Positions 1-44,396 of a stretch of DNA of 44,396 nucleotides are shown piece by piece. Numbering within the stretch: position 1 is the stretch's first letter; each line of letters begins with the position of its first letter. The notes under the pieces are model-generated. The model was not told the origin of the DNA and did not search any database. It saw nothing but the letters and a program-made list of their open reading frames with translations. Origin of the DNA: Chthonomonadales bacterium (lineage in GTDB: Bacteria > Armatimonadota > Chthonomonadetes > Chthonomonadales > CAJBBX01); NCBI GenBank assembly GCA_012517255.1, contig JAAYVH010000291.1:1-44396 (forward strand), read 5' to 3'. The translations under genes and the position numbers were made by a program.

Positions 1-1072
1 GCAAGTCCACGTAGATCAGGAAGACCACACGCACCGACGAACGGGCGGCTGTCAACGCGCGGTCGAGTTCGTTCAGCATGGTCACGTACCAGTCCGACGG
101 CAGCGCGACGCTGCAGGCGGGGCATTCGCACTGATTGTTCGCTCCGTCGGCCAGCCAGACGTGGAGTAGATCAACCTCCGGGTGTTGCTCGACATAGCGC
201 ACCATGTCCTCAACCATGATGCGCCGTACCTCCGGATTGGAATAGCACAGATTCGTGTTCAGCGGAAGGCCGCCCCACACTTCCCGTTTGCCATTCACGA
301 GAGCCAGGTACGGCTCCACATCAGGCGATGCCGTGACCGCGTCGAACTCCCAGCCCAGGCCCTGCAGTCCGAAGGGATCGCACGTCCACCCATGACCGAC
401 CGCATGGTACACGAGTGAACGCTTGCGGATCTCCGAGACGAGCCGCGCGAGCCGTTCCCTTGCTTCGTCAATGGTGAAGGGTTCGGTTCGGCCTCTGGCG
501 CCCGAGGACCGCGTGTACCAGCGATCGAAGAACGTGTAGGACTCTCGAAACTGCGTGAAGTAGGCATTCATGCCGACCCTGGGCAGCCACTCGATCATGT
601 TGCGCACGTGCTCTTCGCTGACGGCGCCCTCGATGCACACGCCGCGGTGGCGATAGGATGGCGTCTCCTCGAACTCGCAGCTGATGTTCCTGACGCCGCT
701 TGGCAAGTACTCAGCGTCGGGTCCGGGCCGTACCCACCGACATCCCAGGTGCGTGAGATAGCGGTAGACCCCAAGGAGGACGCTGCGAGGGTTGGAGCCG
801 GCGATCCAGCCATCAGCGCCTCGGACACTCCCAGCGACCGAGTCGGCCATCTCATCGGCCGAGGCGATCGCCGCAGCGTGCGGAATCTGGTCCGGCATGC
901 CGAGCCAGATGCCCGGTACGCCGGCGGCGAATCCGCTGGCCCTCTCGATGACAACAGCGTGTCCGGTGATGGCCTCGAGACACCGCTGGAGCTCGGCGGC
1001 GCTGTACTGGACCGTCGGATGGTCGCCCATGGGGCGCAGCGCGATGGGATGGTTGGCGAAGGTGTCGTTCAT
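1..1072 (-). CDS. DUF4838 domain-containing protein, 3' part cut by window edge
   Basis: The reading frame opens at ATG 1072 and stays open for 357 codons to the left edge, so the C-terminus is missing. The N-terminal part (about residues 1-115) looks like the alpha-glucuronidase-type N domain: it contains a short 'GVYRYLTHLGCRWVRPGPD' stretch, typical of DUF4838 proteins. A barrel-like region follows, with 'VGMNAYFTQF', 'YHAVGHGW' and 'VDLLHVWLADG', then a CxCPxC cluster ('CECPAC'). DUF4838 proteins are common in Planctomycetes, Verrucomicrobia and Armatimonadota and are presumed to be glycan-active, but their substrate is unknown. It starts five bases after the lepA stop, so it is probably read from the same mRNA. 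No signal peptide is evident at this start. Confidence 0.75.
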   Translation of the reverse strand, partial: MNDTFANHPIALRPMGDHPTVQYSAAELQRCLEAITGHAVVIERASGFAAGVPGIWLGMPDQIPHAAAIASADEMADSVAGSVRGADGWIAGSNPRSVLLGVYRYLTHLGCRWVRPGPDAEYLPSGVRNISCEFEETPSYRHRGVCIEGAVSEEHVRNMIEWLPRVGMNAYFTQFRESYTFFDRWYTRSSGARGRTEPFTIDEARERLARLVSEIRKRSLVYHAVGHGWTCDPFGLQGLGWEFDAVTASPDVEPYLALVNGKREVWGGLPLNTNLCYSNPEVRRIMVEDMVRYVEQHPEVDLLHVWLADGANNQCECPACSVALPSDWYVTMLNELDRALTAARSSVRVVFLIYVDL

Positions 1073-1077
1073 TGTGC

Positions 1078-2922
1078 CTATCCGATCTTGAGGACGCTCA
1101 GAAACGCTTCCTGAGGAATCTCGACGTTCCCGATCTGTTTCATGCGCTTCTTGCCTTCCTTCTGCTTCTCGATGAGCTTCCGTTTTCGCGTGATGTCGCC
1201 GCCGTAGCATTTCGCCGTGACGTTCTTGCGGAATGGGCGCACCGATTCGGCCGCGATGATCTTGCCGCCGATGGCCGCCTGAATGCGGACCTCAAACTGC
1301 TGCCGCGGAACCACTTCCTTCATCTTCTCGACCAGGGCTCGGGCGCGCTGATAGGCCTTGTCGCGATGGGTGATCATCGAAAGCGCGTCAACGACCTCGC
1401 CATTGACGAGGATATCGAGCTTGATGAGCTTGCCTTCACGGTAGCCTGAAGGCTCGTAGTCGAAGGATGCGTACCCGCGGGTGCGGCTCTTGAGCTGATC
1501 GTAGAAGTCGAGCAGAATCTCTGCCAATGGAAGGCGATAGTGCAGCATTACCCGGTCGTGTTGCGAGCCTGCCTTGGCTTCCGAGACGGCGGTTCCGTGC
1601 GTAATGTGCTCCATGTGGAGAAACTCGCCGCGCCGGTCACGCGCCAGTTCCATCACGGCCCCTATATAGGCGGATGGGACGAAAACGGTAGCGTCGACAT
1701 AAGGCTCCTCGATCACGCTGATCTGAGACGGATCGGGAAGGTGCGCAGGGTTCTCAACGTCCATGGCCGTTCCGTCCGTGCGCAAGACGCGAAAGACGAC
1801 CGACGGCGACGTGGCGATGAGACGCAGCCCGAACTCCCGTTCAAGGCGCTCCTGGATGATCTCCATGTGGAGGAGGCCCAGAAAGCCGCACCGGTAGCCG
1901 AAGCCGAGCGCTGCCGACGTCTCTGGTTCAAAGGAGAGAGCAGCATCGTTCAGTTGGAGCTTCTCGAGAGCCTCTCGCAGATCGGGATAGTCCCGATTGT
2001 CAACCGGATAGAGGCCGCAGAACACCATCGGCTTGGCCTTCCGATAGCCTGGCAGCGGCTCGGAGGCTGGGCGCTGAGCGTCGGTGACGGTGTCTCCGAC
2101 ATTGGCGTCGCCGATCTTCTTGATGGAGGCAGTAAGGAAGCCCACTTCGCCCGTGCGGAGGCTCTCGGTCTCCTCCATCTGGGGCCGGAATATGCCGACG
2201 CTGTTGACCTCGAAGTCCCTGCCCGTTGCCATGAAGCGAATCTGCTGGCCAGGACGTATCATGCCATCCACAACACGTACATAGCAGACCACGCCGAGAT
2301 ACGTGTCGAAATGGCTGTCAAACACGAGCGCCCTGAGCGGCGCCTGGGGATCGCCTGAGGGAGGAGGGACTCGATGGACGATCTGTTCGAGCACCTCCCG
2401 CGTGCCAAGGCCTTGCTTGGCGCTGGCCAGAACCGCATCGTGAGCTTCGACAGCCAGCACGGACTCGATGTCCTCGCGTGTTCGTTCGGGATCGGCTGCC
2501 GGAAGATCCACTTTGTTGATGACCGGAATGATGACAAGGTTGTGGTTGTAGGCCAGATTCACGTTGCTGACCGTCTGTGCTTCGACGCCCTGAGCAGCGT
2601 CTACGACGAGTACGGCGCCCTCGCAAGCCGCCAACGACCGCGAGACCTCGTAGGTGAAGTCCACATGACCGGGAGTGTCAATGAGGTTCAGTTCGTAGGC
2701 CTGACCATTCTCGGCCCGGTAGGTCAGACGGACCGCGGTCATCTTGATCGTGATGCCCCGCTCGCGCTCAATGTCCATGGTGTCGAGGAGCTGGTCTTGC
2801 ATGTCCCGCTCCGAGATGGCGCCGGTGAGCTCGAGGATGCGGTCAGCCAGAGTGGACTTACCGTGATCAACGTGGGCGATGATGCAGAAGTTGCGAATAT
2901 GATCCTGGGAGTAGGTCTCCAA
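1078..2922 (-). CDS. lepA: Elongation factor 4 (LepA), back-translocating ribosomal GTPase
   Basis: Full-length LepA, 614 residues against about 600 for the family. G1 is AHVDHGKST (residues 16-24), switch I RGITI (55-59), G3 DTPGHVDF (82-89) and G4 NKVD (136-139). The EF-4 signature [10 protein letters not shown] lies in the middle, and the C-terminal domain contains '[20 protein letters not shown]' and ends in 'FLSVLKIG'. Family knowledge: LepA binds the ribosome and acts on stalled or mistranslocated complexes. The start appears to be TTG at 2922, since no in-frame ATG lies near; an AGGA about nine bases upstream could serve as ribosome binding site. The DUF4838 gene follows directly. Confidence 0.97.
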
Positions 2923-3016
2923 TGCGGGTCATCCTGATCACGTAGACAGGCACGAGGTGGTCGTCAGGCTGTCGGAGCGATGTGCGTCACCATGGCCCCG
3001 ATCTCCGAATGGTGCC

Positions 3017-3022
3017 ATTATA
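3017..3022 (-). promoter_or_regulatory. lepA: Candidate -10 element for lepA
   Basis: Read on the - strand this is a perfect TATAAT, about 95 bases upstream of the lepA start and pointing toward it. No convincing -35 hexamer sits 16-18 bases further up, so the assignment rests on the -10 alone. Confidence 0.35.
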
Positions 3023-3081
3023 GCACGGCGGTTCCGGGCGACCTCGCGGCTGGCCCTGATCGGCCATCGTCTGGCAGGTTG

Positions 3082-3087
3082 TATAAT
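3082..3087 (+). promoter_or_regulatory. Candidate -10 element for the glycine-rich protein gene
   Basis: A perfect TATAAT on the + strand, 72 bases upstream of the GTG at 3160. The -35 region is not recognisable. With the opposite-facing element at 3017-3022 it would form a divergent promoter pair for lepA and this gene. Confidence 0.4.
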
Positions 3088-3159
3088 AGCGGCGACAGAC
3101 CGATCGAACGCGGAACGCGGCGATGCTTGGCAAGCCTTCCGCGAAGCAGGAGAATTGGC

Positions 3160-3483
3160 GTGAGAAAAGAGATCAGTCCCGTGGTAGCGGTGTTGATCAT
3201 CCTTGGCCTTGCGGCCATCGCAGCCGGCACGTACTTTTTCATCAACCGGCCTCGCCGTACCTACGATCCCGCCAAGGCCTCAGCCGCGGCCGCGTCTCGA
3301 GGCCCGCGCGCCTTCCAGAGCATGTCGGGCGCATCTGGCGGACAGGTTCCCAGCGGCGGGATGCCCTATTCCGGCGGCTACGGCGGAGGCCCGCGCGGCT
3401 ATAGCGGCGGCATGGGCGGCTATAGCGGTGGCATGGGTGGCTATAGCGGTGGTCGGCCGATGAGCGGCGGCTACAGGCGCTAG
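3160..3483 (+). CDS. Small single-pass membrane protein with Gly/Tyr/Ser-rich tail
   Basis: 107 residues from GTG 3160, chosen because AGGAG (3148-3152) lies seven bases upstream and the protein then begins with a short charged stretch followed by a membrane helix (about residues 7-27, 'VVAVLIILGLAAIAAGTYFF'). Longer in-frame starts upstream would add a low-quality, Arg/Pro-rich leader. After RRTYDPAKA the chain is low complexity and ends in repeats of GYSGGMG. No family is recognised. Topology would put the glycine-rich tail on one side of the membrane. It lies divergent from lepA. Confidence 0.6.
   Translation: MRKEISPVVAVLIILGLAAIAAGTYFFINRPRRTYDPAKASAAAASRGPRAFQSMSGASGGQVPSGGMPYSGGYGGGPRGYSGGMGGYSGGMGGYSGGRPMSGGYRR
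3397..3456 (+). repeat. 21-base in-frame tandem repeat
   Basis: Two full 21-base units (3397-3417, 3418-3438) and most of a third (3439-3456) encode GYSGGMG-type heptads. The units differ only at third codon positions (GGC/GGT), so this is a recent in-frame duplication within a coding region. Confidence 0.8.
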
Positions 3484-3510
3484 CAGCCCACAGGGCGCAA
3501 CCCCTCGATA

Positions 3511-4608
3511 TCACAGACCGAGAAGTCGGGCAATGGCTGCGGCGGCGTGCTCGGCGCCGTTTTCTGGCACGCGGCACATGGCCCGACTTCTGATCGTCTC
3601 AGCAACGTCCGGCCGCAGCAGGGCCGCGACGGCATCCTGGATGCCGGATGGCGTTAGGGGCTCGATAACGACTGCTGCTCCCTCGGCGGCCAGCTCGCGC
3701 GCCCGCGCATGTTGATCATCCACCTGCCTCGGAAAAGGCGCCAGCGCCGTCGGTACGCCGTGGTGGAGAAGCTCCATGGTTGTGTTGTAGCCTGCCGCGC
3801 TGACCGCGGCGTCGAAGGCGGTCATCAGCTCTGCCATGGGATAGTGGCGCACGAAGGTTACATTGGATGGAGTGCGCGCTGCCAGCCTCACGCCGCCCCT
3901 GTAGAGGGGAGCGTCAGCAACGGCGACGTGGTACGTCTGGCCAGCCAGGGCCTCCACGGCACACGACAGCGCCTCGTCCATGGCGGTGTCTCCTCCTCCT
4001 CCGAACGAGACGTAGACCACGGGGGCGTCTTGCGGCAGCGCGAGCACGGCACGAGCCTCCGAGCGCGGCAGAGTTTCGTGCCGGTCGCGGATCAGAATCG
4101 GCCCCGTCCAGGTCGATTCCAGCGATTCGGGGAGCGGGACGTCTACCTCACCGGCATTGTGTGGGACGATCGCAAGATCGTAGAGCTCCAGCGCCGACTG
4201 CGTGAGCTGCGAACGCGCTGATTCCGGTCGCTGCACCCTGAACACGAAGACCTTGCGAGAATCCCAACGCAGCACAGGCAGGAGTTCCTGAAGCGTGCCT
4301 GCCGGGAACGTGTCCACGACCAGCACGTGCGGATGGAAGGACGAGATGAGATTAAGGGTAACAGTCTGGAGCATGCGCGAGTAGGTGGCGGGGCGCAGCA
4401 TGGCCTGACCGCGGAGCGTCTTGGATGGTACCTTGAAGGCCGCGAAACCCTCCCGGAACACGACATCCTCGGCCTCGGAGCTCGTGAAGTAGACGATCTC
4501 AGCCTCGGGCGCGATCCGGCGGAACTTGCGTCCAATGGCGAGCAGCCGCGTGACGTGCCCGAGGCCGAGTCCGTTGATGGCGTAGAAGAGGACCCGAGGA
4601 TGCCTCAT
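3511..4608 (-). CDS. GT28/MurG-like glycosyltransferase
   Basis: 365 residues with a GT-B layout. The N-terminal acceptor domain opens with 'FYAINGLGLGHVTR' (G13-x-G15-x-G17-H18, the glycine-rich loop of GT28 enzymes). The C-terminal donor domain has SFGGGGD (201-207), SAAGYNTTMEL (270-280) and the DDQ motif (297-299) found in MurG-like and related nucleotide-sugar transferases. Acceptor and sugar cannot be told from sequence. It is not MurG itself, because the N-domain is diverged and no cell-division genes are near. It starts 11 bases after the stop of the TPR membrane protein, so the two are probably one operon. Confidence 0.8.
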   Translation of the reverse strand: MRHPRVLFYAINGLGLGHVTRLLAIGRKFRRIAPEAEIVYFTSSEAEDVVFREGFAAFKVPSKTLRGQAMLRPATYSRMLQTVTLNLISSFHPHVLVVDTFPAGTLQELLPVLRWDSRKVFVFRVQRPESARSQLTQSALELYDLAIVPHNAGEVDVPLPESLESTWTGPILIRDRHETLPRSEARAVLALPQDAPVVYVSFGGGGDTAMDEALSCAVEALAGQTYHVAVADAPLYRGGVRLAARTPSNVTFVRHYPMAELMTAFDAAVSAAGYNTTMELLHHGVPTALAPFPRQVDDQHARARELAAEGAAVVIEPLTPSGIQDAVAALLRPDVAETIRSRAMCRVPENGAEHAAAAIARLLGL

Positions 4609-4619
4609 GAACCCGGTGG

Positions 4620-6386
4620 TTAGGAGTCGTCGGAACCGAGAAAGTCCGTTCCTGCCGAGTCCAGATCGCCGTCGTGGAAGCCGCCGCCAAGGAAGTCCGT
4701 CCCGGCACCGTCCGAGCGGTCATGGTTGAAGCTGCTGGAGGCGGCCCGCTCTACGTGGTAGTCCTGCCAGTGATGATGATCGGGCCAGAATGTGTAGCCG
4801 TCCCAACCGCCGTGATGGCCGCCGCCCCACGTCCATGAGGGGGTTCGCCAATCCCAGAACATGCGGTCGATCAGCGCAAGCGTCACCAGATCACTCAGGA
4901 GCGACCGATCGCCATAGCCTCGACTGTAATAGTCGCGGTATGGATCATATTCGTCGTCAGCGTACCAGGGCACATATCTGCCGCCGCGCTGGAATGCCCG
5001 GATGCTCGGTGGTTCGCCGGACTTGATCCTCTGGTAGTCATCGGCACAGGCAAGGACCCGCTGGGTGTCTCCTTCGAGGCTCACCGTGACCGGGGTCAGC
5101 TCAGAGAGCAGCGACGGCCGCGAGCAGAAGAAGCAGACGCCGCGCTCGCTATCGGGGACTGCTTGCCAGTCGGTATCGGGGCCGCTTGCGACTCTGGCCT
5201 GCGGGTAGACGGGCGGGCTGCCGCGACGATCGGCGCCGCGTGAATCGGATGGCGTCTTGCCCTCAAGGGCATCCCGTCCGCGCGCGATGCAAGCCGAAGC
5301 TTCGTCCAGAAGCCGCTGCGCTCGGGTCAGGTCATACTCGGAACGGGCGCGCACGATCAGTCGGGAGGCCTCGTCCAACTTGGCTCCTGCGTCCAGACGC
5401 GCCTGCTTCACCGTGCCAGCCATCGCTGCCGGCGCCGCCGAGAGGGAATCCTCGAGGTAGTTCATCTGGCTGATGATCTCGGATCGCGCTTGATCGACCG
5501 CGGCGCGACGTGCGGTCATGGTGCGCTTGTGCCGAATGCGCCGGGAGAGAACCCAGCCGAAGACGAGCACACCCATACCGCCGACCACGGTAGCTGCCGT
5601 TGTGCGGGTCCGAGCGGTCTGAGCCTGTCGCGTAGCTACCAGCCCTCGGGCCAGGCGCTCGAGGCCGCCGGTGAAGTCACCGCCTTCCATTTGCGGAGCG
5701 ACCTGCCGCGTGAGCTCACGCAGAGTGTCGCGGTTGAGGGACTTGCTGGAAGCCGCGACGCCTGCTCTGCTGCAGACGATGACGTAGCCGTCGGATATAC
5801 CGAAGTATGACCGGACGCGATCGGCCTCACGCGTGAGTGATGCAGAACCGGCCTTGTTGTTGAAGGCGAGAAACATGACTCGCGTGGGCCGCAGCTCCCT
5901 GATGACGGAAGCGAGCCTGTCTTTGTCTATGTTGAGGCCTGGTTCTACGTACACCCCGGACGAAGACAGCTGGCGAACAAGGGAGTTGTCGAGAGGCGGC
6001 TCTGATGGCCGCGGCTTTTCGAGCAGGGGACGATCAAGAGCACCGCGACGGGAGGAGCCCGCCTTCTTCTGCAACCGGGCCACCGTCTCGCCGTACTTGC
6101 CTGGCTCAGAGGCAAAGCCATAGGTCGGATCTATGCGACCGGCGGTTTCGGCTGCGCGCAGCGCATCGGCATACCGCTCAAGTTTGTTATAGGCGAAGTT
6201 CAGTTGCCACCACGCCTTAGCGTTGCCTGGATCTTCGCGCGTGGCCTGCTCGAGCTTTGTTGCGGCCTCCGCATACTTGCCAGCCTTATACAGGTCCCGA
6301 CCTTCCTTGAGCGGGTCGGCCACGGCGGCGCTCCTCAACATTCCGACTAGAGCTAACACGACAAGGGCGACAACGGCTCGCGGCAT
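4620..6386 (-). CDS. TPR and TPM-like domain membrane protein with His/Gly/Asp-rich tail
   Basis: 588 residues from ATG 6386, which has GAGGAGG about seven bases upstream; an in-frame TTG at 6404 is less likely. An N-terminal hydrophobic segment (about 4-18) ends near AVA-D and looks like a signal peptide. One to two TPR-like repeats follow (about 25-90). Residues about 140-250 resemble a TPM domain: 'VYVEPGLNIDKDRL', 'YVIVCSRAGV', 'GGDFTGGLERLARGL'. A membrane helix is at about 263-282, then a coiled-coil-like stretch and a Cys pattern 'CFFCSRP...VLACADDY' that could bind metal. The tail is rich in H, W, G and D, with a repeated 'GTDFLG', like the low-complexity tails of YgcG-type TPM proteins. 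Function unknown; the TPM assignment is tentative. Confidence 0.7.
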   Translation of the reverse strand: MPRAVVALVVLALVGMLRSAAVADPLKEGRDLYKAGKYAEAATKLEQATREDPGNAKAWWQLNFAYNKLERYADALRAAETAGRIDPTYGFASEPGKYGETVARLQKKAGSSRRGALDRPLLEKPRPSEPPLDNSLVRQLSSSGVYVEPGLNIDKDRLASVIRELRPTRVMFLAFNNKAGSASLTREADRVRSYFGISDGYVIVCSRAGVAASSKSLNRDTLRELTRQVAPQMEGGDFTGGLERLARGLVATRQAQTARTRTTAATVVGGMGVLVFGWVLSRRIRHKRTMTARRAAVDQARSEIISQMNYLEDSLSAAPAAMAGTVKQARLDAGAKLDEASRLIVRARSEYDLTRAQRLLDEASACIARGRDALEGKTPSDSRGADRRGSPPVYPQARVASGPDTDWQAVPDSERGVCFFCSRPSLLSELTPVTVSLEGDTQRVLACADDYQRIKSGEPPSIRAFQRGGRYVPWYADDEYDPYRDYYSRGYGDRSLLSDLVTLALIDRMFWDWRTPSWTWGGGHHGGWDGYTFWPDHHHWQDYHVERAASSSFNHDRSDGAGTDFLGGGFHDGDLDSAGTDFLGSDDS

Positions 6387-6544
6387 CCTGTGCCTCCTCT
6401 GCAACGGGCATCATGCTTCCTCCGAATGGTACCGCAGTACGGCACAATGCGTTTCGGAATCATGCGCATGTTTGACGGCACACGTAAGGTCCAACGGCAG
6501 GAAGCTGGGCGCCATGCGCCCAATACGGTTCCGGAGGTGTGACC

Positions 6545-7876
6545 ATGTCCATTGAAGCGCGATGCCCGGCCGCGCGCTCGCATGTCTCTCAGGATGCCCT
6601 AGCGGTCTACACCGATGCGCTGCGGGCTGTGTCGGCAGATCGGCTGATCGCTGAGCACGTTGTGCTTGCTGGACAGCAACTTCGCGTCGGCGCCCATCTG
6701 TTCGACCTGGGCGAAGTTCGACGCGTGCTGGTTGTCGGGGCGGGGAAGGCGTCCGGGCCCATGGTTCAGGCTATGGAGCGCGTCCTGGGCTCGCGGCTTG
6801 CTGGCGGTATCGCTGTCACGAAGCACGGTCACGGCGTGTCGACAGACAGGGTCAGGCTCCTGGAGGCAGGCCATCCGGTACCGGACGACGCTTCGATCCA
6901 GGCAGGCCGAGCCATTGCCGAGCTAGCCGACGAAGCCGAAAGCGATGATTTGGTCATCGTGCTGATATCTGGCGGCGCATCGGCTCTCATGGAGCTTCCC
7001 GCCGAAGGCGTGACGCTCGAGGACATTCAGGCCACGTCCCGAGCGCTCCTAGCATGCGGCGCCACGATCAACGAGATCAACGCGGTCCGTGCGCGGATTT
7101 CTAGGATCAAGGCTGGCGGGTTGGCGCGCCTGATCGCGCCGGCTCGTTCGGTGTGCCTTGTGCTATCCGACGTGCTGGGAAGTCCGCTCGCGGCGATCGG
7201 TTCGGGGCCATGCATGATCGAGTCGGGATCTGCAGAGGCTGCCGGCGCTGTTCTGGACAAATACGGCCTATGGGACCAGGTCCCGGCATCCGTCCGATCA
7301 GTGGCAGTGGAGTCGCCCCGGCTACCAGGCGTGGAGACTGGGTGTGAGCAACCGCCGCACGTGATCATCGGGGACATTCATACCGCTCTGAATGCCGCCT
7401 ACGCCTCGGCTCAGAGGCGGGGCTACCGTCCCATCGTGGTCACATCGTGGTTGCAGGGAGAGGCGCGCGAGGTCGCTCTAACGCTAGCGGGCGCTGCTCG
7501 CGATCTCCCGGAACTCCGAAGACGTGAGGGGATCACCTGCCTGCTCTTCGGGGGAGAAACAACTGTAACGATTCGCGGGGACGGGCTTGGGGGGCGCTGC
7601 CAGGAGATCGGCGTCGCTGCCATGTCGGTGTTGGAGGGAGTTAACGGCGTGGTCTTGCTGGCTGCTGGCACCGATGGCACCGATGGGCCAACCGATGCTG
7701 CGGGAGCGCTTGTGGACGGTCAGACGGCTGATCGGGTGGCCGCCGCGGGGTTGTCAGCGACCGTCGCACTCTCGCGAAGCGACACGCATCCGCTGCTCGA
7801 TCGTATCGGCGCGCTCATACGCACCGGTCCCACCGGCACCAATGTAGGCGACCTGGTAATCGCTATGCTATCATGA
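6545..7876 (+). CDS. Glycerate 2-kinase, DUF4147/MOFRL family
   Basis: 443 residues. The family phosphorylates D-glycerate to 2-phosphoglycerate with ATP, feeding glycolysis from serine-cycle, tartronate or glyoxylate carbon. The N-terminal DUF4147 domain shows 'VLVVGAGKASGPM', 'GHPVPDDAS', 'LISGGASALMELP' and 'NAVRARISRIKAGGLA'. The C-terminal MOFRL domain shows 'CLLFGGETTVTIRGDGLGGR' and 'LLAAGTDGTDGPTDAAGA'. ATG 6545 is preferred over GTG 6539 because GGAGG (6533-6537) then sits seven bases upstream. The downstream sulfatase-like gene is 59 bases away on the same strand. Numbers of the GckA/TtuD type cannot be assigned from sequence alone. Confidence 0.93.
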   Translation: MSIEARCPAARSHVSQDALAVYTDALRAVSADRLIAEHVVLAGQQLRVGAHLFDLGEVRRVLVVGAGKASGPMVQAMERVLGSRLAGGIAVTKHGHGVSTDRVRLLEAGHPVPDDASIQAGRAIAELADEAESDDLVIVLISGGASALMELPAEGVTLEDIQATSRALLACGATINEINAVRARISRIKAGGLARLIAPARSVCLVLSDVLGSPLAAIGSGPCMIESGSAEAAGAVLDKYGLWDQVPASVRSVAVESPRLPGVETGCEQPPHVIIGDIHTALNAAYASAQRRGYRPIVVTSWLQGEAREVALTLAGAARDLPELRRREGITCLLFGGETTVTIRGDGLGGRCQEIGVAAMSVLEGVNGVVLLAAGTDGTDGPTDAAGALVDGQTADRVAAAGLSATVALSRSDTHPLLDRIGALIRTGPTGTNVGDLVIAMLS

Positions 7877-7935
7877 GCGGCATCGCAACACCGCTTCAGT
7901 TCTGCTCAGCGCGGAGCTCTTGAAGGAAGAGGATC

Positions 7936-9339
7936 ATGGCTTCAAACAATCGCCGCCACCCCAATATCGTGCATCTTGGGATCGACTCCCTGCGCGCGGA
8001 CCACATGAGTTGCTATGGGTATCCGCGCCTGACCACTCCCCATATGGACCGCTTTGCCTCTCAGGGCGTGCTGTTCGAGCGTACCTATTGCCCACACGTC
8101 CCGACCACCAGCGGGTACGGCTCGATGCTGACGGGCATGGACTGCTTTGGCACACAGATCGTGGCTTTGCGGCACCGAGGAGGCCTGCGGCCTGAGGTCG
8201 CCACTCTACCGGAGATACTGCGGAACGTGGGTTACGAGTCCGTCTGCGTGGGCTTCCGCGGCAATCCCGCCTCGCGAGGATTTGATCACTATGTGGACTT
8301 CGCCGGATGGGGGAGCTGGAATGAGGGACGCAGTCCCAAAGCGCAGAACCTGAACGATGTCACCATTCCTGAGCTCAATCGTCTGGCTGCGAGCGACAGG
8401 CCCTTCTACCTCTTCCTGAGGCACATGGATCCGCATGCACCCTATCTGCCTCCGGCGCCGTTCGAGCGGATGTTCTACCACGGCAACGAGTGCGATCCGT
8501 CCAACAAGAGCATGGAACCCGTCATGTCCTTCAAGCCGTTCCGCGATTTCTTCGCCAGTTGGATGCCTCCGGGTATCACGGACAAGGACTACGTCATCGC
8601 GCAGTACGACGGCGCCGTGGCGTACATGGATGCGGCCATTGCGACCCTGTTCACCGCGATGGAAACGCTTGGCATCCTGGAGGACACGATCGTTGTGATC
8701 AACGCCGATCACGGCGAGACGCTCTATGACCACGAATGCTGGTTCGATCACCACGGCATCTACGACACGACGTTGCATGTGCCCCTGATCATCCGTTGCG
8801 ATGCCGCGTTGCCGTCGGGGGTTCGCGTGCCTGGCTACAACCAGCACAAGGATCTGGTGCCGACGCTGCTTGAGCTGGCGGGGATCGAGACCACGATTGC
8901 CTTCGACGGTAGGAGTCTGCTCCCAATGGTGCAGGGGGACGTTGCATCGCACGAGAGCAGTTTCTACATCACCGAGTGCACCTGGATGCGCAAGCACGGA
9001 TGGCGGACTCCCGAATGGAAGCTTATCAGGGCGCTCGAGCCGGACTTCCACTTCAAGCCTGCGGTCGAGCTGTATAACCTCATTGAGGACCCCGATGAGA
9101 ATGTGAACCTCGCCGAGCAGCTTCCGGACGTCGTGGCGGCCCTGACTGCTCAGATGGAGGCCTGGATAGCCAAGCGGGAGCGCGAGACCGGTCTGCCGAA
9201 CCCGATGTACCATCAGGGAGACTGGCACGGTCACGAGGGGGTCGGCGCCTTCACCTCATCGCAGCAGGCCTATGACACATTGCACATTGGCGACCCGACA
9301 CAGGCCGCCAAGCTGCAGGCTGAGTCCCGCAAGGTCTGA
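7936..9339 (+). CDS. Sulfatase-like hydrolase lacking the formylglycine cysteine
   Basis: 467 residues of the alkaline phosphatase/sulfatase superfamily. Metal-site motifs are present: 'IVHLGIDSLRADHMSCYGYP' near the N-terminus and 'VVINADHGETLYDHE' in the middle. The catalytic box, normally C/S-x-P-S/A-R-x4-T-G, reads 'HVPTTSGYGSMLTG'; counting back from LTG puts Thr57 where the formylglycine precursor Cys or Ser belongs, and Tyr61 at the Arg position. This variant form is known among proteins annotated as sulfatases and argues for a phosphohydrolase-like or altered chemistry. No signal peptide is seen. The ATG has an AAGGAAGAGG region just upstream. It may share a transcript with glycerate kinase. 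Confidence 0.88.
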   Translation: MASNNRRHPNIVHLGIDSLRADHMSCYGYPRLTTPHMDRFASQGVLFERTYCPHVPTTSGYGSMLTGMDCFGTQIVALRHRGGLRPEVATLPEILRNVGYESVCVGFRGNPASRGFDHYVDFAGWGSWNEGRSPKAQNLNDVTIPELNRLAASDRPFYLFLRHMDPHAPYLPPAPFERMFYHGNECDPSNKSMEPVMSFKPFRDFFASWMPPGITDKDYVIAQYDGAVAYMDAAIATLFTAMETLGILEDTIVVINADHGETLYDHECWFDHHGIYDTTLHVPLIIRCDAALPSGVRVPGYNQHKDLVPTLLELAGIETTIAFDGRSLLPMVQGDVASHESSFYITECTWMRKHGWRTPEWKLIRALEPDFHFKPAVELYNLIEDPDENVNLAEQLPDVVAALTAQMEAWIAKRERETGLPNPMYHQGDWHGHEGVGAFTSSQQAYDTLHIGDPTQAAKLQAESRKV

Positions 9340-9344
9340 GCATG

Positions 9345-11033
9345 TCAGAGCGGGGCGACAGTCGATCCGCTCTGGCTGATCTCACCATAGAAGCGCCATG
9401 TCGGCAAGGCATGGCGCTCTATGGGATCGTCTCGCAAGATCGCGCGTAGCATGGCGATCGGCATGCAGTTCTCACGCATGACCGCATCGTGGAACTGGCG
9501 TTCGCTCATGCCGCGCTCAAGCACCATCTCGCGGTGAAGGGCGCGCATCTGCAGACCGCCGATCATATAGGCGCACTGATACAGCGGCGGATAGTCGCCT
9601 CCAAACGAGCGTCGAACCTCGCCCTCGGCGGTGGCGCGCTCGTGCCCGACCTCCTGCACGAGCATCTCCACACAGTCGCCGGCGGTCATTTCGCCCATAT
9701 GGAAGCGCAGCGAGAAAACGATCCGGGCGCAGCGATGCATACGCCAGAACAGCATGCCGATGCGCTCTTCCGGCGTGCGGGGGAATCCCAGGTCCCACAG
9801 ACGCAGCTCCCAGTAGAGCGTCCACCCCTCGGTCCAGAAGGGAGTGCGGAAGAGACGGCGATAGGGTCGGTAGCGTTCGCCGCAGTAGTGCTGCATGAAA
9901 TGGCCCGGAATGAGCTCGTGTTGCACAGTCGCGCGAGAGAAGTGGCGGTTGTTGCCCCGCATGCTCATGAGCTTGAGCTCGTGATCCATGGCATCGGTGG
10001 GATACGACACGATGATCGCTTCGCCCCCGAGGAAGAAGGGGTTCACCTTCTGTCGTTCGGGAGGCATCATCTCGATGCGCCAGCCGTCGAGCGCAAGTTC
10101 CGGGATGGTCATCAGGTCATGTTCGATGACGAATGCGACGGCCTCCCGAGCTAGATCGCGAACGAACATCGCTTGTCGGCCCGGCGGGACATGGTCATCC
10201 TTGACACGCTCGAGGGCTCCGCGCCAGTCGTCCGCCAAGCCCATGTCGCGGGCGGCACTCGCCATCTCGGCACGGCACCACGTCATCTCGATCTCGCCGA
10301 TGCGTATTAGCTCCTCCGGCGTGTAGGGGATCATAGCCGCGCTAAGGTCCTGTACCAGTCCTTCGCGACCGACAGGGTCTCCAACGATCTCCTCCGAAGC
10401 TGTCGGCTCCACGTTGGAGCGACGCAGTGCTTCCACTGCCTTGGTCAGGTTCTCTTCGAAGCGGTGATATGGGCTGGCCAGCCACCAGGTGAACTCGGGA
10501 TCATAGCCGGCGCGGAAGGCATGCCATTCTGCGAGGCTCTTCTTGAGCTTGTCGAGGAAGCCTGCCAGTCGGTTGGCGAGCACCGGTGAGACGCCGCCTG
10601 CGGCTTGCGACGCAAGCGAACTCAATCCGGCAGACGCGTCGCAGAGACAGCGCGCAGCGTCCCGCGGATCGGTGTCATCAAGCTTCCGGCGGGCATCCAG
10701 CAGGCCGACCATGTCATGGATTGCCGGCCACGCGACGGACATCTCCTCGAACCGTGTCTCTTCCATGTCCAGACAGGTCCGTTCTGAAGCGATGAAGATG
10801 CCGAGCAGCGTGGCGTCAACCTGATCTGGTCTGGAGAGCGCGGGCCAGTCGAGACTGTCGAGCCAGACTGACCAGGCATCGTAGAGCTCGCGGAGGCGGA
10901 TGCGGCGTTCGAGCGAATACGGGCCATCAAACCGGCTTTCGATGGATTTCCGGTCCGCGGCGAACAGTGTCACGGCGTCATGCATGAGGCCATGCTCGCG
11001 GCTGGTTTCCGATGGGATGCTGAATCTGTTCAC
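9345..11033 (-). CDS. DUF885 family zinc metallopeptidase-like protein
   Basis: 562 residues from GTG 11033 (an ATG at 10985 is an alternative that would remove 16 residues). The DUF885 metal motif is HELIPGH (372-378), followed by TEGW (401-404), the usual pair in this family (HExxPGH and TEGW). DUF885 proteins are related to M2/M3/M32-type helical metallopeptidases; substrates are mostly unknown. No clear signal peptide, so probably cytoplasmic. It begins three bases after the stop of the symporter gene, which suggests co-transcription and perhaps hydrolysis of something the symporter brings in. That link is inference. Confidence 0.88.
   Translation of the reverse strand: MNRFSIPSETSREHGLMHDAVTLFAADRKSIESRFDGPYSLERRIRLRELYDAWSVWLDSLDWPALSRPDQVDATLLGIFIASERTCLDMEETRFEEMSVAWPAIHDMVGLLDARRKLDDTDPRDAARCLCDASAGLSSLASQAAGGVSPVLANRLAGFLDKLKKSLAEWHAFRAGYDPEFTWWLASPYHRFEENLTKAVEALRRSNVEPTASEEIVGDPVGREGLVQDLSAAMIPYTPEELIRIGEIEMTWCRAEMASAARDMGLADDWRGALERVKDDHVPPGRQAMFVRDLAREAVAFVIEHDLMTIPELALDGWRIEMMPPERQKVNPFFLGGEAIIVSYPTDAMDHELKLMSMRGNNRHFSRATVQHELIPGHFMQHYCGERYRPYRRLFRTPFWTEGWTLYWELRLWDLGFPRTPEERIGMLFWRMHRCARIVFSLRFHMGEMTAGDCVEMLVQEVGHERATAEGEVRRSFGGDYPPLYQCAYMIGGLQMRALHREMVLERGMSERQFHDAVMRENCMPIAMLRAILRDDPIERHALPTWRFYGEISQSGSTVAPL
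9346..9374. terminator. Hairpin between two convergent genes
   Basis: CAGAGCGG (9346-9353) pairs perfectly with CCGCTCTG (9367-9374) across a 13-base loop. It sits just after the sulfatase-like stop at 9339 and overlaps the last codons of the convergent DUF885 gene. There is no T tract on either side, so it would be a weak or factor-dependent terminator. Confidence 0.3.
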
Positions 11034-11036
11034 AGG

Positions 11037-12758
11037 TTAGGCGCCCTCTCTCAGAGCGGGAGGCGTTTCATCGCCGGCGTCGGCGAGCTCCGCCTTTCGT
11101 TGCGCGGCCTTGAGCACGTGTTCAGGCGTCTTGAACAGCACGCCGACCACGAAGACAGTGACGGCGCCAACCATGGCGAACCACGTGAAAGCGACGTGCG
11201 GAAGCCAGGAGGGCCTAACCCACTCGGTCTGGATGCCGAACCAGGGGAGGACCATGTTGGCAGCCGAGATGTGGAGCTCGCCCAGAACAATCGTTGCGAT
11301 CAGGCCGCAGGTCAACGCGAGCATGTTCCCCCGGTCGGAGCCGCGGGTCTTGGTGAACATGCCGATGAGGAAGACCCCCAGCATCGGACCAAGGATAAAG
11401 CCTGCTATGCCGAGCACAACGGGGATGATACGCACGTTGGGATCCGTCACCTTGGCGTAAGCGAAGAAACCGGCGATGACAACCATGAGGACAGCGAAGA
11501 TCACGGTGAACACTCGAGCGGCTCGCACGTGGGACGCCTCGTTGCTGCGCCGGGCGAAATACGGTATCCACCAGTCGTTGGTAGCGCTGGTGGCGAGCGC
11601 GTTGAGCGCTGCCGAGAGCGAGCCCATTGCGGTGGCGAAGACGCCCGCGAGGACCAGACCGCGAATCCCGACAGGCATCACGTGCAGGATGTACGCGCCG
11701 AACACGTCCGCATTGGCTGTCGGCTTCCAGGTGGGGTCCTTCGTGTAGTAGACGAACAGGAGGATGCCGATGAAGGTGAACGCGGCGGCTATCGGCAGGT
11801 CCATGAAGGCCGCGGTGATGAGACTGCGGCGAGCCTTCTGGTGGGTTTCGGCGGTCAGGAGGCGCTGCACCATGTCCTGGTCGGTTCCGAACGCGGCCAT
11901 GTTGGCAATCACCGTTGCGATCAGGGCAGAGAAGACGGTGTAGTCACTGGCAAGGATCAGCTTGACATACTGCCAGAAGTCCATGTGCGCCACGCCCTCG
12001 GCGGCCTTCCACGCGGCCACCCTGGCGGGCTCGAAGCCGGTGACGAAATAGCCCTCGAGCCGCGTCATCTGAGGCACAAGACGGGCGAGTTCGCTCAGGC
12101 CGCCGATGTGATAGAGGAGCGTTCCGATGGCGACGAGCGCGCTGGTGAACATGAGCGTTGCCTGAATGACGTCCGTCCAGATGACCGCCTTGATGCCTCC
12201 GATGGCCGTGTAGACGCACGTGATGATCGTCAGCGCGACCACCGCTATGATGTACGGCGGTACCGTGGTCACGGCGTTCTGGCTGAACTGCACATCGCCG
12301 CCAGTGAACATGCGCCATGCGAGGACCATGACCAGCGCCGGGACGAACAGCCTGGTTCCGGAGGCCAGGGTGCGCATGATCAGGAAGAGCGCAGAGACGT
12401 AGTTCTTGGTAGCCGCTCCGAATCGCACGCCAAGGTAGTCGTACACCGTATAGACCTTGAAGCGGTAGTACGGCTTGAGGAAGGCGTAACCCACGATGTA
12501 GCGCCCAATGATCAGGCCGAAGACGAGCTGGACGTAGGCGAGGCTCCGTTTCTCGTAGCCCTCTCCGGGGGCGCCGAGAAAGGTGGCAGCGCTCGTTTCG
12601 GCGGCGATAATGGAGGCCATGACGGCCCACCAGGGAACCCGCCGGCCGCCCAGGGCAAAGTCATGCAGGCTCTTCTCCCGGCGGCCCATGTACATGCCGA
12701 TGGCGGTGATGGCGAAGAAGTAGACGACGATGATCAGACCGTCAATGAACAGAGCCAA
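11037..12758 (-). CDS. Sodium:solute symporter (SSS family)
   Basis: 573 residues with about 13 hydrophobic helices. Family features include an N-terminal helix followed by 'DFALGGRRVPWWAVMASIIAAE' split features (LGGR and the TM2 AAETSAATFLG stretch), 'YTVYDYLGVRFG', 'YTAIGGIKAVIWTDVIQ' (the conserved GG..a..wTD.iQ segment) and 'DQDMVQRLL'. SSS carriers use the sodium gradient to import sugars, amino acids or organic acids; the substrate cannot be read here. The start is probably TTG 12758 with GGAG nine bases upstream. It is the first gene of a pair with the DUF885 peptidase and is divergent from the DUF4139 gene across 140 bases. Confidence 0.93.
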   Translation of the reverse strand: MALFIDGLIIVVYFFAITAIGMYMGRREKSLHDFALGGRRVPWWAVMASIIAAETSAATFLGAPGEGYEKRSLAYVQLVFGLIIGRYIVGYAFLKPYYRFKVYTVYDYLGVRFGAATKNYVSALFLIMRTLASGTRLFVPALVMVLAWRMFTGGDVQFSQNAVTTVPPYIIAVVALTIITCVYTAIGGIKAVIWTDVIQATLMFTSALVAIGTLLYHIGGLSELARLVPQMTRLEGYFVTGFEPARVAAWKAAEGVAHMDFWQYVKLILASDYTVFSALIATVIANMAAFGTDQDMVQRLLTAETHQKARRSLITAAFMDLPIAAAFTFIGILLFVYYTKDPTWKPTANADVFGAYILHVMPVGIRGLVLAGVFATAMGSLSAALNALATSATNDWWIPYFARRSNEASHVRAARVFTVIFAVLMVVIAGFFAYAKVTDPNVRIIPVVLGIAGFILGPMLGVFLIGMFTKTRGSDRGNMLALTCGLIATIVLGELHISAANMVLPWFGIQTEWVRPSWLPHVAFTWFAMVGAVTVFVVGVLFKTPEHVLKAAQRKAELADAGDETPPALREGA

Positions 12759-12898
12759 GGGCGCGATCTCCGGTGATGAATGGCTCGCCTGGGCAGCGAG
12801 CTGTGAGTGTTTTCTGCAGCGGGAATCGTCTATCCTGCTGTGGACCGATCGAGGGCCGCAAGCGGACGTGACTCGCTATGGACAGAGGAGGGTGACAA

Positions 12899-14386
12899 AT
12901 GTCGCGCGCATGGATGTTGTTGGCAGCGTTGCTCGTACCGAACGTGGTACTAGCCCAACAGGAAGGAAAAGTCGGCAAGCCGACGGGCGTGTCGCTGACG
13001 ATCTATAACCAGAACTTCGGCGTTGTCAAGGACCGGAGGAAGGTCGAGCTCGCCAACGGGCGAACCATGCTGATCGTCGAGGATGTGGCTCAGCAAATCG
13101 ACCCGACGACAGTGCACTTCAAGTCGTTGACGGCGCCAAACGCGGTGGTGGTGCGCGAGCAGAACTACCAGTACGACCTGATCAACCCGCTTACGTTGCT
13201 GAACAAATCGGTCGGCAAGAGGGTAACGATCCGCCAGAACCTCGGGAACGGGCAGCAGCGCGAGGTGTCAGGGATCATCCTCGCGCCAGTCACGGCAGCC
13301 GTGGCCCAGACTGGTGAAGGCGGCGACGGAACCAGCACGTCCTACAACGGGCTGGTAATCCAGGCCGACGACGGCAAAATCCTGCTGAACCCCGTCGGCG
13401 AGGCACAGCTCCACGAGATGCCGGCGGGGCTGGTTCCTATCCCGCGCCTCGTTTGGCTGGTGGACAGCGCGCAGGCTGGCGAACACGAAGCCGAGGTCTC
13501 CTACATGACGCAGGGCCTCACCTGGCGCGCGGACTATGTCGTTGTGCTCTCGGCTGACGACAAGCTCGTGGACGTGACGGGTTGGGTCACTCTGGACAAC
13601 AAGAGCGGCGCGACGTACGAGAATGCGAATCTACAGCTCATCGCAGGCGATGTGCGGCGCATTCAGCCTCCTGCCGGTCTTGGCGGAGGGCGACGCAACG
13701 CGGAGATGATGAAGGCGGACGCCGCGCCAGCGTTCGCGGAGGAATCGCTGTTTGAGTATCACCTCTACACGCTGGATGGCACGACGACGGTGCGTAACAA
13801 CGAGCAGAAGCAGATGACGCTGCTGAATGCCAACAAGGCGCCATGCGTGAAGAAGTTCGTCTATGACGGACGGACCGGCTTCTGGGGAATCTTCAATCCC
13901 GACTTCAGGCCGGGCGAGCAATGGGATACTAGCAACTACAAGAAGGTCAATGTCATTGTTGAGGTGAAGAACGCGAAGCCCAGTCTTGGCATTCCGTTGC
14001 CCAAGGGCCGCATGCGGCTGTACAAAGCCGACAGCAAAGGCAGCTTGCAGTTCGTGGGCGAGGACGAAATCGATCACACCCCCAAGGATGAGATCGTGAA
14101 GCTGAAGGTAGGTGACGCGTTCGACATCGTGGGTGAACACAAGCGCACGAACTTCCGGCGGATCTCGGACAAGGAAGTCGAAGAGAGCTTCGAGATCACG
14201 ATCAAGAACCACAAGTCGGAAGAGGTGACAGTCTCAATCATCGAGCATCTGTGGGCGGACTGGCGGATCACGCAGAAGAGCGCCGATTTCGTCAAGCGCG
14301 ATGCGCGAACGGTCGAGTTCCCGGTCAAGGTTCCCAAGGACGGGAGCGCGACGGTCACCTACACAGCCCGTACGCGATGGCTCTGA
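12899..14386 (+). CDS. DUF4139 domain-containing exported protein
   Basis: 495 residues. A signal peptide is visible ('MSRAWMLLAALLVPNVVLAQ', probable cleavage after VLA). Motifs typical of the family include 'LTIYNQNFGVVKDRR', 'ANGRTMLIVEDVAQQIDPTTVHF' split features, 'VSYMTQGLTWRADYVV', 'LDNKSGATYENANLQLIAGD' and a C-terminal stretch of beta-rich sequence 'EESFEITIKNHKSEEVTVSI'. The function of DUF4139 proteins is unknown; they are secreted or periplasmic and beta-rich. A strong AGGAGGG lies seven bases before the ATG. Promoter elements in the 140-base divergent region are not clear. Confidence 0.9.
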   Translation: MSRAWMLLAALLVPNVVLAQQEGKVGKPTGVSLTIYNQNFGVVKDRRKVELANGRTMLIVEDVAQQIDPTTVHFKSLTAPNAVVVREQNYQYDLINPLTLLNKSVGKRVTIRQNLGNGQQREVSGIILAPVTAAVAQTGEGGDGTSTSYNGLVIQADDGKILLNPVGEAQLHEMPAGLVPIPRLVWLVDSAQAGEHEAEVSYMTQGLTWRADYVVVLSADDKLVDVTGWVTLDNKSGATYENANLQLIAGDVRRIQPPAGLGGGRRNAEMMKADAAPAFAEESLFEYHLYTLDGTTTVRNNEQKQMTLLNANKAPCVKKFVYDGRTGFWGIFNPDFRPGEQWDTSNYKKVNVIVEVKNAKPSLGIPLPKGRMRLYKADSKGSLQFVGEDEIDHTPKDEIVKLKVGDAFDIVGEHKRTNFRRISDKEVEESFEITIKNHKSEEVTVSIIEHLWADWRITQKSADFVKRDARTVEFPVKVPKDGSATVTYTARTRWL

Positions 14387-14468
14387 TGGCGTGACCGAGA
14401 TGGATGGGCCCCGAAGAACCTGCGCGTCCTATCGGGCTCATCCGTCCCCATCATGCTCACAGCAATCA

Positions 14469-14498
14469 GGTAACCCGCTCTGCGGGAGACTCGTCTAA
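14469..14498 (+). promoter_or_regulatory. ECF-type promoter, probably autoregulatory
   Basis: GGTAACC (14469-14475) is followed, 16 bases later, by CGTCTAA (14492-14498). This matches the AAC -35 core and CGTC/GTCTAA -10 core of RpoE/SigW-type promoters, with correct spacing. It lies just before an ECF sigma gene and upstream of both candidate start codons, as expected for an autoregulated ECF operon. A small CCCGC/GCGGG hairpin falls in the spacer. Only pattern matching supports it. Confidence 0.5.
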
Positions 14499-14533
14499 CG
14501 GTTGCCGAAAGGTGGGACGGCGATCAAGACGCG

Positions 14534-15169
14534 ATGCCCGATACTGGGGAAGGTACATATCCGCTGGTATGGAGCGGCTCGGTGAGCCGGACGCTGTCTG
14601 CTGCGTCTGCCGATGACGATGATGCGGCGATCGAGAGGTTTCTCGCCGGCGATCGGCAGGCCTTTGAGGAGCTATTCGATCGATACGGCTCCTATGTGTA
14701 CAACATCGTTCGGGGAATACTCGCATCCGAGGATGACGCGCGTGACGTCACGCAGGAGATATTCCTGCAGGTGTACCGATCGCTTCACACGTTCCGCCGC
14801 GGTTCACGGTTCTCAACATGGCTGTACCGCATAGCCGTGAACCGGGCGGTTGACGCGGCCCGAGCCCTTCGCCGCCGCCGATGGGTTCCGTTCGGCGAGA
14901 CGCTCGAGAACAAGCCGGATAGCTCAGCGGATCCCGGACACGATCTGGCCAGCCGCTCGGCGGAAGACGCAGTGCACCGAGTGCTTTCGCGAATGGATCC
15001 CAAACACCGAGACGTTCTGGTGCTCCGGTACCTGCAAGAGATGGATCTGGAGGAGATCGCGGAGGTGCTTGGCTGCTCCGTCGGGGCGGCCAAGGTTCGC
15101 CTGTTTCGGGCGCGACAGAAGTTCAGGGAATGCTACGAAGCGGTGATTGGACGCGATGAGCACGCATAG
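14534..15169 (+). CDS. RNA polymerase ECF sigma factor
   Basis: 211 residues from ATG 14534. Region 2 begins at 'GDRQAFEELFDRYGSYVYN' and includes 'ARDVTQEIFLQVYRSL' and 'FSTWLYRIAVNRAVDAAR'. Region 4 includes 'VLVLRYLQEMDLEEIAEVLG' and the helix-turn-helix 'SVGAAKVRLFRARQKFRE'. No sigma region 3 is present, as usual for ECF factors. An alternative GTG at 14582 has GGAG seven bases upstream and would remove 16 poorly conserved residues; I consider it at least as likely. The anti-sigma gene overlaps the 3' end by 14 bases, so the two products are probably made together. Confidence 0.93.
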   Translation: MPDTGEGTYPLVWSGSVSRTLSAASADDDDAAIERFLAGDRQAFEELFDRYGSYVYNIVRGILASEDDARDVTQEIFLQVYRSLHTFRRGSRFSTWLYRIAVNRAVDAARALRRRRWVPFGETLENKPDSSADPGHDLASRSAEDAVHRVLSRMDPKHRDVLVLRYLQEMDLEEIAEVLGCSVGAAKVRLFRARQKFRECYEAVIGRDEHA

Positions 15170-16064
15170 AACTCGGTGCAAAGCTATCAGTGCGCTGCTG
15201 CCAGCGTATCTGGAGCATGAGCTAAGCCGTGATGAGACGGCGCTCGTACGTGAGCATCTCGAACGTTGTCCCGTCTGTCGCGCAGATGCCCAGCGAGCAG
15301 ACCGCGCTCTGGGCATCCTCCGCAGCGTCGCACCGGCGCCGATGCCGGACGTGGTGCGTGTGGGCTTGCATGCAAGGATCGCGAACCTCGAATCTCCGCG
15401 CCTGCGGGTGACGCACCGGCTTCGATATGCCGGAGCGGCCGCGACAGCGGCGCTTGCGGTGGCGTGCGTGGCTTACCTGGGCTTCCGGCCCGCGCATGAC
15501 GCGAGGAATGAGAAGGGCGGCATTCAGCGGCAAGCGCTCACCGCCGCGCTGACGCTCCCTGCGCCCGAGCCCACCGTCACAGGCCATCCCGATCCTCCAG
15601 CGGCCTCTCGTGAACCGGCCAGGGTGTCCGCTCCTCCCATTTCGGTGAACCGTGTCCGCCGCTCGTCACGGGTGACTCCGAGCAGCAGCGAGCGTACGGG
15701 TCTGCCGGCTAGCTTCCTGGACGTTACCGATCAACGGGGCATCTCCGCCCGTATGCTGTTGGCCGAACGAGAACGCATGGAGCATGGCGGAGGACCTGGC
15801 TACGAGATGCCGGCTCCGGTCCTTCCGTCGGTACTGCGAGACAGACGGAGCGGAGAATGGGCCGACCGTGTTCGCATCGGAGACACGGTAACAGAGCTTC
15901 ACGGCACAGCTGAGAGAGACGCGTCTGGCCGCTTGCGGGCAATACGCGTCGCGGCTGAGACGCTGCGGGCCGAGAGTGCGGAATCGCTTGGCGCGACATC
16001 GGCTCGACCGGCCGAGGAGGACCCGTCCGATGGCGCGGCCGACTCCGTCGGGATGGAAAGGTGA
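15156..16064 (+). CDS. Membrane-anchored zinc anti-sigma factor
   Basis: 302 residues. The N-terminal zinc-finger (zf-HC2/ZAS) region has Cys8, His34, Cys38 and Cys41 in an H-x3-C-x2-C arrangement ('REHLERCPVC'), the signature of anti-sigma factors that bind ECF sigma. A single membrane helix spans about 91-110, followed by a Pro/Ser/Arg-rich stretch of about 190 residues that would be outside. The long extracytoplasmic part may sense the signal. ATG 15156 overlaps the end of the sigma gene, which supports a sigma/anti-sigma pair. The STN/zinc-ribbon gene starts ten bases after its stop. Confidence 0.88.
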   Translation: MSTHRTRCKAISALLPAYLEHELSRDETALVREHLERCPVCRADAQRADRALGILRSVAPAPMPDVVRVGLHARIANLESPRLRVTHRLRYAGAAATAALAVACVAYLGFRPAHDARNEKGGIQRQALTAALTLPAPEPTVTGHPDPPAASREPARVSAPPISVNRVRRSSRVTPSSSERTGLPASFLDVTDQRGISARMLLAERERMEHGGGPGYEMPAPVLPSVLRDRRSGEWADRVRIGDTVTELHGTAERDASGRLRAIRVAAETLRAESAESLGATSARPAEEDPSDGAADSVGMER

Positions 16065-16074
16065 CATTCACACG

Positions 16075-16962
16075 ATGAAACTCAGGACTGCGTTGATCAT
16101 CTGTTTTCTGGGACCTCTGGCATCGCCTGCCATCGGACAGAATGGCAGCAGGCCATCGGCGCTGTCCATCGTGGAGACTGGTTTGGCCGCAGATGGCGTC
16201 ACTCCCCGCTACAGCATCGAGGCGAACGGCGCCGATATCCGCGACGTGCTTGCGGCGGTGTTGCGGAAGAGCGGCAAGGAGTACACGATCAATCAAGACG
16301 TGACCGGTCCGATCAGTTTCGTGCTGCGGGATAAGACGCTCGACGAGATCCTCGATCGTCTGCAGGCTGCCGCGAAGCCGGCCATCACCATCACCCGAGG
16401 CGACATGATCTCTGTTGCCACCGCAACAGCCGCATCCATTGGTGACCCTGACACGCCGTCTGCATCTCAGGCATACAGGGCCGGATTAGGGTCTGGATCG
16501 CGCATCCATACGATTCGTCCGTCGCAGGCCATCATTCTCCCCAATCAGGTTGCGGCGCTGGATCGGCGGGTGACGCTGGCGATCCCGGATGATCAGCCGA
16601 TAGCGCTTCGGACTGCGCTCAGACAGATAGAGTCACAGACGCGCGTCCCGATTCGGCTTGATCCCCGGATCCCGGCGGACATCGGACTGGCCGCCCGCTT
16701 CACAGACACCCCATTGTCGCTTGTGCTCGATTCCATCGGCCGAACCGGCGCGCTCAAATGGCAGATGCAGCTAGACGGGAGCATCCTCCTGGCCCCGACG
16801 GACTGGATGCTGGTGTCCGTTCGCGGCGTACCGGTCTGGGGGCAACCTGCGGCCACCTGTCCACGGTGTTCCAGGCCCGTTTTGCCGGCATGGTCCTTCT
16901 GTCCCCACGACGGGACGCCGCTGGCGCGGCAGAATCCGCCGTCAACACGCACTCGCAGATAG
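16075..16962 (+). CDS. Exported protein with two secretin/TonB short-N-like domains and a C-terminal zinc ribbon
   Basis: 295 residues from ATG 16075. Residues 1-21 look like a signal peptide (hydrophobic core, cleavage near AIGQ). Residues 46-112 resemble an STN/secretin N domain ('ADIRDVLAAVLRKSGKEYTI', 'KTLDEILDRLQAAA'), and residues 166-240 a second, more diverged copy ('PIALRTALRQIESQTRVPIR', 'TPLSLVLDSIGRTGALKW'). The C-terminus has Cys262, Cys265, Cys276 and His278 in 'CPRC...FCPHDGTPL', a zinc-ribbon pattern. An AAAGG lies about 13 bases upstream. It is third in the sigma/anti-sigma operon. No secretin pore domain is present, so it is not a secretin itself. Role unknown. Confidence 0.75.
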   Translation: MKLRTALIICFLGPLASPAIGQNGSRPSALSIVETGLAADGVTPRYSIEANGADIRDVLAAVLRKSGKEYTINQDVTGPISFVLRDKTLDEILDRLQAAAKPAITITRGDMISVATATAASIGDPDTPSASQAYRAGLGSGSRIHTIRPSQAIILPNQVAALDRRVTLAIPDDQPIALRTALRQIESQTRVPIRLDPRIPADIGLAARFTDTPLSLVLDSIGRTGALKWQMQLDGSILLAPTDWMLVSVRGVPVWGQPAATCPRCSRPVLPAWSFCPHDGTPLARQNPPSTRTRR

Positions 16963-17032
16963 AACCTCGTCAGGTATTCTGGTCTCCGACGCGTTCGCGA
17001 CAGTGGCGGATGCGTATCGAGGAGGCCCATCC

Positions 17033-17926
17033 ATGGAAGTGCGCCTGATCCCCACCGATCGCATCGTGGAGGACACCGGCCAACCCCGCACCCATACCGA
17101 CGAGGAGTCACTGACCGAGCTCGCGGATAGCATCAAACGGCATGGCATTCTTAACCCTATCACGGTCGTGCCGCTGCACAACGTCGGCATGTACCGGATC
17201 GTCACGGGCGAACGCCGGTGGCGAGCAGCGACCCTGGCGGGACTGACTGAAATACCGTGCGTCGTTAGGGAACTGGACCCGGAGGAGATCCGCACGCAGC
17301 AGCTCATTGAGAACATGCAGCGGGAGGATCTGTCCCCCCTGGATCGCGCTAGGGGTATCGTAGCGCTGCAGGACTCGACGGGCGCGACTGCCCGTGATGT
17401 GGCCGCGATGCTGGGGGTCTCGGAGCGCACCGTGAGCAACTTGCTCGATCTCCTGGACCTTCCGGCTGACATCGGTGAGCAGATTGTTTCGAAGCCCAAC
17501 CGGCCCGCCGACGGTGACCTCACGGAGAAGCATGCCCGGTTCATCAAGCAGCTTGCGGATGACCCTGACCAGCAACGTCGGGTCGCGGAACGAGTCCGGC
17601 AGGACCGGCTTTCCACCGCGGAAACCGCCTCGTTGGTGCGTGCATTGCGCGAGAGCCCGGAGCTCTCTGAAGAGATCCTGACGGCGCCTCCAGAGGCTTT
17701 CACGGGCTATCTGAAGGCGAAGGAGCAGGCTGCTCAGTCCCGAGCGATGGCGAAGGCCGACGCCGAAGCCGTGGACGTGGTACGAGCGTGCGCAGCGGCC
17801 CTGAACGAGCTGACGCCGGTCGGCTTGTCGCCCGACGGTCTGCGGTCCCTCCGCGCTGCCCTGGAGGAGATTCGGGCGCTCATTGAGAGTCTGGAACGCG
17901 AGTGCGCCATGGAGCTCGCGGAGTAA
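17033..17926 (+). CDS. ParB/Spo0J-family partition protein, orphan
   Basis: 297 residues. ATG 17033 is chosen over an in-frame GTG at 17003 because GAGGAGG (17019-17025) lies just upstream. The N-terminal ParB/Srx domain has 'TGQPRTHTDEESLTELADSI', 'GILNPITVVP' and the CTP-binding box GERRWRA; 'TQQLIENMQREDLSPLDRA' follows. The helix-turn-helix is 'TARDVAAMLGVSERTVSNLL'. The C-terminal third is helical and charged, fitting dimerisation. No parA or consensus parS-like palindrome is seen nearby, so it may be a Noc-like or chromosome-location-specific paralogue, or the partner gene may lie elsewhere. Confidence 0.88.
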   Translation: MEVRLIPTDRIVEDTGQPRTHTDEESLTELADSIKRHGILNPITVVPLHNVGMYRIVTGERRWRAATLAGLTEIPCVVRELDPEEIRTQQLIENMQREDLSPLDRARGIVALQDSTGATARDVAAMLGVSERTVSNLLDLLDLPADIGEQIVSKPNRPADGDLTEKHARFIKQLADDPDQQRRVAERVRQDRLSTAETASLVRALRESPELSEEILTAPPEAFTGYLKAKEQAAQSRAMAKADAEAVDVVRACAAALNELTPVGLSPDGLRSLRAALEEIRALIESLERECAMELAE

Positions 17927-17939
17927 CGCGGCGGAGGGG

Positions 17940-17980
17940 GCGTAGGACGATCACCGACACGCATCAGCGCAGTCCTACGC
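17940..17980 (+). other. Inverted repeat downstream of parB-like gene
   Basis: GCGTAGGAC (17940-17948) and GTCCTACGC (17972-17980) are perfect 9-base arms around a 23-base loop, 14 bases after the ParB-like stop. No T tract follows, so it is either a factor-dependent terminator, an mRNA 3' end stabiliser or the first stem of the structured stretch that continues to 18107. Confidence 0.5.
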
Positions 17981-18000
17981 GCGGTTGGAGGTTCGTCCTA

Positions 18001-18055
18001 TACCGTCCGTTCGGTACCGGTTGTATCCTAGCATCACTGCATCGTATGGTGATGC
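18001..18055 (+). other. Two stem-loops in the parB-like/membrane protein intergenic region
   Basis: TACCG (18001-18005) pairs with CGGTA (18012-18016), and GCATCAC (18031-18037) pairs perfectly with GTGATGC (18049-18055). With the flanking hairpins at 17940-17980 and 18067-18107 they make four stems in 170 bases. No known riboswitch or RNA family consensus was recognised. Confidence 0.4.
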
Positions 18056-18066
18056 ATGTGGTTTCC

Positions 18067-18107
18067 AAGGGGCCAGCCTCCGTATGAGGCGGGCTCCTTT
18101 GTCTTTT
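18067..18107 (+). terminator. Rho-independent terminator-like hairpin
   Basis: Left arm 18067-18080 pairs with right arm 18086-18099 around the loop CGTAT, with one A/G mismatch and one G-U pair, giving a 13-pair GC-rich stem. The tract TTTGTCTTTT follows (18098-18107). It lies 60 bases before the membrane protein start, so it could end parB-like transcription or act as an attenuator for the downstream gene. Confidence 0.55.
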
Positions 18108-18166
18108 GGCCCCTACCAAGCAGGTGCGCCTCCTTCGCCCAGCGAACACTGAGCAGAAGGCCAACC

Positions 18167-19801
18167 ATGTCACACGCCACTGCATCGTCAGCTCAGCCTC
18201 GAACGTCGGGTCAGCCCGTCTGGGCGCTCGTAGTCATTCCGGGGCTGGCGCTGTCCATTGGTTGGGGTATCCGGGGCAACTTCGGTCACGAGCACGGAGC
18301 CATGATCCCCGGCGCGCTCGCAGCCATGGCTGCGGCGCTCGTTACCGACCGATCAGACTGGCACAGGCGCGTTGCGTTCTTTGGTCTTTTTGGCGGCATC
18401 GGATGGGCCTTCGGCGGATCCATGTCCTATGGTCAGGTGCTCGGCTATACGCACTGCGGCGATCCGCCGAACGTGCTGTATGGATTTGCCTCGCTATACC
18501 TGATAGGCTTTCTGTGGGCCGCCATGGGAGGTATCGGGACCGCCCTGCCGGCGTATCTCGACCGCGAACGCCTGACGGCGCTGCTGCCGCCGCTTCTTTG
18601 GTTCTTTGGGGCATTGACCGTTCACGATCTGACCTACGACGGGCTGAACGTCTGGCTTGCGCAGCGCAGCAGCATCCGCCTTACCGGCGGGCCGGAATAC
18701 CGTCACGAAGAACCCCTGTACTGGTTTGACTCGGACTGGACCACGGCTCTGATTGGTGTTGCTGTGCCTCTCGTCTACATGTTGGGCCGACGGCGGCGAG
18801 ACCACGCAAGCGCCTTGATGCTCCACATAGCCGTGGGGTGGTGGATCGGCTTTCTGTTGTTGCCGGTGGCGCTCGGCTGGCGTATGACCCCGCCGCGAGG
18901 CGACAACTGGGCCGGGTGTCTCGGGGCAGTCTGTGGGGCGTTCGTGTTCCTGCAGTGCCACGATCTGGTAGGTGTCACGCGTTCAGGCCTGGTCGCAGGC
19001 TTCGTCGGCGGCGTTGGGTTCCCGTTGGCAACGGCGGTGCAAATCCTCGGAGTGAAGACGGGCTGGGTTACGAACTGGCACAGTGTCATGGAGCAGACCT
19101 ATGGCCTCATCAATGGCGTCGGCATTGGTCTGGCCATGGCGGGAGCGGCACGTGATGCGGCCCCTGTGTCGGACGCGCCGCCTGTTCGACGGTGGTCGGA
19201 TTGGCTCGCACCGGCCGCCGTGCTTGTGGGCATCACGTATCTGAACGCGCGGAAGAATCCCGAGGAGTGGGTCAAGGCAGGGGCCTTCCCGCCAGGCCTG
19301 TACTGGCTCTCCACCATGACGTGGTTCAACATCGGCGCTTTCATCGTAGCGGCTGGGGTTGTCGTACTGCTCATCCGCCACATGAGGAAGCCTCTGTCGC
19401 TCATGCCTTCCACGTGGGAAGGCCGAGGGCTCCTTCTCTTCGTGGCATTCCTGAGCGCCGTTGTCGTGATGAACTTCGAGCGCGCGCTGGTGGGTTTCCG
19501 GGAGCAGCGGCTTATCACAGAGGGCATCATTCTGGTCAACGCGACTGTCACGTCGGTGCTGATCGCGTGCTGGTCCGGCACGGTTCACGCGCTACGGCGA
19601 GGGGGCGCTCCATCCCGAGGGCTGGCGCAGACGGTGGCTATGGGTCTGACCGGGGGTGTCCTGTGCTGCCTTGTCTGTCTGGGCACAGTCATGGCCGCCT
19701 ACGGCACGAAGCCCATCGAGTTCCGGAAGCCGTCCTATCGCTTCGGCGCCAGGGCCCGGATGGTCCGGCCAGCGCCGCTCCCTGGCCAACCGCATCCGTG
19801 A
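18167..19801 (+). CDS. Large polytopic membrane protein of unknown function
   Basis: 544 residues from ATG 18167, which has AGAAGG about seven bases upstream; an in-frame start at 18056 would overlap the hairpin region and is rejected. About 12-14 hydrophobic helices are spread along the whole protein. Conserved-looking loops include 'GIRGNFGHEHGAMIPG' after the first helix, 'FGGSMSYGQVLGYTHCGDP' and 'KNPEEWVKAGAFPPGLYW'. The His/Glu-rich loop and paired glycines could form a site, but no transporter family is recognised. It is preceded by a possible attenuator and followed by a stress-type KGG gene. Confidence 0.75.
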   Translation: MSHATASSAQPRTSGQPVWALVVIPGLALSIGWGIRGNFGHEHGAMIPGALAAMAAALVTDRSDWHRRVAFFGLFGGIGWAFGGSMSYGQVLGYTHCGDPPNVLYGFASLYLIGFLWAAMGGIGTALPAYLDRERLTALLPPLLWFFGALTVHDLTYDGLNVWLAQRSSIRLTGGPEYRHEEPLYWFDSDWTTALIGVAVPLVYMLGRRRRDHASALMLHIAVGWWIGFLLLPVALGWRMTPPRGDNWAGCLGAVCGAFVFLQCHDLVGVTRSGLVAGFVGGVGFPLATAVQILGVKTGWVTNWHSVMEQTYGLINGVGIGLAMAGAARDAAPVSDAPPVRRWSDWLAPAAVLVGITYLNARKNPEEWVKAGAFPPGLYWLSTMTWFNIGAFIVAAGVVVLLIRHMRKPLSLMPSTWEGRGLLLFVAFLSAVVVMNFERALVGFREQRLITEGIILVNATVTSVLIACWSGTVHALRRGGAPSRGLAQTVAMGLTGGVLCCLVCLGTVMAAYGTKPIEFRKPSYRFGARARMVRPAPLPGQPHP

Positions 19802-19958
19802 GCTCGAACACCGGCCAATAGTGCATAGCCTGCTGCGGGTTTCTTAGCTGCACGAAACAAACATGCGACAGAAGCGCGTCATTCCACGTAAGGCAAAGTA
19901 GCGGAAGCGCCAGCCTGGTTGCTTCCCGTTACGGCCATACGACCGGAGGACGCATATC

Positions 19959-20234
19959 ATGGCTGACGAGAACACGGCCAACTCCGACTCCCAAGAGCGC
20001 AAGGGGCGAGGTTGGCATGGGGACTCGGAAGGTCACGCGAAGGCCGGCCGCAAAGGCGGCTCGCGCGTTGCAGAAAACCGAGAGCACATGGCGGAGATTG
20101 GGCGCCGGGGTGGCTCCCGCGTGGCTCAGGACCGAGAGCACATGGCGCGCATCGGGCGTCGTGGGGGACTCAAGGTCTCACGCGACCGTGAACATATGGC
20201 GAAGATCGGGCGGCGTGGCGGCGAGAGCCGCTAG
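19959..20234 (+). CDS. KGG-repeat (stress-induced bacterial acidophilic repeat) protein
   Basis: 91 residues, extremely charged. After a short acidic leader it carries a 'GHAKAGRKGG' unit and three repeats of the type 'REHMAEIGRRGGSRVAQD', each ending in KGG or RGG, which is the PF10685-type motif of YciG and GsiB general stress proteins. These proteins are hydrophilic and unfolded, and are induced by desiccation, starvation or sigma-B-type stress in other bacteria. ATG 19959 has GGAGGA about nine bases upstream. It stands alone, with a strong terminator right after it. Confidence 0.88.
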   Translation: MADENTANSDSQERKGRGWHGDSEGHAKAGRKGGSRVAENREHMAEIGRRGGSRVAQDREHMARIGRRGGLKVSRDREHMAKIGRRGGESR

Positions 20235-20252
20235 AGCTGAACCGTGAAGCTC

Positions 20253-20312
20253 AGCCGGACCGCATTGTCGAGCGGCCAACAGCTCGAGAGCGGTCCGGCT
20301 TTCATTGTTTTC
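20253..20312 (+). terminator. Strong rho-independent terminator after the KGG gene
   Basis: AGCCGGACCGC (20253-20263) pairs perfectly with GCGGTCCGGCT (20290-20300); an inner stem TCGAG/CTCGA (20268-20272 with 20283-20287) continues it. A T-rich tract (TTTCATTGTTTT) follows. It starts 18 bases after the KGG stop. Confidence 0.8.
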
Positions 20313-20336
20313 CGCCTCGGCAAGTTGGTATATACT
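20306..20336 (+). promoter_or_regulatory. clpS: Candidate promoter for clpS
   Basis: TTGTTT (20306-20311) and TATACT (20331-20336) are 19 bases apart, slightly long for a housekeeping promoter. Predicted start of transcription is near 20343, leaving a leader of about 58 bases before the GTG at 20401. The -35 falls in the T tract of the previous terminator. Confidence 0.35.
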
Positions 20337-20400
20337 CTTGCTTAGTGAGCGAGAGGTGCGCCGGCTCGGGCGCCGCGTCGCAACGGCAGGAGCCACTAGC

Positions 20401-20688
20401 GTGAATGCTGCAGTAGTCGAAACCCCAGAGACCGAGGTCCAGGATCCTACAACCGGCACCGGCGAGCACATCGTCATCGTGTTCGACAACGACTACAACA
20501 CGATTGACGAAGTGATCGAGATACTCATGAAGGCCACCGGGTGCGGCGTTCAGGAAGCCGCGATGGAGACCTGGGAGATCCACAACCTCGGGAAGTCCAT
20601 CGTGCACCACGGCTCTGCAACGGAGTGTGAGCGCGCCGCCTCCATCATTCGCACCATCGGCATCAAGGTAGAGGTTCGCCCTATCTGA
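20401..20688 (+). CDS. clpS: ATP-dependent Clp protease adaptor ClpS
   Basis: 95 residues from GTG 20401, with AGGAG (20388-20392) eight bases upstream; a longer in-frame opening at 20305 would include promoter sequence. The disordered N-terminal tail is followed by the ClpS fold: 'VFDNDYNTIDEVIEIL' (the N-D-D-Y type binding segment), 'MKATGCGVQEAAMETWEIHN' and 'GKSIVHHGSATECERAASII'. Family knowledge: ClpS delivers N-degron substrates to ClpA or ClpC. Its 3' end overlaps the convergent TIM-barrel gene by eight bases. A short ClpS-fold paralogue with another role is possible but less likely. Confidence 0.82.
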   Translation: MNAAVVETPETEVQDPTTGTGEHIVIVFDNDYNTIDEVIEILMKATGCGVQEAAMETWEIHNLGKSIVHHGSATECERAASIIRTIGIKVEVRPI

Positions 20689-22909
20689 TCTCGATGTCCC
20701 CAAGAAGCCATCGGCAGTTGAGCACCTTCTCGGCAAGGTCGCAAGGCACGTAATAGTACTGATTGGTGGCTTCGAATCCGATGCGGGAATCCTGTATCTG
20801 CAGGTTGTAGAGCTCCTTGGCGATGGACTTCTCCTCGAGAAGAAGCTCGCGCAACCGCCGATGCACAGACTCAGTGGCATTGGCGCCACTCCGCAACAGG
20901 ATGAACTCGGACTGTGCCGCAACGCTCCTGAAGTGCAGGGCGCTAGCCTCTGCAACACGGGCTTCAGCCTCGACGGCTCCGCGATGGGTCTGGTCGGCCT
21001 CTTGGGCAGCGCCACGCAGTATGCGTGCCCCCTGGGCGAAGCCGTCGGCGACCTTGCGAAGCTGGCGATAGAAGACCTCCGGTGGGTAGACCGCTCGCCA
21101 TGAGTTCAGATCGTCATAGCCGATCCCGACCATCGTCGCTCGATAACCGGTTGGTTTGGCGAAGAGGAGATTCGACGGTCCAGCCTGAAGCGGAGCCGTA
21201 TAGACGACGCCGACATGGTATGGGAACTCCGCAAATCCCTCGCTGATCGCACTCCAGGCCGCAACGACGGGCGCTGCAGCCACGGGGCCGTAGCGTGCGC
21301 GGGCTACGGCTTCGAGCGCTTCGTCAACGCCCTTGCCCGAGGCAACCTCGCGCACCACGTCGAGGTTCGGCGATGGGTAACCGCCCAGGGTCCAGCCCAG
21401 CATGAGGCCCGAAAGGTCGAGGGACCTGAGGTTAGCGGCATGTTGCGCTGTCAGGCGTACCGCAGGCACGTAGGGCATCGCTGACATCTCCCACGTAGCG
21501 GCCGCCTGGATCTTGGCCAGGGTGCGAAGCCCGCGGCGGCGGGCGATCTCCCAGTGTCGCCGCGCGCGGGGCCCAGGGCCTACAGCACTGAGCGAGTATT
21601 CACCGACCGATGTAGCGATGCCGCCGCGGTTGATCGGAAGATCCCACTCGGACACGCTCATGAGGGCGCACTCCTGGGGCAGGCCATGGATGGCATCCTC
21701 GGCCCACTCGTCAGGCCATCCCCAATCCCATGCGATGAGCATCTGCTTGCCGTTGGCGGCTCGGACGCCTTCAGCAAAGGCTCGGTTGACGTCAGTGATC
21801 ACGTCAGCCGCCGGGCGCTGACTGCATCGTGGACAGGCTGCGCCTCCGAAGTGAGACCAGCAGTTGGTGAGGTTCTCGCTGGCGGTGATGGTGAAGAACC
21901 CACCCAGGTCGGGCACGGCGCGGCTGATAGCGGCGACGGCGTTGACGAGATACGACCGGACCTCGGCGACGGAGGTGCAGAGCGTCGTGAAGTCCCCTTC
22001 GGTAACGCCTTTGAGCTCCGGGTGATCGTCGAAGAACCGATTGGGCATCGCTCGAGGCTCGTTGAGGTAGAGGAATACTTTGATGCCGTGACGCTTGGCT
22101 CTGGCAACGAGACGGCGCAGATTGGCGATCCGCTTCTCGTAACCCTCACTTAGCTCAGGCTGCCACGGAAACAGCGTCAGCTTGCTGAGTACGCCCTGAA
22201 GCCAGACCCCATCCACGCCGGCGGCGGCAAGTCGAGCCAGGTATCCCTCAGGATAGGGGTCGCTCTTGGGATCGAGCAACGGATCACCATACAGCCCGAA
22301 GTACGAATAGCAGAAGCGCGGACTCATGTTCGTGGACACGGGAGACGCCGGTGTGGCAGGCTTTGACGAAAGCTGCCTGACGAAACGGAAGAGCGGCTCG
22401 CGCGTGGCTCCAACGCCTGCGGGGAACTCCTCCTTGATGATCGCGGCGATGCGGGCGGCTCGTCGCCGGGCATCCGAGCTCGGTGGAGCATAGACAAGCC
22501 GATCGCATCGCGGCTTCAGGTTGCCGAGCTTCACGTACAGGAAGTCGTCCTCGCGCAGTGCGAATGCGAGCTCCTCTCGCGTCCAACCGAGCAGGTCCAT
22601 CAGTTGCTCGTAGGGCAGCAGATGCCAGTTCCGGCGAATGATGGTCACGTGCGATCGCCGGAACTGATCGGCGCTGATGCGCGGTGGCCCCTGGAGACCC
22701 ATGGAGCGACCGAGCGCCACAATATCAGCCCGACGGGCGCCGACGACCCTGGCCATGCGCTCGGCAGGCACAAGCTGCCAGTTCCGCCAGACGAAAGCAT
22801 GAAGGCGATCGGGAAAATGGGGGATCGGTACAGGGTCAGGCGTGGGGCCCGTAGGAAGATCGAGTGTGGGCATGGCTAGCGCTCCGAGCAGAGAGATGAT
22901 GGCGATCAT
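20681..22909 (-). CDS. Putative exported glycoside hydrolase-like TIM-barrel protein with duplicated N-terminal module
   Basis: 742 residues from ATG 22909, which overlaps the upstream stop as ATGA and has GGAGGG six bases upstream; an earlier start at 22987 would lie inside the upstream gene. A signal-peptide-like start 'MIAIISLLGALAMPTLDLP' is followed by two related modules (about 30-75 and 85-125) sharing 'RNWxLxP' and a helix pair. The rest looks like a (beta/alpha)8 barrel: 'RFCYSYFGLYGDPL', 'GVDGVWLQGVL', 'AKRHGIKVFLYLNEP', 'ITASENLTNCWSHFGG', a CxRC pair, 'MLIAWDWGWPDEW'. No named GH family is recognised with confidence. It is last in a glycosyltransferase operon. Confidence 0.72.
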   Translation of the reverse strand: MIAIISLLGALAMPTLDLPTGPTPDPVPIPHFPDRLHAFVWRNWQLVPAERMARVVGARRADIVALGRSMGLQGPPRISADQFRRSHVTIIRRNWHLLPYEQLMDLLGWTREELAFALREDDFLYVKLGNLKPRCDRLVYAPPSSDARRRAARIAAIIKEEFPAGVGATREPLFRFVRQLSSKPATPASPVSTNMSPRFCYSYFGLYGDPLLDPKSDPYPEGYLARLAAAGVDGVWLQGVLSKLTLFPWQPELSEGYEKRIANLRRLVARAKRHGIKVFLYLNEPRAMPNRFFDDHPELKGVTEGDFTTLCTSVAEVRSYLVNAVAAISRAVPDLGGFFTITASENLTNCWSHFGGAACPRCSQRPAADVITDVNRAFAEGVRAANGKQMLIAWDWGWPDEWAEDAIHGLPQECALMSVSEWDLPINRGGIATSVGEYSLSAVGPGPRARRHWEIARRRGLRTLAKIQAAATWEMSAMPYVPAVRLTAQHAANLRSLDLSGLMLGWTLGGYPSPNLDVVREVASGKGVDEALEAVARARYGPVAAAPVVAAWSAISEGFAEFPYHVGVVYTAPLQAGPSNLLFAKPTGYRATMVGIGYDDLNSWRAVYPPEVFYRQLRKVADGFAQGARILRGAAQEADQTHRGAVEAEARVAEASALHFRSVAAQSEFILLRSGANATESVHRRLRELLLEEKSIAKELYNLQIQDSRIGFEATNQYYYVPCDLAEKVLNCRWLLGDIEIR

Positions 22910-24660
22910 GGTTGCCCTCCATGGGGAGGCGCGAACAGGCTCGTTATGAGATAGGGTCCGGCCTGTGCGATTACAGTAGGCTGGCATTGATCTATATCCG
23001 ATGGGCGGGCCGCGCTTGCCGAGACGATGGCGACGAGCCGGTCCGAGACGACGTGGCGACTTCGCAGCAGGGCCACGGCGGACCCAACGGTGCCGTCTTG
23101 CGCATCAATCTCGACGACGGCCCTGCGGGCCAGCATTGCATCCGGAAGATAATACAGCACACTGGGTCGACGCGGACCGGGCAGAGCGATGATGAGGGCT
23201 CCCCGGTCACCCGCGACAGCGGCCGCCCGCCTTGTCACTGCGTGCAACGATCCTATCATGGCTCTCTGCGCTGTCGGCAGTCCTAGGTGGAGAGCGACAA
23301 GAAAGAAAGCGAGCATGGTGAGGATCAGCGCGTTGGGCACAAGCCGCACACGGCGGGCCATCGCGAGGCCAGCCATAGCGCCGAGCCCTGCCGTGAGCAC
23401 GCCGGCCATGGCTGCGGCCAGGTTCAGCCACTCGGCGTCCACTGAGGATAGCCGAACAGGCCGATCTGCGTAGCGATTGACCACCTCGATCACCGGCGCC
23501 GGGAACAGCAGGCAGGCGAACAGCGAGCCGACGATGGCCGCGCCCGCAATGCCGGTTACGATGAGGGGACGTGCCCGCGATTCTGGCATCGTCGCCCGGG
23601 CAAGCCAGTGGCCGGCCAGCAGCGCTGCCGCAGGGTACAGGGGCAGAATATAGCTGACCAGCTTGCTGCCGCCTGCCGAGAAGATCACAAAGACGACGCC
23701 GAACCACAGCCGCAGAAACGTCAGAACATCCTGATCCGGTGGCGGTTCGGAGATGCTTGGGCCAGCCGCATTCAGGCTAGGGCGCCTGGCAAACAGACCG
23801 GCGAGGGCGACAACGCTCCACGGAAAGAACCCCGCCAGAAACGCTGGTCCGTAGAACCACAACGGAGCGTGATGGGCGGTATCGCCTCCTCTGAACCGGC
23901 CGATATGCTGGCGAACGATGTACTCGTCCACAAAGGGCTGACCGTTCGCGCGCCAGACGGCGACGTGCCAGGGCGCGACTATCACGACGAACAGGCCCAG
24001 GCCCACGAGAGTGCTGATGAGCAAACGGCGCCGCTGCTGTCCTACGGGGCGGGCGCGTCGGACGACGAGATAGTGCAGGCCAAGGATCGCGACAGGGATG
24101 ACGATCGCCGGAGCGCCTTTGGCGAGCGTGCCGAATGCGGCGCAGACCCATGCGGCCAGCGACCAGTATGTGCGGCCAGTCGTATCAGACCTGACCGAGA
24201 GGTATGAGCTGTAAAGACATCCGGACAGAAGCAGACACAGAGCGGCATCGGTAGTGGCCAGGCGGCCTGCTGCCGCGGTCATGGGCGCGAGCGCCAGCGC
24301 CGCCCCGGCGATGAAAGCAGCACGACGGCCAATGTACTTGAGACCGAACAGATAGGTGATAATGACCAACGCTGTGGCCGCTATGCCAGAGGGCAGCCTG
24401 ACGGCCCTTTCGGTGGGGCCCAGAAGCTTGATGGAGGCGGCCGAAAGCCAGTAGAGCAACGGCGGCTTCTCGTAGAACGGCTCCCCATTCACACGGGGCG
24501 TTATCCAATCGCCGGTTCGCGCCATGTCGCGCGCACAGGCAGCGTAGAGGCCCTCATCGAGGTCCGTAATGCCGAGCGTCGAGGGGGCATACCAGAACCC
24601 GACGAAACAGAGGGCGACAAGATAGAGGATGGGGTTCGGGCGCCAAGGGCGGCGTATCAT
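22906..24660 (-). CDS. GT39-like (ArnT/PMT superfamily) membrane glycosyltransferase
   Basis: 584 residues from ATG 24660, which overlaps the stop of the preceding GT39-like gene as ATGA. About 11-12 hydrophobic helices follow the first one ('LYLVALCFVGFWYAP'). The first periplasmic loop has the GT-C motif 'TDLDEGLYAACARDMARTGDW' in short form D-E, then 'NGEPFYEKPPLLYWLSA', the classic ArnT/GT39 pattern. Such enzymes use polyprenyl-phosphate sugars to glycosylate lipids or proteins on the outer face of the cytoplasmic membrane. Acceptor is unknown. C-terminal part is soluble (about 440-584). Confidence 0.88.
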   Translation of the reverse strand: MIRRPWRPNPILYLVALCFVGFWYAPSTLGITDLDEGLYAACARDMARTGDWITPRVNGEPFYEKPPLLYWLSAASIKLLGPTERAVRLPSGIAATALVIITYLFGLKYIGRRAAFIAGAALALAPMTAAAGRLATTDAALCLLLSGCLYSSYLSVRSDTTGRTYWSLAAWVCAAFGTLAKGAPAIVIPVAILGLHYLVVRRARPVGQQRRRLLISTLVGLGLFVVIVAPWHVAVWRANGQPFVDEYIVRQHIGRFRGGDTAHHAPLWFYGPAFLAGFFPWSVVALAGLFARRPSLNAAGPSISEPPPDQDVLTFLRLWFGVVFVIFSAGGSKLVSYILPLYPAAALLAGHWLARATMPESRARPLIVTGIAGAAIVGSLFACLLFPAPVIEVVNRYADRPVRLSSVDAEWLNLAAAMAGVLTAGLGAMAGLAMARRVRLVPNALILTMLAFFLVALHLGLPTAQRAMIGSLHAVTRRAAAVAGDRGALIIALPGPRRPSVLYYLPDAMLARRAVVEIDAQDGTVGSAVALLRSRHVVSDRLVAIVSASAARPSDIDQCQPTVIAQAGPYLITSLFAPPHGGQP

Positions 24661-26357
24661 CGGGACGAGCGGCCGGCGGGCTGATGCGGCGGACGCGCAC
24701 CCGCTGGGGCGAGGACATGGAACAGGGTCCAACGCGCGCTTCGGAGGACTACCCGTGCGGACGGTATGGATGCCAGCGTCTCCATGCCATGGTTGTGGTC
24801 GGCCAGTATGTAGACGGACCTGTGACCCGCGACGAACGCCCTGACAGGTTCGGAATCCCACGTCTCAAGCAGAATAGGATCGCGCCGATTGGGCACAAGG
24901 AGGCGGTGGAACGTGTAGTCGGGGAGGTAGAAGAACACGCTGGGGCGACGTGGCCGGCCAATGTGCACCACCAATGGCGTATCGCGGTCGAAGCGCGCGC
25001 CCGCCTCGGCCGCGATGTGGCGCAGCGGCATGTTGACGGCCCGGTCGTAGGCGGGAACTCCGACCTCCCACGCGATGAACGTGAACGCAGCCATTCCTCC
25101 CACCGCCCACGCCGCGCCGCGCCGAGAGTCACGCCATCCCGCCACGGCGGCAGCCAGCAGAGCTGCGCCAAGTGTAGCGGGAATGAGGTAGGCGACCCGG
25201 GTCATCTCGGGGGTGATCAAGGCCAGAGCCTCGGGGTCCGTTGTCTCGCGTGCCATCGGCAGGAGCCGCCAGTGGACGATCGCCAGGGCTGCAATGAGTG
25301 CGAGGCCGATGAGGCCCCAAACGGCTGCCATCACCCGGGCGCGTCTCGGCGAAGCCTGCCGGGCGACAGCCGAGGCCGCGAGTATGGCGCACGCAGGATA
25401 CATGGGCAGGAGATAGCTGATCAGCTTGGATCGCATGGCGGTGAATGCAAGGAAGGTGACTGCGGCCCAGAGGAGAATGAGCAGGCGGCCTCGGGCTGCA
25501 TCATCTGAAACGCGCAGCGTGGCGCGTGTGACGTCCGAGAACGGCAGCAAGAAGCCCCACGGGAAGAACCCTATCAGCAACATGGGGATGTAGTACCAGA
25601 GCGGCTGGGCGTGATCGAACTCGGTAGCCTTGAGCAGTCCGACATGGTGGTGCGTCCAGTACTCGGCGACGAAGAATGCCCCCGAGCGCTGATATGCGGC
25701 GATGTGCCACGGTGCGACCACGACTGCGAGGATGGCCATGCCGAGGATCGGCCGGAGCGCCCGCGCGTAGCGCGTGAGTTCGGCGAAGCGGAGCCTCGTC
25801 ACGATGGCGACGTAGATGCCGACGATCACCAGGGGCAGGAGCCCGGGGAAGGATTTCGCCATGAAGCCGAGACCGCACGACGCACAGAACGTGAGCGCGA
25901 ACAGGATCTGCTTACGGCCCTGTGAGCGCTCGGCGGCGTAGAATGCCGCCATGGCAGAGGCAACCCAGAAAGACTGATGGATGTCCATGGTCATCTGTCG
26001 GGCCGTGCCGAGCGCCATAGGGTTCAACGCGACGAATGCCGCCGCGAACCGGGCCGCCGAGCGTCCGAAGATCGCGCGACCCAGCGCATAGGTGAGGACG
26101 GTCATGCCGATCCCGGCGAGGGCGACGGGGAACCGCGCGGCGAACTCGGTGAAGCCGAAGAGCATGAACGACAGGACGGCGCACCAGAGCGCAAGGGGAG
26201 GCTTGTCGTAGAAAGGCACTCCGTTGACCGTGCCGGTTATCCAGTCGTGCCGAATGGCCATCTCGCGTGCGGCTTGAACGTAGAGGCCTTCGTTGAAGTC
26301 AAAGAGGCCGGGCGAACCCAGCCTCCAAACGAACGCCAGTATGCTGAGGAGGCCCAA
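24657..26357 (-). CDS. GT39-like membrane glycosyltransferase with Asn at the usual Asp position
   Basis: 566 residues in the form given. Same architecture as the next gene: 'AREMAIRHDWITG', 'NGVPFYDKPPLALW', helices through residue about 430 and a soluble tail. The GT-C loop reads 'FDFNEGLY' instead of 'TDLDEGLY', so Asp of the D-E pair is Asn here (codon AAC at about 26300). The start is uncertain: only a TTG at 26357 fits, it lacks a ribosome binding site, and it leaves a short first helix; coding potential extends upstream to the thiol peroxidase stop. It may act with its neighbour as a heterodimer or on a different acceptor. Confidence 0.85.
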   Translation of the reverse strand: MGLLSILAFVWRLGSPGLFDFNEGLYVQAAREMAIRHDWITGTVNGVPFYDKPPLALWCAVLSFMLFGFTEFAARFPVALAGIGMTVLTYALGRAIFGRSAARFAAAFVALNPMALGTARQMTMDIHQSFWVASAMAAFYAAERSQGRKQILFALTFCASCGLGFMAKSFPGLLPLVIVGIYVAIVTRLRFAELTRYARALRPILGMAILAVVVAPWHIAAYQRSGAFFVAEYWTHHHVGLLKATEFDHAQPLWYYIPMLLIGFFPWGFLLPFSDVTRATLRVSDDAARGRLLILLWAAVTFLAFTAMRSKLISYLLPMYPACAILAASAVARQASPRRARVMAAVWGLIGLALIAALAIVHWRLLPMARETTDPEALALITPEMTRVAYLIPATLGAALLAAAVAGWRDSRRGAAWAVGGMAAFTFIAWEVGVPAYDRAVNMPLRHIAAEAGARFDRDTPLVVHIGRPRRPSVFFYLPDYTFHRLLVPNRRDPILLETWDSEPVRAFVAGHRSVYILADHNHGMETLASIPSARVVLRSARWTLFHVLAPAGARPPHQPAGRSSR

Positions 26358-26428
26358 CGCCGCGGCGTCAGGAACGGCGCCGGCGAATCGGCGCCACAGG
26401 ACGCTCGGTTGTCGAACCTCCGGTTTGC

Positions 26429-26950
26429 TCAGCTTGCCAGCTCGCGTGCCACGGTGAGCACGGGTTCGTAGTCGGGTTGGTCGGTCACTTCAGGAACGTA
26501 CTGGACATATCGGATCTGCCGATCGGCGTCCACGACGAAAATCGCCCGACAAAGCAATCTGAGCGGCTCGATGAGCACGCCATATGCTGAGCCGAACTCA
26601 GCCGTACGGTGATCGGATGCGGTCTGCACTTGATGGGTGCCCTTCTCGCTGCAGAAGCGGGCCTGTGCAAACGGAAGGTCCATGCTGACCGTGAGCACCT
26701 CTACGTTGGCCGGCAAGCTAATCACCTCATCATTGAAGCGGACAGTCTGCTTCTCGCACACCGGCGTGTCCAGAGACGGGACAACGCTGAGGATTACGCA
26801 TTTACCCTCAAAGTCATCCCAGGTGATCTCGCGGAGCCCGTCGGGACCTCGCTGGATGAGCCTGAAGTCCGGAGCGCGATCGCCTACCTTGAGCTCGGGA
26901 CCTACCAGAGGCAGCGGAGCTCCCCGCATCGTAACGGTTCGTTCTGACAT
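26429..26950 (-). CDS. tpx: Thiol peroxidase (Tpx-type peroxiredoxin)
   Basis: 173 residues from ATG 26950, with GGGAGG about eight bases upstream. The peroxidatic cysteine is Cys65 in 'PSLDTPVCEKQTVRFNDE', the Tpx T-P-V-C form, and the resolving cysteine is Cys100 in 'ARFCSEKG', so an atypical two-cysteine mechanism is expected. It reduces hydroperoxides using thioredoxin in relatives. It ends 71 bases before the GT39-like gene and is divergent from an MFS gene with which it appears to share a promoter region. Confidence 0.93.
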   Translation of the reverse strand: MSERTVTMRGAPLPLVGPELKVGDRAPDFRLIQRGPDGLREITWDDFEGKCVILSVVPSLDTPVCEKQTVRFNDEVISLPANVEVLTVSMDLPFAQARFCSEKGTHQVQTASDHRTAEFGSAYGVLIEPLRLLCRAIFVVDADRQIRYVQYVPEVTDQPDYEPVLTVARELAS

Positions 26951-27000
26951 TACTAGACCTCCCTCGTGCGCCATGGCGTCCACCCACGCATCACGATCCC

Positions 27001-27028
27001 ATTGTACCCATGGGGCCGCTGGTATACT
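27001..27028. promoter_or_regulatory. Divergent promoter region of tpx and MFS gene
   Basis: On the + strand TATACT (27023-27028) lies six bases before the GTG of the MFS gene, with TTGTAC (27002-27007) about 15 bases upstream as a possible -35. On the - strand 27001-27006 reads TACAAT and points to tpx. The MFS gene would then be transcribed from about its own start codon (leaderless). Confidence 0.4.
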
Positions 27029-27034
27029 CGGCGC

Positions 27035-28252
27035 GTGACGCAGCACAGGAACGACTGGCGACAGACTATGTGGCTGTTCGCAGCCACCGGATTTGTAGAG
27101 TCGCTTGCCTTCGGTCATCTCGGCGCGTTTCTGCCCATATTGCTCGACGAACTGGCGGTGCCCCGTGCCGCTGCCCCTCGCTGGATCGGCATTCTGTCGG
27201 CTCTTGCCTTCGTGATAGGGCTACCGCTGCTGCCGTTCTGGGGTGTCTGGGCCGATCGTTATGGCCGTAAGCTTATTATCATACGCAGCAGTGTGGCGGG
27301 CGCTCTCATGTTTGCGCTTGCAGGGCTCAGCCATGATGTCTGGATGCTTGCAGGTGCGCGGCTCCTGGGGGGCTTCGTGCTGGGCAACACGGGCGTGATG
27401 ATGGCAGTGCAAGAGGCGATCACTCCGCCGCAACGTCTGGGGAGAGCGGTCAGTTTGATCAGTGCGGGCTCGCCTGTCGGGATGGCTATCGGGCCGTTCC
27501 TTGGCGGCGCCATCGTGGCTGCGTACAGCGTGCGTGCTCTATTGCTCATCGATGCTGGCCTGACCGCACTGATGGCCCTTGCGCTCGGAGTTCTGCTCAA
27601 GGAAGAGGTCAAGCCGCACCACGCGAGCGTCTCGACATGGGCAGGCATAGCGCGGTCGTTCCGAGCCATTGTTCATAACAGGGCGGTTCGTACTCTGTAT
27701 GTAGTCACATTTGTTGGAGCCCTGGGAGTATCCGCAGCGCAGCCCTACACACCGGTGCTGCTGCAGCAGATGGTATCGGGGCCGCGACTGGCGCATGTCA
27801 TAGGCTTTGTCTTCACCGTTTCCGGCATTGCCATGGCGCTTCTGACACCGGCGGTCGGATGGGCGGGAGATCGGGCCGGTCATCTCCGTGTGTGGAGGGG
27901 CTGCTTGCTCGCCGCAGGCATCGGACTCGCAGGCCAGGCATGGGCAAGCAGTGCGCCGCAGTTAGCGGTATGGCGATCGCTGCAAGCTGCCGCTGTGGGA
28001 GGCGCCGGGGCGCTGGGAATGGTGCTCCTGGCGCGCTATGCAGACCCTGAAACCCGGACGCCAGTCCTGACCTTGAGCCTGCTGCCTAACCAGCTGTCGT
28101 GGTTCCTCGGGCCTCTGACAGGCGCCGTGATCGCCACGAGCGGCGTCACTTTGCCTTTCGCATTCGGCGCCACAGCATGCATCATGGCCGTTGGCGCATC
28201 GTACCTACTCCGTGATGTCGAAGCGGCGAGACCGCCTGCGGCCGGAGTATGA
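27035..28252 (+). CDS. Major facilitator superfamily transporter
   Basis: 405 residues from GTG 27035, about 12 helices. The loop 2-3 signature 'GVWADRYGRKLIII' is the MFS G-x-x-x-D-R-x-G-R-K/R motif, and 'GARLLGGFVLGNTGVMMAVQ' matches helix 4 of drug/proton antiporters (DHA1-like). A second, weaker 'VGWAGDRAGHLRVWRG' copy lies after helix 8. The substrate is unknown. An ATG at 27068 is an alternative start. Its 3' end overlaps the convergent pafA by 48 bases, so the terminal residues of both proteins share DNA. Confidence 0.9.
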   Translation: MTQHRNDWRQTMWLFAATGFVESLAFGHLGAFLPILLDELAVPRAAAPRWIGILSALAFVIGLPLLPFWGVWADRYGRKLIIIRSSVAGALMFALAGLSHDVWMLAGARLLGGFVLGNTGVMMAVQEAITPPQRLGRAVSLISAGSPVGMAIGPFLGGAIVAAYSVRALLLIDAGLTALMALALGVLLKEEVKPHHASVSTWAGIARSFRAIVHNRAVRTLYVVTFVGALGVSAAQPYTPVLLQQMVSGPRLAHVIGFVFTVSGIAMALLTPAVGWAGDRAGHLRVWRGCLLAAGIGLAGQAWASSAPQLAVWRSLQAAAVGGAGALGMVLLARYADPETRTPVLTLSLLPNQLSWFLGPLTGAVIATSGVTLPFAFGATACIMAVGASYLLRDVEAARPPAAGV

Positions 28253-29734
28253 GCCGGAACTCGGCATGCTTGCGATGAAGCTGGCGGCTTCCCGTGCGTA
28301 GGGGAAGAACGGATCCCGCATGGTGATTTGCCTGCGGGGTTCCACGAACACGGCGTCCCAGTCAACGATGTACCTGATGTGAGGTCGCTGGATCAGAGCT
28401 TCGACAATACGCCCACGCGCCTGCGCACGCGTGTTGGATGGAGGTTCTACCATGGCGCGGGCGATCTGGCTGTCTGTTGTCACGCGCTGGATGCTGCCCG
28501 AAGCTTCGAGCCCACCGTAGAGGCTCTGAGCGATGTTCACGTTGTGATACTCGAGGTCCAGGCTGTGCATGATGTCATCCTGCCATGACACCCCTTCGGA
28601 CTCGATGAAACGCTCATAGAGGACCCGCTTGGCCGACCAGTCGAGACGGTCCGATGTGCTCAACGGGTCTCTCTCAAGATCGTCGAGCGTGCGTTCCCAC
28701 TCAGCGAGCACCCGGTCGGTTTCAGCGTCGCGGCCCGTGTAGTAGCGCTGTGCGGCACTGAGGTACCGGCGTTGGAGGTCCACGGCCGGGATTGTCTCGC
28801 CGGATGTGAGCGGCACCAGCCAGCGCCATTCGGGATCGCGTGAGATGGTTCTGAGCGTCCAGAGCGGCTCAGCGATGTCCAGATCGTCGGGCGCGAGATT
28901 GTCCTCGATCAAGTCCAGGACGAGCGACGTCGTACCCACCTTCAGCATGGTGGCATATTCGCTCATGTTGGACTCGCCGAAGAGCAGGTGCAGGCGGTGG
29001 CGTCCCTGATAGGTGAAGAAGCCGTCCCACTTCGGGTTGATGATGGCACGGTTGAACCGAACGCGCGACGAGACCGTTCGGACTATATGGTCGGCCCGCT
29101 GCGAGAGCTGGAAATCAACGTTGCGGTCAATCTCGACTCCGTAGAAGTTGCTGACCCAGACGAAGTCCACATCGTGATCGCTCATGGTCATGATGTTCGA
29201 ACGGCTGTCGGGTCTGGTTAGCCGATGCCCGCCAACGCGTCCGGTGCCTGCGAATATCTGGCGCGTTACGAGGAAGGGCAGGAGCGCCGCAATCATCGCG
29301 GCAAAGGTCTCGTCGTCGGTACGGACCAGGTAGTTCTCGTGGCAACCGAAGGTGTGTCCGCCGAAGTGATCGACCGAGTTGTTGTGGAAGCTCACCACTT
29401 CCTGCAGCTCAAGGTCGTCCAGCAGAGACTGCAGAAGCTCGCGCCCTGCGCGGTCGTAGACGATAAGATCGTCCAACGAACAGCATTCGGGCGTGGCATA
29501 CTCCTCGTGGCTGCCGACCGCATCAATGTACAGGCGACCGCCGTTCGTCAGAAAGCCGCCGGCGCCCGCCGGCTCGAAGGCGTAGTCCCGCGAGTGTATG
29601 TCAAGTACGCCGAGCTTGCGACGCTCGAACGCGGCGTCCTTTACCATCTCGACTACCTCCTCGGGATCGCCGAGGTCCGGGTCGCGGACGAGACAGCCAA
29701 ACTCGGTCTCAAGGCCGAAAACGCGCCGGGGCAT
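28205..29734 (-). CDS. pafA: PafA, proteasome accessory factor A (UBact/Pup ligase)
   Basis: 509 residues of the carboxylate-amine ligase family. PafA joins the modifier's C-terminal Glu to substrate lysines with ATP. ATP/Mg residues are in 'GLETEFG' (Glu9, Glu11); the catalytic Asp is Asp71 in 'NGGRLYIDAVGSHEEYATPE'. Further motifs are 'FGCHENYLVR', 'LLPFLVTRQI' and 'HLLFGESNMSEYATMLKVG'. It lacks the Dop loop seen in its paralogue upstream, which separates the two. In the PafA I recall from Mycobacterium the active-site segment reads YLDVGSH, so one residue is inserted here after Asp. It is the last gene of the operon, ten bases after prcA. Confidence 0.95.
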   Translation of the reverse strand: MPRRVFGLETEFGCLVRDPDLGDPEEVVEMVKDAAFERRKLGVLDIHSRDYAFEPAGAGGFLTNGGRLYIDAVGSHEEYATPECCSLDDLIVYDRAGRELLQSLLDDLELQEVVSFHNNSVDHFGGHTFGCHENYLVRTDDETFAAMIAALLPFLVTRQIFAGTGRVGGHRLTRPDSRSNIMTMSDHDVDFVWVSNFYGVEIDRNVDFQLSQRADHIVRTVSSRVRFNRAIINPKWDGFFTYQGRHRLHLLFGESNMSEYATMLKVGTTSLVLDLIEDNLAPDDLDIAEPLWTLRTISRDPEWRWLVPLTSGETIPAVDLQRRYLSAAQRYYTGRDAETDRVLAEWERTLDDLERDPLSTSDRLDWSAKRVLYERFIESEGVSWQDDIMHSLDLEYHNVNIAQSLYGGLEASGSIQRVTTDSQIARAMVEPPSNTRAQARGRIVEALIQRPHIRYIVDWDAVFVEPRRQITMRDPFFPYAREAASFIASMPSSGSYSGRRRSRRFDITE

Positions 29735-29744
29735 GAGGCCTACC

Positions 29745-30563
29745 TCAGGCGTCCTCTGCGTTCATGGCGAGGTCCGTTGCGCGGGCCAGAACGCCGGGCG
29801 CGACCATGGCGAACTTGGCTTCCCGCTTGGTTGCGCGGTCGAGGATACCCGCCTCAACGCGGCCCGTCGCCAGCTCCTCCTTGAGCGCAGCAACCACAAG
29901 CGCCGGGTCTTCTGCTGCTTCGTCTTCCTCTCTGTCCGGTTGCTCTCGTAGAGCGATGAGACCCACCGCCCATGCGCGCAGGGCCTCTGCAAGGGCAGAT
30001 GTCAGCAGGGCATCGGAGCCAACGCCTGGCGGAGTTGCGCCGAGTCGGTCCATGAACTTGCGCAGGTGGTTGAGCATGCGCTCTTCGGCTTCGTGGGTGC
30101 CGGCTATTGCGGCTGCTCCTGCGTGCTGCGAGAACTCGCCGTCGTAGTTCAGCACGAAGAAGACGTCGTCCTCAGGCTTCGGACCGAGTTCACCGAAGAT
30201 CGCTCGGATCACCGAGGGCGCGCGCCATTGATCCCGGAACACCTCTTTCAGAGCCGGGCTCAAGGAGAAGCCCACGAGCCGCTGAGCCGTGACGTCGTCA
30301 GGGCTCCGTTCGAAGCCCTCTCGCGCCGCGAGATCCACTGCGCCGAGGCGTACCGCCTCGATGTCGGACTGGTTTCCGATCGCGGAGTAGATCAGCCGAT
30401 CGTATATCTCGTAGATCTTGCGCTGTGTGCGCCGGACCGTGAGCAGCACCAGGCCTGCGTCCAGACTGAGGCCTACCACGGGGCTTCCGTGCCTAAGCCC
30501 CTCCAGCGCGTGGTCACGCCTCTGAGCGATAGCCTCGTTGAAGTCGAACGGTGTGAATGCCAT
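29745..30563 (-). CDS. prcA: Proteasome subunit alpha (PrcA)
   Basis: 272 residues. Alpha subunits form the outer rings of the 20S core and gate its pore. The N-terminal segment 'AIAQRRDHALEGLRHGSPVVGL' is typical of bacterial PrcA, as are 'RKIYEIYDRLIYSAIGNQSDI', 'KEVFRDQWRAPSVIRAIFGEL' and 'EEELATGRVEAGILDRAT'-type C-terminal helices. It starts two bases after the prcB stop. The usual tail beyond the fold is short (ends NAEDA). It is non-catalytic, as no N-terminal Thr is exposed. Confidence 0.95.
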   Translation of the reverse strand: MAFTPFDFNEAIAQRRDHALEGLRHGSPVVGLSLDAGLVLLTVRRTQRKIYEIYDRLIYSAIGNQSDIEAVRLGAVDLAAREGFERSPDDVTAQRLVGFSLSPALKEVFRDQWRAPSVIRAIFGELGPKPEDDVFFVLNYDGEFSQHAGAAAIAGTHEAEERMLNHLRKFMDRLGATPPGVGSDALLTSALAEALRAWAVGLIALREQPDREEDEAAEDPALVVAALKEELATGRVEAGILDRATKREAKFAMVAPGVLARATDLAMNAEDA

Positions 30564-30565
30564 GT

Positions 30566-31345
30566 CTATCGCTCCAGCGCCGATATCTCGGCCGTAACGG
30601 CGGCAAGCTCGTCTTCAGCGACATCCTCAATGCCTTCAGCGCTGATGGTCTTGGCGAGCGGGAGTACCTTCGACCATCCGCCTGTCGCGGCGTCGAGGTC
30701 GGCGGCTATGTCGAGCATCAGCAGCGCCTCGCGCAGAGCCTCGGACCGTGACATTTCGTGAAACGGGCCGCGGGTCTTCACAATGTAGTTGAACACGCCA
30801 CGGATCTGGTAGGAACCTGATCCCGCGGCCGCATAGTCGGTGCTTTCGAACCGGGCGCCCATGGCGTCGTAGAAGAAGATGCGTCCCTCGTGCGACACAC
30901 GATCGTACGCGCTAAAAACGGGAATGAAGCCGCCTATGCCCTGGAGCGCCGCAGGCAGGCTTGCAGCAACGACCTTGGCGAGCTCGGCCAGCTTGCCGTC
31001 CAGGCTCATAGGTTGGAGCTGCGAACGCTCGAAATAGCGAAACGAGTGGCGAAGGTACCGCACGACCTCCATGGCCCGAGCGTATGAGCCTGAGATAGCC
31101 AGCAGCGTGTAGTCGTCGATCGGGAGGACCTTCTCTGCGCGGTCATACATCACCGAGTAATTGGCCGTCGCGCGGCGGTCGCCGACATTGAGAACGCCGC
31201 CGTCGTACTTCACCGCAATGACCGTCGTACCGTGCACAAGCGTGTTCAAGGATCGCTGGAGGTCCGCTGGCGGCACGCTGGGCTGCGGCATGGCGACGAT
31301 CGGACCGGCGCCGGCGATGAGCGTGCGAAGATCGGCGTCTGCCAT
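30566..31345 (-). CDS. prcB: Proteasome subunit beta (PrcB), catalytic
   Basis: 259 residues. The propeptide is residues 1-39 and ends VHG; autolysis after Gly39 would expose Thr40 as the nucleophile, as in actinobacterial PrcB ('HG|TTVIAVKYDGG'). The Asp and Lys of the active site are in 'GDRRAT' and 'RAEKVLPI'. The C-terminal part has 'GSYQIRGVFNYIVKTRG'. It forms the inner rings of the 20S core and degrades tagged proteins. The ATG is two bases after the modifier stop, with GGAG eight bases upstream, so translation is probably coupled. Confidence 0.96.
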   Translation of the reverse strand: MADADLRTLIAGAGPIVAMPQPSVPPADLQRSLNTLVHGTTVIAVKYDGGVLNVGDRRATANYSVMYDRAEKVLPIDDYTLLAISGSYARAMEVVRYLRHSFRYFERSQLQPMSLDGKLAELAKVVAASLPAALQGIGGFIPVFSAYDRVSHEGRIFFYDAMGARFESTDYAAAGSGSYQIRGVFNYIVKTRGPFHEMSRSEALREALLMLDIAADLDAATGGWSKVLPLAKTISAEGIEDVAEDELAAVTAEISALER

Positions 31346-31347
31346 CG

Positions 31348-31533
31348 CTATTCTCCGCTGCGCTGTCGGTACTTGCGCGCGGCGTCCGGGTCAACGCGGC
31401 GCATTCTGCGGAGAAGCTCATCGGTACCGGGGCGTCGGACGTTCGGTCGAACGGGACCCTCACCGTCGCCGGACTTGCGGTCTGGCGTCGCCGGCGTCGG
31501 GCGCGTGATCCTCTCTTCCAGTTGCGCAATCAT
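31348..31533 (-). CDS. ubact: UBact-type Pup-like protein modifier
   Basis: 61 residues, disordered N-terminal half and a helical C-terminal half ending 'RRVDPDAARKYRQRSGE'. The C-terminal 'YRQRSGE', the conserved RP(x)VRRP run and position between dop and prcB match UBact, the Pup-like modifier reported in several Gram-negative phyla including Armatimonadetes and Nitrospirae; actinobacterial Pup ends in GGQ or GGE. It ends in Glu rather than Gln, so no deamidation by Dop should be needed before PafA conjugates it. ATG 31533 has AAGGAG nine bases upstream, overlapping the dop stop. Only six bases separate the dop stop from this start. Confidence 0.93.
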   Translation of the reverse strand: MIAQLEERITRPTPATPDRKSGDGEGPVRPNVRRPGTDELLRRMRRVDPDAARKYRQRSGE

Positions 31534-31539
31534 CGTGCA

Positions 31540-33057
31540 TCACTCCTTACTGCGGTCTGAAGCCCTGTAACGGCTCAGCACCGCCATCGTCTCGTCGAGG
31601 TTGGTACACACCGCAAGCTCGCTATTCAGGCGGGCGAGGCTCCCATTGACGAGGGGACGGGTGTCAAACTCCATCACATCGTCGCCTGCAAAGAACTCAA
31701 TGCGGCTCCAGCTCGCCGAACGAACGGCCTCCGCGTGGCGATCAACCAGGAAGCCTCGTATGAACGCCCGCGTGTCAGAAGGCGCCTGTGCCGCCGCGCG
31801 CTGTACCGCGTCGTCATCGGCAATCCGAAGCATCAGACCTTCCTGCTCCAGGGCTCGCTGCAGGCCGTCTTCCGGGGATATGTCGTGATACGCAAGGTCG
31901 AGGCTCATCATCACCGGCGATGACCAATCGAGACCATCCTCTTCGGCGAACCGCGTTAGCAGCTCGAGCTTCGCGACCCAGTCCACTCGGTCGGACGTGC
32001 GCATGGGGTCCGTCTCGAGGTCGCGCAGAACACGGTCCCACTCATCAAGCACCCACTGACGCTCTGGGAGATCGGACGGAGCATCGTGGGCGAGAGCCAG
32101 GTAGTCCCGCTGAAGCCTGATGGGGGTAGTCCACGATCCATCTGCCGAGCGCAGGCGCGTGTCCAATGCCCTGGTCCTCGAGATCTCCTTGACGGCCTCG
32201 ACCGGATCGGCCAGGGCACGGGGCGCCGAGCAGCCGGCTTCGATGGCGTCCAGGACCAGAGCCAGCGTCCCGACCTTCATGGCCGTCGCCCAATCGCTCA
32301 TGTTGGCGTCACCCGATATCACGTGGAGCCGTCGAAAGTCGGCGTCTGGAGCGTGCGGCTCGTCTCGCGTGTTGAAGAGCGGCCGGCGATGGAGGGTATC
32401 TACGCTCGCATCCACGCTGACGAAATCGGCTCGCTGGGAAATCTGGTAGGCGCTCTGAACGCGACCGTTACCTTCAATGATCGCCTTGCCGGCGCCGCTG
32501 AACACCTGGCGGGTGGCGAGGAATGGGAGCAGCGCCGCGATCAATGTATCCGCAGGCACGCTGCGGCGCGAGAGATAGCATTCGTGCGTGCCGTAGGCAG
32601 CGCCGTGGTAGTCGGTGTTGTTCTTATAGACCCGGAGCTCCTTGCCGAGCTCCGCCGCACGGCGAAGAGCGCACTGGTGCACGATGTGGCTGCCCGCACG
32701 GTCATGAGCGACCAGGTCCACGACACTGAGGCATTCGGGAGTGCTGTACTCCGGGTGGCCGTGATCGTTGTACAGTCGTCCCCCGTTGGGCAGAATCCGG
32801 TCGGCATGTTCATCTGACAGCGAGGCGTAGCGCGGACCGGTGGCGTCGAAACGCGCGTCCTCCGGGTCGCGAGTAAGCTGCGGTACGGAGAATCCGCGCA
32901 TGTCACGCCGGGGATCCTCGTCCGAGTAGTCCCAGGGCGAAGCGTATCGGCCTTGATAGGCGCGGACGAGCGCCCGGCTCTCTTCGACCATGGCGCCCGG
33001 AGCGAGCCCCTCGATCCACAGACCGTATTCAGTTTCGAGACCTATGATACGTTGCAT
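31540..33057 (-). CDS. dop: Dop, depupylase/deamidase of the UBact/Pup system
   Basis: 505 residues, paralogue of PafA. It removes the modifier from substrates and, where the modifier ends in Gln, deamidates it. The start 'MQRIIGLETEYG' matches Dop. The Dop loop is present at about 40-65 ('SPWDYSDEDPRRDMRGFS'), which PafA lacks. The catalytic Asp is Asp98 in 'NGGRLYNDHGHPEYSTPE', and 'YKNNTDYHGAAYGTHECYLS' and 'HVISGDANMSDWATAMKVGT' follow. Because the modifier here ends in Glu, its main role would be de-conjugation. The ATG lies 65 bases after the ARC stop. Confidence 0.95.
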   Translation of the reverse strand: MQRIIGLETEYGLWIEGLAPGAMVEESRALVRAYQGRYASPWDYSDEDPRRDMRGFSVPQLTRDPEDARFDATGPRYASLSDEHADRILPNGGRLYNDHGHPEYSTPECLSVVDLVAHDRAGSHIVHQCALRRAAELGKELRVYKNNTDYHGAAYGTHECYLSRRSVPADTLIAALLPFLATRQVFSGAGKAIIEGNGRVQSAYQISQRADFVSVDASVDTLHRRPLFNTRDEPHAPDADFRRLHVISGDANMSDWATAMKVGTLALVLDAIEAGCSAPRALADPVEAVKEISRTRALDTRLRSADGSWTTPIRLQRDYLALAHDAPSDLPERQWVLDEWDRVLRDLETDPMRTSDRVDWVAKLELLTRFAEEDGLDWSSPVMMSLDLAYHDISPEDGLQRALEQEGLMLRIADDDAVQRAAAQAPSDTRAFIRGFLVDRHAEAVRSASWSRIEFFAGDDVMEFDTRPLVNGSLARLNSELAVCTNLDETMAVLSRYRASDRSKE

Positions 33058-33122
33058 TGAGCTGCCGATCTGCGAGGCACACGCCGAGCCGCATGTACTG
33101 CCTGGCCGATGCCTGCCATGAG

Positions 33123-34843
33123 CTAGATGATGTCGCGTGGGGTGCTGGGGCGAGCACGCTCGGCACGGATCGGCCGGACGGTTGCCACGTTCTCGGGTTC
33201 GTAGTCAATGAGCTTCAGCCAGTCCTCCTGGGCATCGCTCTTCGGGAATATCTCGTTCTCTTTGTACTCCAGCCGAATGGCCTGCCGCAGGTCCTCGAGC
33301 GTCACGCCCTCCGTTGCCGAGCGGCGTTCGATGCTTCGGCGGATAGCGAAGTCCTTGGCGCGCTCGACGACCGACCGAACCAGCGCACCGCTGACCAGGT
33401 CGCGCCAGTGGAGAGTCTCCACTCCGCCGTTGCGCATGTAGACCTCGAGGAAGCTTGTCTCTTCGTTACGCCGCCAGAGATACTCCACGGCGAGGTCGAG
33501 CAACTCATCGCGCGCGGCCGCCTCATTGCCCTTGTGCTCCCTGACGAGGTCGGGGTCCAGCGGTATGTTCGGGTGCAGATAGATGCCGAAGATCGTTCGG
33601 GTGTCGGCGCGATTGGGGCGACCGACCTTGACCTTTCGGTCAATCCGCTCAGGCCGAAGGATGGCCGGATCAATGTAGTCGGGGCGGTTCGACGTTATCA
33701 TCACGACGACATTGTCCAACGCGACGAGACCATCCATCTCGGCGCAGAACTGAGGCACGACGGTGTTCGATATGTTGAGCCATCTGCCCGACGAACGCGT
33801 GCGCAGGACAGACTCCGCTTCATCCACGAAGATGAACACGAGATAGCCGTCCTTGGCTTTGTTGCGAGCCGTCTGGAATATCTCGCGCACCATCCGCTCC
33901 GTTTCGCCGAGCCACATGTTCAGGATCTTGGGGCCGTTGATGTACATGAAGTACTCCTTCACGTCGCGGCCCGTCCGCTCGCGATACTCGCGCGTAAGGT
34001 TGTAGGCGGTCGCCTTGCCGATCAGCGTCTTGCCGCATCCGGGGGACCATAGAGCAATATCCCCTTGAGCGGTCTCTTCTCGAAGCGCTGGTAGAGCTCT
34101 GGATGAATCAGGGGCAGCTCGATGGCGTCCTTGATCACCGAGATGACGTGGTCCTGGCCGCCAATCTGACTCCACGGGATCTCGGGTACGTCCTCGAGGA
34201 AGTACTCCTGAATGTCCTTCGTCGGGAAATGTTCGATCGCGACCTTGTAGTTAGGCTCGACCCGCACCTCATCGCCGGCGCGCAGTTCCATGCCCCGGAG
34301 CCTGGTGGAGCGCAGAAGTATGCGGCTCTGAGAGCCCTGCGGGTCGGTATTGATGCGGATGCTGTCTTCTCCGATCACCTCCTGAACCTTGGCCAGTGAG
34401 CCGCCCGGATGGTATCCGAGGTCTCCCACCACGGTGAAGGCATCGTTGACGGTTACGCGCGCACCGATATCGACCGAGTCGAGCGAGAGCGCCGGGTCGA
34501 CCGAGCTCACGTACTCCTGGTCGCCCATGGCGATCAGGGCGTTGTCTCCGTCGGCACGCCCGAGATAGACTGCCAGTCGGTTGGCAGGCGACGTCAAGCG
34601 TCGATATGTCTCGTCAAACTCGGCGATCTGCTGCTCGGCTTCGACCAACCGCTGACTCTGCGAGTCCAACAGCTTGCGCAGCACGAACAGCTCGGGGAGT
34701 CGTGGGTCAGACCGGGGCGTGGCGCGTATGATATCGTTGAGCATCCGAACGGCGCGCCGGGCATCATCAAGACGCTGGGCCGCCTCCGGCCGCTCCGATG
34801 TTTCGGTTCCCTCGTAATCTTCGTCTGGATCGGTGATGCTCAT
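33123..34843 (-). CDS. arc: ARC/Mpa proteasomal AAA ATPase, frameshifted inside Walker A
   Basis: Two overlapping frames join to a protein of 573 residues, close to the usual 590-610 of Mpa/ARC. The N-part has a coiled coil (about 20-85) that captures the modifier and OB folds (about 86-215). The AAA domain has Walker A 'GPP|GCGKT' (266-273), the W-L-G pore loop 'LNMWLGETER' (about 307-316), Walker B 'FIFVDEAES' (Asp341, Glu342), sensor 'MITSNRPDYID' and arginine finger 'RPERIDRK'. One base is missing at 34041-34045 between GPP and GCGKT, which restores reading if a C is added. The C-terminus ends PRDII, so the penultimate Tyr (GQYL, HbYX) of Mpa is absent. First gene of the proteasome operon. 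Confidence 0.92.
34041..34045 (-). other. arc: Five-C run at the ARC frameshift
   Basis: On the coding strand the sequence is GGT CCC CCG GAT with five C. Six C would give GGT CCC CCC GGA TGC GGC AAG ACG, i.e. exactly G-P-P-G-C-G-K-T. A -1 slip on the Pro codon also restores the frame. It is not a canonical X XXY YYZ slippery heptamer. Confidence 0.9.
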
Positions 34844-34978
34844 GGGGACACACCTTCTGCAGTGGTCTCAACTCCGCAACTGATTGGGACGCAGGAATGG
34901 GGGATTCGCGGGATGTCGGCTGCAGTTCTACAACATCTACGCACCGCGCGGATGGCGAGTTTCTGGGCATTGGGAGGT

Positions 34979-35004
34979 CGGGCGGCCGATCGGTCGGCCG
35001 CCCG
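34979..35004. other. Perfect 11-base palindromic hairpin upstream of the proteasome operon
   Basis: CGGGCGGCCGA (34979-34989) and TCGGCCGCCCG (34994-35004) are exact inverted repeats around TCGG. It lies between the pdxS stop (35059) and the ARC start (34843). No T tract follows on the - strand, so a classical terminator is not supported; it could be a factor-dependent terminator of pdxS or a protein-binding site controlling the operon. Confidence 0.5.
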
Positions 35005-35058
35005 GTGAAGCGGGTCTACCAGAGGGCACGGCAGTTCTGTGCGGCTACGCGAGGAGGG

Positions 35059-35955
35059 CTACCATCCTCGAGAGGCCATGCGGTCCTGGTCATCGAGCTT
35101 GCGCACGTCAATGGAGAACATGGCTTCCCCGAGCCCCTCGGACACTTCGGCCAGTACTTCGGGCCTGTCATAGTAGGTGCATGCGGTCACGATCGCCTTG
35201 GCGCGAGCCGGCGGATCCGACGACTTGAAGATGCCAGAGCCGACGAAGATGGCCTCCGCTCCGAGCTGCCGCATCAGCGACGCGTCTGCGGGAGTGGCGA
35301 TGCCGCCAGCCGAGAAGTTCGGCACCGGAAGCTTCCCGGTCTTGTGAACTTCAACCACCAGGTCATAGGGCGCGCCCATCTCCTTGGCTGCGGCCATGAG
35401 CTCGTCCTCGGACATGCTCTGAAGCCGACGGATGCCACCCATAACGGCGCGCATATGCCGTACCGCCTCGACCACGTTGCCCGTACCGGCTTCGCCCTTC
35501 GTACGTATCATAGCGGCGCCTTCGCCGATGCGTCGCAAGGCTTCGCCCAGATCGCGGCAACCACACACGAACGGCACTTTGAACGCGTGCTTGTTGATGT
35601 GATGCTGTTCGTCGGCAGGCGTCAGCACCTCGCTCTCATCAATGAAGTCGACCCCGAGGGCCTCCAGTATCTGCGCTTCAGCAAAGTGGCCGATCCGTGC
35701 TTTGGCCATGACCGGTATGGAAACCGCAGCCATGATCTCCTTGATGATCTTGGGATCGGACATGCGGGCGACGCCGCCGGTTGCTCGAATGTCGGCCGGG
35801 ACCCTTTCGAGAGCCATGACAGCGACGGCTCCGGCCTCCTCGGCGATCCGGGCATGCTCCGGCGTCACAACATCCATTATCACCCCGCCTTTGAGCATCT
35901 CGGCAAGACCGACCTTGCTGCGCCAGGTGGCCTTCTCTGTAGTCGGATCGCTCAT
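35059..35955 (-). CDS. pdxS: Pyridoxal 5'-phosphate synthase subunit PdxS
   Basis: 298 residues, full length. PdxS condenses ribose 5-phosphate, glyceraldehyde 3-phosphate and ammonia into PLP; PdxT supplies the ammonia. Active-site residues by alignment with the family are Asp28 ('MDVV'), Lys85 ('[11 protein letters not shown]') and Lys153 ('[10 protein letters not shown]'). '[21 protein letters not shown]' and '[17 protein letters not shown]' are diagnostic. AAGGAG lies about nine bases before the ATG. No pdxT is present within the window, so it must be elsewhere or ammonia comes from another source. It sits upstream of the proteasome operon on the same strand. Confidence 0.96.
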
Positions 35956-35989
35956 GATTTCATCTCCTTGCAGATTGTGCTACGCGATC

Positions 35990-35995
35990 ATTCTA
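35990..35995 (-). promoter_or_regulatory. pdxS: Candidate -10 element for pdxS
   Basis: Reads TAGAAT on the - strand, about 35 bases before the pdxS start. The -35 position (TTCCCG) is poor, so the assignment is weak. Confidence 0.3.
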
Positions 35996-36086
35996 CCATT
36001 CAGAGCGGTTGGCGGGAAGGAAAACGGGGTCGGATGCGGTAAGGGCGGCATGAGGCCGCCCTGTCGAAAGCTGACGCCGCTCAGGG

Positions 36087-36845
36087 CTAGAACCGATGGC
36101 CCTTGATATCCGCGCGAAACGTGAATGGATCTCCGCACGCAGCCCTCCACCGGTCGCGTTCCTCGTCGGTGAGCGCTTCCAGCACTCTGGCATCAGCCTC
36201 TCGCTTCGCCTTCTCGAGGCGCTTTCGGGCCGGCGACATGGGCTTGTCGAGCTCGCTGGTGTCGAGACGCATGGCAATCACACGGCGCGAACCATCAGGC
36301 GACGTGTCCTGCTGGGTCTGGGAAAGGCTAGCCAGAACTTCACTCTTCTCCGCGTTGTATGCTGCGACTATCGAAGCGATCCTGGATCGAGTGGCCGCGC
36401 TGATCTCGAGGCGACGGGCCACCTCGTCGTCCGCAAGCGCCATCGGGCCGCGCCACTGTAGGTCCAGCTCCAAAAGGCGGCTCCACTGCTCGGGCTTCAG
36501 TATGGCCTTGATCTGATTGTCGCGACCCGTCAACTGAGAGCGGATCTGCTCATCAACCTGCCTCTGCAAGGCGTCGGGAGTGGTGCTCTGGTCGCCCTGA
36601 ACCGAGACCATCACCCGTCGCTGATCACCGGCGGCAAAGAGCTCGCGAATGGCAGTGCGCTGACGCATGCCGAGAGCAAGCGCCCCCTGGACATCGGGGC
36701 GTTGTACTAGAGCGCTCAGCCCTCCGCCGCTGACCCGGACGGTCGGCGCTGCAAGACGAAGGGATACGCCGCTATCCTGAGCCCGCGAGGCAATGCTGAA
36801 CGCGAACAGGATCGAACAAAGTGCCGCGTAGGAGTGAATGCGCAT
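36087..36845 (-). CDS. Exported Spy/CpxP-like (LTxxQ-type) protein, tentative
   Basis: 252 residues from ATG 36845, with AGGAG about ten bases upstream; the longer in-frame opening to 36977 would run into the dehydrogenase gene. 'MRIHSYAALCSILFAFSIASRAQD' is a signal peptide. The mature part is helical and charged, with 'QIKAILKPEQWSRLLELDLQ' and 'ARVLEALTDEERDRWRAACG', pieces like the LTxxQ repeats of Spy/CpxP-type periplasmic proteins widespread in Planctomycetes and relatives. Function unknown, possibly chaperone or metal-stress related. It follows the dehydrogenase gene by 58 bases on the same strand. Confidence 0.55.
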   Translation of the reverse strand: MRIHSYAALCSILFAFSIASRAQDSGVSLRLAAPTVRVSGGGLSALVQRPDVQGALALGMRQRTAIRELFAAGDQRRVMVSVQGDQSTTPDALQRQVDEQIRSQLTGRDNQIKAILKPEQWSRLLELDLQWRGPMALADDEVARRLEISAATRSRIASIVAAYNAEKSEVLASLSQTQQDTSPDGSRRVIAMRLDTSELDKPMSPARKRLEKAKREADARVLEALTDEERDRWRAACGDPFTFRADIKGHRF

Positions 36846-36903
36846 GGTTTCTAGCTCCTGAGAGTGACTCTCAAGAGTATGACGAGTGGAGCCGCGGGAA
36901 TCG

Positions 36904-37974
36904 TTACCTCTGCATGGCCTCGATGATGGCGTCCGCCATCTCTTGCGTGCCAACGGCAGTCGGGTCCTCCCTGTCATGCTTCATGTCGTAGGTCACGCGA
37001 CCGCCATCGGCTATGACGGCGGCAACGGCGCGCTCGAGACGGTCGGCGGCGTCTGTCTCTCCAAGATGGCGCAACATGAGCATGCCCGACAGGATCAACG
37101 CGGTGGGATTGGCTTTGTTGAGCCCCTTGTAGCGGGGCGCCGATCCATGGGTGGGCTCGAAGAGCGCGCAGGCGTCGCCGATATTGGCGCCCGGAGCCAC
37201 CCCGAGGCCGCCGATCAGTCCGGCGCACAGGTCCGAGAGGATGTCTCCATAGAGGTTCGGGAGCACCATCACGTCGAACATGTCGGGATGCTGGACGAGC
37301 TGCATGCACGCTGCGTCCACAAGGACCTCGTTGTACGCGATATCGGGATACTCCTTCGCGACCTCCGAGCAGGTCCGGAAGAACAGCCCGTCGGTGAACT
37401 TCATGATATTCGCCTTAGCGATGGCGCTCACGCGGCGGCGGCCATAATGACGCGCATACTCGAACGCGAAGCGAGCGATGCGAGCTGTGCCCTCGGCTGA
37501 GATCGGCTTGATGGAGATGGCCGAACCGGGGCGGATGCGCCCGGCGCCCATGCCCGCGATCTTCTCGGCCTCGGGCGTGCCTGCGTCGAACTCGACTCCG
37601 GCGTAAAGATCCTCTGTGTTCTCGCGGACGATCACGAGGTCGATGTGCTCATACCGCGAGCGAGCGCCGGGATAGAGGCGACATGGTCGCAAGCACGCGT
37701 ACAGGTCCAGTTCTTTGCGCAACGCGACGTTCACCGATCGAAAGCCGGTGCCGATGGGCGTGGTGATGGGCCCTTTGATGGCGACGCCGTTCCGTCGGAT
37801 GCTGTCGAGTACCGAGTCGGGAAGAGGAGTGCCCGTTCGGTCCATCTGCTCGGACCCGGCCTGCTGAATGTCCCAGTCGAAGGCGACTCCCGTAGCTTCC
37901 CAGACACGTCGGGCCGCGTCCATAATCTCAGGCCCGATGCCGTCTCCCGGTATCATCGTCACGCGATGTGCCAT
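36904..37974 (-). CDS. NAD-type isocitrate/isopropylmalate dehydrogenase family enzyme
   Basis: 356 residues. Beta-decarboxylating dehydrogenase fold: '[20 protein letters not shown]' at the N-terminus, '[20 protein letters not shown]', '[14 protein letters not shown]' (substrate-binding Tyr), '[14 protein letters not shown]', the metal-binding '[20 protein letters not shown]' and '[20 protein letters not shown]'. The spacing and 'ENTEDLYAG' favour NAD-dependent isocitrate dehydrogenase over 3-isopropylmalate dehydrogenase (LeuB), which has a different substrate loop. Assignment between IDH, tartrate and homoisocitrate enzymes is not settled by sequence alone. GGGAG lies seven bases before the ATG. 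It follows the glycosidase-like gene by 66 bases. Confidence 0.88.
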
Positions 37975-38040
37975 GTGCTCGCTCCCTTCACCATGCGCTA
38001 GAGAATGGCAGCCCGCAGCGCGCGAAGCGGGCGAACTGCC

Positions 38041-39522
38041 TCATGGCATTACGCGCACCGCGGGGCTTTCGTTGCCGACGCGATCGACCGCACGAACAAT
38101 GACTTCATCGGCGCGCCGGATGGAGACGGTCCGCTGTGTTGCCGGCGCCGTCCGTGTCTGCCATTTGCCTTGAGCGCGCGTCTGAACGACCCAGAGCCAG
38201 GGCTTCGAGCCGCCGGCAGGCTCAATGCGCAATGTATCACTCTGGCGCTGGACACGGGGGGCAGATGGGTGAACGGTACTTAGCCATGGCGACGCCGGCG
38301 GTACCGCATGATCGGCGTAAGGACCTTGCTTCAGTTTGTCGGCGATGCCGTCGAGGTTGCGCAAGAGCACGCGCATGCTGAAGTGCACGTTGCCGCCTGC
38401 GCCCGGCTGATCGCGCGTTGCCTGGATTTGAGCGAGGATCTCGTCGGCGGCCCAGTTGGATGCACCATCTTTGATCCGGCTCGTGAAGTTGCCCGGCCAG
38501 AGATTGCGGCCGAGCGTGTTCTGTTCCGCCCACCATCGGAGAAGCACCGGGTAGCTCTGGGCTGGCCGACCGATGGCCCAGTATAGCTGGGGCGTGAAGT
38601 AGTCCACCCAGCCCTTCTGAAGCCATAGCCTGGAGTCGGCGTAGATCTCGGCGTAGGCGTCGAAGCCCTGGATCTGAGCAGGGTTCCCGGGTCGCCAGAT
38701 GCCGAAGGGGCTGATGCCGAACTTGACATGGGGCTTAAGAGCCTGCTTGGCGCCGTAGATGGAAGCGATGAACTGGTTCACGCTGTCGCGCCGCCAATCG
38801 TCGCGCGAAAGCTTGCCGCCGGATGCTCGGTAGCTGGCCCATGTCCTGTCGTCGGGAAAGTCGATGATGCGCCCCTGTGCATCCTTCTCTTTGTAAGGAT
38901 AGAAGTAGTCGTCGAGATGGATACCGTCCACGTCGTAGCGCCGGACGACGTCCATGATCACGTCGAGACTGTACTTCCTCGTGCGAGGATCCGCAGGGTC
39001 GAGCCACAGGTGCTTGCCATAGGTCCGCACGATTTCCGGCCGCGTCTTGCTCACATGGTTGGGCGGAACAGGCGACTTTGCGGAGGGATGGCGCGCCCGG
39101 TACGGGTTGAACCAGGCGTGAAGTTCAATGCCGCGCTTATGCGCTTCCTCGATGGCGAGCTGCAGCGGGTCGTAGGGTGGGTCTGGCGCCTTGCCGGAAA
39201 CGCCCGTAAGGTACTCCGACCACGGTTCGTACTTGGAGGCATACAGTGCGTCGCAGGCGGGCCGGACCTGAAAGATCAATGCATTGAGCTTGAGGGCGGC
39301 GGCCGTGTCTATAATGCGCACGAGCTCGGCTTTCTGTTGGGCAACCGGGAGCCCGGGCGCGGAGGGCCAGTCAATGTTGGCCACGGTTGCCACCCATGCG
39401 GCGCGGAACTCGCGGGGGATGGGCGGCGCCTCTCGCGTATTGGGCGTCTGGGTGGTCTGTCCAGCCAGACCGACAGCGAGCGCACACGCCGCTGTTGCCG
39501 CTATCAGGATTCTGGAGCGCAT
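38041..39522 (-). CDS. Exported glycosyl hydrolase family 10-like (GHL10) protein
   Basis: 493 residues from ATG 39522. 'MRSRILIAATAACALAVGLAGQ' is a signal peptide. The TIM-barrel core has 'FRAAWVATVANIDWPSAPGL', 'LKLNALIFQVRPACDALYAS', 'ELHAWFNPYRARHPSAK', 'DVDGIHLDDYFYPYKEKDAQ', 'KFGISPFGIWRPGNPAQIQG' and 'WVDYFTPQLYWAIGRPAQSYP', the GHL10 (YngK/DUF187) pattern. The C-terminal 90 residues look like a beta-sandwich add-on. These enzymes are presumed to hydrolyse cell-wall or polysaccharide glycans. It begins one base after the purE stop, so it is translated from the same transcript. Confidence 0.88.
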   Translation of the reverse strand: MRSRILIAATAACALAVGLAGQTTQTPNTREAPPIPREFRAAWVATVANIDWPSAPGLPVAQQKAELVRIIDTAAALKLNALIFQVRPACDALYASKYEPWSEYLTGVSGKAPDPPYDPLQLAIEEAHKRGIELHAWFNPYRARHPSAKSPVPPNHVSKTRPEIVRTYGKHLWLDPADPRTRKYSLDVIMDVVRRYDVDGIHLDDYFYPYKEKDAQGRIIDFPDDRTWASYRASGGKLSRDDWRRDSVNQFIASIYGAKQALKPHVKFGISPFGIWRPGNPAQIQGFDAYAEIYADSRLWLQKGWVDYFTPQLYWAIGRPAQSYPVLLRWWAEQNTLGRNLWPGNFTSRIKDGASNWAADEILAQIQATRDQPGAGGNVHFSMRVLLRNLDGIADKLKQGPYADHAVPPASPWLSTVHPSAPRVQRQSDTLRIEPAGGSKPWLWVVQTRAQGKWQTRTAPATQRTVSIRRADEVIVRAVDRVGNESPAVRVMP

Positions 39523-39523
39523 G

Positions 39524-40015
39524 TTAGTCCTCTCGCGGGTCCGGATGGTCAAGCACCGCCTGCGTCTGCTGCTCGCGGTACTGCCGGATGGCGTCTCGGT
39601 GTTCAGGCTGTCGAGCGCCGACGATGTTGGCGGCAAACAGAGCGGCGTTGACCGCGCCGGCCTTGCCGACTGCGAAGGTGGCGACGGGAATCCCGGCAGG
39701 CATCTGAACGGTGGAGAGCAGCGAGTCGAGGCCATTCATGAGCTTCGACTCCATCGGCACGCCCAGGACAGGCAGCACCGTTTGCGCGGCCGTGACGCCC
39801 GCGAGATGCGCCGCGCCGCCGGCTGCAGCGATGATGACTTCGAGCCCCCTCGCCTCTGCTTGCGCTGCGTATTCCGCCACGCGAGCCGGGGCGCGATGTG
39901 CCGACATAACATTGACTTCGTACGGTACCCCAAGCTTATCGAGCGTGTCAGCGGCGGCCTTCATCGTAGGCCAGTCGCTCTTCGATCCCATGATGATCCC
40001 TATTCGTGCGGCCAT
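39524..40015 (-). CDS. purE: N5-carboxyaminoimidazole ribonucleotide mutase PurE
   Basis: 163 residues. PurE class I converts N5-CAIR to CAIR in purine synthesis. Motifs are GSKSDWPTM (10-18), His40 in 'MSAHRAP' (the active-site His), '[17 protein letters not shown]', '[20 protein letters not shown]' and '[21 protein letters not shown]'. ATG 40015 is chosen by similarity to the usual N-terminus; the nearest AAAGGAG is about 15 bases upstream, a long spacing. It is divergent from mnmA, whose start is 55 bases away, and no purK is present here. Confidence 0.95.
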
Positions 40016-40034
40016 GTCTCGGAGTGTTGTCTCC

Positions 40035-40062
40035 TTTGCATAGATAGTCGCTGTGACATAAT
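40035..40062 (+). promoter_or_regulatory. mnmA: Candidate promoter of mnmA, leaderless
   Basis: TTTGCA (40035-40040) and CATAAT (40057-40062) are 16 bases apart. The -10 ends eight bases before ATG 40071, so transcription would begin at or next to the start codon. Confidence 0.4.
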
Positions 40063-40070
40063 ACACCCCT

Positions 40071-41177
40071 ATGGCTGGCGAGCGCACATCCGTGGTGGTC
40101 GGAATGAGCGGCGGCGTCGACAGCGCGGTGGCCGCCGGGCTACTGGTCGGCGCCGGATACCGTGTCTTTGGGGTGACGATGCGGCTCTGGACCGGACAAC
40201 CAGGGGACGAGCCCTCTCGCGGTTGCTGCTCTCTGGCAGGTGTCCAGGATGCCCGCGAGACGTGCGCGCAACTGGGGATACCCCATTACGTGGTGGATCT
40301 GAGCGATGAGTTCGCGCGCGACGTAGTGGCCTCGTTCGTTGACGGCTACAGCAGGGGCGTGACGCCGAACCCGTGCACCATCTGCAATGCGAAGGTGCGC
40401 TTCGATGCGCTGCTGCGCATCGCCAACGACCTGGGCGCAGATCGGATCGCAACCGGGCACTACGCCAGAACCAGTACCTCGCAGAACTCAGACCGAATCC
40501 AGCTCCTCGCGGCGGTCTGCGCCTCGAAGGACCAATCGTACATGCTTTATGGCCTGCGCCAGGATCATCTCAGGAGCGCATGCTTCCCGCTGGGCTCGTT
40601 GCCTTCGAAGGATGCGACTCGCAGCATTGCCGCTGCGATGGGACTGGATGTCGCCCGCAGAGGCGACAGTCAGGATATCTGTTTCGTGGGGACCCAAGGC
40701 TACGCTGCGTTCCTCTGCGATCGAGCTCAAGGCGGCTTCGAGCCGGGGCCCATCGTGGACGATCTCGGGAGAGTCATCGGTACGCACTCCGGCATCGTCG
40801 GATACACCGTTGGGCAGAGAAGGCGTCTGCCCGCTTCGAACCGGGGCCGGCTGTTTGTTGTGGGGATTGATGCGGCGCGGAACACCGTACATGTCGGTCC
40901 TGAGGAGCGGCTCCTTGCACGCGGGCTGATCGCGCGGTCCATGAACTGGGTCTCTATCGAGCCGCCAGAAGATCGCCTTGACGTTCAGGCTCGCATCCGA
41001 TATAATGCGCCATTGGTGCCCGCCACGATATGCCGGCGTGACGATGCGGTCTATTGTCGGTTCGACTTTCCCCAGCGCGCTGTGGCGCCCGGACAGGCAG
41101 TCGTGTTCTATGATGGTGACCGGGTGCTGGCGGGGGGGACGATCGTGGAGGCTGTCGCGGAGGATATGGTCCCATGA
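40071..41177 (+). CDS. mnmA: tRNA-specific 2-thiouridylase MnmA
   Basis: 368 residues. MnmA activates and thiolates U34 of tRNA-Lys, Glu and Gln, with sulfur relayed by IscS/Tus-like carriers. The ATP pyrophosphatase motif is SGGVDS (13-18). The catalytic cysteines are Cys102 (with Cys105) in '[10 protein letters not shown]' and Cys204 in '[10 protein letters not shown]'. 'KDQSYML' (153-159) and the C-terminal '[10 protein letters not shown]' are also conserved. No ribosome binding site is visible and the -10 sits just before the ATG. The gene is the first of a group with the DUF948 gene, whose ATG overlaps its stop. Confidence 0.96.
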
Positions 41178-41671
41178 ACGCTCGAGACTGGGTCGAGCTT
41201 GCGCTGGCCGTACTGCTCACTCTGAACCTGATCGTTCTGGGAGGGGCGGTTGCTGTCGGGTTGCGGCGCGTTGCGGCGCTCTCGACGCGATTGGAGGCGG
41301 CTGTCGGCGACATTCAGCGGCAGTCGGTCACGGCGCTCCAGGATACGCATGCTGCGCTCACCCGCCTTGCCGAGCTGTCTGCGTCCCTCGAGCAACTGGT
41401 GAAGCACGATGTATCTCCCACGATGCAGGTTGCCCGCTCAGCGCTCACGCACGTGGACACCACTCTGCAAGGCGTCGCCGATGCGACCTCAACCGTGCGG
41501 CGCATTGCAGCCGGAGCTGAGGCGCTAACCACCCCGTCGGCCATTTCTGAAGCAGCCGGCAAGCTGATCTCTAGCTCCGGTGGGCGTGTTGCGATGATCT
41601 CGGGTATTGCGCTGGCGGTGCTCAAGACGGTGAGCGCCGCTCGGCGAGGCAAACCGAAGGTAGACCAGTAA
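41174..41671 (+). CDS. DUF948 family membrane-anchored protein
   Basis: 165 residues; ATG 41174 overlaps the mnmA stop as ATGA. One membrane helix near residues 6-28 ('LALAVLLTLNLIVLGGAVAV') is followed by a long coiled-coil-like region with heptad-type Leu/Val spacing, then a second hydrophobic patch at about 138-150 ('VAMISGIALAVLK'). This is the arrangement of DUF948 proteins, which are often next to YtxH genes, as here. Function unknown; general stress proteins of this type are membrane-bound. Confidence 0.7.
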   Translation: MNARDWVELALAVLLTLNLIVLGGAVAVGLRRVAALSTRLEAAVGDIQRQSVTALQDTHAALTRLAELSASLEQLVKHDVSPTMQVARSALTHVDTTLQGVADATSTVRRIAAGAEALTTPSAISEAAGKLISSSGGRVAMISGIALAVLKTVSAARRGKPKVDQ

Positions 41672-41710
41672 CGGCTGGAGGCCGATGACAGGCCAACAAA
41701 GGAGGAAGGT

Positions 41711-41989
41711 ATGGAGAACCAGGACAACGAACGAAGCGTACTGCTCAGCGTGCTGGCCGGCATTGGAATCGGCGTCGTTGTCGGTGCGATTGCCGGACTG
41801 CTGTTCGCTCCACGCGCGGGGACGGAGACCAGGGAGACGGTCAGCCACACACTGACCGACTTGACCCACAAGATCAGCGAGCTAAGCCAGCAAGTGGCGG
41901 CTAAGGTGAAGACTGCAGTCGAAACAAGCAAGCAGGCTCTTGGCGAGAAAGTGGCAGAATCGGCTGATGAGGGGCAACCGTCGGCCTAG
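41711..41989 (+). CDS. YtxH domain-containing protein
   Basis: 92 residues. A single glycine-rich helix 'VLAGIGIGVVVGAIAGLLFAPRAGTETR' in short form (GxGxGxxxGxxxGLLFAPxxG) is the YtxH signature, followed by a coiled-coil tail ('LTHKISELSQQVAAKVKTAVE'). YtxH proteins are linked to general stress and envelope functions in Firmicutes. A strong AAAGGAGGAAGG lies just before the ATG. It comes 39 bases after the DUF948 gene and 33 bases before the AI-2E family gene. Confidence 0.9.
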   Translation: MENQDNERSVLLSVLAGIGIGVVVGAIAGLLFAPRAGTETRETVSHTLTDLTHKISELSQQVAAKVKTAVETSKQALGEKVAESADEGQPSA

Positions 41990-42022
41990 TTTGCCCGCCA
42001 TCACGCTCTTGCGGTCACACGT

Positions 42023-43174
42023 GTGAACGACATCCATGGGCAGCGCACATCGGCGTGGGACGCTGCTGTGCGGCTGCCCTGGCGTCGCATAGTCTCCTTC
42101 GTTATCGCAGGCCTCGCGGCAGCATGGTTTCTGTGGCGCGTACGAGCCATTCTTCCCCCCTTCGCCATCGCGCTAATTCTCGCTGCGCTGCTCGATCCGG
42201 TCGTCTCCCGCATGACGCATCGGGGCATGGCGCGTGGACGTGCTGTCGCCTCGATCTTCGCCCTTGCTCTCCTCGTCGTGCTTGCCGCCGCCGCGTTAAT
42301 ACTGCCCCCTGCAGTGAACCAGGTCTCGGACCTGGCGGCGAACGTCTCCGACTACGCGCAGAGGTTCACCTCATCCGCCGAGAGCTTCACCCAGCGCGCA
42401 GACAGATGGTATGAGGAACACCGCAACACCCTCGAAAAGCTGGGTATGACGGAGACGCCGTCGCAGTTCATGCAGCGCCAGGCTGAGCCGTTGTCCCAAT
42501 CCGTGCAGTCCTTCCTCGAAGGGGTTCGCGTCGCCCTTGTCGGTATGATGGGGCAGGTGCTGTGGATCATCATCATCCCGCTGTCGCTGTTCTACTTCCT
42601 GCTCGACTATCCCGCCCTCCGAAAGCGGATCATTGGCTTCGTGCCCGCCGGGCGCCGGGACGAAGTAGATCGGATTGCAACCGAAGTGGTGGAGGTGTTC
42701 GGCGCCTATGTGCGGGGCCTCACCAAGGTGTGCATGGCCTATGGCGGCACTGCCACCGTGTTGTTCTGGATCCTGCGGATACCCTACGCGCTATTCCTTG
42801 GCATCGCGGCGGGCGTGTTCTACGCCGTGCCCTACGTTGGACCGGGACTTGCTCTGATCAGCGTTGCCGTGATCTGCCTGACAACCGGCAAGGGGATCGC
42901 CTTCACCATCGTGGCGGTTGTGTTCTTCGTAGTGATGCACCTTGCGTTTGACTATGGCGTCACTCCCCGCGTCGTAGGTGGCTCGGTCGGACTTCATCCT
43001 CTGGTCAACATCTTCGCGCTGATGAGCGGCGTGGTGCTGTTCGGAGTGTGGGGCATGATCCTGGCGGTTCCCGTCGCGGCTTCCATCAAACGGGTCCTTG
43101 CGCAGCTCTACCCCGAGCTGATGGCCCCGCCTCAGCCGGCTTCCACAGCCTCGCAGACCGGCGATTCTGCCTGA
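42023..43174 (+). CDS. AI-2E family transporter (PF01594-type)
   Basis: 383 residues from GTG 42023. About seven to eight helices in the family arrangement: an N-terminal helix pair ('ILPPFAIALILAALLDPVV'), a long amphipathic loop (about 105-165), then 'VLWIIIIPLSLFYFLLDYP' and a C-terminal block of helices with 'YVGPGLALISVAVICL' and 'VVGGSVGLHPLVNIFALMSG', the hallmark 'GxxxxLHPLxxxxxLxxG' stretch. Despite the name, members export diverse solutes or ions; substrate unknown. The long central loop is typical. Confidence 0.88.
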   Translation: MNDIHGQRTSAWDAAVRLPWRRIVSFVIAGLAAAWFLWRVRAILPPFAIALILAALLDPVVSRMTHRGMARGRAVASIFALALLVVLAAAALILPPAVNQVSDLAANVSDYAQRFTSSAESFTQRADRWYEEHRNTLEKLGMTETPSQFMQRQAEPLSQSVQSFLEGVRVALVGMMGQVLWIIIIPLSLFYFLLDYPALRKRIIGFVPAGRRDEVDRIATEVVEVFGAYVRGLTKVCMAYGGTATVLFWILRIPYALFLGIAAGVFYAVPYVGPGLALISVAVICLTTGKGIAFTIVAVVFFVVMHLAFDYGVTPRVVGGSVGLHPLVNIFALMSGVVLFGVWGMILAVPVAASIKRVLAQLYPELMAPPQPASTASQTGDSA

Positions 43175-43189
43175 TTGCTCGGCCGCCTC

Positions 43190-43218
43190 TTGACGGTGGC
43201 CTGCAACTGCGCTATACT
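43190..43218 (+). promoter_or_regulatory. Near-consensus housekeeping promoter of the second sigma gene
   Basis: TTGACG (43190-43195) and TATACT (43213-43218) are separated by exactly 17 bases. Predicted transcription start is near 43225, giving a leader of about 72 bases before the ATG at 43297. This is the best sigma-70-type match in the window. Confidence 0.6.
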
Positions 43219-43296
43219 CATAGCATCGCTAAATAAACGCGGGGCGGTGACGCGGACGAGCGTGTCGAGACACCGTTTCGCGGGAGGACTGGCGTT

Positions 43297-43914
43297 ATGC
43301 AGGTTGTAGAAACCGGCAAGTTCGCTCTGCAGTACGACGTCTCCGACTTCGACAGGATGCTCCGCGACCACCATCGCCGAGCGTTCAGTTTCGCATATCG
43401 CATGACCGGCAACCGTGAGGATGCCGAGGATCTGACCCAGGATGCTTTCATCCGTGCCTATAGAGCCTTCGACCGCTATGATCGCACCCGACCGTTCGAC
43501 CGCTGGCTGTTCAGGATCATAGCGAATCTCTTTGTGGACCGCCTGCGCGCAAAACCGCGCCAGACCCCCCTTTCGCTGGACACTCCCATGGAAGGGGACG
43601 ACGGGGACTCCCTGTTCAGCGAGATCCCCGATGAGGAAGCCGACCCATCCAATGTGATTCTGAAGGAAGTGATGGATGAGCGCCTGCAGGCCGCGCTAAA
43701 CGCACTGCCGCCGCAGTTTCGTCAGACCGTGTTGCTGACCGATCTTGAGGGTATGTCGTACGATGAGGCTGCCGAAGTGCTCGAGTGCGCAGTGGGAACC
43801 ATTCGTTCTCGCCTGCATCGCGCACGCGTCATGATGAGGGACACACTGGCGGGCAAAGGCACCAGACGGCGCCGCTCGCGAGCGTCAAGCGAGATGGCTC
43901 CGTTGGCAGCCTGA
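43297..43914 (+). CDS. ECF-like RNA polymerase sigma factor
   Basis: 205 residues with ATG 43297 and CGGGAGGAC upstream. Region 2 includes 'FSFAYRMTGNREDAEDLTQDAFIRAYRAF' in short form and 'RPFDRWLFRIIANLFVDRLR'. Region 4 includes 'LPPQFRQTVLLTDLEGMSYDEAAEVLE' and the helix-turn-helix 'AVGTIRSRLHRARVMMRD'. An Asp/Glu-rich linker separates them. The C-terminal tail is Arg/Ser-rich. No anti-sigma gene follows; the next gene is convergent. It appears constitutively transcribed from the promoter above. Confidence 0.92.
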   Translation: MQVVETGKFALQYDVSDFDRMLRDHHRRAFSFAYRMTGNREDAEDLTQDAFIRAYRAFDRYDRTRPFDRWLFRIIANLFVDRLRAKPRQTPLSLDTPMEGDDGDSLFSEIPDEEADPSNVILKEVMDERLQAALNALPPQFRQTVLLTDLEGMSYDEAAEVLECAVGTIRSRLHRARVMMRDTLAGKGTRRRRSRASSEMAPLAA

Positions 43915-43940
43915 CTGCAAGCAGCCTCTGGCAATGTGGG

Positions 43941-43971
43941 CGCGGGGCGCGGCGATCTGCCGGGCCCCGCG
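43941..43971. terminator. Bidirectional GC-rich hairpin between convergent genes
   Basis: CGCGGGGC (43941-43948) pairs with GCCCCGCG (43964-43971). An inner stem CGGC/GCCG (43950-43953 with 43959-43962) continues it after one G/G mismatch, closing on GATCT. It lies between the sigma stop (43914) and the convergent UroD-like stop (43978). T-rich tracts are weak, so efficiency is uncertain. Confidence 0.6.
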
Positions 43972-43977
43972 TCTCTG

Positions 43978-44396
43978 TCAGTAGACCCCATACTCCTGCA
44001 GAGCCCGATGCATGGCCATGATGTTCTGCGGCGGCACGTCAGCCTGAATGTTGTGGACAGCCGTAAAGACAAACCCGCCTCCGGGGGCAAGGTCGCCGAT
44101 CCGGCGTCGGACCTCGTCGCGCACCTCGTCCGGTGAGCCGTGAGGCAGGACGTCCTGCGTGTCAATCCCGCCGCCCCAGAAGGTGATGTGCGTGCCGTAT
44201 TCCCGCTTGAGCCCGGCGGTGTCCATGTCGCGGGCGGAAACCTGAACGGGGTTGAGGATGTCAATGCCCGCTTCGATCATATCCGGGATGATCCTGCGAA
44301 CGCTTCCGCACGAGTGGTAGAAGATGGCGACGTGGGGGGCGCAGCGCTTGATATGTGTACACAGCCGCTGCAATCGAGGCCTGAACAGGGCGCCGA
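43978..44396 (-). CDS. UroD-superfamily protein, 5' part beyond window edge
   Basis: The open frame runs from the right edge to the stop at 43978, about 139 codons, so only the C-terminal part is visible. Motifs 'LQRLCTHIKRCAPHVAIFYH', 'AGIDILNPVQVSARDMDTAGL', 'REYGTHITFWGGGIDTQDVLP' and 'VFTAVHNIQADVPPQNIMAMHR' match the uroporphyrinogen decarboxylase/methylcobamide methyltransferase (MtaA/CmuA-like) superfamily. In such genomes many UroD-like proteins are not heme enzymes but corrinoid-linked or unknown. The N-terminal half needed to decide is missing. Confidence 0.85.
   Translation of the reverse strand, partial: GALFRPRLQRLCTHIKRCAPHVAIFYHSCGSVRRIIPDMIEAGIDILNPVQVSARDMDTAGLKREYGTHITFWGGGIDTQDVLPHGSPDEVRDEVRRRIGDLAPGGGFVFTAVHNIQADVPPQNIMAMHRALQEYGVY

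Follow-up and report, generated by a model that had tools for sequence, protein, structure and literature searches.

C-terminal tails that contain a tyrosine are treated as the common way for ATPases to open 20S proteasomes. The biochemistry of PafA, Dop and Mpa is established, and it is the source of the activities assigned here by analogy. The actinobacterial ATPase Mpa/ARC ends in GQYL, with a penultimate tyrosine, and this tail docks into the pockets of the alpha subunits (PMC8223512, PMC12288473, PMC8755798). In the Bpa-20S structure, the Y and L of GQYL contact alpha R26 and K52 (PMC11953334).

UBact is a tag of Gram-negative bacteria (Lehmann et al. 2017, doi 10.1016/j.bbrc.2017.01.037, as cited in PMC12751074). 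Dop and PafA homologues have been noted in Armatimonadetes (PMC7947786), and proteasome subunits of Armatimonadetes, Nitrospirae and Verrucomicrobia form a cluster of their own, separate from those of Actinobacteria (Fuchs et al. 2017, PMC5666114). In the available part of that study, the ATPase tail and the alpha pocket are not treated. A literature search found no biochemistry on the source organism of the present locus or on its close relatives.

Gene content and distribution of the operon

The window (the whole stretch of DNA analysed, 44,396 nucleotides) carries ARC, dop, UBact, prcB, prcA and pafA consecutively and in this transcription order on the minus strand, from 34843 to 28205. The genes are tightly spaced, with 65 bases between ARC and dop, 6 between dop and UBact, 2 between UBact and prcB, 2 between prcB and prcA, and 10 between prcA and pafA. 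An earlier note on this DNA had described six genes on one strand with such gaps; order, strand and spacing stand, but ARC is not a single frame, being divided between two open reading frames (ORFs). Gene order, enzyme families, active-site positions and the alpha lysine K52 are shared with the actinobacterial Pup-proteasome, whose tag is Pup where the window has UBact. A search of the window for RNA families and tRNAs gave none.

The two members of the PafA/Dop family can be told apart. Dop (depupylase/deamidase family; 505 aa, 31540..33057, minus strand) matches Pup_ligase with 508 bits, and the Dop model TIGR03688 (429 bits) scores above the PafA model (339 bits). Its paralogue, the ligase PafA (509 aa, 28205..29734, minus strand), matches Pup_ligase with 430 bits; the PafA model TIGR03686 gives 312 bits vs 302 for the Dop model, and the Dop-loop is absent. 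PF03136 was found twice in the source genome, which corresponds to these two paralogues, both beside the tag gene. In alignments with solved relatives, Asp98 of Dop (32764-32766) falls on Asp94 of the Dop structure, and Asp71 of PafA (29522-29524) on the same position.

The 20S subunits are more divergent. PrcB, the beta subunit (30566..31345, minus strand; PF00227, Proteasome), has a 39-residue propeptide, and its Thr40 (31226-31228) aligns with Thr1 of mature beta subunits, so that each of the three catalytic residues claimed earlier occupies a known active-site position. PrcA, a divergent alpha subunit (29745..30563, minus strand), is recognised by TIGR03691 (20S_bact_alpha) and by a fold model. 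Neither subunit reaches the curated cut-off of its actinobacterial model (PrcA scores 66 bits with 20S_bact_alpha), and both look like the divergent type of the Gram-negative cluster, as far as the available part of that study describes it (PMC5666114).

The tag gene (31348..31533, minus strand) encodes a UBact of 61 aa with the C-terminus RQRSGE. PF20513 is matched over positions 1-43 of 43 with 77 bits and NF033388 with 77.8 bits (cut-off 35); Pup (PF05639) has no match in the source genome. The final GE is encoded at 31351-31356. It had been taken as a sign of an altered system, and the ending is indeed present; however, 39 of 65 scored UBact C-termini end in GE (25 end in GQ and one is unreadable) and the Pfam profile ends there, so the ending is normal. 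In the same-genus genome G001 (locus L116) UBact ends in GQ, which suggests that a requirement for Dop as deamidase can come and go over short distances. The Dop proteins of these two genus members share only 60% identity, compared with 83% for PafA and 80% for PrcB.

Profile searches with Pfam and NCBIfam placed the product of every gene in its expected family. The same six-gene order recurs in about 17 independent genomes, which belong to Armatimonadota, Poribacteria, Nitrospirota and Fraserbacteria; the genes are thus co-conserved, and none of the proteins falls outside the PafA/Dop or 20S families. Together, family matches and conserved order uphold the earlier view of an actinobacterial gene order in a UBact-type operon of an Armatimonadota-like genome. 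Of 201 genomes sampled from the phylum, 99 have UBact, and 14 control genomes gave no match. The operon belongs to the UBact conjugation-proteasome type already known from Armatimonadota and further Gram-negative phyla (Lehmann et al. 2017; Fuchs et al. 2017; PF20513, NF033388), with which it shares the tag family end to end and the same partners. Its gene content is not essentially different and holds no novelty as a gene set, although the ARC frame of the window is broken. As all six parts are present, the suggestion of a simplified system lacks support.

In a tree of ARC proteins the window groups with its own genus and family, and the operon thus looks like one inherited with its lineage by ordinary vertical descent. 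Other arrangements exist among related loci. In Fimbriimonadales and relatives (L043, L045, L047, L057, L065), Dop, UBact, PrcB and PrcA lie together and ARC was not found beside dop; where the genome of such loci was searched, ARC lies elsewhere and keeps an aliphatic tail. Chloroflexota loci such as L066, L067, L071-L074, L078 and L081 have adjacent Dop and PafA homologues, and the queries used detected no UBact or 20S genes near them. Upstream of the operon in the window, sequence reading points to a PdxS-like pyridoxal phosphate synthase (35059-35955) and an isocitrate/isopropylmalate dehydrogenase-like protein (36904-37974); DNA matching this neighbourhood follows in G001 too.

The interrupted ARC reading frame

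ARC is assembled as two ORFs in different frames, 34022-34843 and 33123-34175. The first, on the minus strand at 34022..34843, encodes 273 aa that match PF17758, PF16450 and positions 22-226 of TIGR03689; it comprises a coiled-coil-like start, the OB domains and the start of the AAA domain, and loses the frame after the GPP of Walker A. The second part (33123..34040, minus strand) carries the AAA and C-terminal domains (PF00004; TIGR03689 positions 224-509) and matches Mpa with E 2e-65. The break is a one-base deletion on the minus strand, within a stretch of five C, GGTCCCCCGGATGCGGC (34039..34045), which interrupts the Walker A motif GPPGCGKT: after GILLYGPP the first ORF runs into DAARR and a stop, and PGCGKTLIGK lies in the second frame, which stays open to 33123.

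As written, the window copy would give no intact ARC. No second proteasomal ARC that might rescue the broken gene was found in the source genome, where the remaining matches are no more than generic AAA proteins with 32-36% identity. The earlier description of the operon as complete is thus overstated.

The break stands alone among relatives. In G001, ARC is open over 586 codons, and the nucleotide alignment has a single-base gap at the position of the break. A protein-level frame scan, which replaced a nucleotide indel count that was too noisy at about 70% identity to G001, placed the frame change at the same point against each of seven relatives, all of which have an intact ARC. The gene also looks constrained. 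Its C-terminal half is 93% identical in protein sequence to that of the sister G001, and the window has 9 lineage-specific protein changes vs 5 in G001. Relaxed constraint of the kind expected from pseudogene decay was looked for in ARC and not seen in this comparison; ARC has therefore not been drifting freely. Apparent constraint on both sides of the break, and its standing as the only convincing frame break in the coding sequence compared, make an assembly error or a very recent mutation the most likely origin.

Between these two, an error of assembly or sequencing in the run of five C/G, with ARC intact in the organism, ranks first and is probably the correct reading. The genome is a draft in 327 contigs and the change concerns one base of a short homopolymer, which fits this reading well, as do the seven intact relatives out of seven and the constrained frame on both sides. 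The scan also found no other convincing frame break in the approximately 24 kb of coding sequence compared, so the assembly is not generally rich in indels, which weighs against this explanation.

A real and recent mutation ranks second: the proteasomal ATPase would then be lost, or in the course of being lost, in this lineage, and the operon would be decaying. The deletion is, after all, present in the assembled sequence and within Walker A, and the genome is rated 100% complete with no second proteasomal ARC. Decay is nevertheless unlikely, given that the codons downstream of the break are still family-like, that the window shows no clear excess of changes over its sister, and that the remaining five genes of the operon are intact. 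Programmed -1 ribosomal frameshifting at T CCC CCG G, yielding a truncated OB-domain protein beside full ARC, comes a distant third and is highly improbable: a -1 slip there would restore GPPGCGKT exactly, but the heptamer is not a standard slippery site, the RNA downstream is not unusually structured (z = +0.62), and the same-genus member and all other relatives tested have one continuous frame. An assembly error thus remains the preferred explanation of the break.

ARC tails and alpha pockets in the UBact branch

The ARC of the window ends in -Asp-Ile-Ile-COOH (33126..33134, minus strand) in place of GQYL or HbYX. The same type of ending is found throughout a set of 42 non-redundant UBact-linked ARCs from Armatimonadota, Poribacteria, Bipolaricaulota or Acetothermia, Fraserbacteria and Nitrospirota. 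All 42 have I or V at the penultimate position and I, V, L or M at the end; a penultimate aromatic residue occurs in none. Tail entropy is 0.9-1.1 bits vs about 2-3.5 in the 20 residues preceding it. All five Pup-linked ARCs, in contrast, have a penultimate aromatic residue (HYL, HYL, HYL, TFL and AYL). A variant or altered ATPase had been proposed earlier; the idea survives by way of this conserved aliphatic tail, which the earlier note did not name. No description of an aliphatic tail in UBact-linked ARCs was found in the literature searched, a body of work that did not include De Mot 2007 and Lehmann 2017.

The alpha subunit that would receive this tail also differs. Because a Pfam search of PrcA gave no match, its structure was modelled from an alignment of 24 sequences. 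The model has the 20S alpha fold (pLDDT 91.6, pTM 0.89), and in the PDB it is closest to chains of the M. tuberculosis (Mtb) proteasome (E 1e-14). Positions were numbered on the Mtb alpha subunit through a sequence that matches PDB 3h6f chain A without a difference over 248 residues. The pocket lysine equivalent to Mtb K52 lies at 30417-30419 and is kept in all 34 UBact-type and all 6 Pup-type alpha subunits. The basic residues are distributed differently: position 28 is basic in 6/6 of the Pup type and S or A in 34/34 of the UBact type, and position 26 is basic in 5/6 vs 1/34. Arg predominates at positions 25 and 51 of the UBact type, which also has two two-residue deletions flanking the gate and the pocket segment. 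Compared with the actinobacterial Pup-proteasome, the window type therefore differs in the ARC tail (-DII for GQYL), in the loss of basic residues at alpha 26 and 28, and in these short deletions.

Some genomes hold both systems. Pup and UBact systems are both complete in two Nitrospira genomes (G201, G202; loci L061, L064) and two Poribacteria genomes (G204, G205; loci L048, L059), each with two ARCs, two PrcAs, four Pup_ligase proteins, Pup and UBact in two parallel operons. In G201, G204 and G205, where both tails are readable, the Pup-type ARC has an aromatic tail and the UBact-type ARC an aliphatic one. A contig end divides the UBact-type ARC of G202; its tail, taken from L064, is NQII.

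Proposed working and docking

By analogy with the characterised enzymes, PafA would attach UBact through its C-terminal glutamate to target lysines, and Dop would remove UBact from these targets. Deamidation would be unnecessary for the window copy, because its UBact already ends in Glu. ARC, as a hexamer, would bind the tag, then unfold the tagged protein and feed it into the 20S chamber of PrcAB. There Thr40 of PrcB, exposed as Thr1 once the propeptide is removed, would cut. ARC would dock on the alpha ring by -DII, its carboxylate meeting the conserved alpha lysine in replacement of GQYL. We infer all of these activities, and the docking role of the tail, from family membership and sequence comparison. 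Overall, the reading of the locus as an operon for UBact-type tagging and proteasomal degradation in an Armatimonadota-like bacterium, with putative roles as above for PafA, Dop, ARC and PrcAB and a proposed docking by an aliphatic tail, is held with high confidence.

The wider proposal concerns the branch as a whole. The tail and pocket comparisons suggest that a distinct ATPase-to-20S docking code may operate in UBact proteasomes: [IV]-[IVLM]-COOH would enter an alpha pocket that keeps only the carboxylate-binding lysine, the basic residues near the tyrosine site having been lost. In the dual genomes of Nitrospirota and Poribacteria, such a code would separate two ATPase-20S pairs. The case for this code is evenly balanced. 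The differences could also reflect descent and not docking. In the ARC tree, the UBact-type and Pup-type proteins part at a single deep split (100/100 support), with which tail, pocket and tag type all coincide. Their association therefore counts as one evolutionary event, and the tail and pocket differences are not independent events.

For the operon itself, the gain is one further genome for a system that is known but has been little studied. The comparison of tail and pocket has the larger value and is the part worth pursuing, and the dual-system genomes offer a built-in test of whether tails and pockets form matched, insulated pairs. An entire branch of bacterial proteasomes seems to manage with no tyrosine-containing ATPase tail.
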